Of a stretch of DNA of 64,000 nt, positions 1 to 64,000 are shown piece after piece (positions within the stretch are counted from its first letter, which is position 1; each line of letters begins with the position of its first letter). The position numbers and the translations under genes are program-made. This DNA is from a virus. The stretch covers positions 51,536 to 115,535 of IMG/VR virus record IMGVR_UViG_3300025098_000018; one strand, given 5' to 3'. The notes under the pieces are model-generated. The model had not been told where the DNA came from. It saw only the letters and a list, made by a program, of their open reading frames with translations, and did no database searches.

Positions 1-1
1 T

Positions 2-226
2 ATTTCTTATTACAAAAAAGAGTATCCAGATCAGTGGGAAGATCAAGGCGTTAGAAAGCTAATGCCTTTAACACCACAGACGTCTGATGATACTTCACAG
101 TTTTCTGCTATGGACCATATGGGGTATATGTGGCCAGAAAGCCCTTTAAGCAAAACTTATAGAAAAGACAACGCTAATATTATTGAACTTCTAAAAGAAA
201 AACATTTATTAGTTTTAGATATATAA
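2..226 (+). CDS. 3' end of an unidentified plus-strand gene (partial)
   Basis: The last 74 codons of a gene that begins outside the window; the frame is open from base 2 to a TAA at 224-226. The visible C-terminus is polar and aromatic (it contains DHMGYMWPESPLSKTYR) and ends in a short charged helix with LLKEKHLLVLDI. I do not recognise the family and there is no membrane segment. It converges on the DNA polymerase gene on the other strand, so two opposing transcription units end between about 226 and 313. It is one of only two plus-strand genes in the window. Confidence 0.7.
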   Translation: MSYYKKEYPDQWEDQGVRKLMPLTPQTSDDTSQFSAMDHMGYMWPESPLSKTYRKDNANIIELLKEKHLLVLDI

Positions 227-298
227 AAAGTGCATTTAAAATATAATTAAAACAGTAGACAGAAGAATGTATATATGAAAATAATAATTGGAAGACTA

Positions 299-314
299 AA
301 ATAAACTTTTATTT
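299..314. terminator. Weak A/T hairpin between converging genes
   Basis: AAATAA, a 4-base loop, then TTATTT. It overlaps the stop codon of the polymerase gene and could end transcription from either side. It contains no G-C pairs, so the call is weak. Nothing else is visible in the 227-312 gap. Confidence 0.25.
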
Positions 315-3300
315 AATCAAAAGCATTAATCTTTTTAAGCTTGCCTAAATTAGTAGACATACCCCAACCAGCATCATTCTTTACGTCTACAAGCCATGTA
401 CTAAATTCAACTCCTTCTTCAATGCTTCCCCACACACGTAGCCAGCCACTACGATTATCTGAGTCAACGCACTTCCAGCGCATAAAAGCCTTACCATTCT
501 TTGTTGTCTTATGTATTACCTCAGTAACTGTAAACCAGCCAATTCCTCTTTCACCTTGTGGTATATCAAATACGCTGTTAATTTGTTTCTGTTTTAATCG
601 ATTTATTAATTTAGGTGGAAATAGGAGGTCATCACTTGCATCATTGCTGAGATTGAAATAATTCTTTATTTTTTCTGATCTGCACCAGTCACTAATAACT
701 TTATATCTAGTAATTAAATGATCTACAATAGGGACAATTGTTTCTTCGTTCTTTTTTGCTCTTTTTACTGCAGTTTTTGTCATTCCCCAATAACCTTTCT
801 TTAAAATAGCATAATTATCGAGGATCAAATCATGGAGTTGTTTATGATTATCAAGTGTATTATCTTTAAACTCATCAAGAGACTTAAATGCTTCCATCTT
901 CGCTAGCGATGAAAAAGCTGTTTTGTTTAGCTTTGAATGTTTCCATGCACCTTCTGTATCATAAAATAAATTATTTAAATTTTTGTATGGTCTATTTGCA
1001 AATACTTCTTCAACAGCTTTGTCTCCTACTCCTTTAAGAGAAGTCAAAGGCGGCACAAAGGCTTTCAACACATCAGAATATTCCCATTCTAGACCTGAGT
1101 GATTTATATCGATTGCAGCAATCTCGTAACCAAAAGATTTAATCTCTGAAATTGCTTTTGACATGCCTTTAGGATTACCATTTTCAGATTGCAATATCGC
1201 AGCAAGCCACTCAGTCTCATAATGAGTATGCAACCAAGCAGCATAATATGACCCGATAGCATATGCAATAGCATGGGATTTGTTAAAGCCGTAAACAGCA
1301 AAATTTTCTATGTCTGCCCATAACTTAGATGATACTGATTCTGGAACATCGTTTAGCTCTTTAGCACCTTTAATAAACTTATCTCTAGCAATTGCCTTTT
1401 CTGAGCCTTTAGAATGTAGAGTATCTAAAGACTTCTTTACCAAAGTCTTTCTAAGCTTGTCAGCTTCGCCAGGATCAAATCCGCTTAGCTCTTGTGCTAA
1501 AAGCATAAACTGCTCTTGAAACACTACATAGTTAAATGTTGGGCCAAGTATCTTTTCAATAATAGGATGCTCATATTTTATATCACCTACGTTTCTCTTT
1601 GCTTTAACATATTTCTTATGTACATTTGCTTTAAGAGGTCCCGGACGGTAAATTGCAGTTAATGCTGCTAGTTCCTCAATTGAATCAGGCTCTGCCTCTT
1701 TTGCAAAGTTTCTTGCACCTACAGCTGTAAATTGGAAAACACCGCAAAAGTGACCGTCCTTATATACATGTTCCCAAACTTTTTTATCATCCTGTTTTAC
1801 AAACCTACAATTTAAATACTTATCAAAAAATGCTCGAGCATCTGAGAATGTTGGGTTAGGATTTCCTTGTTTTTTAAGAATTCTATATATACAGTTTTCT
1901 ACGTCCTTGAGCAGTGTTAAACCTAAAAAGTCAAACTTTAAAAATCCGTTATCTTCAAGATTTCTAAAGTTCATACCTTCTGTCCACGGAGTTTGTAGTT
2001 CACCACGAACACCAACAATAGGCATAGATTCAGCTAGTGAATCAGCATCTGCTATTATTACGCCTCCTGCATGTCTACCAATAGCTCTATTCTGCATAAA
2101 TAAAGTTTCAACATGCTCAGCAACTTCTGGGTATTCTGTCATAAACGAATTATACTCAGGAGAGTGTTTCATGCAATCTTCATGCTTAAGAACGAACACA
2201 GACTTTTCTTGATTCTTGTCCATTGCTTTTTGCATTACTTGATCTTGAAGAGGGCCAGTTACCTTATTTACTTCGTCAAATGGAATATCATAAAACTTTG
2301 CAATATCTTTTACTAGCGACTTAAGCTTAAGTGTGTTGAAGTTTGATACTGGAATAACAGCATCATCACCGTATAGCTCTTTAGCTGCATTGATGAGTTC
2401 ATCGCGATCACCAGCATCTGTGTCTATGTCTGGCCAAGAAACACGATGCCTACCTAAGAATCTGCTCCAAAGTAAGTTATAAGGAATAGGGTCAAGCTGA
2501 GTAATGCCTAATAGATAGTTAACCAAAGAACCTCCACCACTTCCTCGAGCAGGACCAAATAATGTCTTCGTTTCAGCCTTTTTAAAGATTTCATACATTG
2601 TAATGAAATAAGCTTCATGTCCTAAATACTTAATATCAGACAATTCATATTTAGCTCTATCTACATATTCTTTGTTAGTATGTAAACCTTCGCTGATTAA
2701 AGCGTTCTTGACTAAGTCTGATAGGTGTTTAAAAGGTGTTTTGTTAGGAATTGATATTGTTGGAAGCTTTGCACTTACATCTATCCAAGTATCTTCAAAA
2801 TCATTCCAGACAATGTCATGTGTTCTTTCTATTGACTCTTTAACTAGCTGCTCGTTACCTTTATAAAAATCGTGTTCTTTGTAACCTTCAAGAAACTCAT
2901 CCCACATCTGCTGAGCGTTTTTTGGATACAACTCACACTTAAGATCTTCAAATGCTGGAAGCGTTAGACCATCTTTCTTGCCTAACCATCCAAGCTTTTT
3001 ATATAACTCTCTTGCTTGCCATTTGTCATTGCTCGGGTAATGAGAGTCTGCTGTTGATATAAGTGGAATACCCGTTAGCTTATGATGCTCAATAAGATAG
3101 TCATTAACAACGTGTTGCTTATTAAGTTTGTTAAATTGTAGCTCTAACTTAAAGTTTTCAATACCAACAGCATCTGTAAATCTATCTGATAAGTTTTGCA
3201 GGTCTTTTTGGATTTCATCACGTGATTTGTCATGAGCTACACCACGAAGTATTCTATTACTGTATATGCCTCCTAAGCATGCTGTATTGACATGTAAACC

Positions 3301-3888
3301 TTCGCCGTGCTCTTTAAGCATTTTAAAGTCAATGCGCGGGTATCTATAAAAGCCGTCTTTGTATGATTTTTTTACAAGGGTAAATAGATTATTAAGACCC
3401 TTTCTATTTCTTGCTGTAACTACTAAGTGATAACGTCGCTTCCACTCATCTTTAAGTATATCAATCTTTTTAGATTCATCTTCATCCTCTATGACAAGAC
3501 CACCACTCTCATCATCAGCATCAATAATGATTTTTTCTTTACTCTTCTTTTCAGCTGCAGCAGCTGTTTTTGCATCTTTAATTGATTGCTTGTGATCTGC
3601 ATAGTCGCTAGTCCACTGATCTAGTGAAGGAACAAAATAGAATTCTACTCCGTATATTTGTCTAAACTTTCTGCCTGCTTTTTGCATTTTAACAGCATGC
3701 GAATGAGCATGTGCAAGACCATTACCATTACCATGATCTGTTAGTGCCCAAGCATCCATTCCTTGTGATTCAGAAAGAACAAAATCAATGTGATCTGCTG
3801 GATATCCTAGACCATCAAAAGTACTAAAAGTTGAGTGTGAATGAAGCGATACAAATCTATTTGGTGGTGTTATTAAATCAATAGACAA
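313..3888 (-). CDS. dnaE: DNA polymerase III alpha subunit (family C, DnaE-type)
   Basis: Replicative polymerase of 1191 residues, close to the length of bacterial DnaE. The N-terminal PHP domain keeps likely metal ligands: HSH at 16-18, DH at 51-52, E82, H153 and DSH at 281-283, so a PHP nuclease activity is possible. The palm carries the GPARGSGGGSLV block (445-456), PDIDTD with the catalytic Asp pair (486-491) and KFDFLGL with the third Asp (about 653). FNKSHAIAYA lies at 868-877 and a helix-hairpin-helix (LKGVGDKA) at about 951. An acidic insertion of about 40 residues follows residue 105. No DnaQ-type exonuclease domain is fused. The start is TTG at 3888, downstream of AAAGG; the first in-frame ATG would delete part of the PHP domain. 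A phage promoter lies just upstream. The phage also encodes a small family A polymerase. Confidence 0.95.
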   Translation of the reverse strand: MSIDLITPPNRFVSLHSHSTFSTFDGLGYPADHIDFVLSESQGMDAWALTDHGNGNGLAHAHSHAVKMQKAGRKFRQIYGVEFYFVPSLDQWTSDYADHKQSIKDAKTAAAAEKKSKEKIIIDADDESGGLVIEDEDESKKIDILKDEWKRRYHLVVTARNRKGLNNLFTLVKKSYKDGFYRYPRIDFKMLKEHGEGLHVNTACLGGIYSNRILRGVAHDKSRDEIQKDLQNLSDRFTDAVGIENFKLELQFNKLNKQHVVNDYLIEHHKLTGIPLISTADSHYPSNDKWQARELYKKLGWLGKKDGLTLPAFEDLKCELYPKNAQQMWDEFLEGYKEHDFYKGNEQLVKESIERTHDIVWNDFEDTWIDVSAKLPTISIPNKTPFKHLSDLVKNALISEGLHTNKEYVDRAKYELSDIKYLGHEAYFITMYEIFKKAETKTLFGPARGSGGGSLVNYLLGITQLDPIPYNLLWSRFLGRHRVSWPDIDTDAGDRDELINAAKELYGDDAVIPVSNFNTLKLKSLVKDIAKFYDIPFDEVNKVTGPLQDQVMQKAMDKNQEKSVFVLKHEDCMKHSPEYNSFMTEYPEVAEHVETLFMQNRAIGRHAGGVIIADADSLAESMPIVGVRGELQTPWTEGMNFRNLEDNGFLKFDFLGLTLLKDVENCIYRILKKQGNPNPTFSDARAFFDKYLNCRFVKQDDKKVWEHVYKDGHFCGVFQFTAVGARNFAKEAEPDSIEELAALTAIYRPGPLKANVHKKYVKAKRNVGDIKYEHPIIEKILGPTFNYVVFQEQFMLLAQELSGFDPGEADKLRKTLVKKSLDTLHSKGSEKAIARDKFIKGAKELNDVPESVSSKLWADIENFAVYGFNKSHAIAYAIGSYYAAWLHTHYETEWLAAILQSENGNPKGMSKAISEIKSFGYEIAAIDINHSGLEWEYSDVLKAFVPPLTSLKGVGDKAVEEVFANRPYKNLNNLFYDTEGAWKHSKLNKTAFSSLAKMEAFKSLDEFKDNTLDNHKQLHDLILDNYAILKKGYWGMTKTAVKRAKKNEETIVPIVDHLITRYKVISDWCRSEKIKNYFNLSNDASDDLLFPPKLINRLKQKQINSVFDIPQGERGIGWFTVTEVIHKTTKNGKAFMRWKCVDSDNRSGWLRVWGSIEEGVEFSTWLVDVKNDAGWGMSTNLGKLKKINAFD

Positions 3889-3914
3889 ATTATATACCTT
3901 TCTTGTTTTTATTT

Positions 3915-3944
3915 ATTATAATTAATTAATATTTAATTTACACG
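3915..3944 (-). promoter_or_regulatory. Phage-type promoter for dnaE (TGTAAA-N16-TATAAT)
   Basis: On the minus strand: CGTGTAAA (3944-3937), a 16-base spacer and TATAAT (3920-3915). The predicted start site near 3908 leaves a leader of about 20 bases before the TTG start. The same motif with the same spacing recurs at 11661, 14659, 16936, 24963, 27030 and 61744. Confidence 0.75.
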
Positions 3945-3963
3945 TATTAATATTACTAAGGAT

Positions 3964-3971
3964 CATAAATA
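3964..3971 (+). promoter_or_regulatory. Possible T4-like late promoter for the 552-residue gene
   Basis: CATAAATA matches 7 of 8 bases of the T4 late promoter octamer TATAAATA. It would start transcription near 3978, about 30 bases before the GTG start at 4009. AT-rich sequence makes chance matches common. Confidence 0.3.
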
Positions 3972-4008
3972 AGCATGCTAAATAGAAAAGATATAAAAAG
4001 GGTTTTAA

Positions 4009-5667
4009 GTGAAAACTACACAGTTATTAAATGAATGGAAGACTTTTCTTCTTAACGAGCACAAGATAATTTCTCGAGATGAATTAATTCAAACATTACA
4101 GAAAAAAGAAAGATCTGAAAGGGAAATTAAGTATTTTATAGAATTTTGGAATAGTAATAGATTTATCACAAAATATACACAAGTCATTCAAAATGAAATA
4201 AATACAACTCAAGAGCCCGTTAAAGAAATATTAGATGTTTGCAAGCTTCATTATAAAAAAATCTATCAATCAGTAGGGCCAAAGATTAAAGATCAAATAG
4301 GTAGTGGCAATATTTCTATTGATGAACTTAGAAAACAAATAGATGCTAAGTCCAGTTTTAATAAAAATGAAGTTAGGCAACAATGCAGATATCAGAGTGG
4401 TAAGCCTATAATTGGGAGTTATCAAGACTTTGACGTTGTGTATAGTGGTCGTGACTGGATTGTGATTGAACCTAAAACAATACAGGGTTCAATAGCATGG
4501 ACACATGGAAAACCTGACGGTTCGGAAGAGACTGACCCGAAAAGAAGAAGTGGTTGGTGCACTGGAGTCTCTACAGGGAATAACATGTTTCCAAATTACG
4601 CAGGTAATTTGCACATGTTTTATGTTATAAGAACAGACTATGATAATGACAAGTCTGTGAATAGAAGACTTTGTTTGTCATATACTGTGTATGAAGGTGA
4701 AGCCATATTAGAAGAAAAAGGTGGATCGACAGTTGATGCTAAAAATCAATCTATAGACTCAACAACAATAAACGATATAGTTAACAAAGACATATTAGAC
4801 TTGATTGTAAATAGAGTAAGTACCAGAAAAGAAACGTCATTTGCTGAGATGTATTCAAAAGCTACCTTAAGCCAAATCTTAAGAATAGAAAAACAAATGA
4901 ATGCACAAGGACTTGGAGACGACACAATAAATCAAGAAATGTCAAGCTATTTAAAATACACAAATGACAAAAAAGTAGTTGAGCATATAATGAGAAGTTA
5001 TAAAGAAGAACTAGTTTACAATGATTTAATATATGATGATGCTCCGCTTCCTTTTAGTTTTCTTGAAAGAAATGACATACTTAATAAATCTGATTTTAAT
5101 GTCGCGATTGATGAATTAAGTAAAATGTATAAAAATAAAGAGTATATAAACGATTTTTTCTGTATATTAATTGCTTTTTGTGTTGAACACAAAAACTTTA
5201 ATCTAATAGGGCCTAATTTTAAAGATGAAATGATAGATTACTTTATAGAAAACCCTACAGAAGATAGTCAGTATATTGACGAACTAATACTTTCCAACAA
5301 CGTGTCTAAAGGATTAGAAGATATGATCTGGGGGAGCGAGGCCATTGAAATATACAGACACGAGTCATTAAATTTAAACGATGTAGTAAAAATACTTACA
5401 GTTCTTTCTAAAATGAAAACTTTGTATCTGCAAGGGGAAATTAACGTTATTTCTGCGAATTCTCACAGTTCAATACTTCAGTGTATATTACAACAATTTG
5501 ACTTCTCAAAATATAAAGATCAAAAAGAGTATAGTCAAATAAAAGAAATTCTTAAGACAATATATTCAAAACAGGATCACCGCGGTAAGTCTTATTTTAG
5601 AGATCATGTTTATCTTTTTGAAAACAAATCAGGCTTAGTAGAGTATATTAAATTGATGCTTTCTTAA
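4009..5667 (+). CDS. Unidentified 552-residue protein with N-terminal LLNEWKTFLLNE peptide and WCT motif
   Basis: The only complete plus-strand gene. It starts at GTG 4009, 6 bases after AAGGG. I do not recognise a functional family. The N-terminus (MKTTQLLNEWKTFLLNE) resembles, in length and Glu/aromatic pattern, the capsid-targeting peptides of T4 internal head proteins (MKTYQEF type); that comparison is from memory and is inference. Around residues 145-207 there is a conserved-looking block: GRDWIVIEPKT, RRSGWCTG with W183-C184, then FPNYAGNLHMFYVI. The C-terminal half is charged and mainly helical, with no membrane segment. Its opposite orientation and own late-like promoter suggest a separately controlled gene. 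It overlaps the end of the next minus-strand gene by 20 bases. Confidence 0.8.
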   Translation: MKTTQLLNEWKTFLLNEHKIISRDELIQTLQKKERSEREIKYFIEFWNSNRFITKYTQVIQNEINTTQEPVKEILDVCKLHYKKIYQSVGPKIKDQIGSGNISIDELRKQIDAKSSFNKNEVRQQCRYQSGKPIIGSYQDFDVVYSGRDWIVIEPKTIQGSIAWTHGKPDGSEETDPKRRSGWCTGVSTGNNMFPNYAGNLHMFYVIRTDYDNDKSVNRRLCLSYTVYEGEAILEEKGGSTVDAKNQSIDSTTINDIVNKDILDLIVNRVSTRKETSFAEMYSKATLSQILRIEKQMNAQGLGDDTINQEMSSYLKYTNDKKVVEHIMRSYKEELVYNDLIYDDAPLPFSFLERNDILNKSDFNVAIDELSKMYKNKEYINDFFCILIAFCVEHKNFNLIGPNFKDEMIDYFIENPTEDSQYIDELILSNNVSKGLEDMIWGSEAIEIYRHESLNLNDVVKILTVLSKMKTLYLQGEINVISANSHSSILQCILQQFDFSKYKDQKEYSQIKEILKTIYSKQDHRGKSYFRDHVYLFENKSGLVEYIKLMLS

Positions 5668-5878
5668 CCCAAAGACCTTCATTGTTTTCCAAGTCTATTG
5701 TTTCTTTAGATGTTCCATTTAAATAGACGATTAAACCTTTTGTAAAATAGTGATCTTGTATAATTTCTACAACTAAACAATTGTTTTTTATTTTTTTTCC
5801 GTAATAAAAAATATCGATCATGTCACCTTTGTTTAGTTGAGAAACAAATCTTATTTCTTCTTTATGACTATTCAACAT
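5648..5878 (-). CDS. Small SH3-like protein
   Basis: 76 residues, function unknown. The sequence has a beta-barrel pattern: a KGDMIDIFYYGKK strand/turn, then CLVVEIIQDH, then GLIVYLNG. The GD(M/L)I...VLEI pattern recurs in the proteins at 9086-9370 and 9367-9567, suggesting a paralogous SH3-like family; this is inference from pattern only. The start codon overlaps the end of the upstream vWA gene (5868-5878), consistent with translational coupling. The stop overlaps the convergent plus-strand gene. Confidence 0.7.
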   Translation of the reverse strand: MLNSHKEEIRFVSQLNKGDMIDIFYYGKKIKNNCLVVEIIQDHYFTKGLIVYLNGTSKETIDLENNEGLWVKKASI

Positions 5879-7067
5879 ATAACTTTGGCTTTCCCCATCT
5901 TAAAGTTATATTTGCATTGTTACCTAACATTTCAGTACAGATATTAAAAGGTTCTACGTCATAAAACTTTATAATCTTGTATACACTATCATATAAATAG
6001 TCAATATCTTTTTCTAATATTTCTAGATTGTTAAAAACATTTAGTCCTTCTCCTCCAATAACCGGTCCAATCCTGCACATTATTTCTTTTATAATAGCAT
6101 TAAATGCTGCAGTTACTTGATTTGCGTTAACAACAAAAGAAAAATCGTTAGAAGCTGAGCTAAGTGTGTTCCCACTTATAGAGCGAAGTGCTTCAGTATT
6201 CGCATTGTCTACACCAAGGGTGTAAATCGTAGTGCAAGGGTTAGAATTAGTTGTATAAATACAATTTTCATCACTAATATTCATTATATTGTTTTGGACA
6301 AGAGACTGAGATGAATTTATACCTTCGTTTGGAGAGCCATCTGATATTAAGAGTATATAATACGCTTCATAATTAGTGCTTGATATTTGTTGCAAAGCTT
6401 TATTTAAAGGCTTTATGAAATTAGTACCTCCATTTGGATTATTATTGTTGACAATTGACGCTGCTGTATTATCGTGTTGAATACTTTTACCAATTTCTGT
6501 TGATGATATAATATCGCTATTATAAAGAATAACAGAGTAACTTAGATTAAAGTTCGAACTTATAAATTGATTAACTGTGTTTTTTAACTGTTGTATTCTA
6601 TTACCGCTCATTGAGCCGCTGTAGTCTAGCAAAAGTATTACTGCAGCATCAATTAAGTCAACGTTATGCTCTTCTTCATTTATATGAACATCGACAGACT
6701 TTGTAACGTTTCGTATTCCTGGATTATATGTAGAAGAAACTTTTATTACTCTTTTACATTCGTTTAAATTATTGCAAACTAATCCTTCATCTATACATTG
6801 CATTTGACCGTTAATGTTAACTATTTCAAGGTGACTAACACATTCATCAAAAAATCTTGCATGACATATATTTTCAGTGTCATTAGTCTTTAAAATATTT
6901 AATCCTGCATACATTGCACATGCATCAAGCGATTGCTTTTCTTTTGCTACATTAATAGCAATTCTTGCTATCATTATAATCTTATATGATAAGACTGCTA
7001 GTACAGCTGCTAATAACAATGTGACAGCAGAAGCAAAGCCTTTTTCATTACGAAGTTTTTTTTGCAT
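5868..7067 (-). CDS. TadG-like protein with von Willebrand factor A domain
   Basis: 399 residues from ATG 7067, preferred because AAGGA lies about 11 bases upstream; ATGs at 7097 and 7088 lack a ribosome binding site. Residues 8-40 (EKGFASAVTLLLAAVLAV...) resemble a Tad pilus pseudopilin: a charged start, one membrane segment, then a Gln/Ala-rich helix ending DACAMYAG. The vWA domain has a complete MIDAS: DYSGS (148-152), GGTNF (about 213) and ISDGS (241-245). Several paired Cys in residues 60-110 fit an extracytoplasmic location. In bacteria TadG-type proteins belong to Flp/Tad pilus systems. In a phage it could alter the host envelope, mediate adhesion or be captured cargo. Its neighbours are small unknown proteins, so context gives no further help. 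Confidence 0.75.
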   Translation of the reverse strand: MQKKLRNEKGFASAVTLLLAAVLAVLSYKIIMIARIAINVAKEKQSLDACAMYAGLNILKTNDTENICHARFFDECVSHLEIVNINGQMQCIDEGLVCNNLNECKRVIKVSSTYNPGIRNVTKSVDVHINEEEHNVDLIDAAVILLLDYSGSMSGNRIQQLKNTVNQFISSNFNLSYSVILYNSDIISSTEIGKSIQHDNTAASIVNNNNPNGGTNFIKPLNKALQQISSTNYEAYYILLISDGSPNEGINSSQSLVQNNIMNISDENCIYTTNSNPCTTIYTLGVDNANTEALRSISGNTLSSASNDFSFVVNANQVTAAFNAIIKEIMCRIGPVIGGEGLNVFNNLEILEKDIDYLYDSVYKIIKFYDVEPFNICTEMLGNNANITLRWGKPKLYVE

Positions 7068-7266
7068 ATAACACAATGTCCTTGTCATATAAATCAAACA
7101 TGGATATTTTACCTTCAGTTAAAAAAGTAACTTTGCTATTTTTTATTTTTAAAAGCAAACAAGCAGTTGCTTCAAGCTTAAACTTATAATTACTGTAACT
7201 AAACCTTAAATTGTAAAGTTCTCCAATGCAATTTTTATTTAATACTAACTTTGCTTTCTCATACAT
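7048..7266 (-). CDS. Unidentified 72-residue protein
   Basis: Not recognised. It is beta-rich by appearance (FKLEATACLLLKIKNSKVTFL, then KDIVLYAKK) and might be another small barrel like its neighbours. It starts 8 bases inside the end of the zinc-finger nuclease gene and runs about 20 bases into the start of the vWA gene, so all three are probably translated from one message. No membrane segment or Cys motif is present. Confidence 0.6.
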   Translation of the reverse strand: MYEKAKLVLNKNCIGELYNLRFSYSNYKFKLEATACLLLKIKNSKVTFLTEGKISMFDLYDKDIVLYAKKTS

Positions 7267-8038
7267 TCTGTTGTTTCTTTTTTAAATATATCAAGTGTTT
7301 TGTTCCTAAGTAGTTTTTGTTTTCTATGTTATCAACTAACCAGTAGTGACCACTTTGTTTTATCTGAGTATAAAATTCGTGCATTAAAAGAACATCTATG
7401 TTTAGACCATTTTCTTTTAATAAATCAGCTGCAAGAAGATTTGAGTTAAATTTTCTATCTCTTCTAATTGCTTTTAGTTCTACATATCTATCTTCGTCTG
7501 GATGGTAGAAGTCTGGTGTATATTGTTTATCTCTTCCTTCATACTTAACAGTAAACGTTTTATGTTCATATACATAAGGTTTTTTTGTTGCTTCACACCA
7601 CCTAGCATAATCAGCCTCTAGTGATGATTTAAAAAAATAGTTGTTAGGTAAGTCATATCTAAATCCCATCCTTCCGTTAGAAGGTATTTCATGAAATCCA
7701 CTGCTTTGTGCTGTGTATTGACATGTTTTTGAACAATATTTTGTTGCTTCACCAATTGGCTTTTGATAATTTTTACCACAAAAGTCACAGCTTAAATCAA
7801 TTCTAGGCTTTTTGTTAACTTTAATGTAACAGTCTCTAGAACAATATTTCTTTCCTTTTTTTACAACAAATTCTTTTTTACAACATAAACAATTAGCTTT
7901 TGTGTTATGTATAGTTGAGCTCTCATCTTTGCAAGATCTGCTGCAAAACTTTGACCTTCCTGCTTTAGAAGGTGGCAAATGGTAATTATTACCACAATTT
8001 TTGCATGTCAATTCTATTTTATTTGTTTTTCTAGCCAT
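7259..8038 (-). CDS. Zinc-finger PD-(D/E)XK nuclease, possible homing endonuclease
   Basis: 259 residues. The N-terminal half has three CxxC...CxxxC knuckles: C12/C15/C32/C36, C50/C53/C66/C70 and C84/C87/C102/C106, typical of DNA-binding zinc ribbons in phage free-standing endonucleases. The C-terminal half has a PD-(D/E)XK nuclease core: E141 in LEADYARW, D176 in YTPDFYHP, and E187-x-K189 in YVELKA. Known families with this layout cut DNA; a role as homing endonuclease or recombination nuclease is inference. The start codon is ATG at 8038, with AGGAG upstream in the loop of a 9-bp inverted repeat that would bury the ATG, the kind of control described for T4 I-TevI. Confidence 0.75.
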   Translation of the reverse strand: MARKTNKIELTCKNCGNNYHLPPSKAGRSKFCSRSCKDESSTIHNTKANCLCCKKEFVVKKGKKYCSRDCYIKVNKKPRIDLSCDFCGKNYQKPIGEATKYCSKTCQYTAQSSGFHEIPSNGRMGFRYDLPNNYFFKSSLEADYARWCEATKKPYVYEHKTFTVKYEGRDKQYTPDFYHPDEDRYVELKAIRRDRKFNSNLLAADLLKENGLNIDVLLMHEFYTQIKQSGHYWLVDNIENKNYLGTKHLIYLKKKQQNV

Positions 8039-8076
8039 AAGTAATCTCCTGTTTTTAATTATGATGCTACTTATGG
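8035..8076 (-). promoter_or_regulatory. Hairpin over the start codon of the nuclease gene
   Basis: In the mRNA, CCATAAGTA (8076-8068) pairs perfectly with TACTTATGG (8043-8035) across a 24-base loop. The ATG start lies within the 3' arm and the AGGAG ribosome binding site lies in the loop close to the stem. Translation should be reduced whenever transcription begins upstream of the 5' arm. A shorter transcript starting in the loop would escape. Confidence 0.6.
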
Positions 8077-8093
8077 TTATTTGTTCAAATAAT

Positions 8094-9083
8094 TTAAAAC
8101 ATAGGAAAAAATTCTTTTAAGTCAACACTTTCTTCTTTTGCTTGCTTTAGATGTTTAAGAGGATTATAATTACTTTCTGAATTTTGAATTGATTCCCATG
8201 ATTGACTAATACCACTTTTTAAAAGTCTAGTCTTTGTAAATCCCATAAATTCTTGAAACTTGTTGTTACTTAACCTATGATTTCCAAGATAGTCAGTTTC
8301 CGGATGCCACTTAATATAATCAGTTAAGCTTTTTCCTGTTACTTCTTCAATCATATTAACAATCTCTAGCGTTGAGTGTGGGTTTGCTGCTGTAATATTA
8401 AAATCCATATTTCTAATTTTTGAATTAATAAGCTGTATTACGCTATAACAAAAGTCTTCTACGTGCATATAATCTTTAATCTTTTCAGGATTAAGAAACA
8501 TGTCAACGTTTTTTATGTTGTTTTTAATAGCAAACAAAGATTTTGCTATAAGTGAGTTCATATCACCTTCACCACCGTAAGCAAACAAAGGCCTAGTAAC
8601 TAGCCACTCTTTTGCATTGTTTCGTACAATCATTTCTCCAGCATACTTTTGTATTGCATAATCAGTCCTAGGAAAAACTTTACTTTCTTCAGACAACTCT
8701 TTGTCTTGATACTCAAAAGTATCATAAATTACTGTTGTGCCAGTATATACTATTGTTTGACCTGAAATGTTTGCTGCCTCTGTAATTATTTTAGTGCCTA
8801 ACACATTTGTCAGTACAGCATCTTTAGGATTAAGAGCTACAACATCAGTTCCAACTACAGCAGCGTTGTGAACTATAACATCTAACTCTAACTCATCAAA
8901 TAATTCAACCCACTTATCAACAGTATTACTATGTACACAAACTTCTTCAGACTTTGTATAGTTCATAAACTCATTTGCATAAGACGAGTTGTCTAAAGAA
9001 ATAAATTCATGATTGTTTTTACTAATTTCAACTGCAAGATTTCTTGCAATAAATCCTTTTTCTCCAGTAATTGCTATTCTCAT
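8094..9083 (-). CDS. NAD-dependent epimerase/dehydratase (extended SDR)
   Basis: 329 residues. The Rossmann nucleotide-binding motif is at the N-terminus (ITGEKGFIARN, residues 4-14) and the catalytic YxxxK is in DYAIQKYAG. The VTRPLFAYGGEG and YMHVEDFCYSV segments fit the UDP-glucose 4-epimerase/dTDP-sugar dehydratase class. Such enzymes interconvert nucleotide sugars using bound NAD. In a phage the likely roles are changing host surface polysaccharide or supplying sugars for virion or DNA glycosylation; the exact substrate cannot be read from the sequence. No glycosyltransferase is visible in the window. The gene ends before the nuclease leader, with 55 bases between the two genes. Confidence 0.85.
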   Translation of the reverse strand: MRIAITGEKGFIARNLAVEISKNNHEFISLDNSSYANEFMNYTKSEEVCVHSNTVDKWVELFDELELDVIVHNAAVVGTDVVALNPKDAVLTNVLGTKIITEAANISGQTIVYTGTTVIYDTFEYQDKELSEESKVFPRTDYAIQKYAGEMIVRNNAKEWLVTRPLFAYGGEGDMNSLIAKSLFAIKNNIKNVDMFLNPEKIKDYMHVEDFCYSVIQLINSKIRNMDFNITAANPHSTLEIVNMIEEVTGKSLTDYIKWHPETDYLGNHRLSNNKFQEFMGFTKTRLLKSGISQSWESIQNSESNYNPLKHLKQAKEESVDLKEFFPMF

Positions 9084-9085
9084 TT

Positions 9086-9370
9086 TTACCTTTTATTTGC
9101 TGTATTAACACTTTTTATTGACATGTTTTGTGTTTTAATTGTATTTAAATTATGTTTATTATTTTTAGTAAAATCCATCATTTCGTATTCGTAAAATGAT
9201 TTAATACCATAACTTGTATCTTGTTTAAACAAAAGTTTTCTATTTAAAACTAAAGAAGTTTTTTTGTAGCCGTGTGTTCTTTTATTAGTAAATAAAAAAG
9301 CATCATAAGTTACTAAGTCGCCAATTCTTAAACCACTTTTATAAACACTGTATTTTTTTATTTTTTTCAT
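9086..9370 (-). CDS. Small basic SH3-like protein
   Basis: 94 residues with a strongly basic N- and C-terminus. The core GLRIGDLVTYDAFLF... followed by KTSLVLNRK matches the GDL(V/I)...(V/I)L pattern of the adjacent 66-residue gene and of the gene at 5648, suggesting tandem paralogues with an SH3-like barrel. Function unknown. It overlaps the upstream gene by 4 bases (ATGA type), so it is translationally coupled. Confidence 0.65.
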   Translation of the reverse strand: MKKIKKYSVYKSGLRIGDLVTYDAFLFTNKRTHGYKKTSLVLNRKLLFKQDTSYGIKSFYEYEMMDFTKNNKHNLNTIKTQNMSIKSVNTANKR

Positions 9371-9567
9371 AATTTATGAACTTTACTTTCTAAAATACCC
9401 CAAGGTATTTTTTCTAAAAGATTGTTACTTAAAATTGTTATCATATAGCAAAAATTTAAATCTTTTTTAATTTCAAGCACAATACCGATTTTGTTTTTTT
9501 CATTAGAAAATAAATAGTTAAATTCAATTAAGTCCCCTATTTTTAACTCAGCTTCATTGTCAGACAT
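9367..9567 (-). CDS. Small SH3-like protein
   Basis: 66 residues. ELKIGDLIEFNYLF, then KIGIVLEIKKD, then IPWGILESKVHKL is a pattern I have seen in many short proteins of large marine phages (GDLI...GIVLEI...W..LE). The role is not known; a small virion or adaptor protein is possible. It is coupled at both ends: 1-base overlap with the upstream gene and 4-base overlap with the downstream gene. Confidence 0.7.
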   Translation of the reverse strand: MSDNEAELKIGDLIEFNYLFSNEKNKIGIVLEIKKDLNFCYMITILSNNLLEKIPWGILESKVHKL

Positions 9568-9797
9568 CAGGCAAGCTTATTATTTTTTTCTAAGTATTCA
9601 ATGTATAACTCACAAATATTTTTAAGCTGCTTACTGTCAACGATGACTTCTAAGAAAGAATTTTTATTTTCCGAAAGAATAGAAAAATTTTCTAAATTGT
9701 TATGTTTAAAATAAACATTTTTTTCTTCGAATACATCACCATAGATTGTGATATTTTTGTCTGAACATATAATATATCTAGTACTCATATTAAACAT
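9567..9797 (-). CDS. Unidentified 76-residue protein
   Basis: Not recognised. The sequence alternates short strands (TRYIICSDKNITIYGDVF) with a C-terminal helix (SKQLKNICELYIEYLEKNNKLA). The start could be ATG 9797, inside the end of the upstream gene, or ATG 9788 just after its stop; neither has a clear Shine-Dalgarno sequence, which suggests coupling to the upstream gene. Its stop overlaps the next start. Confidence 0.6.
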   Translation of the reverse strand: MFNMSTRYIICSDKNITIYGDVFEEKNVYFKHNNLENFSILSENKNSFLEVIVDSKQLKNICELYIEYLEKNNKLA

Positions 9798-10083
9798 CTA
9801 TTACTTCTATAATGTCATCATCTGTAAACGTGTATTTTTTGTTTTGATAGACACACTGGTAAAAGCCATGCGGAAAAAATTGTGACATAAAGCTTGTAGG
9901 AGAAACAAAGACTTCTTGATTGTTAAGTCTACGAAGTCTGACTTTAAGTAAATAAGAGTTTTTAAAATAAAACAACCTTACAACATCAGGTTTAAATAAT
10001 AACTTGTTAATGTTTGCAGAAAAATAGTTTGTTGTGTCTTTTAGAGACCAAAACTTATCTTGCTTAAAGTTTTTATTGTTCAT
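9790..10083 (-). CDS. Unidentified 97-residue protein
   Basis: Not recognised. It is basic and aromatic with likely beta strands (DVVRLFYFKNSYLLKVRLRRL, then QEVFVSPTSFMSQFFPHGFYQCVY). The C-terminus ends DDDIIEVIDV. It lies 2 bases after the deoxyribosyltransferase-like gene in the same transcription direction and is probably part of that message. Confidence 0.6.
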   Translation of the reverse strand: MNNKNFKQDKFWSLKDTTNYFSANINKLLFKPDVVRLFYFKNSYLLKVRLRRLNNQEVFVSPTSFMSQFFPHGFYQCVYQNKKYTFTDDDIIEVIDV

Positions 10084-10085
10084 GC

Positions 10086-10535
10086 TTACTCGATTGAAGC
10101 TGAGTATGGCTCATTTATAAATGAACGTATTTTAATTGTTCTATCCAGATAGTCTTCTAATTCATCAAAAGACGTGCAAACTTTAATACCACTTCTAGCT
10201 AGCATTAAATTAAATTTTGCTCCTTCTGGTAATCCTGCGCAAAAATAAATAATTGGCTTGTCATATGCATATGCATATCCAGCTTCCCAAATTGTTCCAA
10301 TGTCTTTGTCTCTTGTGTTAACAAGCAAAAAGTCTGCTGTTTTTATGTGATGTAAATTACCTTCAAAAGTTTCGTTTTGAACTTCTTTTGGCGCGTCTGG
10401 TGGACAAACAAAGATCCTTCTAGGCGATGCTAGATTAAAATGTTCTTTTCTTTCATCAAAAATACGCTCGAGCTCAGTAAGCTCATCAGCTTGTTTAGTA
10501 TTAAACCAACCGCTAGCAAGATAAATCTTTTTCAT
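10086..10535 (-). CDS. Nucleoside 2-deoxyribosyltransferase-like protein
   Basis: 149 residues. The N-terminal KKIYLASGWFN strand and loop, the central TADFLLVNTRDKDIGTIWEAGYAYAYDKPII block (Asp-x(4-8)-WE-GYA) and the C-terminal KVCTSFDELEDYL fit the nucleoside 2-deoxyribosyltransferase family. That family transfers deoxyribose between bases or hydrolyses deoxynucleoside monophosphates (the DNPH1/Rcl branch) through the Glu in the WEAG motif. With ThyX, dUTPases and ribonucleotide reductase nearby, a role in nucleotide salvage or host nucleotide breakdown is likely. Which of the two reactions it performs cannot be decided here. Confidence 0.8.
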   Translation of the reverse strand: MKKIYLASGWFNTKQADELTELERIFDERKEHFNLASPRRIFVCPPDAPKEVQNETFEGNLHHIKTADFLLVNTRDKDIGTIWEAGYAYAYDKPIIYFCAGLPEGAKFNLMLARSGIKVCTSFDELEDYLDRTIKIRSFINEPYSASIE

Positions 10536-10586
10536 TGAATTGTTCCTTTTATAAATAAATTACCAAGTTTTTAATTATTTTTCATT

Positions 10587-10616
10587 AATATGTACTGTCT
10601 ATAACAGTTTTACACT
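10587..10616 (-). promoter_or_regulatory. Weak candidate promoter for the deoxyribosyltransferase-like gene
   Basis: AGTGTAAA (10616-10609), 16 bases, then CATATT (10592-10587). The upstream element contains the TGTAAA core at the standard spacing, but the -10 element matches TATAAT in only 4 of 6 bases. The site overlaps the stop codon of the ThyX paralogue. Confidence 0.35.
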
Positions 10617-11601
10617 AAAATTCGCTATTAAGTTTTTGTTTAATTAAACTTACAGCTTTTACATCGTCATTCCACATTCGTGTAAATACTTTTTCTTCAC
10701 CTGACTTATTACCATTTAAGTCTTCTCTTTTGCACTGGTATATTGAATCATTTTCATTATAATCAAATAAATCATTTTTAGGTTCTGGCTGATATAGATT
10801 TGTTCCACGAGAAGTGTAAGTTCCATCTGGCAATTTAACTCTAAAAGTTCTTACGTAGTGCATATCAGGCTTGTTAAAGTCTAGACAAGTTGATACTTCT
10901 GGAATTGCTTCACAAACAGCACGTGCGATGCGCGTTGCTAAAATATTATCAACCTCAGGTTGGATTTGAACGTCTTGACGTTGTTTAATAAAACCGATCA
11001 AGTCTTTAAGATTAAATCTTGCAATATAAAAAGTCTCCATGCACTTAGGAAGTATTACTCTTGCGTCCATCATTGAAACTTTTTTGCTATCAACCATTTC
11101 AGAGTATAGTAGTTTTGCTTCCTTGACAATATCTAAATACCTAAAATAAAAGTCATCATCATCTTTTCTGCAGTTTTCAATTGACTCAGGAACTAGTGCA
11201 TTATCGTGTCTCAAGTCTCTGTCACCTGTACATTGTGCTGCAAAAGATCCTGCTCTATGACGAATAAGATGTGTAACAGTTTGTACATCAATACCACTAA
11301 TCTTAAATGTAAATCCTAAACACTCCATTGGAGTAGGAAGTGCACGAAAATTAAGTACATCTTGAAGATTTGTAGAAGCCTCTTCGGGTGTTGAGTTCTT
11401 AAAATCAGTTTCAGAAGGTGAATCTGCCCATGTTGCTTTTGTCATGTGCCAAGCAATATTTTGTGCTTGTTCTCTTGTAGGCGCATCAATTACTTCTACT
11501 TTTAGTGATTCTAGATTGTTAATGTAATTTGTAACTGGATCTTGTCCAAACTTAAGCTGCATAGGAAGTGCTACTGGTTCAAGATTGTTGTTAACAGGCA
11601 T
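10615..11601 (-). CDS. Divergent ThyX-like protein (flavin-dependent thymidylate synthase family)
   Basis: 328 residues, longer than the usual 210-260 of ThyX. The family signature starts correctly (HLIRHRAGSF, RHR at 114-116 and S119) but continues AAQCTGDRD (121-129) where canonical ThyX has N-E-x-S-x-R-Y. The C-terminal QPEVDNILATRIARAVCEAIPEVS resembles the ThyX helix with the second Arg. A canonical ThyX lies at 14682-15398, so this copy probably has another substrate or role. Modification of a pyrimidine other than standard dUMP methylation is one option, but it is speculation. ATG 11601 has GGAG 6 bases upstream. A strong phage promoter precedes it. Confidence 0.8.
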   Translation of the reverse strand: MPVNNNLEPVALPMQLKFGQDPVTNYINNLESLKVEVIDAPTREQAQNIAWHMTKATWADSPSETDFKNSTPEEASTNLQDVLNFRALPTPMECLGFTFKISGIDVQTVTHLIRHRAGSFAAQCTGDRDLRHDNALVPESIENCRKDDDDFYFRYLDIVKEAKLLYSEMVDSKKVSMMDARVILPKCMETFYIARFNLKDLIGFIKQRQDVQIQPEVDNILATRIARAVCEAIPEVSTCLDFNKPDMHYVRTFRVKLPDGTYTSRGTNLYQPEPKNDLFDYNENDSIYQCKREDLNGNKSGEEKVFTRMWNDDVKAVSLIKQKLNSEF

Positions 11602-11660
11602 ATATTTCTCCGTGATTTGTTTTTAATATCATATAAAGTATTTTTTCTTATTACTTTAAT

Positions 11661-11690
11661 ATTATAATACGTGTTGACAATATTTACACG
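11661..11690 (-). promoter_or_regulatory. Phage-type promoter for the ThyX paralogue (TGTAAA-N16-TATAAT)
   Basis: CGTGTAAA (11690-11683), 16 bases, TATAAT (11666-11661). The predicted start is near 11654. AAAGTA/TACTTT (11657-11652 with 11640-11635) could form a small hairpin at the 5' end of the message. The leader is about 50 bases. Confidence 0.75.
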
Positions 11691-11693
11691 TAA

Positions 11694-12620
11694 TTAAAAT
11701 TTAAATTTTTCTAAGTCTTCAAGAACGTAGTGATGTATGTTTTCATGACTTATTTGATCATTGTATGGCATTTTTGGTACAAAGACTTTAATGTCGTGAG
11801 TTGCGTACTCCATTGCATGTTTAGGACTGTCATCTATAGCACACATTAAATTCCCGTTTAAATAAAAGTCACGTTTTGCAACCCAAATATATTTTTCTGC
11901 CGCAAAGTCTAAATTGTCAAAAGGTATATTGTTATTTTCTAGCCAAGCATAAGTTTGATATTTACATTTTAAATTGCTGCTTGGTCTAGAAGTAAGGAGC
12001 TGAATGTATATATTTTCTTCTTTTGCCAACCTTAGAAATTTTACCATGCTATCTATTGGTGGAATGTTAAGAAATTCATTACATGAAATGAAATTTTCAA
12101 AAACACCTTCAGGACTCAAACCTTTATTTTTTACTTCTTTTGAAGAATAGTAAGAAGTATTATTTTGATCTACGTAAACACCGTAAGTCTTATACAACCA
12201 ATTATTAAAATAGTTACGAAAGTCACAAACAACGTCATCTATGTCAACAACAATAACCTTTTGAGATGTTTCTGGGCTTTTAATGTTCTTGCTTACTTTT
12301 AAATGAATATCTCTCTCGTCAAATGAAGAAATAAATTCTTCGCTAGATATTTCATAAAGATTCATTATTGCCATTAGATATCTAAACACATCTATAGAAT
12401 TATATAAAATCTTATCTTTATCTACTTCATAGTCAGTTTTATCAAAAACTTTAAAGTTAGAAGAAGAAACAATTTCTGATACTTCATGATGCATTGCTAA
12501 TGTAATTGTTTTTAACATTTCTTCTTTTTGTTTTGCTGACATTGTTTTTTTATCATAAAATGTAGAAGAAAAATTGTCTTGAAGCTTTAGTAAGCTTTTA
12601 ATAGTTAAATTATTTTTCAT
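11694..12620 (-). CDS. Fusion of NTP-pyrophosphatase-like domain and HAD 5'-nucleotidase
   Basis: 308 residues. The C-terminal domain is a HAD phosphatase of the 5'(3')-deoxyribonucleotidase type: VVDIDDVV with the nucleophile Asp (126-129), LLTSRPSS (motif II) and AIDDSPKHA (motif IV). The N-terminal 105 residues resemble all-alpha NTP pyrophosphatases (MazG/dimeric dUTPase): EVSE at 46-49 for ExxE, then NSID at 74-77 where ExxD is expected, then SSEEFISSFDERD. The Glu-to-Asn change suggests reduced or altered activity in this half. Such a fusion could remove a pyrophosphate and then a phosphate from one nucleotide. It is 4 bases coupled to the upstream gene. Confidence 0.75.
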   Translation of the reverse strand: MKNNLTIKSLLKLQDNFSSTFYDKKTMSAKQKEEMLKTITLAMHHEVSEIVSSSNFKVFDKTDYEVDKDKILYNSIDVFRYLMAIMNLYEISSEEFISSFDERDIHLKVSKNIKSPETSQKVIVVDIDDVVCDFRNYFNNWLYKTYGVYVDQNNTSYYSSKEVKNKGLSPEGVFENFISCNEFLNIPPIDSMVKFLRLAKEENIYIQLLTSRPSSNLKCKYQTYAWLENNNIPFDNLDFAAEKYIWVAKRDFYLNGNLMCAIDDSPKHAMEYATHDIKVFVPKMPYNDQISHENIHHYVLEDLEKFKF

Positions 12621-12985
12621 TTAAACTCTTTTTTTTCTGGGTGAAGTGTACGCAGTAGCTCTTTAAGCGTTTCAATGTGCCTTTCTTCACGGAAATTATC
12701 TGAAAGTATGTTTATTATTATGTTTGTGTCTAATGGTTCCATTAACATGTTAGTCTCAAGCATTAAAGCAAACATGACAAGCATTGGTGACATTAGACCT
12801 ACTTGCGAATCGTTAGCTGTAGAGTCGTATGAATCTCTTCCTGCTTGTACTTTTTTTCTAAACATTTCTATAGCATTAAAAATATCTAACCATTTTGTAG
12901 GAACACGTGAAGCTTTTTGTAAAAGATCTTTTGCCTCATAAGCTAAATCGCTTCGCCTAGTTTTATTGTTGTTTTCTGATTTCAT
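12617..12985 (-). CDS. Unidentified 122-residue protein
   Basis: The start is ATG 12985 with AGAGG 6 bases upstream; a TTG two codons earlier is not preferred. Not recognised. All-helical by appearance, with a central hydrophobic stretch (SPMLVMFALMLETNMLM) that is probably a buried helix rather than a membrane segment, and a charged C-terminus (RTLHPEKKEFK). It overlaps the nucleotidase start by 4 bases and begins inside the end of the 12963-13634 gene, so the three are coupled. Confidence 0.65.
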   Translation of the reverse strand: MKSENNNKTRRSDLAYEAKDLLQKASRVPTKWLDIFNAIEMFRKKVQAGRDSYDSTANDSQVGLMSPMLVMFALMLETNMLMEPLDTNIIINILSDNFREERHIETLKELLRTLHPEKKEFK

Positions 12986-13634
12986 GTTCAACCTCTTTGT
13001 TTATATTACACACTTCTTGATATTCTTCTATAGACACTTTATCTATATTAAGTAAATAATCAGCTGCTGATTTAAAACTTATACTCTTTACTTTTCTAAC
13101 AATATTAACACATTCAAAAACTGAATCTATTTTTGCAACTTCACATGTATCGATGTTGCTTTCAATAATATTCCTATGTATAAGATACTGCAGTTCTCTT
13201 GCTAGTTGAATTGTAATTTCTGTCTTAAAATCTTTATAGCTTTCAATGTCATAGTAAGCGTCACAGTATATTTCTATCATACCATCATCTTCTTTGTTTT
13301 CTATGTCATAGTAAAAAGAGCACATGTCATAATTTATTTTTTTTATTTTAGAAGATATAAAGTTTACAGTTAAAGTTATGCATAAGTCTGTCATTGATGT
13401 TAAAACATGATCGTAAAAAAAGTTAAATCTTTCAACGCATAATATGTTATGATTAGAAGTAGCTGAAAATATTATGCTGTCATTGTCAATATAAACAGTA
13501 ATTGTATTACTGTTTGTCATACCTAGAACATATAATATTTTGTCTTCTATTATATTCCACACATATGATACAAAGCATGACGCTCTTAGGCTTTTGTTGC
13601 CAAACAAACTAATTGTGTCATGCTTACTTATCAC
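12963..13634 (-). CDS. Unidentified 223-residue protein
   Basis: Starts at GTG 13634 with AAGG 9 bases upstream, right after the stop of the dUTPase-like gene. The family is not recognised. The first 130 residues look beta-rich, the rest helical. The segment FKTEITIQLARELQYLIHR (about 138-155) has the length and spacing of the HExxH helix of some phage metallopeptidase-like proteins but lacks both His, so no activity is claimed. The C-terminus is charged (EVEHEIRKQQ). Confidence 0.65.
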   Translation of the reverse strand: MISKHDTISLFGNKSLRASCFVSYVWNIIEDKILYVLGMTNSNTITVYIDNDSIIFSATSNHNILCVERFNFFYDHVLTSMTDLCITLTVNFISSKIKKINYDMCSFYYDIENKEDDGMIEIYCDAYYDIESYKDFKTEITIQLARELQYLIHRNIIESNIDTCEVAKIDSVFECVNIVRKVKSISFKSAADYLLNIDKVSIEEYQEVCNINKEVEHEIRKQQ

Positions 13635-13636
13635 AT

Positions 13637-14014
13637 CTAGTATCCTTGAATAATTCTATTTCTTATGATCTCATCCTTGCTTAAAAAAGCTGTATAGAAT
13701 TCTTCAACGTCAACTCCGATTAAAATCATTAGAGAGAAAAAATAATTAAAAGCGTCTACAATTTCTTCTAAGAACTCTTCTCTATCAATTTCAGGCATTT
13801 CTGTTTCGCGATGAGGCTTCCAGTTTTTTAGATGACCAAGTGCTTCAAACATTTCTTCAACACCTTTAAGCGCTGTCTCTCTACATGTATGCTGTGCTTT
13901 TTTTGTTGATAAATCAACTGGCCACTGTGGGTAAGAGTCTTCAAATTTTTGCTTAATTAAATGCATAAAACTTTCACGCTTTTCAAAAATATCAAACAAT
14001 TTGTCTTTGTTCAT
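13637..14014 (-). CDS. Dimeric-type (all-alpha) dUTPase or MazG-like NTP pyrophosphatase
   Basis: 125 residues. The metal-binding pattern of the all-alpha NTP pyrophosphatases is intact: VEEMFEAL (ExxxE) in the first helix pair and LEEIVDAFNYF (EExxD) in the second, with LKNWKPHRE between and FLSKDEIIRNR at the end, close to phage dimeric dUTPases. These enzymes hydrolyse dUTP or a related nucleotide to the monophosphate and pyrophosphate, feeding dUMP to ThyX. The phage also has a trimeric-fold dUTPase (20008-20520), so the substrate may differ. It is coupled to its upstream neighbour by a 1-base overlap. Confidence 0.8.
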   Translation of the reverse strand: MNKDKLFDIFEKRESFMHLIKQKFEDSYPQWPVDLSTKKAQHTCRETALKGVEEMFEALGHLKNWKPHRETEMPEIDREEFLEEIVDAFNYFFSLMILIGVDVEEFYTAFLSKDEIIRNRIIQGY

Positions 14015-14235
14015 TAGTCATCTTTCTTTTCTTGCGCATTTTTAAGCATGTTGTCTAAAGATCCATCAAAAATTTTTGCGTACTCATCTTGCAATACTAA
14101 CTTTTCATCTTTACAAGTAAATCTAATCATTCTCATATGATCAATAATATCAGTTCCAGTAAGCATTGAAACCTGTAAAATTCTTGCAATGTGTGCAATA
14201 ACATTGTCATCTAATTTAAAATCTTTATTTTCCAT
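14014..14235 (-). CDS. Conserved small phage protein, function unknown
   Basis: 73 residues. FKLDDNVIAHIARILQVSML... then GTDIIDHMRMIRF, then a charged C-terminal helix, is a pattern I associate with short proteins common in large marine phages; no function is known to me. Helical, acidic at the C-terminus (NAQEKKDD), no membrane segment. It sits between the dUTPase-like gene and the 124-residue gene under the promoter at 14659. Confidence 0.7.
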   Translation of the reverse strand: MENKDFKLDDNVIAHIARILQVSMLTGTDIIDHMRMIRFTCKDEKLVLQDEYAKIFDGSLDNMLKNAQEKKDD

Positions 14236-14242
14236 TTTTATC

Positions 14243-14617
14243 CTATAAAATCATTGGTCTTTTTTGTAATCTTTGATTAATAATATCGTTGTCGTGCTCC
14301 ATAACCTTAATCATATCAACACCTTCAACTGATTTTATTAATTTTGCTACTTTTTTTAATTTGTTTTCTTCACTTATGAACTTTGGAATATATGAGACAT
14401 TTAGCTCTACTATTCTATGCCCTGCATTTGTAACTGGATCACTGATTGGTCGGGTTTGTCTAACAGTAACAATTCCTTCAAGAGCCCTCATATCTGTCAT
14501 TATGTCTAATACAGTAGGATCTTCTCTGTCTTCAATCATTATTCTGCATCTTACTAACGCATTGATTAAATCTTTATGTCTCTCGAGAATAAGACGTCTT
14601 TTTTCTTCTATAATCAT
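14243..14617 (-). CDS. Conserved phage protein, possible ferredoxin-like fold
   Basis: 124 residues. The alternation of a leading helix, MRALEGIVTVRQTRP, the strand RIVELNVSYIPK, the helix EENKLKKVAKLIKSV and the strand VDMIKVMEHD is a beta-alpha-beta-beta-alpha-beta (ferredoxin/ACT-like) layout. Function not known. It is the first gene of a message from the promoter at 14659-14688, which runs through the dUTPase-like and probably the nucleotidase genes. Confidence 0.65.
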   Translation of the reverse strand: MIIEEKRRLILERHKDLINALVRCRIMIEDREDPTVLDIMTDMRALEGIVTVRQTRPISDPVTNAGHRIVELNVSYIPKFISEENKLKKVAKLIKSVEGVDMIKVMEHDNDIINQRLQKRPMIL

Positions 14618-14658
14618 TATTATAACCTCGTGTAGAATATAATAATAATTATGGATTA

Positions 14659-14688
14659 ATTATATAATATTAATTTAATATTTACACG
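14659..14688 (-). promoter_or_regulatory. Phage-type promoter (TGTAAA-N16-TATAAT)
   Basis: CGTGTAAA (14688-14681), 16 bases, TATAAT (14664-14659). The start is expected near 14652, giving a leader of about 35 bases that contains the CGAGG ribosome binding site of the 14243-14617 gene. The upstream element overlaps the end of thyX. Confidence 0.75.
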
Positions 14689-15398
14689 CCTCTAGTTTCT
14701 CTATAAGCATTTACTGTTTCTGGCCACAGATCTTTTATAATATCTAACATTGCCAATGCAACCTGTTGTATTTCCCATTGTGCACCTTCGTGTGTTCTTA
14801 AGTCAATAAATTTTAAAATATTGTTTAGATTTGCAGTTGCATAATATTCTGTGTATAAGTTTTGAGGTAATATTCCTCTTGCCTGCTCTCTACAGACACC
14901 TGCTGCAAGTAAGTTATCAAAAAGCTTTATACAGCTGTCATGATGATCAACAATAGCTTTAGAAGCTAGTTTAATTAAAGGTTTTGAGCATATGTCACTT
15001 TTAATTTCTATTTCTGGGTTGATTGTATCTTCTGCATTTGAAGCTTGTCTATTACTTTTGTGTTGAGTTCTAAAGCTCAAAGGCTCATAAAACTGTATAT
15101 CAGCGTCTGTATATCTTCTAGATATTTCGTTATAACTCCACGTTCTGTGTCTATGATGTTGAGACCTAACAAACAAAGGAACTTTAATTCTAAAAGTTGC
15201 AATATTATGCTCGAGAGTAGAAGTGTGTCTATGCTTAATAAGATAGCTAATTAGCTTTTTATCTTTTTCGTCTATTTTTTGTTTTTGTACACCAAATGAT
15301 ACTCTCGCAGAATTAACTACAGTTATATCTTCTCCCATATGTTGAACTAATTCTACACTGCCAATTTTATCATTGTATAAATAACGTAATTTTTCCAT
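14682..15398 (-). CDS. thyX: Flavin-dependent thymidylate synthase ThyX
   Basis: 238 residues, normal for the family. The full signature RHRTWSYNEISRRY begins at 83, with the flavin/dUMP-binding RHR and S88/S93. The C-terminal REQARGILPQNLYTEYYATANL carries the conserved second half (R, Q, P.Y.....N). It makes dTMP from dUMP using methylene-tetrahydrofolate and FAD/NADPH. Upstream is the endolysin gene, 9 bases away; AAAGG lies 6 bases before the ATG. It belongs with NrdA/B and two dUTPases in a dTMP supply pathway. Confidence 0.95.
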   Translation of the reverse strand: MEKLRYLYNDKIGSVELVQHMGEDITVVNSARVSFGVQKQKIDEKDKKLISYLIKHRHTSTLEHNIATFRIKVPLFVRSQHHRHRTWSYNEISRRYTDADIQFYEPLSFRTQHKSNRQASNAEDTINPEIEIKSDICSKPLIKLASKAIVDHHDSCIKLFDNLLAAGVCREQARGILPQNLYTEYYATANLNNILKFIDLRTHEGAQWEIQQVALAMLDIIKDLWPETVNAYRETRGV

Positions 15399-15407
15399 AA
15401 ATAACCT

Positions 15408-16202
15408 TTAAAAAAGTTCCTTGTCTAATCCGTAGTATAACTTTTCTGCCCATGGTATAACATCCCACTTTTTTGCTGATATATTGTGATGTCCTACAAT
15501 GCTAAATTTTGATGCTTCAGCTACAGGCATTACTTCTAAGCTTTCGCATACCGGCTTTTCTAACAAACCTGTTGATTCTCTTAATGATTGCAAAAAGTCT
15601 CTTGAAAGTTCAGATAATTCTTCTCCAATCATTACAGTTTTTCTACCTTTAACACGTCTATCAGGAATTTTACAAACTTCAAGTCTAGCATCTGGGTACC
15701 ATTTTTTTGTACGTTCCCAATACTTTTCTTCTGGATGCATACAAATATCGATACCTATAGAATGTTTATTGAATTTACCTGCATGATATGCAACTAATCC
15801 TGTGTCTAGACATTGCAAAATTTCATATTCGTCTGTCTTATGATTTTTACCAATAAGAAAGTGTGATGATACATGTCTACCCTTAGCTAAGTTAAAAACA
15901 TTATAGCAATGTCTTGTATTTAAACCACCCCAGTGAACACAAATCGTGCTAGGATCTGATTTTCTGTTATACCAGTTTTTTGTTCCGTCATCTAGCTCGT
16001 ATAGAGACGTAGACCAGTCTATCTCTAAAGGTGAGTCTATAGGTACAACTTTGCCCATATGCATCATAATAGGCATGCCATAGTAATTCCTTACAGCTCT
16101 ATGTGTATTAGGACCGTAAACACCGTCTGCAGTAACACCTACTTCTTGTTGGAGCGATATCACATAATCTTTATCTTTGTTTAATGTTTTAAACTGTTCC
16201 AT
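15408..16202 (-). CDS. Endolysin: N-acetylmuramoyl-L-alanine amidase with peptidoglycan-binding domain
   Basis: 264 residues. The N-terminal segment (about 8-40, VISLQQEVGVTADGVYGPNTHRAV) is a short peptidoglycan-binding repeat. The amidase domain (about 85-260) has H90 in ICVHWGG, the AYHAGKFNKHSIGIDIC core, and GHHNISAKKWDV (about 237-247) holding the second Zn ligand and the acidic third position. This is the T7 lysozyme/Amidase_2 family, which cuts the MurNAc-L-Ala bond. No signal peptide, so a holin is probably needed. The 99-base leader contains a perfect hairpin (16220-16239) and a late-like octamer (16282-16289), as expected for a late gene embedded among early genes. Confidence 0.9.
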   Translation of the reverse strand: MEQFKTLNKDKDYVISLQQEVGVTADGVYGPNTHRAVRNYYGMPIMMHMGKVVPIDSPLEIDWSTSLYELDDGTKNWYNRKSDPSTICVHWGGLNTRHCYNVFNLAKGRHVSSHFLIGKNHKTDEYEILQCLDTGLVAYHAGKFNKHSIGIDICMHPEEKYWERTKKWYPDARLEVCKIPDRRVKGRKTVMIGEELSELSRDFLQSLRESTGLLEKPVCESLEVMPVAEASKFSIVGHHNISAKKWDVIPWAEKLYYGLDKELF

Positions 16203-16219
16203 TTTATATTCCTTTTAGT

Positions 16220-16239
16220 ATAAAGAAAACTTTCTTTAT
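16220..16239 (-). promoter_or_regulatory. Hairpin in the endolysin leader
   Basis: ATAAAGAA/TTCTTTAT with a 4-base loop, an 8-bp perfect stem about 8 bases before the AAAGG ribosome binding site. It could stabilise the leader, tune translation or weakly terminate read-through from clpP; no T-run follows directly. Confidence 0.4.
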
Positions 16240-16281
16240 AATGCCATGTTGATCTGGACTTTTTGTCATGGTCTTAAAATT

Positions 16282-16289
16282 AATTTATA
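16282..16289 (-). promoter_or_regulatory. Possible late promoter upstream of the endolysin
   Basis: The minus strand reads TATAAATT, 7 of 8 matches to the T4 late octamer TATAAATA, placing a start about 70 bases before the ATG. Plausible for a lysis gene, but chance matches are frequent in this AT-rich DNA. Confidence 0.3.
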
Positions 16290-16301
16290 TTATATATTAC
16301 T

Positions 16302-16904
16302 TTATTCCATATCTATTTCAACAACAACAGAAGCTTTTAAATGTGGAACTCTAATTTGATTAATAATATTATGTTCTTTCGCTTCTTCTGCATCTAAAAA
16401 CCAATCTGCATGACCTTTATCATGAATTAAGTTTGAAAAATATTCATCAGGCTTTTCACAATTTCTAGCCATCATTTTATAAACCTTTTTATTTAATCTT
16501 TCTGACTCCCTAGCATCTGCCTTTAATTCTTCTACTTTTCCAAAAGCGTATCCTGATACGTCGTGTATCATCATTGTGGCATCTTTATCCATAAACCTAA
16601 GACCATCAGAGCCAAAAGAAGATAATATTGCACCACAACTCATTGCTTTGCCTTGCACAATAGTAGCAACAGGAATAGTTGAAGATTTTATTGAAGAAAT
16701 CATTGACATAAGTGAATAAACTTGTCCGCCGTAAGAATCAATTACAACAGGCACAACTTTTTGTCCAGTATTTTGTGCTAAGCTCATAGCTGTAGAAAAC
16801 TCTGTCGCTGCTTCTTCATTAAACTCATTGACAACAATAATTATAGGTTCTTGCTTTAACTCAATTGTTTTTATTAATGGTGATATTTCTGTTAGAAAAT
16901 TCAT
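16302..16904 (-). CDS. ClpP-like serine protease
   Basis: 200 residues. ClpP fold motifs: IDSYGGQVYS (55-64), the nucleophile S89 in GKAMSCGA, H114 in TMMIHDVSG, and a third-position Asp near DKGHADWFLDAEEA (about 167-180). Bacterial ClpP works with AAA+ unfoldases; none is visible here. Phage copies may act on virion precursors or redirect host proteolysis; position among nucleotide-metabolism genes and an early-type promoter favour an early role, which is inference. The ATG is preceded by AAGGAGGG. It is the first gene after the promoter at 16936. Confidence 0.9.
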   Translation of the reverse strand: MNFLTEISPLIKTIELKQEPIIIVVNEFNEEAATEFSTAMSLAQNTGQKVVPVVIDSYGGQVYSLMSMISSIKSSTIPVATIVQGKAMSCGAILSSFGSDGLRFMDKDATMMIHDVSGYAFGKVEELKADARESERLNKKVYKMMARNCEKPDEYFSNLIHDKGHADWFLDAEEAKEHNIINQIRVPHLKASVVVEIDME

Positions 16905-16935
16905 ATATTTAATTCCCTCCTTAAATATAAGTTAT

Positions 16936-16965
16936 ATTATATTACTATTATCTATTATTTACAAC
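16936..16965 (-). promoter_or_regulatory. Phage-type promoter for clpP (TGTAAA-N16-TATAAT)
   Basis: GTTGTAAA (16965-16958), 16 bases, TATAAT (16941-16936). The first two bases of the upstream element differ from the CGTGTAAA form, but TGTAAA, the spacing and the -10 element are exact. It overlaps the stop codon of the thioredoxin-like gene. Confidence 0.7.
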
Positions 16966-17201
16966 TTTCTTAGTGTATCAATAGTTGTCATTCCTATTAC
17001 TCGAGCAACTTCAACACCTTCTACGATTTTAACAAAAGTAGGAACGTTCATTACTTCATGAGCTGTAGCTGTCTCCATGTCATCAGCTATATCAACAATT
17101 CTTATGCCGAGCTCGCTAATAATTTCTTTGCTTAACATTGATTTTATTTGTCTACATGGCCCACACCAAGGTGAGCTAAAAAACAATATTTCTTTATTCA
17201 T
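16959..17201 (-). CDS. Thioredoxin-like protein
   Basis: 80 residues from ATG 17201, which has GGAGG five bases upstream; a TTG four codons earlier is not needed. The active site is WCGPC, preceded by ILFFSSP, with the cis-Pro loop NVPTFV near residue 53, so it is a short thioredoxin/glutaredoxin fold. The most likely job is to re-reduce the C-terminal cysteines of the phage ribonucleotide reductase, whose NrdB gene lies directly upstream and ends one base after this ATG begins. Confidence 0.9.
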   Translation of the reverse strand: MNKEILFFSSPWCGPCRQIKSMLSKEIISELGIRIVDIADDMETATAHEVMNVPTFVKIVEGVEVARVIGMTTIDTLRKL

Positions 17202-17202
17202 T

Positions 17203-18171
17203 TTATCCTCCAATTATTTCCCAACCCCAATCTGACCCGCCCATACCGTCAGCGTTATAATCAGTTACAGTCCCTTCGAAAAAATTCTTAAAGCTGTCGC
17301 CGTTAATAATCCAGTCAAGCCAGTCTAAAGGATTTGTCTTTACTTTAAAATTAGGCTTCAATCCTAGCTGAATAAGCCTTCTATCAGCTAGATATCTAAT
17401 GTATATTTTTACCTCATCTTTATCTAAACCTTCAATTGCACCCATTTCATACGCTAAGTCAATAACTTTATCTTCAAGCTTAACAGCTTCTCGGTACATT
17501 TTGTAAATTGATTTTTTAAAGTCATCATTTACAACTCGAGGATGTTCAGCAACATATTCTCTAAATAATCTAGTCATTCCTTGAACATGCATTGTTTCGT
17601 CTCGAATAGACCATTCAACAATCTCACACATTCCTTTCATCTTACCATATCGCTGATAATTAAGAAGCATGACAAAAGCAGAGAAAAGACTCATTCCTTC
17701 ATTGCATGCTGATTGTGCTAATGCTAATCCTAAACCTTTTCGAGTAGACACATCATTCTGCTGCATAAACTCTATCTTGTCACTCATCTCTTTATACTCT
17801 AAGAAAGCACTGTACTCTTCTTCAGGTAAACCTAACGTATCATTGAGCAGAGCGTAACTACGTTGATGTGTGCCTTCACGATTTGCAAAGCTTAATAGCA
17901 TACTCCTAATTTCATTATTCTTAAACTTAGGAATAAACAAATCACAATAGTTTCCGCCTACTTGAACATCACTTTGTGTAAACAGTCTAAGGATTTGTGT
18001 AATATGGTTTTTTTCTATAGAAGAAATTTTACCACCTTTCCACTGATTTACGTCTTCTGCTAGCTTAGCTTCCCAGCTACCCCAATGTATCTTCTCATGT
18101 GACTCAGCAATCTCCATGGCCCAAGGATACTTAAAGGGCTTGTATGTTGTATTATATTTTAATAATGACAT
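17203..18171 (-). CDS. nrdB: Ribonucleotide reductase class I small subunit
   Basis: 322 residues. The di-iron site can be read: D68 in FTQSD, E99 and H102 in NREGTH, E158 in ACNEGM, E192 and H195 in RDETMH. The radical Tyr is Y106 in QRSYALL, in the same spacing as E. coli E115/H118/Y122. The C-terminus (SDWGWEIIGG) is the usual flexible tail that docks on NrdA. With NrdA it converts ribonucleoside to deoxyribonucleoside diphosphates. It sits 36 bases after nrdA and runs into the thioredoxin-like gene, forming an nrdA-nrdB-trx unit. Confidence 0.95.
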   Translation of the reverse strand: MSLLKYNTTYKPFKYPWAMEIAESHEKIHWGSWEAKLAEDVNQWKGGKISSIEKNHITQILRLFTQSDVQVGGNYCDLFIPKFKNNEIRSMLLSFANREGTHQRSYALLNDTLGLPEEEYSAFLEYKEMSDKIEFMQQNDVSTRKGLGLALAQSACNEGMSLFSAFVMLLNYQRYGKMKGMCEIVEWSIRDETMHVQGMTRLFREYVAEHPRVVNDDFKKSIYKMYREAVKLEDKVIDLAYEMGAIEGLDKDEVKIYIRYLADRRLIQLGLKPNFKVKTNPLDWLDWIINGDSFKNFFEGTVTDYNADGMGGSDWGWEIIGG

Positions 18172-18207
18172 GTCTTTAACCTTTGTAAAATATTCGTATA
18201 ATATAAA

Positions 18208-19995
18208 TTATCCTTGACAACTCAAACAATCATCAGGATCAGCAAAATCTTGAAGCTTGTTTTGCTCTACTTTTTGACTAACCTTTTCAGCTGATGCTCC
18301 TGCATTTGTTCTAAGATAATACAGCCCTTTTAACTTCTTTTTCCAGGCTCGAATATGAACTGCATTGACAACAGACTTTTCAGTGCCTGCTGGAAAAAAC
18401 AAATTAACACTCTGTCCTTGACATATAAATTGTTGTCTGTCACCTGCATGATCTACTATCCACCGTTGATCGAGCTCAAAAGCTGTTTTGTATACTTCCT
18501 TATGCCAGTCTGACATGTAATCTAAATGTTGAACAGAACCTTCTGATAGAATTATGGACTTCCATTGTTTACTTAGCCACTCATTATAATCTATACTATA
18601 GAAATCTTTAGACCAGTAACTTTTTAAAACTTTTTCTAAGTGTGGATTTTTAACTAAGTAAGAACCAACTCTTGTTCTATGTGTATATGCATTTGACTTC
18701 CAAGGTTCTATAGAAGGAGATGTTCCTGCTATAATTGAAGAGTTTGCGTTAGGTGCTATTGCAAGAAGATGAGAGTTTCTTACACCGTATCCCTTACCAT
18801 CTGGACACTCACCTTTAACTTTTGCCAACTTATGTGTTTGTTGTTTTGCCTTTTCTTTGATATCCATAAATATTCCTTTGTTTGCAGCAACAGCAATACT
18901 GGATTCAAATGGTATGTTTTTTGATTGCAAGTAAGCATGAAATCCCATAGCGCCTAAGCCTAGACTTCTTTCAGCTCTAGCAGACTTTATTGCTCGAGAC
19001 AAAGTTTTAGGAGAGTTATTAACAAAATAAGAAATTACGTTGTCTAAATACTCTATAAGATCAGCAACAATACTCGTGTTTTTCCATTCATCATATTTTT
19101 CAATATTAAGAGAGCTTAAGCAACAAACAGCACTTCTTTCACTAGAAGTTGCTAAATGTATTTCATTGCAAAGGTTACTTCCATGAATTTTTAAACCTAG
19201 GTCTTTTTGAAACTTTGGTAAATGTCTGTTAGCTTCATCTATAAAGTTAACATAAGGCTCTCCTGTTCTAAATCTAACTTGAATTATTCTTTGCCAGAGC
19301 TTTCTAGCGTCAATTTGTTCTCTTACAGAACTGTCATTAGGATCTTTAAGATCCCAATTGTCACCATTTAATACTGCTTCCATAAACTCATCTGTAACAT
19401 TTACAGCGTTATTTAGATTAAAGCATTTTCTATTAACATCTCCTCCAGTAGGAACTCTAAGGTTTAAAAATTCTAATATATCAGGATGACTAATGTCCAT
19501 GTAAGCTGCATAGCTTCCTTTTCTAGTTTTTCCTTGACGATATGCTGTCATATCACTGTCTACTGTTTTTAAGAAAGGAATAGGGCCAGGTGATATATCA
19601 CTATTTGATCTAATATCACTCCAGTGACCTCCAACACCGCCTCCTTTTACTGACATCCACCTTAACTCTTCTGTATGAGAAACTAATCCTTCAAGCGAAT
19701 CATCTACATAAGTTAAAAAACAAGATATAGGCATGCCTCTAGACTTTTGATTTGGTTTTGGTGCATTTGACAAAATAGGTGAACTAAAAACAAACCAACC
19801 ACTTGCTGCATAATCATATATTCTTTGCGCTAATTTTTTATCTTCTGAAAATGCTGTTGCTGCTCTTGCGAAGCTTTCTTGAGGTGATTTCTCATCTTCA
19901 CTCATATAGTAATCTTTTAAAAGATTTTTAGCAAAGTCACTTAATTTATCATCTTTTTTTAAATCTATAGTAATACCATAGCATTGTTTTTTCAT
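18208..19995 (-). CDS. nrdA: Ribonucleotide reductase class I large subunit
   Basis: 595 residues, about 165 shorter than E. coli NrdA. Active-site features: C92 in MPISCFL, NLCNEI (274-279, with the thiyl Cys and Glu), the second redox Cys at 291/292 in AVCCLSS, the APNANSSIIAGTSPSIEP loop and the C-terminal shuttle pair CLSC at the end. The N-terminal ATP-cone is absent, so dATP feedback inhibition of overall activity is probably lost. That suits a phage that needs high dNTP production; it is inference. The gene is followed by nrdB. Confidence 0.95.
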   Translation of the reverse strand: MKKQCYGITIDLKKDDKLSDFAKNLLKDYYMSEDEKSPQESFARAATAFSEDKKLAQRIYDYAASGWFVFSSPILSNAPKPNQKSRGMPISCFLTYVDDSLEGLVSHTEELRWMSVKGGGVGGHWSDIRSNSDISPGPIPFLKTVDSDMTAYRQGKTRKGSYAAYMDISHPDILEFLNLRVPTGGDVNRKCFNLNNAVNVTDEFMEAVLNGDNWDLKDPNDSSVREQIDARKLWQRIIQVRFRTGEPYVNFIDEANRHLPKFQKDLGLKIHGSNLCNEIHLATSSERSAVCCLSSLNIEKYDEWKNTSIVADLIEYLDNVISYFVNNSPKTLSRAIKSARAERSLGLGAMGFHAYLQSKNIPFESSIAVAANKGIFMDIKEKAKQQTHKLAKVKGECPDGKGYGVRNSHLLAIAPNANSSIIAGTSPSIEPWKSNAYTHRTRVGSYLVKNPHLEKVLKSYWSKDFYSIDYNEWLSKQWKSIILSEGSVQHLDYMSDWHKEVYKTAFELDQRWIVDHAGDRQQFICQGQSVNLFFPAGTEKSVVNAVHIRAWKKKLKGLYYLRTNAGASAEKVSQKVEQNKLQDFADPDDCLSCQG

Positions 19996-20007
19996 TTAAA
20001 TTCCTTT

Positions 20008-20520
20008 TTAGTCTGAACTTCCCACCATTCCTTCTTTTCTTTGAGAAGCTGATGATAATGTTAAATATTCTTTTTCATCTATTACTCTAAAATTGTTGTC
20101 ACATTTAACTACTACAATTTGAAAAGGTAACTTCTGCCCTTTTTTTAAGTTAAAAGGTTTCGAACCAATGTTAATACAATTAACAAATATTTCGCCTGTA
20201 TAACCGCTATCTATAACGCCTGCTCTAACCTTAAGAGGAGTTTTTGTAATAGAACCGCGTTCTTGAACTAGTGCAACATATCCCTTAGGAACAATCAATC
20301 TTAAACCTGTTGATATTAACGTCTTAAATTTATGCTGTGTGTAGTGTTTTTCATTTGTAACATTTTTATACTGCGTAGGTATTAACGAAATATCTTTATT
20401 ACAATTAAACAAATCTAGACCTGCACTTTCACCATTATATGCAGGAATATAATTATGTACACTAATGTTGTTTTCTTTTAAAACATCTTTTAACTCGTCA
20501 CTAAGAAAAATACTAATCAT
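20008..20520 (-). CDS. dut: dUTPase (trimeric fold)
   Basis: 170 residues. Motif I ESAGLDLF (31-38), motif II/III region VQERGSITKTPLKVRAGVID (86-105) with SGYTGEI, motif IV LKKGQKLPFQIV, and motif V RKEGMVGSSD at the C-terminus, slightly changed from the usual RGxxGFGSTG. It hydrolyses dUTP to dUMP. About 20 residues longer than minimal dUTPases because of an insertion near 50-63. It overlaps the helicase stop by 8 bases and is followed 12 bases later by nrdA. Confidence 0.95.
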   Translation of the reverse strand: MISIFLSDELKDVLKENNISVHNYIPAYNGESAGLDLFNCNKDISLIPTQYKNVTNEKHYTQHKFKTLISTGLRLIVPKGYVALVQERGSITKTPLKVRAGVIDSGYTGEIFVNCINIGSKPFNLKKGQKLPFQIVVVKCDNNFRVIDEKEYLTLSSASQRKEGMVGSSD

Positions 20521-21889
20521 CTTTTTTGTTTACCTCTTTCCACTTTTCTCTTAATTTGTTTTTCATGTCACTATTGTCTTGAGTAACAGCTTCATTAAGC
20601 GTCAGTTCACTTTCATCCAAAATTTTAAACTTAGACTTTGCTGTGTCAATATTTATAGGGAATAGAAGACCATCTCTTCCCGCTCTGTTTTTTGCTACAA
20701 ATATTCTACCAGTACCTTCGCTTTTTTCCATAGGCTTTCTGCTTATGGACAACACAACATCAGCTACTTGTGCCTTACCATATGACTCTCCTAAGTTTTC
20801 TAGACCAACAATATCAGACTTTGAAGAATCTTTGTTTGCTTGTGAAGCTGTCCATATCGGTATGTTAAGCTCTACAGCAAGATTTCTTAATTCTGTATAT
20901 ATAAGTTTTAATTCATGTCTTAAAGAGTCATAAGCTCTAGAACTTTTCATAACATCAGCATAGTCAACTGTTACTAAGCTAGGTTTAAAACCTTTTAGCG
21001 TTAATTTTTCTATATGATTTCTTAAAGTCATGACAGAAGCAGAGCCTGTAGCATACTCTTTAATTATTAATTTGCCTAGTTCCATTTTTTCATATTTTCC
21101 AACTACTTCTCGCTTTCTTTCAATAACTTCATTTGAAGGTATGTCACAAAGATTTGAGTCATATCTCTTTCCAGTTTCATGCTCTGATAGCTCAAATGTA
21201 TAATGGATTACATTTTTACCCGCTAACATTGCAGCACATCCCATTGCTACTAAGAAGTGTGATTTACCAACTCCTGTATTTGCTGCAATTACTCCTAGCT
21301 CTCCTCTGCCTAAACCACCTCTTAAAATGTCTTGTGCATCAATTCTAGTCAATCCTGTTGGACAAACTTGCCTATTAATTTGGACAAAACGTGCTTCAAT
21401 ATCGTCAAAGAAATTGTGCCCGGCGGTATTAGGCATACCAACAGAAATTGCTTCTTTCATTATATTAATAACAGACTCATATTTTTCAGTTTGAATTAGA
21501 TCAACACTTTGTTCTAGCGCTTCTTTAAATGCCTGTCTCTTGCAAAACTCTAGTGACTTATCTTTTACATATTGTAGATCACCAATGTCAGGATTTGTTT
21601 TCATACGATGAAGATACTCTATTATTTGATCTCTTAGTATTGAATCTTTAGATTTTGATAAATCTTCTTTAATAATTGTAATTAAAATTGTAAGTGTTGG
21701 AAAAGTTTTATACTTCTTGTAATAAGAAAAATACTTGTCGCATAAGAAGCTAAGATATTTCAAGTCAAAATAGTCTGGACTGACTACTTCTACCATTTGT
21801 CCTGACCACATGGGGTCTGTTAGCATTCCTTGAAATACTTTTTCTTGAAAAGGTTTGCCGAATTTTGAAAAGTTTTTTTCTAAGCTCAT
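20513..21889 (-). CDS. Replicative DNA helicase (DnaB/T4 gp41 type)
   Basis: 458 residues. RecA-type ATPase core: Walker A ANTGVGKSH (203-211), FELSEHETGKRYD, Walker B LVTVDYADVM, and the C-terminal SISRKPMEKSEGTGRIFVAKNRAGRDG block typical of hexameric helicases. The N-terminal 150 residues are helical, as in DnaB/gp41, and would bind primase. It unwinds DNA ahead of the polymerase. No primase gene was found in the window. The gene follows the exonuclease by one base and overlaps dut. Confidence 0.92.
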   Translation of the reverse strand: MSLEKNFSKFGKPFQEKVFQGMLTDPMWSGQMVEVVSPDYFDLKYLSFLCDKYFSYYKKYKTFPTLTILITIIKEDLSKSKDSILRDQIIEYLHRMKTNPDIGDLQYVKDKSLEFCKRQAFKEALEQSVDLIQTEKYESVINIMKEAISVGMPNTAGHNFFDDIEARFVQINRQVCPTGLTRIDAQDILRGGLGRGELGVIAANTGVGKSHFLVAMGCAAMLAGKNVIHYTFELSEHETGKRYDSNLCDIPSNEVIERKREVVGKYEKMELGKLIIKEYATGSASVMTLRNHIEKLTLKGFKPSLVTVDYADVMKSSRAYDSLRHELKLIYTELRNLAVELNIPIWTASQANKDSSKSDIVGLENLGESYGKAQVADVVLSISRKPMEKSEGTGRIFVAKNRAGRDGLLFPINIDTAKSKFKILDESELTLNEAVTQDNSDMKNKLREKWKEVNKKDD

Positions 21890-21890
21890 A

Positions 21891-22859
21891 TTATGTTTGT
21901 GTCCTTAAACTAGATTTTATTGTTAACAGAAAGGTGTGTATGTCAAAAGCATTTAGACCTTGCTTATTTAAAGTCTTAAGCAAATCAAACTTATTTATTC
22001 TGTTTTCTTTGTTTTCAATTTGATAATTGATCTTTTTAATTTGATCAGCACTTAACATCATAGAATCTAAATACATAAGCTTCCAGTTTTTATTGATGTC
22101 ATTTGAAGCATCTACAATGTTCTTAAACAGCTTAAGCTTGCTGCCGTTTTTTACTTCTTTGCCGGCCTCTTTTATTATATCATTCACGGATATATCTTTG
22201 CACGTACCTAAAACTGGAAACCTCTTGGTCATTACTTTAAATCCGGCGCCTTTAACACCTTTAATACCGTCACTCTGATCTCCACTAAAACATCTTGTAG
22301 CACAAAAATTCTTAGGCATTACACCCCACTTTTCAAGTACATAGTCTTCATCAATCAAAATCTTTTTATTAGGACTCCATATTTTAACACTATTACTTAT
22401 TAGCTGATAGTAATCTTTGTCAGAAGTTACAATTATTTTTTCTTTAGTCGATGACTTGGTCGACGTCAAATAAGCTATTACATCATCTGCTTCACAATCT
22501 GATACGTAAACTTGTGTAACAGGCGTCTTATAAAGAATATTAACTAAAGTTTTAAGTTGCCAATCTCTATTTTCTTGAGTATCAGGTATGTCTTCATGAA
22601 ACTCACTTCTATTAAGTCTAATTGGTCTACGACCTTGTTTATAGTTAGGGTCAATATTTCTTCTTCTAGGAGAGCCTCCGCCTTCCCATACAACAAAAAC
22701 ATTAGAAGGCTTAAACTTTTCCGTGAGATGCTGAATATTTCTTAACATACCAAAAATGCCGCCACACAACTGTCCGTTTAAAGACTTAGCTGGATTGGCG
22801 GCAAAGTGTCTCATAAAAACGTTTAAGCCATCAATATAAATATCAGGCTTATTGTTCAT
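21891..22859 (-). CDS. 5'-3' exonuclease / flap endonuclease (RNase H type)
   Basis: 322 residues. PIN/FEN motifs: DIYIDGLNVFMRHF (5-18), VVWEGGGSPRRRNIDPNYK, DCEADDVIAYL, TSDKDYYQL, and a helix-hairpin-helix-like GDQSDGIKGVKGAGFK. These carry the acidic two-metal site. The family removes RNA primers and flaps during lagging-strand synthesis, as T4 Rnh and the PolA N-terminal domain do. The gene is separate from the family A polymerase in this phage, which lacks such a domain. Confidence 0.92.
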   Translation of the reverse strand: MNNKPDIYIDGLNVFMRHFAANPAKSLNGQLCGGIFGMLRNIQHLTEKFKPSNVFVVWEGGGSPRRRNIDPNYKQGRRPIRLNRSEFHEDIPDTQENRDWQLKTLVNILYKTPVTQVYVSDCEADDVIAYLTSTKSSTKEKIIVTSDKDYYQLISNSVKIWSPNKKILIDEDYVLEKWGVMPKNFCATRCFSGDQSDGIKGVKGAGFKVMTKRFPVLGTCKDISVNDIIKEAGKEVKNGSKLKLFKNIVDASNDINKNWKLMYLDSMMLSADQIKKINYQIENKENRINKFDLLKTLNKQGLNAFDIHTFLLTIKSSLRTQT

Positions 22860-22860
22860 A

Positions 22861-24060
22861 TTACTTTAGTGCTTCAAATGCGTCTGAGTGTACATCCATA
22901 ACTTGTCGAGCAACTTCTTGTATTTCTGTATAACTTTCTGGATCAATGTCTGGATCATCTACTTCGTTTTTTCTAATCATTGCTTTTTCTAATAGCATAT
23001 CGACATATTGTCCAAACTCTGGATGCTTCATAATTTGATCAAACTCAGCTTTATAAAACTTCTTATCAACAATTACTTCGCCTGAGTCTAACGTCGAAAC
23101 AAGAAGATTTTTCCATGCACCGTTTCCAGAAACTTCAATGTGGTAATTATTAATTTCTTCTGGTCCATTCTTTCTCAACAAATCAAAAACTTGTTCATGC
23201 TCTCTAATGCCTTTGCCAAAGTGGATCTCAAAGTCACACTTCCTAAAAGGTGCTGATACTTTGTTTTTAATTGTCTTTGCAGACACGTTTATACCAATTG
23301 GCTCTTTCTCTTTATTTAGAATTTGAGAGCCTGCTCCTAGCTTAATACGTACTGAACTGTGAAAAGGTATTGCCATTCCGCCGGGTGTTGTTGTAGGATC
23401 ACCATATAAAACGCCTACTTTAGTTCTAATCTGATTTAAACAAACCATAAGAACTTTTTCGTTAGCAATAACACCTGTAATTTTTCGCATACCTTTAGAA
23501 ATCGCTCGAGCTTGTAGACCTATAGAGTTTTGATCATAATCTCCTGATAATTCTGCTTTTGGTGAAGTTGCTGCAACTGAATCCCATATAATTGTTACAG
23601 GCACATCTTTGTTCATTGCTTTTGCCTTAATAATTGTAGACTCTGCAATAGATAATACTTCTTCTGTACAATGGGTGTCAACATATACAAATCTCTTTGT
23701 AATATCTACACCAAGCAACCTAAGATTTTCAACTGAAGTTGCGTTTTCTGTATCAATGTATACAACAATTCCTCCCATTTTCTGTGTAGACTTTGCAATT
23801 TGCGTTGCAATATGAGATTTACCTATACTAGGAGGACCAAATATTTCTACAATCCTACCCTCAGGTAAACCTCCATCTCTTTGATTTGCAATAATATAGT
23901 CTAATTGCTTAGATCCTGTACTAATCCATCTATTAACATGTGTAGGAGACTCATCTGTGCTAAGATTATAAGCAACTCGAGAACCTCTTTCTTTATTTAA
24001 TGATTTAATTAGATCTGACGTAAAGTCGTCTAATGGTTCTTTAGGTTTCTTTTTTGCCAT
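22861..24060 (-). CDS. recA: RecA/UvsX-type recombinase
   Basis: 399 residues. Walker A GPPSIGKSH (75-83), YIDTENATS, the LNQIRTKVGVLYGDPTTTPGGMA region with loops L1/L2, and FHSSVRIKLG are closer to bacterial RecA than to T4 UvsX in wording. It forms filaments on single-stranded DNA for strand exchange and recombination-dependent replication. The C-terminal 130 residues are acidic at the end. It lies one base from the exonuclease and 18 bases after the SSB gene in the same message. Confidence 0.92.
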   Translation of the reverse strand: MAKKKPKEPLDDFTSDLIKSLNKERGSRVAYNLSTDESPTHVNRWISTGSKQLDYIIANQRDGGLPEGRIVEIFGPPSIGKSHIATQIAKSTQKMGGIVVYIDTENATSVENLRLLGVDITKRFVYVDTHCTEEVLSIAESTIIKAKAMNKDVPVTIIWDSVAATSPKAELSGDYDQNSIGLQARAISKGMRKITGVIANEKVLMVCLNQIRTKVGVLYGDPTTTPGGMAIPFHSSVRIKLGAGSQILNKEKEPIGINVSAKTIKNKVSAPFRKCDFEIHFGKGIREHEQVFDLLRKNGPEEINNYHIEVSGNGAWKNLLVSTLDSGEVIVDKKFYKAEFDQIMKHPEFGQYVDMLLEKAMIRKNEVDDPDIDPESYTEIQEVARQVMDVHSDAFEALK

Positions 24061-24078
24061 TTATTTAATTCTCTCTGA

Positions 24079-24888
24079 TTAAAGGCTTTCAAGGTCAGCA
24101 AATGCGTCATCAAGTGAATTATATTTGCTGTTAATTGCGTCTGGTGAGTCATCATTAGATATTGAGCTAGTCGTACTATTGAAGCTGTTAGAAGAACCGC
24201 CGCGTGTTGTCTCTGTTTGTTTACTGTCTTCTTCGTCTCCGCTGAGCCACTCGTTAATAATTCTTTCTAACTCTTCGTAAGACTTGAGTTCAAACATATC
24301 ATTTACATCGGGAATATTATCTAACCATTTCTTTGCTTTACTACTATCTTCGCTAAGTGGTGTATCTTTCCCTCTTGGTCGAACATCTGTTGTAGCCCAC
24401 ATCTTTCCTGGAGTTTTAGTACAAGTAATACGTACGTCACGACCTTCAGTAGGATCTGTAATGTCACCGTAGTCTTCATCTAACATATAGTTTAATAATG
24501 TTTGATAAACTTGCTTTCCAAATGCCCAAAGTCTAACACCTTTATCTTCTTCACCTCTAACAATAACTGGAGCGTAACATCGCATTTTTGGATATAGCTT
24601 CTTTGCTAACTCATAAGACTCTTTAGATCCTTCATCTCTAAGCTTAGTAATAAGCTCTTGAATAGGGTCTGCTTTTCCAAATTGATACGGGGACAACAAG
24701 CCAGGATTGTTTCCAATGTTGTAGTAAAACATAAGCTCCTTAAAAGGTTGCCCATCATTGTCTGGATAAGCAATAAGTCGAACTGTTGTCTCAGAGCCTT
24801 CTTCTGGTCGCCACATAACGTTTTTACGAGAGTTTTGTCCACTAATTTGATTAAGTTTCTTGCGGATTGCTGCTAAATCGATAGCCAT
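24079..24888 (-). CDS. Single-stranded DNA-binding protein (T4 gp32-like)
   Basis: 269 residues. Basic/hydrophobic N-terminus (DLAAIRKKLNQISGQ), an OB-fold core with WRPEEGSETTVRLIAYPD, then LYPKMRCYAPVIVRGEEDKGVRLWAFGKQVYQ, a Ser/Asn/Thr-rich linker from about 215, and an acidic C-terminal tail (DDAFADLESL) that normally recruits partner proteins. This is the architecture of gp32. It is the first gene of the recA-exonuclease-helicase-dut message, behind a strong promoter and an AT-rich leader. Confidence 0.88.
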   Translation of the reverse strand: MAIDLAAIRKKLNQISGQNSRKNVMWRPEEGSETTVRLIAYPDNDGQPFKELMFYYNIGNNPGLLSPYQFGKADPIQELITKLRDEGSKESYELAKKLYPKMRCYAPVIVRGEEDKGVRLWAFGKQVYQTLLNYMLDEDYGDITDPTEGRDVRITCTKTPGKMWATTDVRPRGKDTPLSEDSSKAKKWLDNIPDVNDMFELKSYEELERIINEWLSGDEEDSKQTETTRGGSSNSFNSTTSSISNDDSPDAINSKYNSLDDAFADLESL

Positions 24889-24956
24889 AAATAATACCTT
24901 CCTAATTGTTTAATTTTTAATTGGTAATAATTAATTTTATTTGTTTGAACCAATCA
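24889..24956 (-). promoter_or_regulatory. AT-rich leader of the SSB message
   Basis: About 68 bases between the predicted start and ATG, almost pure A/T, with ATTGGT/ACCAAT (24954-24949 with 24925-24920) pairing at the 5' end and AGGAAGG before the start codon. T4 gp32 represses its own mRNA by binding an AT-rich leader next to a 5' structure; a similar role here is inference. Confidence 0.4.
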
Positions 24957-24962
24957 TGATGA

Positions 24963-24992
24963 ATTATATAATGATTGTTTTAAATTTACACG
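24963..24992 (-). promoter_or_regulatory. Phage-type promoter for ssb-recA-helicase operon (TGTAAA-N16-TATAAT)
   Basis: CGTGTAAA (24992-24985), 16 bases, TATAAT (24968-24963), with the start expected near 24956. It should drive SSB, RecA, exonuclease, helicase and dUTPase, and perhaps the nrd genes, since no terminator is seen between them. Confidence 0.78.
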
Positions 24993-25020
24993 TTAAATTT
25001 TAATTTTGTTTTTTTTAATT

Positions 25021-25341
25021 TCAATAACTACTTAGAACTAATTCAACAGCATTATGCAATAATGTTTCCATTTCAATTGCTTTTTGCTCTTGCAACCTTT
25101 TTTTTGCCGGTCCATTTTTTAGATAGAAAGAAGGTGATTTTGTTTTAGACTTTTTAGATCTTGTTTTTTTCTTATAGTCTGAGTCACTTTTACTTTTGCC
25201 ACTTCTGTACTTAACTTTTCCTGTAGGACCTGTGCCTAAAGGTGTCGCAACGACACCAATTGCACCTACACCACTAAACTCATTAATTTCAGCTTCATCT
25301 AAAAGAGCCTCTAAAACAAGATAATATAAATCGCTGTTCAT
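25021..25341 (-). CDS. Small basic protein with N-terminal LVLEALLDEAEI peptide
   Basis: 106 residues. An amphipathic acidic N-terminus (YLVLEALLDEAEINEFSG) is followed by a Gly-rich stretch and a very basic central region with many Lys/Ser (KSKSDSDYKKKTRSKKSKTK), and a C-terminal helix. The N-terminus resembles the short leader peptides at 4009 and 63239. A DNA-binding or packaged protein is possible, but no function is known. It is the last gene before the SSB promoter. Confidence 0.65.
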   Translation of the reverse strand: MNSDLYYLVLEALLDEAEINEFSGVGAIGVVATPLGTGPTGKVKYRSGKSKSDSDYKKKTRSKKSKTKSPSFYLKNGPAKKRLQEQKAIEMETLLHNAVELVLSSY

Positions 25342-25368
25342 TGTTGTTCCTTTTGTTTATCATATATA

Positions 25369-25974
25369 TTAAAAAGGTACAGTATAAGTTCCAGCAATTT
25401 TATCTAATTCATCTTTAAGTACAGCTTCACTTGATAAACAAAGTACTGTTGCTAACCTTGACTTATGTGAACCATAAAACTTACTAACTTCTGAAGAGTT
25501 TTCTCTAAGTAATAATATTGCATTCCACTCGTCCCATGTAAGTGAGATATTAAATTTTTGCAGCCAATAAAGAGACATATCATTTACTTGATACTTTGGA
25601 CATTGTTCATTCCAATCGAAATATTGTCCTAACTTTTCTTTATGCCACTCCGAAGTAGTATCTATAAACCTATCAATCTCTGGAGTTCCTACTCTACCTA
25701 AAACTGAAAGTAGTGAGCACTTAATAAGTGATCCTTTGTTTATGTCATAATTTAATGCTTTCGTGATAAGACTACTTGTTTTTACTAACTCTAGGGCATA
25801 TTCAACTAAACCTCCAATTCCACAGAATTGCTCTTTTTCTCTTTGAGAAAATGTTCCCATTATAATTCTCTGCCCTTGTTTTTCTAAAAGGCTGTTTATG
25901 CTAGGGTCTTGAAGCTTATGTAAAAGTCCTTCATACTTTGACCATAGCTTTTCTACGTCTCTTTGTTTATACAT
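25369..25974 (-). CDS. HD-phosphohydrolase-like protein lacking the HD metal ligands
   Basis: 201 residues. The order of motifs follows phage HD-domain proteins: GIGGLVEYALELVKTSSLI in place of GGLLEHSL..., SLLSVLGRVG in place of LLHDLGKIG, then WHKEKLGQYFDWNE, MSLYWLQKFNISLTWDEWNAILLL, and a final TVLCLSSEAVL where the second Asp normally sits (A-D). The three usual His/Asp ligands read Y, S and V here, so hydrolase activity is unlikely. I suggest an inactive homologue with a binding or scaffold role. It overlaps the polymerase stop by one base (TAATG), so it is translated with the family A polymerase. Confidence 0.6.
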   Translation of the reverse strand: MYKQRDVEKLWSKYEGLLHKLQDPSINSLLEKQGQRIIMGTFSQREKEQFCGIGGLVEYALELVKTSSLITKALNYDINKGSLIKCSLLSVLGRVGTPEIDRFIDTTSEWHKEKLGQYFDWNEQCPKYQVNDMSLYWLQKFNISLTWDEWNAILLLRENSSEVSKFYGSHKSRLATVLCLSSEAVLKDELDKIAGTYTVPF

Positions 25975-27023
25975 TAAAATGTCTCCGATAATTTTTCTAT
26001 TTCAACAGGAAAATGTCCAAGTTTTTCGCAATTATATCCTGTGTCCAGGATGTTCATAATATCACTTATATAATCGTTGTGCACGTCTAATATTAAAGCA
26101 TCATGAATAATATAAACTGGTTTGCACAGTTCTAGATTTATTTTATCACATAACTCTGAAAAATATGAAAGTGCAATATCAACAGCTGTTGATTGTACAT
26201 AATTGTTTATCAGTTTGTTTTCTTTTGTTTCTTCGATATTCCATATTGGTCTACCATAATAGTTGTTTCTGCAGCCAATCTCGTTGACAATAGATGCTTT
26301 ATTTAATATAGCTTTTAGATCAAAGTAGCTCTTTGTTGCTTCTAATACTGCTTCGCTTCTATCTTTGCTTAAACCTTCTATTTGTGAAGAAGAACCGTAT
26401 AAAGTTGAAATAATTCCTCTTTTAATAATAACTCTATCAACCTCAAAGTCTAAACCATCTGAAATTTCGTTGTATATGTCATCACCTGCTTCTTTACCAT
26501 TTATCTTTCTTATAACACGTGGTTCTAGGTTTTTAAAATCAATGTATAAAAGATCACCATTTCTTTGCCATCTACTTTCAAATATTTTACGACATCTAGC
26601 CGGCAAAGTTAAGATCTTAGGGCATCCTGATTGGTCTGTTAGTCTACCTGTAATTGTAGACGTCTGTTTATACATTGCTTTATTAGCAAAGCCATTAACA
26701 GGCTTAAAAGAAAGAAGATTACTTAGTATTGTCTCGTTTTTCTCTAGCTCTTTAAAAACTCTATAAGATATTAAATTTATTTTTGCAGGTTCTATTGTCT
26801 TAAAGATTTTCTGATTTGATTTAAACTTGTCTATATAATTTAAAGTTAAATCTTTTTCTGTTAAGATACTGTTTGCATTTTCAACATCCTCTTTGTATTT
26901 TTCTACTAAATGATTAGGTAAAACACTTTCTATATCATAAAACTTTTTTAAGTCAAACATAGAAATATATTTTGTCCACTTACTTAAATTTTCTATTCTA
27001 TATAATCTATATAATTCACTCAT
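25974..27023 (-). CDS. Minimal family A DNA polymerase
   Basis: 349 residues, little more than a palm and fingers. Motif A is LLYIDFKNLEPRV with D162; motif B (O helix) is RVIIKRGIISTLYG with R197, K201 and Y209; the QSTAVDIA helix is at 277-284; motif C is IIHDALI with D308, where PolA has HDE. STITGRLT (122-129) matches the thumb/palm block before motif A. There is no 3'-5' or 5'-3' exonuclease domain and the thumb is reduced. Such a short enzyme is more likely a gap-filling or lagging-strand polymerase than the main replicase, since DnaE is also encoded. It is the first gene behind its own promoter. Confidence 0.85.
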   Translation of the reverse strand: MSELYRLYRIENLSKWTKYISMFDLKKFYDIESVLPNHLVEKYKEDVENANSILTEKDLTLNYIDKFKSNQKIFKTIEPAKINLISYRVFKELEKNETILSNLLSFKPVNGFANKAMYKQTSTITGRLTDQSGCPKILTLPARCRKIFESRWQRNGDLLYIDFKNLEPRVIRKINGKEAGDDIYNEISDGLDFEVDRVIIKRGIISTLYGSSSQIEGLSKDRSEAVLEATKSYFDLKAILNKASIVNEIGCRNNYYGRPIWNIEETKENKLINNYVQSTAVDIALSYFSELCDKINLELCKPVYIIHDALILDVHNDYISDIMNILDTGYNCEKLGHFPVEIEKLSETF

Positions 27024-27029
27024 AATATG

Positions 27030-27059
27030 AGTATAATACTATATAGAAAAATTTACAAA
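27030..27059 (-). promoter_or_regulatory. Phage-type promoter for the family A polymerase (TGTAAA-N16-TATACT)
   Basis: TTTGTAAA (27059-27052), 16 bases, TATACT (27035-27030). The -10 element is one mismatch from TATAAT. The site lies in the 42-base gap after the baseplate hub gene and marks the border between the late tail region and the replication region; the leader is very short. Confidence 0.6.
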
Positions 27060-27065
27060 AAAATT

Positions 27066-30000
27066 TTATCTAGACTTTAAATTATAAAGTTTCTTAGGAT
27101 CTGTAATATTGTCTAATAAATCCTTAAGTGATATTGAGCCTTTTTTATAAGAAAATTCAGCTACAATCTTTTCGACTGTTTTTTTACCCACTTTAACTTT
27201 CTTTTTTCCAATAAACTTAAATCCATCAATAACTTCAAATTCTAAACCAGCAGTTGTAAACATTATACTTCCAGGCTTTGCATACGCACTTAGTTTTTGT
27301 TTTCTTTTAATGTTTTTTATAGTGCTAGTATAAAAACTTACACTTTCTTTTCTACCTTCAATTGTTTGTATGTTGTTGTCAGTTAATATTTTAGATACTT
27401 TATTAATGTACTCTGGATTTAAACTAATGTTGTTTGTTTCATTGACATCTTCATACGCTTTAAATAAATTAGCTACTTTTACTTTGTCAAATAAATTCCA
27501 GTCTATTGTTAAAGAAGGATTTATAGCATCAGGCTCAATATTAGTGCCAACACCATTATACTTAAATTTTAATTTAAAAAAGAAACCAACATGTTGAGTT
27601 AATGCATCTTTCAAAAATTTTAGTCTTTCAGCTGAACTGTTTTTAATAAAATCACCACTAATTTTGTTAAACACATTCACACCCATTGACTTAAAGTTTG
27701 CAAGACTTTTTGTATCAAAGCCAAATCCACCTGTAGGTATTCTATTCGGGGTTTTAAAAAGATTCTTAGCTTTTGCATAAGCATGCATGCCAAAGTCAGC
27801 TGCTGTTCCTTGGAAAAATTTAATATCATTAGATCCGTTTGTCATGTCTAAAGATATATCTATAGATTTCCCATCAGCTAGCTCAGCAGGGTTGCCTTGT
27901 TTATTTTCGTTAACATATATAATCATATCATAATCGCTAACGACACCAGTTTTTTTAATGACTACTTCGTTACTTCTTGAAGCTACAATCTTAATGTTAA
28001 AATTAATATTCCCATTAAATGTTTTTGTAACTTCTATAAGTGCTGCTTTTTTGCCTAGCTTATCTCCTCTTTTCTTAAATGAATTAATCTTAATAGTACT
28101 CACATCATCTACAGCACTTACTATTGATTTAGGCTTTACAATGTCATTAATTGTTCTTGCAATTGTTTGAGCTGAATTTTCGTATTTACCGTATACATCA
28201 CCGTAAGAAAGTGTTAGTTGTGTTGTAAATTTCCCAGGAGATAAATCATGCTTAATGCCTGTAATTGCATATGAATTGTCAATAGTTGTTCCTGTTTCAA
28301 AGTCTAAGAAAATATATTGAGCAAAATTAACAAAAGGACAGCCGTATATTGTTACGTTTGCTTGCGAGGGTAAAACTCTAAGAGGTAAGTCTTTTGAGAA
28401 AGCTACTTTTGTTGCTATTTTATTTTTCCCATCTACAGCTCTATCTGATCTTGTTAAATAGACTGTATTAAGCTTGGCTTCATTAACAGTAGAAACTGAA
28501 GCTTCTATTACAGCAGAATTTTGTGTTCCGTAAGTTATAGAAGGCATAATTGATTTAAAGCTATTTTTAAGACCTTGTAATTTAAATTGACCTCCAATTT
28601 CATAAACACCTTCAGAAATTTCTATTAAGACACCTTGATTTATTAAATCTTTTATTAAAGACCAACTTTTTTGATAAAATCTTTCTCTAACAGCAACATG
28701 CATATCACTTGCTACGTTTTTTGTTGTTTTCTTTTTTATTTTTTTTGTTTTTTTATCAATATAAGTAGACTTATGATCACGACGAATTTTGTTTAATTTT
28801 GCAGCTGTTGCAACTATTTGTCTATCATAAACGTCTTTCATTATAGTGTTAACTGAACCGAAAGGATTATCATTTTGATCAAATATAGAAATTCTAGAGA
28901 TTGTTTTTTCAAAACTGCTATCTTTGCTTGTAAGCGTATCAAATGTAAATTTAATTTTTGGCATAACAAATCTAACATCTGAAATTTCTGTTGTTTGCTG
29001 GCTTTGTTGAGATTTACCTGAATTAGCTAGCATTTGGTAAATTGTACTTAGTTTGTCATTAATGTTCTTTTTTTGCGCATCTTCTTTAAAAACTGCTTCA
29101 ACGTTCCCAGTTTCTTCATCAATAACATAAAATTCTGCAAGACCATAACAAATATTTGTTCTAGTATTTATAAATCTATTAATTATTTGAGAAATAATTC
29201 CTTCTAACGTCATAGTTGTGCCATCTTCAAATAAGTCACCTAAAAAGTCTCTTAATTCATCTTTAGGCAGCAAAATTGAAGAAACGTTCATGTTTGAAAA
29301 AAGACCACAATTTTCATTACAAGTATAGCTTACAATTTGTATTTCATCAAATTTTCCTACTGCAGCCATATGTGTACCAATAAGACCAGTTATAAAAGAA
29401 CCAAAGCTAACATAGCCTACGTTTTCTCCTTCTTCCCCTAAGTTATTAACAGATATGCCTGATGATGTGTCATCACCTAGTATTATTCTTTCATATTGCT
29501 TTAAAAACTCAGTATTAATAAAAGGATCAATTTTATCTAGACCACCAATTATCTTGTTTATTAAAGTGCTTTCTTTTTGTTGCAAACTATCTTGATTTAC
29601 AACGTATGTATTGTAGACATTATCAATATAATTTAAAATGCTACTCATGAGTATTTTTATCTCATCTTTTCTAAAGGCATTAATTACGAGATTATTTATA
29701 TCAGCTTCATGAGTTTGAATATAAAGTAAAGGCCGCGACTTTCCGCTTAAATAAAGTTTGCCTTCTTGTGTAGGCTTTGGATCAAGAAGATTAAAAGCCT
29801 CGATTATTTGCTTAACAGTATTTGCTTTAAGCCATTTTGTTCTTACACTTTTAGTTAAATTTGCAGCAATTGATTTAATAACTTCATATTTTGCTTCTTT
29901 AATAGACTTAGGATCATCAAGCTGGACTTGATTTGTTTCACTTCTAATTGCAGTTACTAAATTTTCAATTATAGGAAATACCTGCTTTCCATAATAAATA

Positions 30001-31769
30001 TATTGAGGATTGGCTCCACTTTCATCTGTGTGCGTATATCCATCAGTTTTATCTAAAATATACTTATGAGCAGGATCATTAAATATGCTTACAATGTCTT
30101 GAAAAGTTTTTTCGCTTTTTAAAACTGAGTTTGTTTTAATGTTTTGCATAGGATTAGAATGAAGCTTTACACTTCTTATGTCAACTGGCCCTCTCATTGC
30201 TATTGAAAGCTCTATATTAACTTGTCCTGTTGCATCCATTGTAAAAGAAGAGTTTGTAATAATGTATTTTTCTGTTACTCTAGATTTTTCTAAAAATTGC
30301 CCTAAGTAACTAGCTTTTTTATCATCAGGATTTTCTACCTTGCCGTCGATATGACTCCATCCATATTCAATAGAAATTTCAGCGCCAAATGAACCAAAAA
30401 GATCAGGCTTGATGAAAGGAGCAATATCGACCATGCGAGTTCTATCATGAAGCACTAAAGAAAGCTTTCCTGTCTTAAAAGACATGAGACCTTGAGTTGG
30501 AGCAACATCTATGTTAAAACTCTTTATAGTTAAAAAAGGCCTCGTGATATCATGAACTGCGTTTTGTCTAGCAAAATTCATATCCGTGTTAAACTGTACG
30601 TTTTCTCCATGCCCGATAAACTTTTCGTTAAAATTGTTTATAGTTTGTGGCATTGTAAAAGCTGACATGTTTGTATCAACAGCATCTTGTATTTTTGCAG
30701 TTTTACCAGATCCTACTTTTCTTTTAAAATTTGCTTCAATTTTTTTAAAATTATCAGTTGTAACATTTGGCGATACAGGCGTTCCTTCAAAAAACTGTGT
30801 TATTGAAGCTGTTTTAAAAACTCTACCATTATTATTTGATGATATATTTGAAGGCAATACAAATACAGCGTCTAAATAAGGTTGGCATTTGCTAAGTTCT
30901 ACTGTATTTAATAAGTTAAAAAAAGTAGATAGTTCTAAACTATTTCTTGTTCCTATACGCAAGTCTGGATGATCAATCAGTATGTAAGCAAGACTAGGCT
31001 TATCTTTTGTAGCTGCACAAATATTACGTATAGAGCCACTTCCAGTTGCATTAACTAAATTAAGCTGACTTGCGTCCTCAACGCCTCTTGATGAAGCTGT
31101 TGCTTCATCAGCTTTTGCGTGACAGATTTCATGTGTATTATAAATGTTCTTAAAAGAAGAATTTATTGTTCTAGACGCTACTCCTCCTGCTGTAAAAATA
31201 GTACCAACTTCTGCAGCGCCAGCGTTAAGTAATCCGTATTTGTTATAGTGTTCATACTTTGTAGTTCCACCTGCTATTTTATTTTGTTTTGGACGACTCT
31301 TAAAAGACACAAAAGGAGTTTGGAACTTAAATACATCTTTAAGTTTTTTAGGAGACAAAGTAGGCTTAGTTGTAGGATCACCTATATCTATTCTATTATC
31401 AAAAGTATAAACATTTTCTGTGCTAGTAGAAAACTTGTTTTCTGCATCATCGTGTATTATTGTTATAAATGAAGATAATTCTGTTAAGACTTCTTCTGCT
31501 TTTGCTTTTGCTTCTGCTTCTGCATCGCCAGGAACAACTTTGCAATAATTCAAGTATACATCTTCAATCATTTCATTAACAGTTTTAGCTTCTGTCGTTA
31601 TTGATTGAAATACATCTGAAATTGCTTTTATAACTTCAGGCTTTTCAGCTGCAAGTTTTGATGTTTCGTCTGAAGATTGTTTAAGTAATTCTTTTATTAC
31701 ATCTTCATTGGACATAATATTTGTATACTTGCTTATATTTGATTCTCTTAAATAATTTACGTAAGACAT
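27066..31769 (-). CDS. Giant baseplate hub-like protein
   Basis: 1567 residues. Two stretches suggest the hub family: around 410-470, FLTIKSFNIDVAPTQG... followed by ISIEYGWSH, seen in large baseplate proteins of marine myophages; and around 1130-1175, DNSYAITGIKHDLSPGKF followed by TTQLTLSYGDVYG, the strand pattern of gp27/late control D hub domains. The C-terminal third is Lys-rich and helical (KKRGDKLGKK). T4 gp27 is 391 residues, so this protein is about four times longer. No lysozyme domain is seen. It is coupled by a 1-base overlap to the LysM-like protein upstream. Assignment as hub is by pattern and position. Confidence 0.6.
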   Translation of the reverse strand: MSYVNYLRESNISKYTNIMSNEDVIKELLKQSSDETSKLAAEKPEVIKAISDVFQSITTEAKTVNEMIEDVYLNYCKVVPGDAEAEAKAKAEEVLTELSSFITIIHDDAENKFSTSTENVYTFDNRIDIGDPTTKPTLSPKKLKDVFKFQTPFVSFKSRPKQNKIAGGTTKYEHYNKYGLLNAGAAEVGTIFTAGGVASRTINSSFKNIYNTHEICHAKADEATASSRGVEDASQLNLVNATGSGSIRNICAATKDKPSLAYILIDHPDLRIGTRNSLELSTFFNLLNTVELSKCQPYLDAVFVLPSNISSNNNGRVFKTASITQFFEGTPVSPNVTTDNFKKIEANFKRKVGSGKTAKIQDAVDTNMSAFTMPQTINNFNEKFIGHGENVQFNTDMNFARQNAVHDITRPFLTIKSFNIDVAPTQGLMSFKTGKLSLVLHDRTRMVDIAPFIKPDLFGSFGAEISIEYGWSHIDGKVENPDDKKASYLGQFLEKSRVTEKYIITNSSFTMDATGQVNIELSIAMRGPVDIRSVKLHSNPMQNIKTNSVLKSEKTFQDIVSIFNDPAHKYILDKTDGYTHTDESGANPQYIYYGKQVFPIIENLVTAIRSETNQVQLDDPKSIKEAKYEVIKSIAANLTKSVRTKWLKANTVKQIIEAFNLLDPKPTQEGKLYLSGKSRPLLYIQTHEADINNLVINAFRKDEIKILMSSILNYIDNVYNTYVVNQDSLQQKESTLINKIIGGLDKIDPFINTEFLKQYERIILGDDTSSGISVNNLGEEGENVGYVSFGSFITGLIGTHMAAVGKFDEIQIVSYTCNENCGLFSNMNVSSILLPKDELRDFLGDLFEDGTTMTLEGIISQIINRFINTRTNICYGLAEFYVIDEETGNVEAVFKEDAQKKNINDKLSTIYQMLANSGKSQQSQQTTEISDVRFVMPKIKFTFDTLTSKDSSFEKTISRISIFDQNDNPFGSVNTIMKDVYDRQIVATAAKLNKIRRDHKSTYIDKKTKKIKKKTTKNVASDMHVAVRERFYQKSWSLIKDLINQGVLIEISEGVYEIGGQFKLQGLKNSFKSIMPSITYGTQNSAVIEASVSTVNEAKLNTVYLTRSDRAVDGKNKIATKVAFSKDLPLRVLPSQANVTIYGCPFVNFAQYIFLDFETGTTIDNSYAITGIKHDLSPGKFTTQLTLSYGDVYGKYENSAQTIARTINDIVKPKSIVSAVDDVSTIKINSFKKRGDKLGKKAALIEVTKTFNGNINFNIKIVASRSNEVVIKKTGVVSDYDMIIYVNENKQGNPAELADGKSIDISLDMTNGSNDIKFFQGTAADFGMHAYAKAKNLFKTPNRIPTGGFGFDTKSLANFKSMGVNVFNKISGDFIKNSSAERLKFLKDALTQHVGFFFKLKFKYNGVGTNIEPDAINPSLTIDWNLFDKVKVANLFKAYEDVNETNNISLNPEYINKVSKILTDNNIQTIEGRKESVSFYTSTIKNIKRKQKLSAYAKPGSIMFTTAGLEFEVIDGFKFIGKKKVKVGKKTVEKIVAEFSYKKGSISLKDLLDNITDPKKLYNLKSR

Positions 31770-32071
31770 TATCTACCTGCTTTGAGTTTTATTACGTCTT
31801 CTATGTTCGGTATAAACAACACTATACTGTCGTCTCCTATGGATCCTTTGTTTGCTACTCCTGCTCCAATTCCAAGAGGCCATCTAATTCCACTTGCAGC
31901 TGCAATAATCCACCAGTTTAAACCATTACCATAAAATTCTTGAGCATAGTGATCAAGTCTTCTACCATCTGCTACAACTGTATTAAATCTTATTGTACCA
32001 TTTTCAACAGCATAGTAAATAGCAGACGAAAGATTTGGTATGCCACCTTTCCTACTTATAAATTTTGACAT
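31769..32071 (-). CDS. Baseplate wedge protein, gp53/LysM-like
   Basis: 100 residues. DGRRLDHYAQEFYGNGLNWWIIAAASGI is the LysM-like helix pair with the typical Y..p..WW.IA..N sequence, followed by PLGIGAGVANKGSIGDDSIVLFIP (linker strand) and an IEDVIKLKAG tail. T4 gp53 is a LysM-fold baseplate wedge protein and this is its likely counterpart. It sits between the two largest baseplate genes, two bases after the 947-residue gene. Confidence 0.78.
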   Translation of the reverse strand: MSKFISRKGGIPNLSSAIYYAVENGTIRFNTVVADGRRLDHYAQEFYGNGLNWWIIAAASGIRWPLGIGAGVANKGSIGDDSIVLFIPNIEDVIKLKAGR

Positions 32072-32073
32072 AG

Positions 32074-34917
32074 TTAATTACCTGATCCTTCTTTATATTT
32101 TAAAAATTTATATTTAGCCATTGCTAAGTCTCTTCCAGAACCTGTATACGTGTGATCCTTAGGGTCTCCAAAAAACTCGTTGTTTATTCTACCTACATTA
32201 TAAACAGGTGCTCTAAGCATTCCATTATGATCTAACCCAGGAGGTATATCATGAATTGGTGCAAAGTTTATGGTTAACTTTACTAACATTGGCGCTTTCG
32301 AACCTACTCTACTAGTCTCCCAAGGCACTTCATTGTAATTAACATCTAACTGCGTTATAAATCCTGCCAAGCCTCTACTCATTCCACTTTCATAAGACTT
32401 AGTTATAGGATTATTAACTTTTCCATCTTTCATAGGCTTCATAAGATCGTCTGCAGCTCCTCCTTTACTGAGTTTGTGAATTTGACTTGCAACTATTTTT
32501 GATGCATCTGCATAAACTTCGATTGTTTCATCAGCTGGTATCTCAGGAGGTAGTTTAAAAATATCTGCAACTGACTTTGCTTCGTTTTCACTATAAAAAG
32601 GATTAGCAATTTTAACTTTATAAAAGTTGTCTTCATCAGCTGCACTATCTATAAGTTCTGCTATTTTAACAGGAGAATCTATTGTAACCATCATTGGTCT
32701 TTTACCAAAAGAAAGAGTTAAGCCTAAAATATCTGAGCCTCCTTGATCTACTTTGTAATTTCCCGGTAATAGTTCATAATGTCGATTGCTTGCATCTAAT
32801 GCTTTTTCAGCACCTAAGTCTGCCTGTCTTTCGCCTACTCCGTGAAGTCTAGAAAGGTTTGTTCTACTATAGTTGCTTTTAATAACGTCACCAACTCTTA
32901 GTCTTACTAAAGGTGAAGCATTTGGTACTTGTGTAAAAGGATATTTAAAATCTATTTTTGGATTGCCGCTTTTGTCAAATACAACTTCACCTTCTTTTCT
33001 CTCTAAGACATTAAAGCCATCAGACCATTGTGGATATACCATTGCAACAATTTTATTTATTTGATACCACATTAAATCATGATCAGACTCTGATGTTGAT
33101 GCTAGTGTAAAAGATACATTAATATTTCTTGTTGTTTTTACATATGTTCGAACATCATCAATTCTACCAAAACCGCTGCTAGAGTTGTATTCTGGATTAA
33201 AAGAGTCAGTTATACTTTCTATAAAAGCATGAAAAGACAAAATCTCGTTCGTTCTAATGTCATGCAAGTAAAAAGGCATATACTCTGCCTCTAATGCATT
33301 TTCAATTTCAGTCACAGCATAATCAGGAATTCTTTTTTCATCATCAGAAAGTGTATAAAAATTTTGCATTAAATCTTTACCTAATTTTATATCTGTCTTT
33401 CCATTTGCTGCTAACGCTCTATAAAGTGACGGATGCATTGAAAACATCTGCGGCAAAGCTCTTATTCTCGTAGATTGGCCAGGTTTTTTACCTTTAGCTA
33501 TAGATATTTCATCGTCTGTTTTCTCTCCATCAGAGTCTTTATATAACCAGCTATAAGACTTTATTGCTTGCTGAGAACGTGAACTTGCGTCTGCAGGTGC
33601 ATCTAAGCCTATAGCCGCTGCAGCTGCAGCTGCTGCAGCTACAGCTGTGGGTTTCACAGTACTTTTCTCTGGTTTATATTCACCTTGAGTTAATATTTCT
33701 GCGATGTCACCTGTAAGTGCTTTTCCATCAAAAGTCATTAATTCAATAGCAGCATCAATATTTTTGTTTGATTTGTTTCCTGAAACTCTATTGAAAGGTG
33801 AATCTATTGCATTATCTCTAAGATACGTGTATTTATAAACGTACTTATTGATATATTTTAAGCCAATTTGTATTCTTTCTATATAAAACTTAAAGTAATA
33901 ATAGTTTAAGTCTGTAAATAAGTCTGGAACAGCAGCTTCTTTTTCTTTAGCTTTGTAGAGTATTTCTTGATTCCAGTGTCTTTCTTGATAAAATTTTCTA
34001 AATAGGAGGTTTGCTCTATTATTGACTGTTTGATTTGATAACGCAGCAAGCCCAATACTTACAAGACTTTCTGCAATAACCATTAAAGCCTTAGCCCAAT
34101 TAGGATCAAAAGCGCTAACAGCAAACTCTAGCTTATTGTTTTGTTTTTTAGTTTCTTTTAAAATTTCATCAAAGTCTATTAACATATCTGGTGCTAGCCA
34201 TTGCGTAAACCCTGCAAAATAAGCAAGAATTCTTTGAACAGTGCCTGAACTTTCGTGTGGATAGTTTAAAACATTAAAGACATATCTAGAAAACAAATCA
34301 AATTCTGTAAAATCATATCTGCCTATTCTAAGGCTATATCTTTCAAAAGTAGATGTTTGACTTCCATTTGCTGCAACAAAAGCTTTATTTGCTATTACAA
34401 TTACTTCAACAAGTACTATTCTTAGTATAGACTCGGCAAAGTAAGAAAAAAGTGCACCTAATAATTTCCCTGAAATGTCTAGAGCATCCGCATCAAGTCT
34501 AATTCCTCCTAACATTTCTAGTTCATCTGCAAAGACAACTGTTTTTATTTTTTCATCTTTTTCGTTGACTTCGCTATAAGAATTAAAGGGGGTATAAGAA
34601 GATATTTTCCCAGGAGTATCTTTTACATTGCCATCTGTGTCAATAAAACCAAAACTCTTGTCGTTTTCGATATTAGATATTATTTTTTTATGTCCTGAAT
34701 CAGCATCATCTGACAACGAACCAAAGTCTATATCTGCTTGAACACCATCATAAATAGTATTATTGAGTTGTTTTGCTGCAGGTAAATCACTTAAATAAGA
34801 ACTCTCATCATCATCAGTTAATTTGTCTGGATATATTTTTCCTTCAAGCTCTTGGCTTGCATCTTCTTTATATTTTTGTATCGACCCATCAGGATTGAGA
34901 ATATACTTGTTTGCCAT
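32074..34917 (-). CDS. Large baseplate/tail structural protein
   Basis: 947 residues. The N-terminal 120 residues are acidic and low-complexity; a hydrophobic helical segment (SYFAESILRIVLVEVIVIA) lies near 155-180. A poly-Ala stretch (nine Ala) is at about 425-435. The block LSFHAFIESITDSFNPEY...GRIDDVRTYVKTTRNINVSFTL (about 560-605) is a pattern shared by tail proteins that sit on the tube or baseplate, and IHDIPPGLDHNGMLRAP near 890 closes it. I infer a baseplate or tube-initiator role; the exact T4 equivalent is not clear. Confidence 0.6.
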   Translation of the reverse strand: MANKYILNPDGSIQKYKEDASQELEGKIYPDKLTDDDESSYLSDLPAAKQLNNTIYDGVQADIDFGSLSDDADSGHKKIISNIENDKSFGFIDTDGNVKDTPGKISSYTPFNSYSEVNEKDEKIKTVVFADELEMLGGIRLDADALDISGKLLGALFSYFAESILRIVLVEVIVIANKAFVAANGSQTSTFERYSLRIGRYDFTEFDLFSRYVFNVLNYPHESSGTVQRILAYFAGFTQWLAPDMLIDFDEILKETKKQNNKLEFAVSAFDPNWAKALMVIAESLVSIGLAALSNQTVNNRANLLFRKFYQERHWNQEILYKAKEKEAAVPDLFTDLNYYYFKFYIERIQIGLKYINKYVYKYTYLRDNAIDSPFNRVSGNKSNKNIDAAIELMTFDGKALTGDIAEILTQGEYKPEKSTVKPTAVAAAAAAAAAIGLDAPADASSRSQQAIKSYSWLYKDSDGEKTDDEISIAKGKKPGQSTRIRALPQMFSMHPSLYRALAANGKTDIKLGKDLMQNFYTLSDDEKRIPDYAVTEIENALEAEYMPFYLHDIRTNEILSFHAFIESITDSFNPEYNSSSGFGRIDDVRTYVKTTRNINVSFTLASTSESDHDLMWYQINKIVAMVYPQWSDGFNVLERKEGEVVFDKSGNPKIDFKYPFTQVPNASPLVRLRVGDVIKSNYSRTNLSRLHGVGERQADLGAEKALDASNRHYELLPGNYKVDQGGSDILGLTLSFGKRPMMVTIDSPVKIAELIDSAADEDNFYKVKIANPFYSENEAKSVADIFKLPPEIPADETIEVYADASKIVASQIHKLSKGGAADDLMKPMKDGKVNNPITKSYESGMSRGLAGFITQLDVNYNEVPWETSRVGSKAPMLVKLTINFAPIHDIPPGLDHNGMLRAPVYNVGRINNEFFGDPKDHTYTGSGRDLAMAKYKFLKYKEGSGN

Positions 34918-34919
34918 TT

Positions 34920-35177
34920 TTATTTGTCCTTGATAATATTATCATTATCTTTCATAAAATCTTGCAGAGACAAACCTCGTAATCGAGAGAACTTAGTTTC
35001 ATCTATTTGACCTTCAACTAGTGATTTTCCAATAGCATTAAGTTCTTTTTCTGCAATTTCGTTAAACATTTTTAAATATTCTTCCTCGGTCTTTCCAGTC
35101 TTTTTAGCAAATGCTTTGCATAGTGCCTTGTCAAGTCCAAGTTTTGTAATCACTTCTTTTACATCTAATTTATTCAT
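34920..35177 (-). CDS. Unidentified 85-residue protein in the tail cluster
   Basis: Not recognised. All-helical and charged: DVKEVITKLGLDKALCKAFAKK, then GKTEEEYLKMFNEIAEKELNAI, then a short tail. No membrane segment. It lies between the second tape measure and the 947-residue baseplate protein, 2 bases before the latter, so a small tail assembly or chaperone role is possible but unproven. Confidence 0.65.
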   Translation of the reverse strand: MNKLDVKEVITKLGLDKALCKAFAKKTGKTEEEYLKMFNEIAEKELNAIGKSLVEGQIDETKFSRLRGLSLQDFMKDNDNIIKDK

Positions 35178-35192
35178 AATACATTCTCACTT

Positions 35193-38100
35193 TTAACTTC
35201 CAGAAGGCTGGACTGTTTCTATTGTCGCAGCAGTACCATCACTGCCAATGTTAAAGCATCTAGACCCTAATGCACTCTCTGTTAAGCTCATGACACCATT
35301 TGTATACTCAGGCATGCCTAATATTCTAACAAGATTACTCTTTGCCATCGACTTCATTAGCTTGTCTATAATTTCGTTTGTAAAGACAAAGTCTGCTGTA
35401 ACTTCAATATTTTCTTCTTCTAACTTCTTTTTAAGTTGAGTTAGCTTTTGATTTTGATCTTCAACTTTTTGTTTAGTCAATCGATTACTTCTATTTATTT
35501 TAATTTCTTTTGCACCTGAATAATTTGAAGCAGCAATTGTTGTAGCGCTTGTTTCTTCTTCAAAAAGACTAGGTAAAGATACAGATGCTAGTAAATTGTT
35601 TAAAATGTTTTTGCTTTGACTTACATTTATATACTTGTTTAAAAACTCTAAGTCACCAACTGATTGTCCATCTTTTACCATCTCTTCACTAGGACCACTT
35701 GGCTTTTGTTCTAAAATAGTATTTGATTGTTCTTCGTAAGTCGTAAGTCCACCTTTAAGTGTATTTTTAAATATTTTTTGGTAATAAGGACTACCCGCAA
35801 AATTACCTACTTCAAATTCTGGGCTTATGCTGTTCATATATCCTGAATCTTTAGATTTTTTAGCTGCAGCTGTTATTTCTTCACCATAATTTGCCCAGAA
35901 AGATTTAAAGTAGATATTATTAAAATAAGGCGCAAAATCACTGCCTTGTACAAGACTACCCATTAACTTTGAAGTTATTTTATTTTCCATGTACTTATCA
36001 AATTCTCGGGCTGTAGTTACTGATTTTGTTTCTTTACTTGTAAACCAATCATACAAGCCGTAAGCCATCATTCCTGCTCCAGCCAATCCGAGTGCACCTG
36101 CTGCAACTACATTAACACCAGGTATTGCTGAAAGGAACGGAAGCATTGCTGCCATTTTTGAAGCTAAAAGCACTCCTCCAGCGCCTGCTAAACCTGCAGT
36201 TGCAATATTACCATGTACAGCATGATCATCAGCGTTTGCAAAATCGTCTTGTGCATTAATTTGCTGTATAGTAGAAAGATCTCTTCCTTTATAAGCACCT
36301 TGACTTATTCCTTGCATAACTGCAGCTGTTTGAAGTGCAATATTTCTAAAATCATCCTCAGAATTACCTTCTTCTGTAAATCTTGTCTTAAGACTTTCTA
36401 TTACAGTTTGTAGCTGTGCTTTTTGTCCTTTGTCAGTTACAGTTGATGCTCTGTCATTTAAGTCGTGTATCATTGAAGCTAGATTTTTTCTATTAACTGT
36501 CCCTTCTTTACCTAAAGTTTCAGATATTTCTTGCATTGTTTCACTAGCTGGTTTTCTTTGACTTTTCAAAGAAGTTTGTGCTAAAGCAACACTTGGCTTT
36601 GCACCAAATTGTGTACCAAAAATCTTATCAATTCCAGCAGCTAGAGCACCTCCAAAAATGCCAATAACTACTTCAAAAATATCACCAAAGCCTTCCATTA
36701 ACCAACCGGTTAAACTAATCATACCGTCTGACTTTGAAAAGAAGTCAGTAACTGCATTCTTTAATGAGTCGCCCATTTTTGTAACATCACCCGGATTCCA
36801 TCCAAAAAACGTTTCAATTATGTTCTTATAAGGGTTTCTTGCATCCATCTTTGTTTTAAGCGTGTCAATACCATCATTTGCAGTCATTAGTAATGCTGTA
36901 AAGCCAATTGCTGCTCCTTTAATAATACCACCCATTATTCTACCACTCAAATTGACTAAGACACCTACATTTTTTTCATTTGCTGCGCCAATTGATTTCA
37001 TTCCATCACTTAGCTCTTTACCTGCATTTGATGCTGCAACTGCACTATTTTGTAAAGCTTTTGTAGGTTCATCAAAATTAAAAAGCTGACCTATGAAATG
37101 AGACATAACTTCTACAGTTTTTGTTAGTCCTCCTTTAAATGCTTTACTCTTAAAAATTCCTAACATTATATTAATAATACTGTTTATAGGTTTAACTAGT
37201 CCACTCCATGTTTTAGGATCTAGTTTTTTAGCGTAATTGTATATTCCTTCGTATCCTTGACTTAGAGAAACCATTACATCTTTTAGTTCTCCCGTAAGAG
37301 TTGTGCTATCTGCGACACCTGATGCAAATGCTTTAAAAGGGCTATCGAAAGTCATGACTTTTTGAACTTCTTTTATTGCGCTATTAAGTTTTTTAAGTGA
37401 AGCCATTTGCTTAGCCTCAGGTCTTTCAGAAGCCATTTTGTCAACTGCTTCTTGATGTGTTAAACCTAAGTCTCTATAATTCATAAGCGCTGCTAAAGAC
37501 TCTGCAGACATTCCTGTATGCTGTGCCATCAAGTCTTTCTCAAACCTATTTAAATCTTCAAAAGCCCTGCCAGTTTCAAGCATAGAATTTCTAAACATAT
37601 TAATAATATCTTCTGGATTTTTAGCTTGTATCATATCAAACGCATCGAGATTCATACCAAAAGTTTGTGATAATATTGCAACAGAATTTGCAGCGTCTTC
37701 AAAAGTTTTAAACTTATCGAATACAGCGACAGCGTCTTCTAGCTTAATTCTCATTTGCGTTAATCTTGCTGTTGTTGAAGCAATTTCTTCATCTGACAGG
37801 TGACCGAATTGCGTAATGTTTTTACGCATGATCATAAAGTTTTTTGAAAGCCTCTTTCTATCAACACCAAACTCTTTAGCTGTTGATTCTAAAGTTACAC
37901 CTAACTTTGCCATTCTAACATTAATATGCTCTAAGTTGACTGATGCATCTAACGCCATATACTGGATGTCCTCTGAAGAAAAACCAAAACCTCTAACCAT
38001 TTTAGTAAAATTTTTAAGTCTTTTTTCGTCGCCCATAATACTTCTTCCAAATATTTCAGAAAAATGTCCCATTGCAGCAACATTTGTCCCAACTTCTTTG

Positions 38101-39053
38101 ATCATATTAGCAATACCACTTGCACCCATATCAAATAACTTGACTAACTCGCTTGATGGGTTTTGGAATTCTAATAGCATTCCTTTTCCTCTAGCAGTCA
38201 TTTCTTGAATTCCTTGGCCTATGCTTGATTCAAAGTCAAAGCTTTCTTTAAGATCTTCGGCAGACTGTTGAATGACTTCTACAAGATCTGTCCTTATTTG
38301 ATTACCTAGCTTTGCAGCTTCTTGCACTATGGTAAAAGGTATTGTTAAAGAAAATTTAACAAATTGAGTTGCAGCGCCTACAAGAGAACCTATAGAGCTT
38401 ACAACAGTTTTTATCATGCCAAAAGCACCCATAAATATATTTTTAAATGTAGACGCAATACCTCCTACTAAATTGGATATTTTTTCATCTAACTCTTTAA
38501 TTGCTTCAACAAAGCTTCTTGATTCTACTTTTAAACCTTTTGTATTTTCTCTAAAAGTCAGTATGTCATCACTAATTTGTGACATGTTACCGCTTATGTC
38601 ATCGCTAACACCAGATAAACTTTCAGACACACTTTGACAGCTAGCTGCAGCGCTAGTTACACTTTCTTTTAAGCCTGTCAAGCTTTTTGAATTTGCAGTC
38701 AAGCCTTTAGATGCAGTTTCACTTACTTCCTCTAGACTTTGTGAAACGTTTTGCATTGATTGAGAATCAATATTAGTTATAACAGTCTCAGCAGCTTGTG
38801 CAATACTTTCAGTTATTATTTCAGCACTTTGAGACATATTTGAAACACTACTTTGAACACCTTGGAATGTCTGAGCCATGTTAATCATCATGTCTGCTTG
38901 ACTTTTTGTAATTTCATTTATTTTTTCAAGTCTGTTTGCAACTTGTTCAAGAACACTATTTAGCTCTTTAGCCAAGTCAGTTTGACTTGCATCTATAGCT
39001 GACGTATTACTTGAATTAGGATCATTAGGATTGTTTTCTGTTTCGTCTGCCAT
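35193..39053 (-). CDS. Tape measure protein, second copy
   Basis: 1286 residues. The first 200 residues are Gln/Ser-rich coiled coil (SQADMMINMAQTFQGVQSS...). The block from about 255 to 660 is clearly paralogous to the preceding gene: FDFESSIGQGIQEMT, GHFSEIFGRSIMG, RNSMLETGRAFEDLNRFEKDLMAQHTG and MNYRDLGLTHQEAVDKM each have close counterparts there. Hydrophobic helices lie near 715-735 and at about 945-1010 (AAMLPFLSAIPGVNVVAAGA), as usual for tape measures that enter the host membrane. The C-terminus is charged coiled coil. It sets tail length and forms the inner core; two tape measures in one tail is unusual. Confidence 0.82.
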   Translation of the reverse strand: MADETENNPNDPNSSNTSAIDASQTDLAKELNSVLEQVANRLEKINEITKSQADMMINMAQTFQGVQSSVSNMSQSAEIITESIAQAAETVITNIDSQSMQNVSQSLEEVSETASKGLTANSKSLTGLKESVTSAAASCQSVSESLSGVSDDISGNMSQISDDILTFRENTKGLKVESRSFVEAIKELDEKISNLVGGIASTFKNIFMGAFGMIKTVVSSIGSLVGAATQFVKFSLTIPFTIVQEAAKLGNQIRTDLVEVIQQSAEDLKESFDFESSIGQGIQEMTARGKGMLLEFQNPSSELVKLFDMGASGIANMIKEVGTNVAAMGHFSEIFGRSIMGDEKRLKNFTKMVRGFGFSSEDIQYMALDASVNLEHINVRMAKLGVTLESTAKEFGVDRKRLSKNFMIMRKNITQFGHLSDEEIASTTARLTQMRIKLEDAVAVFDKFKTFEDAANSVAILSQTFGMNLDAFDMIQAKNPEDIINMFRNSMLETGRAFEDLNRFEKDLMAQHTGMSAESLAALMNYRDLGLTHQEAVDKMASERPEAKQMASLKKLNSAIKEVQKVMTFDSPFKAFASGVADSTTLTGELKDVMVSLSQGYEGIYNYAKKLDPKTWSGLVKPINSIINIMLGIFKSKAFKGGLTKTVEVMSHFIGQLFNFDEPTKALQNSAVAASNAGKELSDGMKSIGAANEKNVGVLVNLSGRIMGGIIKGAAIGFTALLMTANDGIDTLKTKMDARNPYKNIIETFFGWNPGDVTKMGDSLKNAVTDFFSKSDGMISLTGWLMEGFGDIFEVVIGIFGGALAAGIDKIFGTQFGAKPSVALAQTSLKSQRKPASETMQEISETLGKEGTVNRKNLASMIHDLNDRASTVTDKGQKAQLQTVIESLKTRFTEEGNSEDDFRNIALQTAAVMQGISQGAYKGRDLSTIQQINAQDDFANADDHAVHGNIATAGLAGAGGVLLASKMAAMLPFLSAIPGVNVVAAGALGLAGAGMMAYGLYDWFTSKETKSVTTAREFDKYMENKITSKLMGSLVQGSDFAPYFNNIYFKSFWANYGEEITAAAKKSKDSGYMNSISPEFEVGNFAGSPYYQKIFKNTLKGGLTTYEEQSNTILEQKPSGPSEEMVKDGQSVGDLEFLNKYINVSQSKNILNNLLASVSLPSLFEEETSATTIAASNYSGAKEIKINRSNRLTKQKVEDQNQKLTQLKKKLEEENIEVTADFVFTNEIIDKLMKSMAKSNLVRILGMPEYTNGVMSLTESALGSRCFNIGSDGTAATIETVQPSGS

Positions 39054-39067
39054 TTTTTATCCTTGTT

Positions 39068-42000
39068 TTATACGTCAAATGCTACTTTTGTCTTTACTGG
39101 TTTGTTTTCTTTATTTGTAATTATACTTATTATATTGTCATATAAATCAAACAATTTAACAAAATCTTCTTCGTCTGCTTCGTAGTCCAAACTTTTTCTA
39201 TCTAAAATATTGTCTGAAAGTTTGTTTACAGAAGCTTCAGCTTTGTTTAGCTCTTTTTTTAAACCTATAATTTTTATTTCACTAATTTCTTTTGACTGAC
39301 CGAAGTAGTCTGTTAATCCAATAAACAAGTTATTTAAAAATCCGCCTTTTTTAGCTGCTAATACTGTGTCAAAATCATCTAAAAAATAATTTTTATCAGG
39401 TGTAACAAGAACTGTATTTTTACCTGTGTACTCTAAGTCTTGTACGCTTTGAGGCAATTCGTATTTTCCTTTATTATTAATAATTTTTTTAGAATCAATT
39501 AGTCTTTGTAAAGTATTAATTGCAAGACCTTGAGACTTAATTACATTATTTGCAGAACTAAAGACTAAATTTTCATCACTGCTATAATGTCCATCAATAT
39601 CTGGTCCTTTTATTAAAGCATTTGATAGTTCTTTTGATTTTTTATTCGCAAAATTAGCATCTTTATCGTACCACTTCGGTTTATTTTCAACTCCTTTAAA
39701 CAAATTGAAAACTTCGTAAGGCATATAAGAGTTTACTTTGTATGCGTTCTTTGCTATGTCAAGTATTGCCTGTGCTCTTTGCGGTTCTTCTGCATCATCA
39801 ATTATACTGCCAAGCGTATCAAATTTAAAATTTCCAGTATTTTTAATATAGTTTATATTTTGAGAAGTTTTTGGACTGTTTAAAAAGTTATGAGCAGGAG
39901 ATCCTTGAGGAAATGATTTTTGCAAGTCTTCGATATAACTTATGTATGTGCCTATATAACCTTCTTTTAACTCTCCTTTTACATGCGTTTTACTTATAAG
40001 CTCTGACATGTCCATATTTAGACTTTCTCCAGAACCAACACCGTCTTTTGCATATCTTGCTGCTTCAATATCAAAACCCATTGCTCTAAGACCTGCCTGT
40101 GTAAATCTATTTGAGCTGTCATAGTATTCTGAAGTCATGCTACCAAGAATTCCTAACAAAGAACCTGCAAATTGTAATAGTACTTCAGACAAATCTTCTA
40201 AAACTGAAGAAGCCATTGACATCAAAGAAGGCAGTTTTGTTACAAAGTCACCTACAGCTGTGCCTAATGAATTACTTATACCATCAGCATCATTTTCGCT
40301 AATGCCTAACCAATTTAATATTGTGTATTCTTTTACTGGAATTCCTTTTTTAGCAGCATCTTCTTTCATTTGATCTGTCATTGTAAGACCTAACGATGTA
40401 ACTGCCTTATCTGTGCCTCCTGCTAATAAATGAAATGCTGCAGTAATTCCGTAAATTGCACCTTTAATAATTCCACCCATTATTTTTCCACCAACTGTAA
40501 CCATGTTTTGAAAGAGAGAACCGCCAGAACTTGTCATGCTGCTAAGATCTCTATAGAGTTCATTGACTCTCTCTTCTACAGACATCTTGTTTATTGTCTT
40601 AAGCTTATTAGGATCAGTTTCTATATCATGAGAAAAATGTGTTAAAAATCTGCTAGCAGTACCTACTGTTATCGCCATGACTTTTTTAAATCCGTCACCG
40701 TTTACTGTTTCATCGAAATTTTTTAAAACCTTGATTATTGGATTTAAAGCTGCACTTACACTTGATAAATTTAAGCTAGCTCCCATATCTCTAATTTTAG
40801 AATATATTGTGCTTAAAGAAATTAATTTTTTTTGCAACTCTTTTTGGTTCATTGCGTTGTCGCTTAGACCTGCAAAGAAAGCTTGGAATGGGTTTGAAAA
40901 AGTCATTGTTTTTTGAACTAATTTTATTGTAGAAGTTAGACCTTTAATCATTTTTTCTTGTTCTTTAGTTGGATCTTGAGCTTCTAGCTTTTTTCTAGCT
41001 TCGTCTTGAGTTAATCCTAAATTCATATAGTTCATTAATGAGGAAAGACCTTGCTCAGATACTCCTGTTATAGATGCCATTAAAGATTTTTCATGTCTAT
41101 TTAGATCTTTAAACGCTTTGCCTGACTGAAACATTGCGTCTCTAAATTGTTGTAGCATTTCGCCTGGATCTCTTGAATTTAATAAATCAAATGCGTCTAT
41201 GTTCATTTCAAAAGTTTGAAAAAGCATTGCAGAAGTTTTTGCAGCTTCTTCAAAAGTAGTAAACTTTTTAAATACATTAACAGCATCTTCTGTTTTAACT
41301 TTCATTGACCTAAGTTTGCCTGTCAAATCAGCAATTTCATTTGAAGATAAATGTCCAAATTCAGATATATTTGTCCTAAGTGCATGAAAGTCTTTTGTAA
41401 GTGCTTTAAAGTCTTGATCATTCCTATCAGCAACAGCTTTTATAACTTCACTAGTTCTAGTAAGAGTATCAATAGGATGCTCACCTGCGTTATATGCTTC
41501 TAGTGCGTAATATGCCATTTCTTTTGAGCCTATTCCCATTGCTCGTTGCATTTCTATAACAAATTGACCGTTCTCTGTACTCCCTAAGATAGATGGACCA
41601 AAAATTTCAGCATAGTGACCCATATCATCGACAGCTTTAAAAGTTTCTTTGAGAAATGTTGCAGCACCTGAAGCGCCTAGACCAAAAAGTTTTACTAGTC
41701 TAGACTTAGGGTTTTGAAAAGTTTTAAGAAGGCCCTTAGCAGTTTGTGTCATTTTATCTGCATTTTTACCAATAGCTGATGTTAAATCAAAAGACTCTTT
41801 TGCTTCTTCACCAGCACCCTGTATAGTTTCAACTAAATCAGTTCTTATTTGATTACCTATACCTACAGCAATTTTTGCGATTGTAAAAGGTAGTGTGGTT
41901 GTAAATGCAAGAAATTTTGTCAATGAGCCTATTAAAGATGTAAAAATATTTAATGCTGATTTTGCAAAATTAATTAACATCATTGGTATATCTTTAAATA

Positions 42001-42553
42001 AAGATAAGCCACCTGTAAATAGCGCATCTTTTACCTTAACTAGCATTGATACTATTTTAGTCCATACTTTTAATAAAGTAGACTGTCCTTTAACAGTATC
42101 TTTTATTTCTAAAATTTCTTTGCTTGTCTTGTCTAAGTTTTTGTGTATATCACCTGTAGCATTAAGCAAGTCGCCTGTTTTTAAAATATCTTCATTTGAC
42201 TTTTTAGATTGCATAGAAGACTTTGATATATCTATTTTTGATTTATCTACAGACTTAGCTGCTGTTTCCATACTTTGTGAAATGTCTGTACTAACTTTTT
42301 TGCTATTTGATGTTATATTATCAATAACAGATTTTGTATTAGCAACTTCGTTTAACTCGTTTGACATGCTTTGAGACTTTGAAGCAGCTTGATCAATTTT
42401 TTTAGACTGACTAGCCATGTTTTCAACAGCTTGAGAAGCAATCTGAGTCTGATCAGAACTTTTAGCTGATAAGCCTCCGTAAGAAGTGAGCAAAGAATCT
42501 AATGCAGAAAGCAGACTTTTTGATACATCTAGCTGTTGTTGAATAACGTTCAT
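39068..42553 (-). CDS. Tape measure protein, first copy
   Basis: 1161 residues. N-terminal coiled coil with many Ser/Lys repeats (residues 1-165), a hydrophobic stretch around 185-225, then the shared block FDLTSAIGKNADKMT, GHYAEIFGPSILG, RDAMFQSGKAFKDLNRHEKSLMASITG and MNYMNLGLTQDEARKKL. T4 gp29 is about half this length. The start codon overlaps the upstream stop (TAATG), and the second copy follows 14 bases later. The pair presumably arose by duplication and diverged; only the central block is still easy to align by eye. Confidence 0.82.
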   Translation of the reverse strand: MNVIQQQLDVSKSLLSALDSLLTSYGGLSAKSSDQTQIASQAVENMASQSKKIDQAASKSQSMSNELNEVANTKSVIDNITSNSKKVSTDISQSMETAAKSVDKSKIDISKSSMQSKKSNEDILKTGDLLNATGDIHKNLDKTSKEILEIKDTVKGQSTLLKVWTKIVSMLVKVKDALFTGGLSLFKDIPMMLINFAKSALNIFTSLIGSLTKFLAFTTTLPFTIAKIAVGIGNQIRTDLVETIQGAGEEAKESFDLTSAIGKNADKMTQTAKGLLKTFQNPKSRLVKLFGLGASGAATFLKETFKAVDDMGHYAEIFGPSILGSTENGQFVIEMQRAMGIGSKEMAYYALEAYNAGEHPIDTLTRTSEVIKAVADRNDQDFKALTKDFHALRTNISEFGHLSSNEIADLTGKLRSMKVKTEDAVNVFKKFTTFEEAAKTSAMLFQTFEMNIDAFDLLNSRDPGEMLQQFRDAMFQSGKAFKDLNRHEKSLMASITGVSEQGLSSLMNYMNLGLTQDEARKKLEAQDPTKEQEKMIKGLTSTIKLVQKTMTFSNPFQAFFAGLSDNAMNQKELQKKLISLSTIYSKIRDMGASLNLSSVSAALNPIIKVLKNFDETVNGDGFKKVMAITVGTASRFLTHFSHDIETDPNKLKTINKMSVEERVNELYRDLSSMTSSGGSLFQNMVTVGGKIMGGIIKGAIYGITAAFHLLAGGTDKAVTSLGLTMTDQMKEDAAKKGIPVKEYTILNWLGISENDADGISNSLGTAVGDFVTKLPSLMSMASSVLEDLSEVLLQFAGSLLGILGSMTSEYYDSSNRFTQAGLRAMGFDIEAARYAKDGVGSGESLNMDMSELISKTHVKGELKEGYIGTYISYIEDLQKSFPQGSPAHNFLNSPKTSQNINYIKNTGNFKFDTLGSIIDDAEEPQRAQAILDIAKNAYKVNSYMPYEVFNLFKGVENKPKWYDKDANFANKKSKELSNALIKGPDIDGHYSSDENLVFSSANNVIKSQGLAINTLQRLIDSKKIINNKGKYELPQSVQDLEYTGKNTVLVTPDKNYFLDDFDTVLAAKKGGFLNNLFIGLTDYFGQSKEISEIKIIGLKKELNKAEASVNKLSDNILDRKSLDYEADEEDFVKLFDLYDNIISIITNKENKPVKTKVAFDV

Positions 42554-42810
42554 TAGAGTCTCCAGGAAATACCTGTTAAGCTTTCAAATTTACATGTAAT
42601 ATCTTTCTTTTTTTGCATTATGTCTATAATGACGTCTAAAGAATTACATTCATCTAATGAAATTTTTAGTTCTTTAGAAATATCAAGTAGTTCTTTGAGA
42701 CAAACAAGCTCAGCATAGTTTCCATCTAGCTCAACTTCAACATTTTCGCCTATGATGTATTTTGCTGCAATATTATGTAAAAACAATTCTTTTTCGTTAA
42801 TGTATTTCAT
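42553..42810 (-). CDS. Unidentified 85-residue protein before the tape measure
   Basis: Not recognised. Helical with alternating charge (CLKELLDISKELKISLDECNSLDVIIDIM) and a C-terminal TGISWRL. It is stop-start coupled to the first tape measure. Position directly between the gp26/gp51-like pair and the tape measure is where many phages encode small tail assembly factors, so an assembly role is a reasonable guess only. Confidence 0.65.
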   Translation of the reverse strand: MKYINEKELFLHNIAAKYIIGENVEVELDGNYAELVCLKELLDISKELKISLDECNSLDVIIDIMQKKKDITCKFESLTGISWRL

Positions 42811-42844
42811 TTAAAAGCCTCTAATCCTTTATTGTAATTATATA

Positions 42845-43117
42845 TTAAAAAGCTTTACGATATGATCTACTTCCGCTATTATTTCTTTTTGATGTTGAGT
42901 ATGGATTTTGATTGTTTTCTTTAGCTACGTCTAGTTCCTTCTTAAATCTATTTATAAACCAAAACCTTTGCCAGACGGGGCACTTATAAGCATCATAATA
43001 CGTAAAGCCTAGATGATACATTAAGATAAATATTTGTTCCAAATATAAATCTTTATTATTCGGTGTCAGGCCAAAAAAACGACGCTCCCATAGGTAGGCC
43101 CACCTCGCTTTGCTCAT
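42845..43117 (-). CDS. Small tail assembly protein (gp51-like), overlapping gp26-like gene
   Basis: 90 residues if started at ATG 43117, which has no visible Shine-Dalgarno sequence. FFGLTPNNKDLYLEQIFILMYHLGFTYYDAYKCPVWQRFWFINRF reads as the short protein that follows gp26 in T4-like tail clusters (an aromatic helix pair with Y..P...R.W). It overlaps the gp26-like gene by 62 bases, in the other frame, and the overlap contains a run of seven T. It may therefore be made as a frameshift extension of the gp26-like protein; see the site at 43073-43079. Confidence 0.65.
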   Translation of the reverse strand: MSKARWAYLWERRFFGLTPNNKDLYLEQIFILMYHLGFTYYDAYKCPVWQRFWFINRFKKELDVAKENNQNPYSTSKRNNSGSRSYRKAF

Positions 43118-43904
43118 GACATGAAGGGCAATTCATCCAAGACTTCATTATAATTCCTGGCTCATGCTTGTCTAGAAATCTTCGAAGAGCTAAAGAATCT
43201 CGAGCTGGCAAGTTTTTAACAAAGAAAGTAAGCTTATTTCTGTCTGTAATGCCATTAACTGAAACTATTGAACGTGTTAGTCTGTCAGTAATTGCAGTTT
43301 CAACTTTCATTCCGCTCTTTTTCTTTCTTTCATTAATAACCATCATTTCACGCTCGTCATGGCCAGTCAAGAACTTTACTCGAACGCTTCTTTTTGTAAC
43401 AGGTAGCTCAATCTCAAAAAGATTGTCTCCTTCAATAACAGGCTCAACATCTAATCTTTTAATTGATAACTGTGATAAATCAAAAGTTTGTTTACTCTTA
43501 GTACCACACTCAGGACAATCAACTTCGACATCATAGTCTGCTCCGTAGCCTGTAATTCTTAATGAAACAAGAAGTGCATTCCTATCACCACTAATCAGAT
43601 TATCTGGGTCAATTGTTTTGTTAACGATACATGAACCTAAAAGCTTAGTTAATACAGATCCATTCTTAATATAAGCACGAGACGTAAGTATGTCTTCTTC
43701 TCTTGCTGTCATTGGTCTAATATCAATTGTTTCTTGTCCATAAAGTGGTCCATCAACAGGATAAATAATCCCTTTAGAAGGCAAAGGTACACTTTCTTGG
43801 GGTATCTCAAAACCAAAATCATCTTTCATAACGTTAGAAACCTGAATTGGTCCTTCGCTTTTAATTTGGTTTGGATTAATTGGTGTGTCTAAAGAATTGC
43901 TCAT
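43056..43904 (-). CDS. Zinc-ribbon tail/baseplate assembly protein (T4 gp26-like)
   Basis: 282 residues. Two CxxC pairs, C130/C133 (DCPECGTKSKQTFDLS) and C259/C262 (NCPSCHEQSEV), form a zinc ribbon. PLPSKGIIYP (40-49) and ETIDIRPMTAREEDILTS (57-74) are the conserved N-terminal block of T4-type baseplate hub assembly proteins. It ends GASFFWPDTE. In T4 this protein helps build the baseplate hub; in other phages the gene pair before the tape measure acts as tail assembly chaperone. SD sequence AGGAG lies before ATG 43904. Confidence 0.82.
   Translation of the reverse strand: MSNSLDTPINPNQIKSEGPIQVSNVMKDDFGFEIPQESVPLPSKGIIYPVDGPLYGQETIDIRPMTAREEDILTSRAYIKNGSVLTKLLGSCIVNKTIDPDNLISGDRNALLVSLRITGYGADYDVEVDCPECGTKSKQTFDLSQLSIKRLDVEPVIEGDNLFEIELPVTKRSVRVKFLTGHDEREMMVINERKKKSGMKVETAITDRLTRSIVSVNGITDRNKLTFFVKNLPARDSLALRRFLDKHEPGIIMKSWMNCPSCHEQSEVGLPMGASFFWPDTE
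43073..43079 (-). other. Candidate programmed frameshift site (run of seven T)
   Basis: In the mRNA the gp26-like frame reads TCG TTT TTT TGG, five codons before its stop. A +1 slip of Phe-tRNA on TTT-T (or a -2 slip) enters the 90-residue frame at GGC CTG ACA, giving a fusion of about 352 residues. The small frame has no clear ribosome binding site of its own. Overlapping frames of this kind upstream of the tape measure are a known phage tail feature. Confidence 0.5.
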
Positions 43905-43925
43905 AAATTAAATTTCTCCTCAATA

Positions 43926-46900
43926 TCAAGGTATTCTAGGTACTAAAACAGCACCATTGACTGGATCTGCAGTCAAACTCAGATCTTGTAATATCTCGTC
44001 TAGTGTTATGTCTATTGTATCTGAGATGCCCATTTGTAAAATAATATTTCCTCTAAGTATATAGTTTTGCATATCTAACATAGTTTGATCATCATCACTT
44101 TGTGGTATTCTTACTTTATAGTCTGTAATCAAACCTTCTTCAATAAAAGTAGTCAGTATATTGTTTAATTGTATCTCTAGCTTTTGATACATATTTGTTA
44201 AATTAGAATTCTGTCCAAAAAAGAATCCTCCTTCAACAAACTGTTGATTTAAAAACATGTCAAACATTATTCTTTTTTTAATTTGCTGAATTGTTCTTAC
44301 AACACCTTGATCTTTGAACAAAGATCCTCTTTCTACATAAGCTGTATTTTGACTCAATAGCTTAAATGTATCTGCTTCAGTATTGTTATACAACAAATTT
44401 ATTCCTGCTTTTTTTGCACGATCAGAATTTGTTTCAAAATTAATGTCTCTTGCATTTAAGTTTACATCATCTAATAGACGCATGCTAACATTAAAGTTTT
44501 CTAAAAAAGAAGGTGTAGTTGAATTAACTAAACTATCTCTTAGACCATTTTTTGCAATCAATCCTAAGGCAACAGTTTCTGGTCCAATCTTTTTATCTAA
44601 CTCACTATCTGCATTAGTTGCAATAACATCACCTAATACAGGTAGAAAATATCTGCTTTCAATAAAAAATGTTGGCCATAAATTTACTATATTATTAAAT
44701 TGACTTTTAACTACATTTTTATAAGAATAAAATGTTTGTACATCTCCCAATAAAGGAACATTCTTATCAGTAAGAATAAATCTACCTTCAGCTCTTGTTT
44801 TTGATGTGTCTCTTCTGTAACTGTTGTTTAAATTGCTATTAAGTATTGTATAATTGCCCATTACACCTTTCGAAACCTTAACAGGCTTATTACTATAAAC
44901 ATTATTGTCAATTTCATCATCAGGCGTTGCATCTTCAACTAGAACAATTGTTTGATTTGCAAAAGTTATGTCGACTGAAGAGCATGCACCAGAAACGTCA
45001 CCTATAAAAAACATGTCTTGTGTTCTTGAGTCTTCACAAGCATTTACACATTGTCTAATCAGCGGTATTTCTTTAATCCCGGGAACAACTAAAAGATCAG
45101 CTGTAGTATATGCATCGTCTGTTGCTATGCTTATTGCTTTTTTATATGAATTATATGTTGCACCATTTGTTTCTGATCCTTGTTCTTCACCTGCTATCTC
45201 TCTTATTATTGCATCATTTCTTAACAACCTTTTATCATTATCTCTTAAATCAACTCCATCAAAGCCACCGTAAGTAAAAAAGTCAAAAGAAAGCTTATTT
45301 CTAAATTTATCTTTTAACAGTCTATTGTTATTGTCCCATATTAAACTATTGTCCTCTGATAAATTTATGTACTCGTAATTGTCATTACCTATTACTGCTC
45401 TTCCAGAATGTTTATAACTCATATCTTTTCTTTCATCACCTACAAAAGAACTTATTAGTACGCTATCGGTATCTAATTCATTTTTAAAAACGATCTTTTC
45501 TAAGTGAAAAAATGAATTTAAGTAGTTATTTTCTTCAATCCACACGTTTTTTGTTAGTGATTGTACTAGATCTCCGTCTGCGTTTGTTTCCTGAATTCCT
45601 GATAAGAAATATTTTGAATAGTAAAAATGAGGTGAAAGAGGAAAAACATGTTCTTCACCAGTACCGCCAGATTCTCTATTTTCTTCTTGCACTCTGTCTA
45701 AAAAAAACTTATTATTAGTATTTTCTAACATCGACGGGCAAAACAATACACCCCAATTGTTTTGTATATCACCACCTTCAGAAGCAAGTGCATCGTCAAT
45801 GTGATAGTGTAAAGCATACTGTGGCGGCAAATGATAAACCTTTTCACCAACAAAAATATTGTCTAGCTGAGTTGTAGTTATAGGTGTATCACCTGCGTTG
45901 TAATGTCCACTAAAAGCAGCTTTGTTTAATTCAATATGTGGGTAAGATTTAAATCCTGCTGGTAATAATCGATGTTGTATAGGTCCATCTTCTGTGTCAT
46001 ACTTTTTTGCCTCTATATCTTCATGTATTTCTACTCTTAAATATTTGCTTTTATTTTCATACTTGCCTGTAACTTTTATCATGTCACTATCAAAATCATA
46101 AAATGTATGCTTTGTCCCTATAACACGTCCAATATACTTGTCTGAGTCTGGGTTTAAGTTTAAATCAAGATAAGTTTCTACAGGTTTATAAAGTCTACCA
46201 GAACCGTCATCACCATCAGGTACTTGTAAATCAATATAAGCATTTACTCTAGGGTCATATTCAAAAATATACAGGTCAAAAGAAGAATACATGTCATCAT
46301 CTGCTTTTAAGATATTAAAATCAGGATCAACTTTATTAGGCTTTACGTAACTAGTATCACCACACTCTTTAATGTTTATTTTTATTCTAAATCGATTTCC
46401 TATTTCTCCATCATCTAACGACCAAAGTCTAAACAAATCAACAACTTTATCGTGTATGTTTAATCTATTGTCATTATTAGCAGTACTAAATCCTGATCTG
46501 TTGATAGGTTGTGAAGTAACCCATGGTGTTTTAGCTGTTTGGTACTCACATTCAAAAGAATTATAGTCTGGATAGTTGACTGGATCTTGTGGGTATTGTC
46601 TAGTATTTAATATAGCTGTCTTATTTTCAACTGCAGATAAACCACATGTAGGGTATTTTGAATATAAAACATGTCCTCTATTAATAAAATTATTAAAAAA
46701 CTGATTCGATCTTCTAGATGCGTCGTTATAATGGTTTTCTTTTGTTTTTATATTTTGACTTGAAGTGCTTATAGAAAACGCCTTTTTAACGTTAAGATCA
46801 GTTTCTGCGTCTTCTTCTTCTTTGATACTTTGATAAGGATTAAAATTTAGCATCAAGACATCTTGTAATCTTTGAGTGTCATCAAGACTAGCATCTAAAA

Positions 46901-47621
46901 ATTGGGAAGTTATATCTGTAAAATTTTTAGTAGTTGTATCATAGCTAGTAGAATTTTCTGCTGATATTGTTGAAGGGAAATCAGGCAAAACGCCTCCTGC
47001 AAACATATAAACATCTGTTAGTATAAAAGAATTATCAGGTAATCCTAATTCTGAAAAATAATCTAAATTATTTGTAGGTGTTGAATCATCAGGAGTAGGA
47101 TCTGATTTGCCAACTTCGTTAATTTTTCTTACAACAAAGCCAACAGAACCTGGATCACCTCCATCATTTGCATTTATATTTCTTCCTATTTTATTATCAA
47201 GTGTTCCGCTAGAAATATTTTTAGATAGATTAAATCCACTACCTATCATTTTGCCTGTCGTGTTACTTCTTACGCCGCTACCAATACCTAAAACTCTTGT
47301 AAAATATGCATATTCTCCACCACCAGAAAACCAAGTAGAAGCAGCATCATAAGCTTCACTATCAGGATAGCAAAGATAATCATCAAAAAGATGTGCCCTA
47401 AAGTTTTGTCTATGAGTGCCCAAAACGTTAGTCATAGTATTCCTAACGATTTCACCGTTTAAGGTTGCTCTGTTAAACAAAACTTGGGGAACAAATGCTG
47501 GGCCTTTAAAAGCAGTGCCTATTATGTTTGCTGATTGGGCATTTAAATCTTTGTATATGGTTTGATCATCAGTGTTTGTTACTGTTCCAAATTCTACTCT
47601 AACTAAATCGTTATTTGACAT
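43926..47621 (-). CDS. Tail sheath homologue 3 (divergent)
   Basis: 1231 residues. The N-terminus IGTAFKGPAFVPQVLFNRATL matches the sheath start in the other two copies (VIGPAQKGQAFVPKT). The FGGFDGVDLRDNDKRLL type segment (here YGGFDGVDL), RQCVNACEDSRTQDMFFIGD and the C-terminal IQQIKKRIMFDMFLNQQF...LITDYKVRI follow the family order, but the final strand that interlocks neighbours is changed and the Phe-Gly-Gln-Lys-Thr block is missing. It is separated from the other sheath genes by the tail tube gene and a terminator and lies next to the baseplate genes. It may form a special ring at the baseplate or neck end; that is inference. Confidence 0.78.
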   Translation of the reverse strand: MSNNDLVRVEFGTVTNTDDQTIYKDLNAQSANIIGTAFKGPAFVPQVLFNRATLNGEIVRNTMTNVLGTHRQNFRAHLFDDYLCYPDSEAYDAASTWFSGGGEYAYFTRVLGIGSGVRSNTTGKMIGSGFNLSKNISSGTLDNKIGRNINANDGGDPGSVGFVVRKINEVGKSDPTPDDSTPTNNLDYFSELGLPDNSFILTDVYMFAGGVLPDFPSTISAENSTSYDTTTKNFTDITSQFLDASLDDTQRLQDVLMLNFNPYQSIKEEEDAETDLNVKKAFSISTSSQNIKTKENHYNDASRRSNQFFNNFINRGHVLYSKYPTCGLSAVENKTAILNTRQYPQDPVNYPDYNSFECEYQTAKTPWVTSQPINRSGFSTANNDNRLNIHDKVVDLFRLWSLDDGEIGNRFRIKINIKECGDTSYVKPNKVDPDFNILKADDDMYSSFDLYIFEYDPRVNAYIDLQVPDGDDGSGRLYKPVETYLDLNLNPDSDKYIGRVIGTKHTFYDFDSDMIKVTGKYENKSKYLRVEIHEDIEAKKYDTEDGPIQHRLLPAGFKSYPHIELNKAAFSGHYNAGDTPITTTQLDNIFVGEKVYHLPPQYALHYHIDDALASEGGDIQNNWGVLFCPSMLENTNNKFFLDRVQEENRESGGTGEEHVFPLSPHFYYSKYFLSGIQETNADGDLVQSLTKNVWIEENNYLNSFFHLEKIVFKNELDTDSVLISSFVGDERKDMSYKHSGRAVIGNDNYEYINLSEDNSLIWDNNNRLLKDKFRNKLSFDFFTYGGFDGVDLRDNDKRLLRNDAIIREIAGEEQGSETNGATYNSYKKAISIATDDAYTTADLLVVPGIKEIPLIRQCVNACEDSRTQDMFFIGDVSGACSSVDITFANQTIVLVEDATPDDEIDNNVYSNKPVKVSKGVMGNYTILNSNLNNSYRRDTSKTRAEGRFILTDKNVPLLGDVQTFYSYKNVVKSQFNNIVNLWPTFFIESRYFLPVLGDVIATNADSELDKKIGPETVALGLIAKNGLRDSLVNSTTPSFLENFNVSMRLLDDVNLNARDINFETNSDRAKKAGINLLYNNTEADTFKLLSQNTAYVERGSLFKDQGVVRTIQQIKKRIMFDMFLNQQFVEGGFFFGQNSNLTNMYQKLEIQLNNILTTFIEEGLITDYKVRIPQSDDDQTMLDMQNYILRGNIILQMGISDTIDITLDEILQDLSLTADPVNGAVLVPRIP

Positions 47622-47736
47622 AGTAATCCTATCGCATTATATTAAATAAGTATTATTCACTGTTTTTTGCTGTTTTGACTTTTACTTAATTATTGATAAG
47701 AAATACTTTGTCGTTAAATAAATTAAACGAAAACAA

Positions 47737-47764
47737 AAAAGAGCAGCCCGAAAGCCACTCTTTT
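47737..47764 (-). terminator. Rho-independent terminator after the tail tube gene
   Basis: AAAAGAG and CTCTTTT flank a TGGC-TTTCGG-type inner stem-loop, followed on the minus strand by a run of T. On the plus strand the structure is also followed by T, so it may work in both directions. It lies 55 bases after the tube stop. The rest of the 47622-47818 gap shows only AT-rich sequence. Confidence 0.65.
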
Positions 47765-47818
47765 GTTTAAGACGACACCAAGATTATTGCTAGCAACAAT
47801 TAAGTTGCAATATCTAAA

Positions 47819-48307
47819 TTAGTATTGTAGAACGCAGTTGTCAAATCGCAAAGTCAATGAAATTTCTTGTGGATCATCTCCATCGTAAGAAAGGTCACCA
47901 AAACCTGCTTGTGTTATAAATGAACCTTTGATGTCCCAAAGCTCAACAACTGTACCAACTGGATCAAGCATCTTAAGCTGGCAGTCTCTCTTGTAAAAGT
48001 CAGCGTAACCTGCACGACCTGATACAGACTCGAAGTGAGTTCTGATCCATTCCATAACCTGTTGTGCGCCTGAAGGTGCAATTGGGTCATGAAGTGTCAC
48101 AGACATTGTATCAAAAGTTGTCTTACCAGCAAGGTAACGAGTACTGTTAATAAAAGGTATTGTTGTCTCATTTGTTGAATACGAAGGACGGTTCGCCGTC
48201 TTCATAAGAAAAGCGTCGATACCCTCAATAGCAAAGACCCATCGATTTTTTCTCTTTGGTTCAAACTTATTAGGTATCATCTCTGTAACGGATAGTGTCT
48301 CAGCCAT
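47819..48307 (-). CDS. Tail tube protein (T4 gp19-like)
   Basis: 162 residues, the length of T4 gp19 (163). NRWVFAIEGIDAFLMKTANRPSYS, the TTFDTMSVTLHDPIAPSG block, VMEWIRTHFE, and the C-terminal LSYDGDDPQEISLTLRFDNCVLQY are the standard tube signature. It stacks in hexameric rings inside the sheath. ATG 48307 has AGGAG 7 bases upstream, and the exact T4-like late octamer TATAAATA lies just before that. A terminator follows the gene, as is common for an abundant single-gene message. Confidence 0.93.
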   Translation of the reverse strand: MAETLSVTEMIPNKFEPKRKNRWVFAIEGIDAFLMKTANRPSYSTNETTIPFINSTRYLAGKTTFDTMSVTLHDPIAPSGAQQVMEWIRTHFESVSGRAGYADFYKRDCQLKMLDPVGTVVELWDIKGSFITQAGFGDLSYDGDDPQEISLTLRFDNCVLQY

Positions 48308-48328
48308 GTTTAAAAACTCCTAATTCTT

Positions 48329-48336
48329 TATTTATA
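48329..48336 (-). promoter_or_regulatory. T4-like late promoter for the tail tube gene
   Basis: The minus strand reads TATAAATA, the exact T4 late octamer, 21 bases before ATG 48307. The predicted start near 48322 would leave a leader of about 15 bases with the AGGAG site. It is the only exact intergenic match found; others lie inside coding sequence. Confidence 0.55.
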
Positions 48337-48358
48337 TATATCTAACTAATTTATTTAA

Positions 48359-51300
48359 TTATTGCTGAATTGTATTTGTGACCACAAAGTCTAAAGAAAT
48401 AAACTCTACAGACTTAGTAGGTTGCAAGTAGATCTTGCCACGAATTGTATTGTTCTCAATGTCGTTTTGTGTCGTCGTTGAAGAGTCAATTTGAACCTTA
48501 TAACGAGTAACACCTCTTCGTTCCTGAACGTTTGCCATGATTGGTTCAACCAATGAAGAAAATCTAGATAATGTAGATGATCTATTTGGCTCAAATAATA
48601 ACTGCTCGCCAACTTTCTTAACCTTGCGTCTAATGTCAATAAGAAGACGACGTACATTAATTCTATCGAGCGCTGACTGATCTTGGAGAAGTGTCTTTTG
48701 ACCAAATGCGTAAACCTCACCACTACGTCCAGCTGGAACGTAAATTGGATTAATGTCAGCATCATAAAGATCATCTAACAAGTCTCTGTTCATTTGAACT
48801 CTAGAATCAATAGCACTTAGACGACCTCTATTTAAGCCTGCAGGAGCAAACCATGGATCTGCAATCGAGTCGTTTCTACTCATTACACCAAGCATTCCAA
48901 CAGATGGTGGGACAACAATTGGTGCATTGTCAGAAGGACGACGTACAACTACATCTGGAAAATAAGCTGCAGCAAATGATGTATCTAAAACACGATCAGA
49001 AAATAACGAAATAGTATTTCTAACATGTGGCTTAACATCACTGTCTTCAATTAAGCTGTTTAAAGCATCTTTCTCAACAATATCAATAATAAGCATTGCA
49101 TCAAATCTATCTTCACAAGCTGTAATTGCATAGTCAGTAACTCGTGGTGATCTTTGGCCAGGAATAGCTAGCAATTGGAACTCAGTTGCAGACTTATCAG
49201 TTAAAACATCAACTGCTCTTTGATATGCCATAACTGTAGGACCAGTAAACTTTTGAGAATTTGTCTCGTCTTCACCTTCTCTTAAAGATGCCACGCCTGA
49301 TAATTCAGCTTTTTCTTCATCAAATATATTAACACCATCAAATCCACCTTGGAACATACATCGGAACTTAAGATATTTAGCATTTCCGCCTAACGCGTCT
49401 TTAGAAATTTTAACAAATCTACCACTTGGCGTGTCTGCTGGTTTTCTCTTATAAGTAGCTCCATCCCAAGTAGATATATTGCTATCAGTGTCTAAAGAAG
49501 CTGTTGGTATTGCAATTTTTTCTAATGAGAAGAAAGAATTTTGACTTGAGTCTGCAGCATCATCTGTAATCCAAGCAGGATTCGATCCAAACGAAGGAAA
49601 GAACTTAGCCCATGAACTAATTGATTTGTTAAATACTTGCTCTGTTAACTCTTTGTGACCTTTAACTAAATTGCCATTCGAATCAGTATAACTTATATGA
49701 TTGTTTTCTCTTAAAGCAAATTTAACGCCCCAAGCTAAATCATCATCAGAAGCTAAAGAAGAAGCACCTTCAATTCTATTAATGCTTGTTACAAAGTCAA
49801 GAGGTAAAACCTGCGCTTGTGATAAAGTTTCTGTAACTAGATTAGCAGAGTCTGTAAAAACTCTATTACCTTCAGCTACATCAAGTTCTAAGAAGTTGCC
49901 ATTACTCTTAGTAAATAAGTGTGCATGACCTTGGAAACCTGTTGGTAAAGCATCGATTTCGACGTCACCTTGCTTAAGTGCATCTGAAAGTTCAATTCTT
50001 ACGTAAGGATTTTTTCTGTCATATTGACCTTCTTCACGTAGTCTTTGTTTTCCTAAGTCACTCTCAAAATCATAATAAATGTGTTTATCACCAACAAGTC
50101 GACCGATAAAGTTTCTGCTATTAGTATCTAAGTTTGCATTTTTCCATGAAGCTACAACAGTTCCTCTAATAGGATCTGACGCAAAACTTTCAAGTGACAT
50201 ATCAAATGATCCATAATCATTTTGTCCACCGTATCTTAAGTTTGAAATTAACAATCTAAATTTGCCATTAGAAATTACACCGTCATCTACTGAGTAAAGT
50301 CTAAATAGCTTAACTGCGCCGCCCGAGGCTGCCGTCCCAGGTCTAGCAGCAGTATTTACACCTGCACTATAAAATTGCGAAACAATCCATGGCGTTCTTG
50401 CAGTTGCAAATTTGCTTCTAAAGTCTTCATAGTCAGGTTTACCTGTATCTGATGTGTTTCTTCCTGCTGCACCTGCAACCAAGAAACCCTTCATGTCTTC
50501 ATAGTTTGTACCAATAACACTCGCACCACTATGCTTTAAGCCTGCATTTGAAGGAGCAGCAACGGCTGGATTAATATCCCAGTTAGCGTATAAATAATGT
50601 CCTAACTCTTCCATCTTTGTTGGATCTGTGTTTAATACTTTTGCAAAATATGATGGTGAATTAGGATCGAATGAACAGTCCAAAACTGCAGGGTTCTCTA
50701 TATTAGAATAGCCATTTAAAATTAATTTAAATCCTTGACTGCTATCAACTTCACCTACAACGTATCCTGCAAGATTATTATCAGCTGTATTACCAAATGT
50801 TTTTCCATGTGCACGAAGCCTAACTTTATCATGAGATGATAAGTCTTTTAATGGAACTAAAATATCTGCATCATCGTCTCCTAAATTATCATTGACCTCT
50901 AAAGAAGCTCTTACACCTTGTGGAGTCATTAAAACGCCACGAATAACTGGTTGTGCAGCATTTGTCTCGCCACCTGAAAAGTTGATTGTCTTTTCACCAA
51001 AGTTACCAACTAAACTCTCACCTGCAGGATTAGAAACTGTTACGTTTGAAGACACGTTAAAGATTAATTCTTTGTTGTCTGCCAAACCGTTTGCACCATC
51101 AGCAGCAATTTTTAATTCTTTGCTTGAGAAATCAATAACAACTGATATATTATCTTTATCTAATCCATGACCTGCATTATTATCAGGGTCTGCGCCACCG
51201 TTTTGTAGTAATGCATGTCTTAAATTATCTAGTGTTACATCAATTGACTCACCTAACTCAACAGCTATAGCAGTATTTCCGCCAATTGTATCATCTAGAC

Positions 51301-52918
51301 CACCTGGTCTTGTAGCATTTAGACCACCAATGAGATCTCCTGTTAGCGTTGCTATAAAGTGAAAAGCTTCTCCATCTGTTGAGCCATTTAGATTAGGAAG
51401 TCTTATAACGTCACCTGCGTTTGGTTGACCGTTAAACTTTAACGTTACATTAGCGTTAGCAGCTGCTGTGCCGCCTTCTATGACATTAGCGTTACCGCTA
51501 CCATCTTCTAAACCACCAATAGTAAAGGCAGCAGCAGCTGTTGTAGTTAAAGCTAGATTACCTTCAGTTCCTTGAAGTACCTGAGTTAAAACAAGGTCGT
51601 CGTCTGATCGTTCTCCTGTAATAAGACCAGAGATATCATGTCCAGAAGAGTTAATAGCATTTAACAGATTTTGTAAAGATGCTGCATTATTTTCTGCATT
51701 TGAGCCTCCAGTAACATTTAACACAGTAATCGCACCAGTTGCTGCAGCAACTCTATAAAATCCTGCAGTTGCTGCAGCTGCTTTAGCATCAGCTTTGTCT
51801 TGTCCTACAGCAACAGCTCCATCATTATCAATTGCAGTATCAATTGTTGCCTGTGTATTAAAAGTAAATGTTACAGTTTTTTCTGTACCTGTAACGTCTG
51901 GACTTTTAATTACAATGTTTTGTCCATCTGTAATTGCTGCATCTTGTCCTGAAATTTTACCTGAAGCTTTGGTTCCGCCTGTTCCTTCTCTAAATCTAAA
52001 CGTTGCGCCAGATGTACTATTTGTAATGCTTGTGCCGTCTGCAGAAGTAATTGTAATTTTATTTGTAACAGCATTATTAAGTGTTGCTTTAACTTCTGTA
52101 TTACCTGCTGCGCCTGACTGGACTTGTGTAATCGTTAGTCGCCCAGTATTTGCTGCAGCTACAGCATTTAAATTTGCATGATTTTGTTGAATTTCTGTAG
52201 CTAGAAGTGCAGCAATTGCATTTGCACCACCCACTGTGTTAATAACATGATTAGTGTTTGCAACAGCGCCGCCGCCATTATCAAAACCATAAACTCTAGT
52301 TGTAAATGTGCCGTCACCATCGTCTGCGATTAAAGAAAGAGTACTGCCATCTTCAGGCACTTGATCACCAAAGTCTATAACAATAGAAGCTGCAGCATCT
52401 TCTGAAGCCATTCCTGCATCTGCAAGATATGTGCTACCTTCTGCATCTTTCATAAAGCAGCCAAGCATATGAGTTCTGCCTAAAGCTAAAGCTGCAGTTG
52501 AGTCTGTAATAGCTGCATTTTCGTTGTCACCAACTTTTGCAAGACCTGTTGATTGCAATTGAAGCTGTTTTTCACCTACAACAAAACCTGCTTCAGATGT
52601 TTTGCCGCTGCTTGATGGCAAACCATTACCAACGCCTAAAACGCGAAGATACGTTCCTGCTTGCGCAGAACGCATCCACTCGTTAAGAGCTAAAGGTCCA
52701 AATTGGTTTGAGTTGCCTTCTCGTCCCACTTCAAGCATATTTCCAAAGACCTCATTAAACTGCTGCATTGTTGCAAATGTTTGCGGGACAAAGGCTGGAC
52801 CTTTTCTCGCAGGACCAACAACAGCAGCTGGGACACCCTGTGGTAGTTGTTGAGGATTTCTTACTTGTGATAAATCGATTTCACGTAGAGTTACTCTCGC
52901 TGAGCCTTGTCCAGCCAT
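48359..52918 (-). CDS. Tail sheath homologue 2, with large beta-domain insertion
   Basis: 1519 residues, more than twice T4 gp18 (659). N-terminus AAVVGPARKGPAFVPQT and C-terminus YAFGQKTLLQDQSALDRINVRRLL...EFISLDFVVTNTIQQ are standard sheath. Between about 170 and 690 lies an Ala/Asn/Thr/Gly-rich insertion made of several repeats of a beta-domain: segments such as LTITQVQSGAAGNTE and LVLTQVLQGTEGNLA recur with a preceding helix like AIAALLATEIQQ. The insertion would decorate the outside of the tail. The DNA there is richer in GC than its surroundings. It lies between sheath 1 and the tube gene. Confidence 0.88.
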   Translation of the reverse strand: MAGQGSARVTLREIDLSQVRNPQQLPQGVPAAVVGPARKGPAFVPQTFATMQQFNEVFGNMLEVGREGNSNQFGPLALNEWMRSAQAGTYLRVLGVGNGLPSSSGKTSEAGFVVGEKQLQLQSTGLAKVGDNENAAITDSTAALALGRTHMLGCFMKDAEGSTYLADAGMASEDAAASIVIDFGDQVPEDGSTLSLIADDGDGTFTTRVYGFDNGGGAVANTNHVINTVGGANAIAALLATEIQQNHANLNAVAAANTGRLTITQVQSGAAGNTEVKATLNNAVTNKITITSADGTSITNSTSGATFRFREGTGGTKASGKISGQDAAITDGQNIVIKSPDVTGTEKTVTFTFNTQATIDTAIDNDGAVAVGQDKADAKAAAATAGFYRVAAATGAITVLNVTGGSNAENNAASLQNLLNAINSSGHDISGLITGERSDDDLVLTQVLQGTEGNLALTTTAAAAFTIGGLEDGSGNANVIEGGTAAANANVTLKFNGQPNAGDVIRLPNLNGSTDGEAFHFIATLTGDLIGGLNATRPGGLDDTIGGNTAIAVELGESIDVTLDNLRHALLQNGGADPDNNAGHGLDKDNISVVIDFSSKELKIAADGANGLADNKELIFNVSSNVTVSNPAGESLVGNFGEKTINFSGGETNAAQPVIRGVLMTPQGVRASLEVNDNLGDDDADILVPLKDLSSHDKVRLRAHGKTFGNTADNNLAGYVVGEVDSSQGFKLILNGYSNIENPAVLDCSFDPNSPSYFAKVLNTDPTKMEELGHYLYANWDINPAVAAPSNAGLKHSGASVIGTNYEDMKGFLVAGAAGRNTSDTGKPDYEDFRSKFATARTPWIVSQFYSAGVNTAARPGTAASGGAVKLFRLYSVDDGVISNGKFRLLISNLRYGGQNDYGSFDMSLESFASDPIRGTVVASWKNANLDTNSRNFIGRLVGDKHIYYDFESDLGKQRLREEGQYDRKNPYVRIELSDALKQGDVEIDALPTGFQGHAHLFTKSNGNFLELDVAEGNRVFTDSANLVTETLSQAQVLPLDFVTSINRIEGASSLASDDDLAWGVKFALRENNHISYTDSNGNLVKGHKELTEQVFNKSISSWAKFFPSFGSNPAWITDDAADSSQNSFFSLEKIAIPTASLDTDSNISTWDGATYKRKPADTPSGRFVKISKDALGGNAKYLKFRCMFQGGFDGVNIFDEEKAELSGVASLREGEDETNSQKFTGPTVMAYQRAVDVLTDKSATEFQLLAIPGQRSPRVTDYAITACEDRFDAMLIIDIVEKDALNSLIEDSDVKPHVRNTISLFSDRVLDTSFAAAYFPDVVVRRPSDNAPIVVPPSVGMLGVMSRNDSIADPWFAPAGLNRGRLSAIDSRVQMNRDLLDDLYDADINPIYVPAGRSGEVYAFGQKTLLQDQSALDRINVRRLLIDIRRKVKKVGEQLLFEPNRSSTLSRFSSLVEPIMANVQERRGVTRYKVQIDSSTTTQNDIENNTIRGKIYLQPTKSVEFISLDFVVTNTIQQ

Positions 52919-52962
52919 ATTGATTTTTCTCCTATGTTTTTACTTTATTATAACTATTCTGA

Positions 52963-55900
52963 TTAAGGGAATTCTACACCGCTATTTGTAATTACAAAGT
53001 CCATTGCAATAAACTCAACAGCTCGAGTTGGTACAACAACAATACGACCATTCAATCTATTGTTATCCACATCCTCAGCAGAGTTATTTGTGTCGTCCAT
53101 GATTACGCGGAAATCTTCAATACCTTGACGAACTCTAACGTCTGCCAAAATCGAAGATGTTCTTGAAATAAAACGGTTTCTTGTTGCTGCATCATTTTGC
53201 TCAAATAGCAAACCTTGTGCAACTTTCTGAATTCTTCTCTTGATATTAATCATTAATCGTCTAACGTTAACTCTATCAAGTGCTGTTCTTGCAATTTGCG
53301 TTGTCTTCTGACCAAATATAACAAACTGATTATTTGGGAAGTTCGCAATTGGATTGATTCGTGCCTCGTAAAGAGTATCACGATCTGCTGCGTTTAATCT
53401 TACATCAAGACTTGTAACATTAGGTAGAGCACCACGAGAAAATCCTGCAGGAGCAAACCAAGGACTTTGGTTTGCGTCTGTTCTTGCAAGTGCACCTAAA
53501 GCAACAGCTGATGATGGTACACGCTTAGCTCTATGATTTGTCTGTCTAGCATTTTCATCATCACCACTGTCTTTAATCATTACATCAGGAAAATACGTTG
53601 CAACATATGATGAATCAAGCTCACGCTGGTCGAAGATAGAAGATGTCAAATCAACATCTGCTGTTCCTGTTGCAATACCACGAGATGAAACAAATATTCT
53701 TTCGTTATCTTTAGTGTAATGAGGAATATCCATTAAATAAATTGCTTTGCCATAATCTCTTACACGACGTGCTGCATAATCTGAAATGAGTGATTCACGA
53801 ATTCCCGGAACAACCAAGACATTATGATCAATAATCATCTCATCAGTCATAACTAATATAGCATTTCTATATGATATAACAGCATTGTTATTTAATTCTT
53901 TACCTTGCATAGGATCAGCATCATCAGTACCGTCTAGACCACTTGTATAACCACCGTCGCCTGCATGTCCACCTAAATCAACTGATGTTGCTCTATCTGT
54001 AAAGAAAGCATCGTCTCTATTTAAAATGTTAACGCCGTCAAAACCACCATAAAAAGGAGCAGTAAACTTAGCCATCTGGCTGTATTTATTAAACTTTGTA
54101 ATATCTTCAGCTAGCAACTTAGCCATTGTAGCTCTTGTATTTCTAAATGGTCTCATTGTTCCATTAGCATCGCCTGTAGAAGTTAAGGTTGCTGTAAATA
54201 TTTCGCCTACAACATTATTTGATATACCTGCAGCTGTGTTGTCAGGAGTTGTTAATATTTCATAAGTTGTACCTACAATTAAAGCATTTGAAGCTACAGT
54301 ACTTAATTCTCCTATGAAAGGATCGTTAGCACTAGAATCAGCATCCATATCAATTGTATGATTAACTGCATCATAAAATGCACTGTCAACATCAGCGTTT
54401 CTTACATAAACAGCTTCCAAGAATGCATCAAGAGGACTACCTTGAATTGATGCTACTGTACTTCCTGGGAATGCTACTTTTGCAAGACTAAATTTGTTAT
54501 TGTTAAACTTATCTGCAGCTGTTCCACTAAACTTAACTTCGTCTCTTTTTGCAAGAAATTTTGTCAAAGATCTAATTAAAGGATTAAAGTCTGTAGAAAG
54601 ACTGTCATTTGGTCGATCAATATTTGAAACTCTAGAAGTATGAAGCCCCCAATAAAGAGATGTCTTTACGTTTTCTTGTGAAGTCTTTAAACCAGTTTCT
54701 TTGTTAAGAGCTTGCCCAAAGTATTCTTGAAAATATGCGCCTGCATTATTAAGCATGCTACCTTTTGTAACCTTGGATCTAAAAGGTAAAGGAGGCAAAA
54801 TTGAACTACCTAACGCATTTAAAACTGATGATGAATCAACTACTTTGCCTAGAAGCAAACTATTAACTGTTGTTGCGTTGGCATCTTTTCCGTCACTTGT
54901 AGTTTTTAAAGCGGGTATGCCTCTAAACCCAAAAGGAAGCGCGTCATCTGGAGCTTCGCCTCTCATAACGTCTTTTGACATAACAACACGAATTCTAGAC
55001 GACTTGCTTTGGAATGTTCCTTCTCTTACAAGTCTCTTTTCATCTTCAGAATCAACGTCTAAAGAAAGCATTACTTTTTGATCACCAATTAATCTTGCAA
55101 TATAATTTTTTGCGTCAGGATCTAAAGAGCATCTGCTATATGACTCGAGAATAACTGGTGCTTCATCTGTATCATCAATTTTTCGAAGTTGGACAGAAAA
55201 TGTTCCATACTTATAATTCTTTTGAGTTGATGCCTTAATGTTTGCAATAGAAATTTTATAACTTCCACTTGCATATGCACCATCATCAAGTGATTCAAAG
55301 TGGAAAAGATCGTATTCTTTCTTGCCAAAAGGTTGGGAGATAAAAGACGTTGTTTGAGGTGCAGTAAACCTAGATACAAAGTCACCATACAAATCTATAT
55401 TTTCACTATTACCTCTTACAACACCAACACGATCAGCTACATCTTTAACTTCAGCAATTTCGCTATCTACAGGAAAGTCTGCATATAAAAAGTGTTTTTC
55501 TTTTGTAAAGCTATAAGGATCTGTGTTTAAAACTTTTGCAATGTATTGCGTAGAAGAAGGGTCTAATGATACTGTATAAGGATCAGCATCTGTATCATCA
55601 TCATGCTTCATTATCCATAGCTTAAATAATCCGGAAGCTGGAGTTGCAGTATCATTAGTACCACTCGATTGGCCAACAGTTGTATCTGAGGCTTCACTAA
55701 TCCTAAGAGTATAATCTTTATGCATAAAAATCATAGCACGAACTAATTGAACTTCTCTATCAGAGCTATTGACATCTTGTAAAGCACCGCCATTGTCTGA
55801 TGGGTCTGGATCCATTGATGTCTTATGTGAGTCGTTATCGTTAAAAATACCATAAGTAACGTGTTCTGCCAAGTTAATTTCATGCTCTGCAACAATAAAT

Positions 55901-56274
55901 TGTACTGCGCCACGTGCTCTATCTGTTTCGCCTCCTGCTGTAAGAGCTGTTCCATCAATCTTAAAGCCTGCGTAATTATTTGTGCCTGCAGCTGCAGATT
56001 TTCCTGAGCCTAAGATGCGGCAGAATGTTGCTGCTTTTCCGCCGTTTGTAAAGAATTCACTGACAGCATGGGCAGCAGACGTGTCTTGATCTGGCATACC
56101 GAATTCTCTAATAAATTCATCAACACTTGTTACTGTTTTAGGTACGAATGCTTGTCCTTTTTGGGCAGGACCAATTACACCAACCGGTGTAGCTGTATTT
56201 CGTGTAAGAGGTCTACTAATGACTTCGATCTCTCGCTCGAAAAATCCTGGAGACTTAAATGTCTGTTCTGCCAT
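52963..56274 (-). CDS. Tail sheath homologue 1
   Basis: 1103 residues. N-terminus FEREIEVISRPLTRN, PVGVIGPAQKGQAFVPKT (26-43), the core FYGGFDGVNILNRDDAF, YAARRVRDYGKAIYLMD, and the C-terminal VIFGQKTTQIARTALDRVNV, MINIKRRIQKV, GIEDFRVIMDD and VEFIAMDFVITNSGVEFP match the sheath family from end to end. The extra length lies in outer domains in the first 700 residues. It contracts around the tube to drive DNA injection. It is the first sheath gene after the neck genes and probably the main subunit, but relative use of the three copies cannot be told from sequence. Confidence 0.92.
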   Translation of the reverse strand: MAEQTFKSPGFFEREIEVISRPLTRNTATPVGVIGPAQKGQAFVPKTVTSVDEFIREFGMPDQDTSAAHAVSEFFTNGGKAATFCRILGSGKSAAAGTNNYAGFKIDGTALTAGGETDRARGAVQFIVAEHEINLAEHVTYGIFNDNDSHKTSMDPDPSDNGGALQDVNSSDREVQLVRAMIFMHKDYTLRISEASDTTVGQSSGTNDTATPASGLFKLWIMKHDDDTDADPYTVSLDPSSTQYIAKVLNTDPYSFTKEKHFLYADFPVDSEIAEVKDVADRVGVVRGNSENIDLYGDFVSRFTAPQTTSFISQPFGKKEYDLFHFESLDDGAYASGSYKISIANIKASTQKNYKYGTFSVQLRKIDDTDEAPVILESYSRCSLDPDAKNYIARLIGDQKVMLSLDVDSEDEKRLVREGTFQSKSSRIRVVMSKDVMRGEAPDDALPFGFRGIPALKTTSDGKDANATTVNSLLLGKVVDSSSVLNALGSSILPPLPFRSKVTKGSMLNNAGAYFQEYFGQALNKETGLKTSQENVKTSLYWGLHTSRVSNIDRPNDSLSTDFNPLIRSLTKFLAKRDEVKFSGTAADKFNNNKFSLAKVAFPGSTVASIQGSPLDAFLEAVYVRNADVDSAFYDAVNHTIDMDADSSANDPFIGELSTVASNALIVGTTYEILTTPDNTAAGISNNVVGEIFTATLTSTGDANGTMRPFRNTRATMAKLLAEDITKFNKYSQMAKFTAPFYGGFDGVNILNRDDAFFTDRATSVDLGGHAGDGGYTSGLDGTDDADPMQGKELNNNAVISYRNAILVMTDEMIIDHNVLVVPGIRESLISDYAARRVRDYGKAIYLMDIPHYTKDNERIFVSSRGIATGTADVDLTSSIFDQRELDSSYVATYFPDVMIKDSGDDENARQTNHRAKRVPSSAVALGALARTDANQSPWFAPAGFSRGALPNVTSLDVRLNAADRDTLYEARINPIANFPNNQFVIFGQKTTQIARTALDRVNVRRLMINIKRRIQKVAQGLLFEQNDAATRNRFISRTSSILADVRVRQGIEDFRVIMDDTNNSAEDVDNNRLNGRIVVVPTRAVEFIAMDFVITNSGVEFP

Positions 56275-56333
56275 GATATTATTCTCCTAATATTATTTTA
56301 TCTTCTATCTTTAAATATTTCGTCATTTCTTAA

Positions 56334-57554
56334 TTATTCGTCAATTGATGAAATATTAAATAAAACTTCACCTAATCTAGCATCGTATACAGTTTCGCCT
56401 TTGCCTTTTGAAGCTTTAGCCATAACAGGAACAAGTTTTCCGTTCAAGTCTCTAACAAATGTTTTTCTTACCTTTTTACTATCAGAAGATTTTTCGCCTA
56501 CAACATCTGACTTATATTTATCTATATTTAGATCAACTGCAAATCCTTTTGACCTGTCTATTTCTTGTAGCTCTTTTGCATTACTACCGCCGTCTATACC
56601 TACTCTAGTAGAAGCAACTAATGTATCCTCTGTTGCTAAGTCATCAAACATATGTGCATTAGGATCAGGATCAGCAACACCTCCTACTTGAGGATCTAAT
56701 TGTACAAATTCTTCTAATACATCAAAAGATACTTCAGGTGCACTCATAAACGATCTTAACGCAGTTTTACCTCCTAAAATATTTGGCGCAATAATATAGC
56801 CTGTTGCATTAATTGTCATATTATATTTGATATATCTTTCTGCATCAGTAAAGTCGCTATAGTTTGTATCTTGTGATATACTCCCATCAACAAATGCTGA
56901 AAATGTGTAGCCTTTGTCACTTTCTAATCTAAACTGCTGTCCAGGATTAAGTGTGTAAGCACTCATAATCGCTTCCAATAATTTGTTCATTTGCTGAGTA
57001 AAAGATGACCAGATTGAAATCTCGTAATTAGCGCCAAAATATTTAACTGGAGGCATCTCGATTGTTTCAACAATATTTTTTTCTATTCTCGGCTTAAGAG
57101 AAATATCTCCTTCTTGTGATAGATCTTCACCTTTTACGTTTTTTAAATTTTCTATGTTTTTTTGTTGTCTATATTCTAAATCTTTTTTTGATATTCTTTT
57201 TGTCACAATATTAGGAAACATTTGATTATTAGCAATTCCTTTTGAAGGTACGTTTTCTATTGCTGTCCTTGTTATAGAAATAAGTGGCAATATTAATGCA
57301 CCATTTCTGTCAGTTATCGGTTGTTTTCTTCTTAACAAAGCAAATCGTTCGCCTGTAGCAAATATTACAGGAACTTTTTTTATTTCGCCATGAAGATCAT
57401 AATATAAAGGTATCTGTTTGTCAAAAAGATTAAAAATAGAATGATCTAGGTCTTCAACACCGCACGAGGGTATAATGTAATCTGTATTACCAGATCCTTC
57501 ATATCCTGTAGGTGCATATCTTTTATTACTGTCTAAATCATATTTTGTTGCCAT
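56334..57554 (-). CDS. Tail terminator/sheath-stabiliser-like protein (gp15-like)
   Basis: 406 residues. IPSCGVEDLDHSIFNLFDKQIP (29-50), VPVIFATGERFALLRR, GALILPLISITRTAI, and YFGANYEISIWSSFTQQMNKLLEAIM...FRLESDKGYTF are blocks that I have met in neck-proximal tail proteins of large myophages. Position directly between gp14-like and the sheath fits the tail terminator/proximal sheath stabiliser of T4 (gp15). The C-terminal 100 residues are variable. It shares a stop-start overlap with the gp14-like gene. Confidence 0.6.
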   Translation of the reverse strand: MATKYDLDSNKRYAPTGYEGSGNTDYIIPSCGVEDLDHSIFNLFDKQIPLYYDLHGEIKKVPVIFATGERFALLRRKQPITDRNGALILPLISITRTAIENVPSKGIANNQMFPNIVTKRISKKDLEYRQQKNIENLKNVKGEDLSQEGDISLKPRIEKNIVETIEMPPVKYFGANYEISIWSSFTQQMNKLLEAIMSAYTLNPGQQFRLESDKGYTFSAFVDGSISQDTNYSDFTDAERYIKYNMTINATGYIIAPNILGGKTALRSFMSAPEVSFDVLEEFVQLDPQVGGVADPDPNAHMFDDLATEDTLVASTRVGIDGGSNAKELQEIDRSKGFAVDLNIDKYKSDVVGEKSSDSKKVRKTFVRDLNGKLVPVMAKASKGKGETVYDARLGEVLFNISSIDE

Positions 57555-58213
57555 TAGTCTTCATCTCCATAGAAAGAAGATCCTACGCCATTAACACTTC
57601 TTGCAGAACCATCAGGTTTTACAGACCTTGGGCCTGAAATTGGTTTATCGATTATTCCATCATCTTGTAATCTTCTTACGTCATGATCAGGTATACCTCT
57701 TTGCTGTGTAAATGTTGTTTGAATTGCATCTTGATCAGAATATGCTTCATCAATAGGCCCATGAGGTCTGAGCGCAACTTGATGCATTCTTGTTTGTTTA
57801 CCATTAACTTTTATAGAAATAATTCTTTCAATTTGACCATATGCAATCTTGTCGTATATAATTGAAGTTGCTTCAAAAAAGTATGGGCCGTAAGAAAAGT
57901 AGTCCCCTTCATTAAAAACTATTTCTCTATCAAGCAAGTCTCTATAGTGAAGATACAACGTAAGTGTTTTTATAGTTTCAGTACCAAAGTTTGTAGTACG
58001 AACTTCTGAAGGTTGCCATTCAACCATACATTCAATTTCGACAGGAGGATTAAATATTTTCTGAGGAGACTCTTCATATAGCTCATGTACATTTGATAAG
58101 TCTTCTCTAATTGTATAGTAATATACTTTTTGGCCAGCAATGTCTTTTATCACTTCTTTAGTTAAATCAGCAAAAAAGTCAGCTTCTCTTTGTCCTACAA
58201 ATAATCTAGCCAT
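57554..58213 (-). CDS. Neck protein (T4 gp14-like)
   Basis: 219 residues. KVYYYTIREDLSNVHELYEESPQKIF, IECMVEWQPSEVRTTNFGTETI, LYLHYRDLLDREI and EGDYFSYGPYFFEATSI follow the order of gp14-type head-completion proteins, which close the neck together with gp13. The C-terminal 50 residues are Gly/Ser/Asp-rich. It lies between the gp13-like gene (4 bases) and the gp15-like gene, as in T4. Confidence 0.7.
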   Translation of the reverse strand: MARLFVGQREADFFADLTKEVIKDIAGQKVYYYTIREDLSNVHELYEESPQKIFNPPVEIECMVEWQPSEVRTTNFGTETIKTLTLYLHYRDLLDREIVFNEGDYFSYGPYFFEATSIIYDKIAYGQIERIISIKVNGKQTRMHQVALRPHGPIDEAYSDQDAIQTTFTQQRGIPDHDVRRLQDDGIIDKPISGPRSVKPDGSARSVNGVGSSFYGDED

Positions 58214-58217
58214 GATA

Positions 58218-59717
58218 TTATCCTATAATAATTGCTCTCCCATTAGGAATGGGAATTCTTTTAAGTATTTGACTCATTTGTTCAGACTGAGCTGCATCTG
58301 CTTCTAATAACTTTTGATATGTTAGTTTGTCTAGAGTTTCTGTTAAAGAAGAGTTAAGATTTGATTTGTCTTCTCTCCCTTGACTTATAAGCTCTGACCC
58401 ATTCATTTGAAGGTCACTGCCTGGAATTGGTACAGAAGAAAACTTAGATCTTATCATTCCTAAAGTCTCTTTACACAAAGCCAAAGTGTACTGTTTAATC
58501 CACTGTCTACACATAGAATTTATAGAGCTATACTTTACATTTGCAAAAGGAACGTTAGAAATATTTGATACACCATCAATTGTTTCATCTTCATAAGGTA
58601 AATTTGTTTTATAAGGATCAGCTGGAAAACTAAACTTAACAAACAAGTTCATAGGATTTTCCTGTGTTGGTCTAGGAAATATTCTAATATTTTTACCTTG
58701 TATCTTATAACTAAAATTGCTGCGCCTAACTCTATTTGATATGTCAAGCTGCCCTGCACGAAGTAGATCTTCAAACACTGGTAATACGTAAAATACAGTT
58801 TCCGGTGTAAAAGATTCAAAAGCAAATTGATTATTTAAATAGTTTACTGCTGAAGTCGTATCAAAAAAGCGATACGCTGCTTGTGGCGAAAAATGATATA
58901 CTTCTTGTATTTTAATTTTTGTGCTTGTTATATTAGCAGGCAGCGATGAAGAGTACAAAGGATTAAAAGCACTCAAATGATCATCTTGTCCATTCCACTC
59001 TTCTAGCTTAAGCTGGACACCTGCGCCACTAGCATCTTTCCCAGGTATAACCATGTCTTTGTAAATATCGTAATCTTGATCTTTAGAAGTCAGAGGTATA
59101 AATGCTCTTACAAAGTCTGTAGAACCACCTACAACAGCTTCAGCTGCATATGGTTCTGCACGTCTTACTAAATATTCTAATGTCTCGCGAGGAAATTTTT
59201 GTTCTTTTCCGTGAGGTCCTATTCTTTTGTCTAGTATAGGACTAGCTGATATTTTATTAGAATCGTTGTCTAGCTCAGCCTCAATTTGTCTAGGAATAAC
59301 ATCAGCGTTGCCTTCTTGAACGTATTTACCTTTAAAGTTTGAGCTTTGAAATCTAGGGTCAAAAGTATCTTGAATTAAAAGCGGTGATCCTTCAATATCT
59401 ACGTCATTCCAGTAATAATGCCCATGGGAATTCTTTTTAAACGTTTCAGTTGGTCCTATCTTAAGACCTAGAAGATTTGACATGTAAGACTCAGCTTGGT
59501 GAGCATTTACATTCTTTGAAAATTCTAGACAAGCTTCTTCAAAATTCGTCCATATTTGACGATTAGTCAATTCTACTGACATTATATCATCGCCTAAGCG
59601 TCGTTTGACATATAATATAATCTTATCAGCGTCTTCTTGAAAATGTAAGTCGTCATCAAATGTTCCAAACGCTGTTGGTTTATCATTTAATGATACTAAA
59701 CTAGCAAACGAAGCCAT
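58218..59717 (-). CDS. Neck protein (T4 gp13-like), extended
   Basis: 499 residues, longer than T4 gp13 (309). ADKIILYVKRRLGDDIMSVELTNRQIWTNFEEACLEFSKNVN (30-71) and IKIQEVYHFSPQAAYRFFDTTSAVNYLNNQFAFESFTPE, then VLPVFEDLLRAGQLDISNRVRRSNFSYKI, match gp13-type neck proteins. An inserted segment of about 120 residues follows residue 120. It is the first gene of the neck-sheath-tube transcription unit; its leader holds TATAAAAG (59741-59734), a weak late-promoter match. Confidence 0.78.
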   Translation of the reverse strand: MASFASLVSLNDKPTAFGTFDDDLHFQEDADKIILYVKRRLGDDIMSVELTNRQIWTNFEEACLEFSKNVNAHQAESYMSNLLGLKIGPTETFKKNSHGHYYWNDVDIEGSPLLIQDTFDPRFQSSNFKGKYVQEGNADVIPRQIEAELDNDSNKISASPILDKRIGPHGKEQKFPRETLEYLVRRAEPYAAEAVVGGSTDFVRAFIPLTSKDQDYDIYKDMVIPGKDASGAGVQLKLEEWNGQDDHLSAFNPLYSSSLPANITSTKIKIQEVYHFSPQAAYRFFDTTSAVNYLNNQFAFESFTPETVFYVLPVFEDLLRAGQLDISNRVRRSNFSYKIQGKNIRIFPRPTQENPMNLFVKFSFPADPYKTNLPYEDETIDGVSNISNVPFANVKYSSINSMCRQWIKQYTLALCKETLGMIRSKFSSVPIPGSDLQMNGSELISQGREDKSNLNSSLTETLDKLTYQKLLEADAAQSEQMSQILKRIPIPNGRAIIIG

Positions 59718-59799
59718 ACAAAACTCCTATAATCTTTTATATACATATCTAATTATAAAAGTCTTTATAAAAGAACTAAATTATCAAACAGCAAATACT

Positions 59800-59840
59800 A
59801 AAAAACCTCTGCAAAAACATTGTAAAGAATTCTACAGAGG
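59800..59840 (-). terminator. Rho-independent terminator after the KKVAEP-repeat gene
   Basis: CCTCTG (59840-59835) pairs with CAGAGG (59811-59806) around a longer AT loop, followed on the minus strand by six T (59805-59800). It separates the small virion-type genes from the neck-tail unit. Confidence 0.65.
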
Positions 59841-59871
59841 CTTAAGCCTATAATTGCTAATTATTGTTTTT

Positions 59872-60183
59872 TTATAAAAGTTCTAAAGATAATGACCCAG
59901 AAACTTTTTTAGTACCGTCTTCTAGTAAGACTTCAGCTTTTATCAAAAAGCCTTCTTCATCATTTCTTACATATGTAACAACACCTTGTCGACCATCTTT
60001 AACTAATTTAACTTTATCATCAATATTTAGTTTTAGTTTAGCAGGTACTGGCTCAGCAACTTTCTTTGGCTCAGCAACTTTCTTTGGCTCAGCAACCTTC
60101 TTTGACTCAGCAACTTTCTTTGGCTCAGCAACTTTCTTTGGCTCAGCAACCTTCTTTGATTCTTTAACTTCTCTTTTACTCAT
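59872..60183 (-). CDS. KKVAEP-repeat protein with SH3/KOW-like domain
   Basis: 103 residues. The N-terminal half is six tandem hexapeptides (KKVAEP or KKVAES), Lys-rich and probably extended. The C-terminal half (KLKLNIDDKVKLVKDGRQGVVTYV..., then GFLIKAEVLLEDGTKK) is a small beta-barrel like SH3/KOW modules. The repeats could bind DNA or act as a flexible tether on the virion. It follows the 309-residue virion-type gene by 19 bases and is closed by a terminator. Function unknown. Confidence 0.75.
   Translation of the reverse strand: MSKREVKESKKVAEPKKVAEPKKVAESKKVAEPKKVAEPKKVAEPVPAKLKLNIDDKVKLVKDGRQGVVTYVRNDEEGFLIKAEVLLEDGTKKVSGSLSLELL
60050..60157. repeat. Six tandem 18-bp repeats
   Basis: An 18-bp unit (GGCTCAGCAACTTTCTTT on the plus strand, with small changes such as ACC for ACT and GAC for GGC) repeated six times, encoding the KKVAEP hexapeptides. 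The near identity at DNA level points to recent expansion by slippage. Confidence 0.85.
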
Positions 60184-60202
60184 TATTAAACCTTTCTAGT
60201 TT

Positions 60203-61132
60203 TTAAGCGCTAGTAATTCCAGCGTCAGCTGCAGAAGCGCCTGTGACTGCCCAAACGCTAGTGCCATCGTATCTAAGTATCATATAGTCACCTGCAACAG
60301 CAGCTGCAGCAAATGTAACTTTTGTGTCTGTTGCAGCAAAAGGTGTATGACCATCAGTTGCAACTGTACCACCTACAAATGTTGCATCAAAAGTACCTTT
60401 TGTATTCGTATTGTCAACAGGCAAAATAATATCAATAGTATTTGCTGCAGTAGCACTCATCATGTAACGAAGCTCAACTCCAGAAGCGTCAGAATCTCTT
60501 GTATCAACTCCGTCGGCAAATCCTGTAATTGTTGGTGTATTTGTAAAAGTAGGCATAGTTATTGTGCCGTTGTTGGAAACTCCTACAGAGTTAGCTTCTA
60601 TTGTCAAACTGGCACCTGCATCTGTCTGTGTAAAAGTCACATCAGACATAGCTGTAAGTACATTATTTGCTCCTACGCCGGTTAATGTGTTGTTTAAATG
60701 ATCTATAGCTTGTGTTGCATTTGGTGCTGCTCCTATTTCTAGTCCAAAAGAACCGTCTGCTTGCAAAACTCCATTTGCAGCGCCACCAGCATCAGCAACA
60801 GCTGTCAATACAAATGTTCTACCAAAGACATTATTAAATGAAAATTTATCTCCTACTGTTAGTATACCAGCATTAGCTCCATTTAAGTGAATTTTTCCAG
60901 AAGTTTTTCTTCCAGCAAAGTTTGGTAATGTAATAGTACTTCCTTGACTTTGTGCTGGAATTAGATATTCTCTTCCACTGTCCGCTTTAGCGGGACTTTG
61001 TAAAGCTGCTGCATCTCCAAGCGCTGTAACTTTTTTTCTTGTATTAGTAATGACGCCTTGCAAATTAATTTCAGAGCCGCCAGACTTTTTACTAATTAAA
61101 CCTTTTGACAAGGTATATTCTAAACTTGGCAT
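60203..61132 (-). CDS. Virion-type beta protein, paralogue of the next gene
   Basis: 309 residues. The N-terminus LEYTLSKGLISKKSGGSEINLQG and C-terminus YMILRYDGTSVWAVTGASAADAGI match the 167-residue protein at 61155 (VEYTAEKGLVQKSG..., VELFSDGTKWFVRGQSAAVAGL). Between them sits an extra domain (about 85-200) with FSFNNVFGRTFVLTAV, ATQAIDHLNNTLTG and a Thr/Asn-rich strand region resembling the inserted repeats of sheath homologue 2. It is probably a capsid decoration or fibre-type structural protein. The upstream gap has AGGAG. Confidence 0.65.
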   Translation of the reverse strand: MPSLEYTLSKGLISKKSGGSEINLQGVITNTRKKVTALGDAAALQSPAKADSGREYLIPAQSQGSTITLPNFAGRKTSGKIHLNGANAGILTVGDKFSFNNVFGRTFVLTAVADAGGAANGVLQADGSFGLEIGAAPNATQAIDHLNNTLTGVGANNVLTAMSDVTFTQTDAGASLTIEANSVGVSNNGTITMPTFTNTPTITGFADGVDTRDSDASGVELRYMMSATAANTIDIILPVDNTNTKGTFDATFVGGTVATDGHTPFAATDTKVTFAAAAVAGDYMILRYDGTSVWAVTGASAADAGITSA

Positions 61133-61154
61133 TATATATCTCCTTTATTATTTA

Positions 61155-61658
61155 TTATGCGCCGACAAATGCTAAACCAGCTACTGCAGCTGACTGACCT
61201 CTTACAAACCATTTTGTTCCATCTGAAAATAATTCAACTGTATCACCAGCTAAAGATCCGGCATTTTGGTCAAATGTAATATCTTCATCGCCAGCAGCTG
61301 CTGTATCAACGCCGTCTGTTGCAACAATATGACCAACAAAGTCATCGTCAGCGTGCCCTACTGATATTGTTACATCCGATGCAGCTGCATTTCCTGCTTG
61401 TACTAAGATAAACTTATAACATGTACCTTCATCGCCTGTTCCGTTTAGTCTTGGTAATGCTATATCATATGCTGCTCCAGCTTGAGAAGCTGTAACTAAT
61501 ATGGTCTTTCCAGAATCTGCTACAGTTAATGATGTAGCTCCGCTTACTGATTTAATTCCTGAACGATGACCAAATAATTGTCCCTGTAAGTCAAGGCTTG
61601 CTGTTGTTCCTGATTTTTGTACTAAGCCTTTTTCGGCTGTATATTCTACTACTGGCAT
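61155..61658 (-). CDS. Virion-type beta protein with structured leader
   Basis: 167 residues, Ala/Gly/Thr-rich, no Cys-rich or catalytic motif. VEYTAEKGLVQKSGTTASLDLQGQ, TVADSGKTILVTASQ, DIALPRLNG, VELFSDGTKWFVRGQ. It has the composition of an abundant virion decoration or tail-fibre-type subunit. ATG 61658 follows a very strong site (AAAGGAGG). It has its own early-type promoter (61744-61773) and a leader with RNA structure, both unusual for a structural gene. The paralogue follows 22 bases later and probably shares its message down to the terminator at 59800. Confidence 0.7.
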   Translation of the reverse strand: MPVVEYTAEKGLVQKSGTTASLDLQGQLFGHRSGIKSVSGATSLTVADSGKTILVTASQAGAAYDIALPRLNGTGDEGTCYKFILVQAGNAAASDVTISVGHADDDFVGHIVATDGVDTAAAGDEDITFDQNAGSLAGDTVELFSDGTKWFVRGQSAAVAGLAFVGA

Positions 61659-61737
61659 AACTTCCTCCTTTTAGGATAAACTTGTCCGCATGATTCCGAT
61701 GCACTGGCGGGGTCAGCTGTTATGTTCGCATCGGGCC
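61659..61737 (-). promoter_or_regulatory. GC-rich structured leader with possible pseudoknot and ribosome-site hairpin
   Basis: From the predicted start (about 61737) the message reads a 7-bp stem CCGATGC/GCATCGG (61734-61728 with 61702-61696). The loop contains CCGC, able to pair with GCGG six bases after the stem. Next, TCCT pairs with AGGA of the ribosome binding site over an AAA loop; an upstream GGA could compete for TCC. The element is far richer in GC than its surroundings. No known riboswitch class was recognised. Confidence 0.5.
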
Positions 61738-61743
61738 TATCTC

Positions 61744-61773
61744 TATATATTATTTAATTGCTGTTTTTACACA
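61744..61773 (-). promoter_or_regulatory. Phage-type promoter for the virion-type gene (TGTAAA-N16-TATATA)
   Basis: TGTGTAAA (61773-61766), 16 bases, TATATA (61749-61744). The -10 differs from TATAAT in one or two positions. It overlaps the last codons of the kinase-like gene. The transcript would begin just before the GC-rich hairpin. Confidence 0.6.
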
Positions 61774-62555
61774 TCTAACATTACAAATTTATATCTATTA
61801 CTTCCAATAACCTTTAAACCAACGTTATCTGGCTTAACTTCTTTGCTAAATTTAATTACTTCTTCACAAAAATTATCAAGCATGTCAGGAGGACTAGCAG
61901 GCACTTTTATATGTGCATAGTCTTCAGTCTCCTGTCCAAACGCTAACTCATAATACTTTATAAGCTTTTCTTTAAGAAATGTTTTAAATTCAGACAAAGA
62001 TCCACTATATCCAAACTGGGATTTTAAATTATTAAAAACTTTATCATCAGAAAATGGCACAAAGTTTGTTGTAAACAAGGGTATTAATCTTTCGACTATA
62101 ATAAAATAGTCTATAGAATTATTAAACAAACTAGGAATATTCCCTTTAACATTATATAGCTCTCCAAAAAGATGAGGATGTCTAAGCATCATTTCTTTTT
62201 CTTTTCTAGTTTCAGCAATATTTCCATCTAGCTCTTCACCAGGAATAACTAACTTAAAAATCAAGTTTGGTGCCTGATTGTGCGTAAATACAATTCTTCC
62301 AGATCCTTTTGCAAAGTATTTAAATCCAGAACTTAATATGCTTTCATACACTTTTTGAAAAAAAGTATCTTCACACACTCCAGTATCTATAAGTTGATTG
62401 AGTTCTCGTTCTTCTTCTATGTAAGCTTCTTCTAAGAGATAACCGTCTTCATCTTTAACAAGCAGACTGTTTATAAACATCATTGATACTTGTTGGTTTT
62501 TTTGTATGTTTTCTCTTAACAGATAATTTGCAATGTAATTTTTTATTAATGGCAT
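61767..62555 (-). CDS. Protein kinase-like phage protein with altered catalytic loop
   Basis: 262 residues. N-lobe features: glycine loop KGSGRIVF (83-90), K101 in LIFKLVI, E115/E118 in AETRKEKEMM, hinge IIVERLIP (152-159). Where the catalytic loop should be it reads KEVKPDNVGL (238-247), keeping K-P-D-N but with Glu in the place of the catalytic Asp, and the protein stops right after VMLDV, the DFG position. The C-lobe is thus minimal. Proteins with this outline are found in many large phages; whether they phosphorylate anything is not known to me. It follows the Cys/Asp-repeat gene. Confidence 0.6.
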   Translation of the reverse strand: MPLIKNYIANYLLRENIQKNQQVSMMFINSLLVKDEDGYLLEEAYIEEERELNQLIDTGVCEDTFFQKVYESILSSGFKYFAKGSGRIVFTHNQAPNLIFKLVIPGEELDGNIAETRKEKEMMLRHPHLFGELYNVKGNIPSLFNNSIDYFIIVERLIPLFTTNFVPFSDDKVFNNLKSQFGYSGSLSEFKTFLKEKLIKYYELAFGQETEDYAHIKVPASPPDMLDNFCEEVIKFSKEVKPDNVGLKVIGSNRYKFVMLDV

Positions 62556-62612
62556 ATATTCTCGCTTTTTAATTAACTATTAATTTAATTAACTATCAAA
62601 GCTAAGAATATA

Positions 62613-62924
62613 TTACTCAGAATCTGCAGCCGGCTGGTCATCGCAACAGTCAGCATCATCGTCATCGCAACAGTCAGCATCATCGTCATCGCAACAGTCA
62701 TCTGTTTCTCCCATGCTTAATGATGCCTCAGCCTCCTCAGGGCTTGCGTCGGCAGCGGCCGCCTCTGCTGCTTGTCTCTCTTGCTCCTCTCGAGGTACAA
62801 GCTTATCAATAGCTTCTTGCAATGTTGATGCATCTTGCAGTGAATAAGCACCTCGTCTCTGCGCTACTTGTACTGCAGAAAGTAGAATATTGATAGATTG
62901 TACTTGTTCAGGTGATAATTGCAT
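62613..62924 (-). CDS. Small protein with Cys/Asp-rich C-terminal repeats
   Basis: 103 residues. The N-terminal 55 residues are helical (LSPEQVQSINILLSAVQVAQ, then GAYSLQDASTLQEAIDKL). An Ala/Glu-rich linker is followed by about 25 residues with three DDCCDD-type blocks (TDDCCDDDDADCCDDDDADCC), so six Cys in a strongly acidic tail. Such a tail could bind divalent metal; no family with this tail is known to me. The N-terminal part resembles a common small phage virion-neighbour protein. ATG 62924 is preceded by AAAGG. Confidence 0.7.
   Translation of the reverse strand: MQLSPEQVQSINILLSAVQVAQRRGAYSLQDASTLQEAIDKLVPREEQERQAAEAAAADASPEEAEASLSMGETDDCCDDDDADCCDDDDADCCDDQPAADSE
62638..62700. repeat. 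Tandem 24-bp repeats coding the Cys/Asp tail
   Basis: A 24-bp unit (TCATCGCAACAGTCAGCATC plus ATCG) occurs at 62638-62661 and 62662-62685 exactly, then in part from 62686. It encodes DDDDADCC. The identity suggests recent slippage expansion. Confidence 0.85.
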
Positions 62925-62982
62925 AAATTCGTGTCCTTTCGATTTTGTTTTCGATATTTATCGCTTGATTAAACGTGTCTAT

Positions 62983-63012
62983 ATAATAAACACAATATGC
63001 AATTTGTACAAC
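62983..63012 (-). promoter_or_regulatory. Weak candidate promoter for the Cys/Asp-repeat gene
   Basis: GTTGTACA (63012-63005), 16 bases, TATTAT (62988-62983): one mismatch in the TGTAAA core and one in the -10, at the standard spacing. A late-like GATAAATA follows (62961-62954). Nothing else is visible in the 62925-63017 gap. Confidence 0.3.
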
Positions 63013-63017
63013 TTTTT

Positions 63018-63239
63018 TTATCTTCTTCTTTTAGCAGCTGCTAATCTTCTTCTTTTAGCCTCTGTTAGTCTTTGTCTTCTTTGAAATCTTGTGTATTCTT
63101 CGCGAATAATTCTATTTAAAAGTTGAGGAGTTACAGCGATTGGCCTTTCAGCTGTGCCTTCTTGAAGTCTTTTTTGTCTTCTAACGTTTCTCATCTCTTG
63201 AATAATCATTTTTCTTAATGTATTCTCAGTAATTCTCAT
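63018..63239 (-). CDS. Arg-rich small protein with MRITENTLRKMIIQEM leader
   Basis: 73 residues with 20 or more Arg/Lys. The N-terminal MRITENTLRKMIIQEM is a short amphipathic peptide of a kind that I have seen at the start of several marine phage proteins; the same type begins the 4009 and 25021 products. A second similar helix, TPQLLNRIIREEYTRFQRR, follows, and the protein ends AAAKRRR. A DNA-binding or prohead-packaged protein is likely by composition; no catalytic motif. Confidence 0.7.
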   Translation of the reverse strand: MRITENTLRKMIIQEMRNVRRQKRLQEGTAERPIAVTPQLLNRIIREEYTRFQRRQRLTEAKRRRLAAAKRRR

Positions 63240-63284
63240 ATGTTTATTTCCTTTATTGTTTAAATATAAATATTATTTAATTTG

Positions 63285-63554
63285 CTAACTTACAGACTTT
63301 TGTATTTTTTTTTCTTCTAAAAGCAATGATAACTGAGTATCAATTCTAGTAAGTTTAAGATCCATCTTCATTAAAGTTTCTTGCACTTTTACAATAGCTT
63401 CATCTTGAACTTTTATTTTTTCTTCTAGATTTTCAACTTTGTTTTGCAATACTGAAATTGTACTACTTGTATGTTTTTGTTCTTTATGCCATGTCCAAAA
63501 AAGACCCATTAAACCAATAATGCTACCTAAAGAAAGAACTAAATTTGGTTCCAT
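63285..63554 (-). CDS. Membrane-anchored coiled-coil protein (possible holin/spanin)
   Basis: 89 residues. A single N-terminal membrane segment (LVLSLGSIIGLMGLFWTW, residues 5-22) is followed by a long coiled coil (VLQNKVENLEEKIKVQDEAIVKV...). This is the size and layout of small phage lysis or membrane proteins, but no family signature is present. It precedes (in transcription, follows) another TM/coiled-coil gene, supporting a lysis pair; inference only. Confidence 0.6.
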   Translation of the reverse strand: MEPNLVLSLGSIIGLMGLFWTWHKEQKHTSSTISVLQNKVENLEEKIKVQDEAIVKVQETLMKMDLKLTRIDTQLSLLLEEKKIQKSVS

Positions 63555-63601
63555 TAATATTCTCCTAAAACTATAAAATTAATTATACTAAATAAGCTCA
63601 A

Positions 63602-63979
63602 TTATTTTGCCAATGAGTATATTGAAAATGCGCTTAAGCCTAAAACGACAGTCCCAGAAATTATTTTTGTCCAAAACAGCTCGCTGTTTAGACTTTTTAT
63701 TTTGTCATCTCTGCTTACAATTACAATTTTCTGGCTGTCTATTTGTTTTATAAGATCTTTATTTAAACTTCTACAAAAAACATCTTTTTCTACTAAAAGT
63801 TTATCGCAAAAAGACCTTTCTTTTTGCTTTACTCTCTCTACTTCTTTGTCTAAATTGTCTAATATTCTTTTCATATCAGCAAAGTCTGGTTTTTTTAACA
63901 TATAACCAGATATTGGCGCTGGAACCATTGAATGAAGAAGCCAGACTTTAACTTCAGCATCTCCTAGCTTTATTTTCAT
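63602..63979 (-). CDS. Coiled-coil protein with C-terminal membrane helix (possible spanin-like); start uncertain
   Basis: 125 residues from ATG 63979. VPAPISGYMLKKPDFADM (19-36) resembles the short APxxGYLL motif of phage lysis-region proteins, followed by a charged coiled coil and a C-terminal membrane helix (IISGTVVLGLSAFSIYSL). No Shine-Dalgarno sequence precedes ATG 63979 and the frame stays open to the window edge at 64000, so the real start may lie outside. The role is uncertain. Confidence 0.5.
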   Translation of the reverse strand: MKIKLGDAEVKVWLLHSMVPAPISGYMLKKPDFADMKRILDNLDKEVERVKQKERSFCDKLLVEKDVFCRSLNKDLIKQIDSQKIVIVSRDDKIKSLNSELFWTKIISGTVVLGLSAFSIYSLAK

Positions 63980-64000
63980 TTCTACAGGTTCCCATTCAAT

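Follow-up and report, generated by a model that had tools for sequence, protein, structure and literature searches.

The locus and its genes

The window, the whole stretch of 64,000 nt analysed from an IMG/VR virus record, carries on its minus strand a promoter box, a short GC-rich leader, and two related genes (Table 1). The AlphaFold model of the first gene product, a 167-aa protein, is a beta-rich fold (pLDDT 85.6). Foldseek ranks the capsid spike of phage Pa223 first among PDB structures (E 1.4e-5, with a TMq of only 0.44). The next solved matches are a tailspike depolymerase and then a phage baseplate or tail chain, and tail fibre and tropism-determinant proteins are among the matches to viral models. 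This likeness of the predicted fold to a capsid spike or tailspike domain agrees with the virion protein proposed in a preliminary description of the window, and the product is probably a surface spike or decoration protein.

Table 1. Features of the leader and its operon in the window (core, model R1 match: 81.4 bits, E 1.7e-20, for a sequence that itself belongs to the seed).
Feature	Position	Strand	Evidence
Promoter box ATATATA, -12 to -6	61744..61750	-	Column counts, 44 distinct upstream 30-mers
Conserved RNA core, 55 nt	61684..61738	-	Begins at predicted +1 A; model R1 match
P1 5' strand CCGATGC	61728..61734	-	Two-sided changes in all 7 pairs of P1; 98.6% paired
Joining segment GAACATAACA	61718..61727	-	Conserved, unpaired; family length mostly 8-11 nt
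P2 5' strand GCTG	61714..61717	-	12 P2 sequence types, 97.5% paired
Pseudoknot (PK) 5' strand CCGC	61707..61710	-	Directly adjoins P2; 4/4 pairs two-sided, 100% paired
P2 3' strand CAGT	61703..61706	-	Pair counts on aligned leaders
P1 3' strand GCATCGG	61696..61702	-	Pair counts on aligned leaders
Joining segment AAUCAU, near-invariant	61690..61695	-	A, C, U at positions 2, 4, 6 in 40/40
PK 3' strand GCGG	61686..61689	-	Covariation and PK changes on connector tree
Lineage-specific SD-occluding hairpin UCCU(AAA)AGGA	61666..61676	-	Sister leaders have UCCU/AGGA or UCAC/GUGA
Shine-Dalgarno (SD) AGGAGG	61664..61669	-	Sequence
First gene, 167 aa, MPVVEYTAEKGLVQ.., probable spike-like virion protein	61155..61658	-	AlphaFold and Foldseek
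Second gene, 309 aa, partial paralogue of the 167-aa gene with the same N-terminus	60203..61132	-	Sequence comparison

Several neighbouring genes on the same strand have features of their own. A 103-aa protein (62613-62924) has an N-terminus that is highly conserved in relatives, and its copy in the window ends in a repetitive Asp/Cys tail (DDCCDDDDADCCDDDDADCC), which may bind metal and may reflect a repeat expansion in the DNA. Between this gene and the leader lies a 262-aa gene (61767-62555) that is missing at this place in the relatives compared; it matches no Pfam family and only weakly a PHROG (E 0.074). A lysine-rich protein with KKVAEP repeats is encoded at 59872-60183, and similar genes precede the spike genes in some relatives and come after them in others. 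The tail sheath protein (52963-56274) is unusually long at 1103 aa, and its matches to sheath domains are mostly C-terminal.

Relatives were gathered by a DNA pattern and by alignment of the upstream 103-aa protein and of the head-tail connector. The leader is present on about 55 IMG/VR contigs, which belong to uncultured, mostly marine T4-like viruses. Connector relatives at 52-83% identity share the leader in their upstream stretches, while their first proteins differ. For the 167-aa gene, one other contig, L002 from the same virus, carries an identical copy, and there is one weak match besides. In cultured phages, no DNA match to the window stretch and no protein match to the 167-aa or 103-aa gene was found; connector matches in cultured or named phages reach only 27-30% identity in six records, and the leader is absent from the three of these records that were searched whole. 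Bacterial genomes yielded no relative of the connector. In two leaderless relatives, a Tubulin/FtsZ-like gene directly precedes the connector (L023:4755-5921 and L022:28-1185; Pfam Tubulin E 9.8e-5, below the cut-off, for the L023 copy only).

The leader is linked to the spike-like gene. Matching records reach 288 kb in length and hold one full copy of the leader apiece, and in 45 of 46 cases a gene of the MPKV..KGLVQ (MPxV..KGLVQ) type lies within 3 kb of it. The exception, L135, retains only an ATG-MPKVSYL-stop remnant and has an imperfect P1 helix. Among leaderless connector relatives with enough upstream sequence, the spike-like gene occurs in none of 15, as judged on the stretch around the connector. 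Another gene, most often lysine-rich and KOW-like, comes first in 13 of 46 operons, so the leader does not belong to any single start codon. In the L037 record, leader and gene stand together about 14 kb from the connector; four further contigs (L061, L066, L069, and L077) carry a near-identical leader and first gene, yet fall in separate parts of the connector tree. The placing of these four contigs suggests that leader and gene have been exchanged between phages as a unit. The spike protein is variable past its first ~15 residues, whereas the RNA is strongly conserved.

Structure and covariation of the leader RNA

Across the family, the box ATAT(A/T)TA occupies a fixed position from -12 to -6 and resembles a T4-type late promoter; position -1 is a pyrimidine in 43 of 44 sequences, and +1 is A in all 44. 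Transcription would accordingly be placed at the first A of the core (61738), in keeping with the earlier prediction that the leader begins at the transcription start. P1 begins 4 nt from this predicted +1 in every member, and the promoter-to-stem distance is fixed.

From 61738, the minus strand reads AGGC, CCGATGC, GAACATAACA, GCTG, ACC, CCGC, CAGT, GCATCGG, AATCAT, GCGG, AC, and AAGTTTATCCTAAAAGGAGGAAGTT, followed by ATG at 61658, and all elements named earlier can be read directly from it. P1 comprises 7 bp, P2 is an inner 4-bp hairpin, and PK adds 4 bp ahead of the ribosome binding site of the 167-aa gene. P2 (GCTG/CAGT) and the conserved joining segments were absent from the preliminary description and were found here. 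The core is 60% GC, against 21-29% just upstream, as expected of the GC-rich leader noted in AT-rich DNA.

Two alignments were used for covariation. A4 holds 11 rows aligned with MAFFT free of structure, and A6 holds 44 matches (40 distinct leaders) fitted to P1 and P2, PK not being in model R1. Three sequences with MAFFT gaps misplaced in P1 were kept outside the seed and later recovered by the model; L073 and L075, outside the model, were recovered by R2 at 4.5e-9 and 1.4e-7. In A4, the 15 pairs are 100% standard and nine show two-sided changes. In A6, standard pairs fill 98.7% of paired cells, a share that falls to 77.6% in shuffled controls and to 21-36% once the partners are slid along; two-sided changes occur in 13 of 15 pairs and in 108 cells, versus 23 cells in the control. 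The P1 and P2 counts on A6 lean towards structure, since the alignment was fitted to these helices, and the PK counts are free of this lean. PK is complementary in every A6 sequence, with all four pairs covarying at 100%, and when column pairs are ranked by APC-corrected mutual information, the first 10 all belong to the proposed structure, the four of PK included. Comparison with related phage leaders thus confirms both the 7-bp stem and the CCGC/GCGG pseudoknot that had been proposed from the window.

The family holds 11 PK types. They include CCGC/GCGG, UCGC/GCGA, CCAC/GUGG, CUGC/GCAG, and CCGA/UCGG, as well as CCCG/CGGG, UCGA/UCGA, GCGC/GCGC, AUAC/GUAU, and UCCC/GGGA. On the connector tree, the PK state has changed at least 21 times with complementarity retained. 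Paired positions hold 31 G-U cells and 3 A-C cells, which identifies the sense strand as the RNA. The near-invariant unpaired nucleotides are A1, A27, A48, C50, and U52 in A6 columns. Weak mutual information links columns 35 and 49 (window 61705 in P2 and 61693 in the AAUCAU segment), a possible tertiary contact.

Minimum free energy gives a different picture. The window leader folds no lower than its shuffles (z 0.18 and -0.01), so single-sequence folding is no evidence for structure, and z-scores near 0 are what a chance structure in a GC-rich leader would give. Chance is nevertheless refuted by the paired fraction and the two-sided cells measured against their controls, and has next to no probability. 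A recombination or regulatory site acting as DNA would account for an inverted repeat that adjoins the promoter and for the apparent exchange of leader and gene between phages. The G-U asymmetry, however, indicates a single-stranded sense RNA, the covarying pseudoknot pairing would be senseless in duplex DNA, and the core begins at +1 and leads into the SD; the DNA-level reading is rejected as highly improbable. The leader is almost certainly a real structured RNA, as judged from its pattern of substitutions.

Ribosome binding site and the riboswitch question

The distance from core to AUG varies from 12 to 41 nt across the family, and the pairing around the ribosome site varies as well. The hairpin earlier proposed to cover the SD pairs UCCU (61676-61673) with AGGA (61669-61666) in the window. 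It holds within the window's clade, where the SD is covered by UCCU/AGGA or by the compensated UCAC/GUGA, and does not extend to members with a spacer of 18 nt or less, which lack it and in which the SD closely follows the pseudoknot. The L021 leader has AACCU/AGGUU at the ribosome site. The suggestion that GGA (61687-61685) pairs with TCC in a switch-like choice was abandoned as a family feature: TCC is found in only about 10 of 46 leaders, UCAC members cannot form the pairing, and the GG lies in the covarying pseudoknot. Among the proposed and visible alternatives examined, no SD-masking or alternative pairing is common to all members, and no conserved expression platform with mutually exclusive structures, as expected of a riboswitch, was seen.

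Searches of Rfam 15 with the window and seven relatives gave no match overlapping the leader, with E limits of 5 and 3, and the L129 leader gave nothing near the cut-off. For the window's leader alone, the best match was the hsp17 thermometer (E 2; 14.4 bits, where the gathering score is 45), which was discarded because it covers the SD hairpin only. With covariation and no Rfam 15 match, the view that this is an undescribed structured leader RNA stands: the family is apparently new, although large viral structured-RNA screens may already hold an entry.

SAM-II and preQ1-II are compact pseudoknotted translational riboswitches with a short aptamer and a pseudoknot beside or over the SD. The present leader differs in that PK excludes the SD, the gene is non-metabolic, and Rfam gives no match. 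A small-molecule or ion riboswitch, with an aptamer built from the joining segments and the pseudoknot and a ligand that governs access to the SD, would explain the compact fold beside the SD and the near-invariant unpaired nucleotides across divergent phages. Yet the linked gene is spike-like, a search of bacterial genomes found no relative of the neighbouring connector, and neither an Rfam aptamer match nor a conserved alternative structure was seen; this explanation is unlikely. A broader version, a ligand-sensing RNA of a new class (riboswitch or protein-sensing switch) that sets the amount of spike-like protein per particle and is exchanged with the spike gene, is rather unlikely.

Precedents and a model for spike-operon control

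Two kinds of phage RNA offer comparisons. The structured RNAs manA (RF01745) and wcaG (RF01761) occur in marine metagenomes and cyanophages (PMC2864571). Like the present leader, they are structured leaders that comparative genomics revealed in marine T4-like phages; the genes downstream of them are metabolic or serve exopolysaccharide synthesis or photosynthesis (PMC2864571), rather than being spike-like, and their Rfam models do not match the leader. The T4 gene 32 operator, a pseudoknot adjoining the ribosome binding site in the 5' leader, is bound and repressed by the product of its own gene (PMC535899). It consists of a pseudoknot of about 28 nt with a long UUAAA-rich tail before the gene for the single-strand-binding protein gp32 (PMC535899). 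In both RNAs, a pseudoknot precedes the SD of a T4-type phage mRNA, a resemblance and not a membership. Unlike the operator, the leader nests P2 inside P1 in one hairpin and pairs its inner loop with sequence 3' of P1, its SD lies within about 30 nt, and the gene downstream is a late spike-like gene and not gp32. The UUAAA repeats are absent from most leaders, and no homology between the two RNAs was seen. The operator is a precedent for the mode of control, not for the family.

The reading preferred here, at a probability of about 0.6, is that the leaders form a new family of pseudoknotted RNAs that act in cis from the 5' end of the mRNA and control the spike operon, probably as protein-bound operators. 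An effect of the leader on expression of the operon is very likely; binding of a protein as the specific mode has slightly less than an even chance. In this model, P1, P2, and PK would stack, with the two conserved joining segments lying against the stack as a binding surface. Stacking of the three helices is plausible because in most members P2 runs straight into P1 and PK, with no linker between. P1 and P2 together make 11 bp, about one A-form turn, so the 6-nt AAUCAU could span back to the pseudoknot. A binding surface is suggested by the near-invariant AAUCAU nucleotides and the A-rich upstream joining segment. The folded leader, adjoining the SD, would set ribosome access or the life of the operon's mRNA, and a phage (or host) protein would most likely use it as a translational operator to adjust spike dosage, perhaps under autogenous control. 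Since the gene has no metabolic role, a protein ligand is likelier than a metabolite.

A constitutive role, as a stabiliser of the mRNA at its 5' end or an enhancer of translation, is possible, if doubtful. The knotted 5' end would block 5'-end-dependent decay and keep the SD open free of any ligand, which suits the fixed distance between +1 and P1 and a probable virion surface protein as the product. However, the leader occurs once per record and not ahead of other late genes, the near-invariant unpaired nucleotides exceed what a decay block needs, and the window's clade has added a hairpin that occludes the SD. Gene-specific control is likelier than a general feature of late mRNAs, because the leader is single-copy and linked to the spike-like gene.

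To our knowledge, conserved structured leaders are not known from the late virion operons of T4-like phages. The one described here has strong covariation support and is linked to a surface protein that changes fast. The near-invariant unpaired positions in its fold of 55 nt invite a search for a binding partner, and the leader provides a testable handle on the control of spike dosage in uncultured phages.
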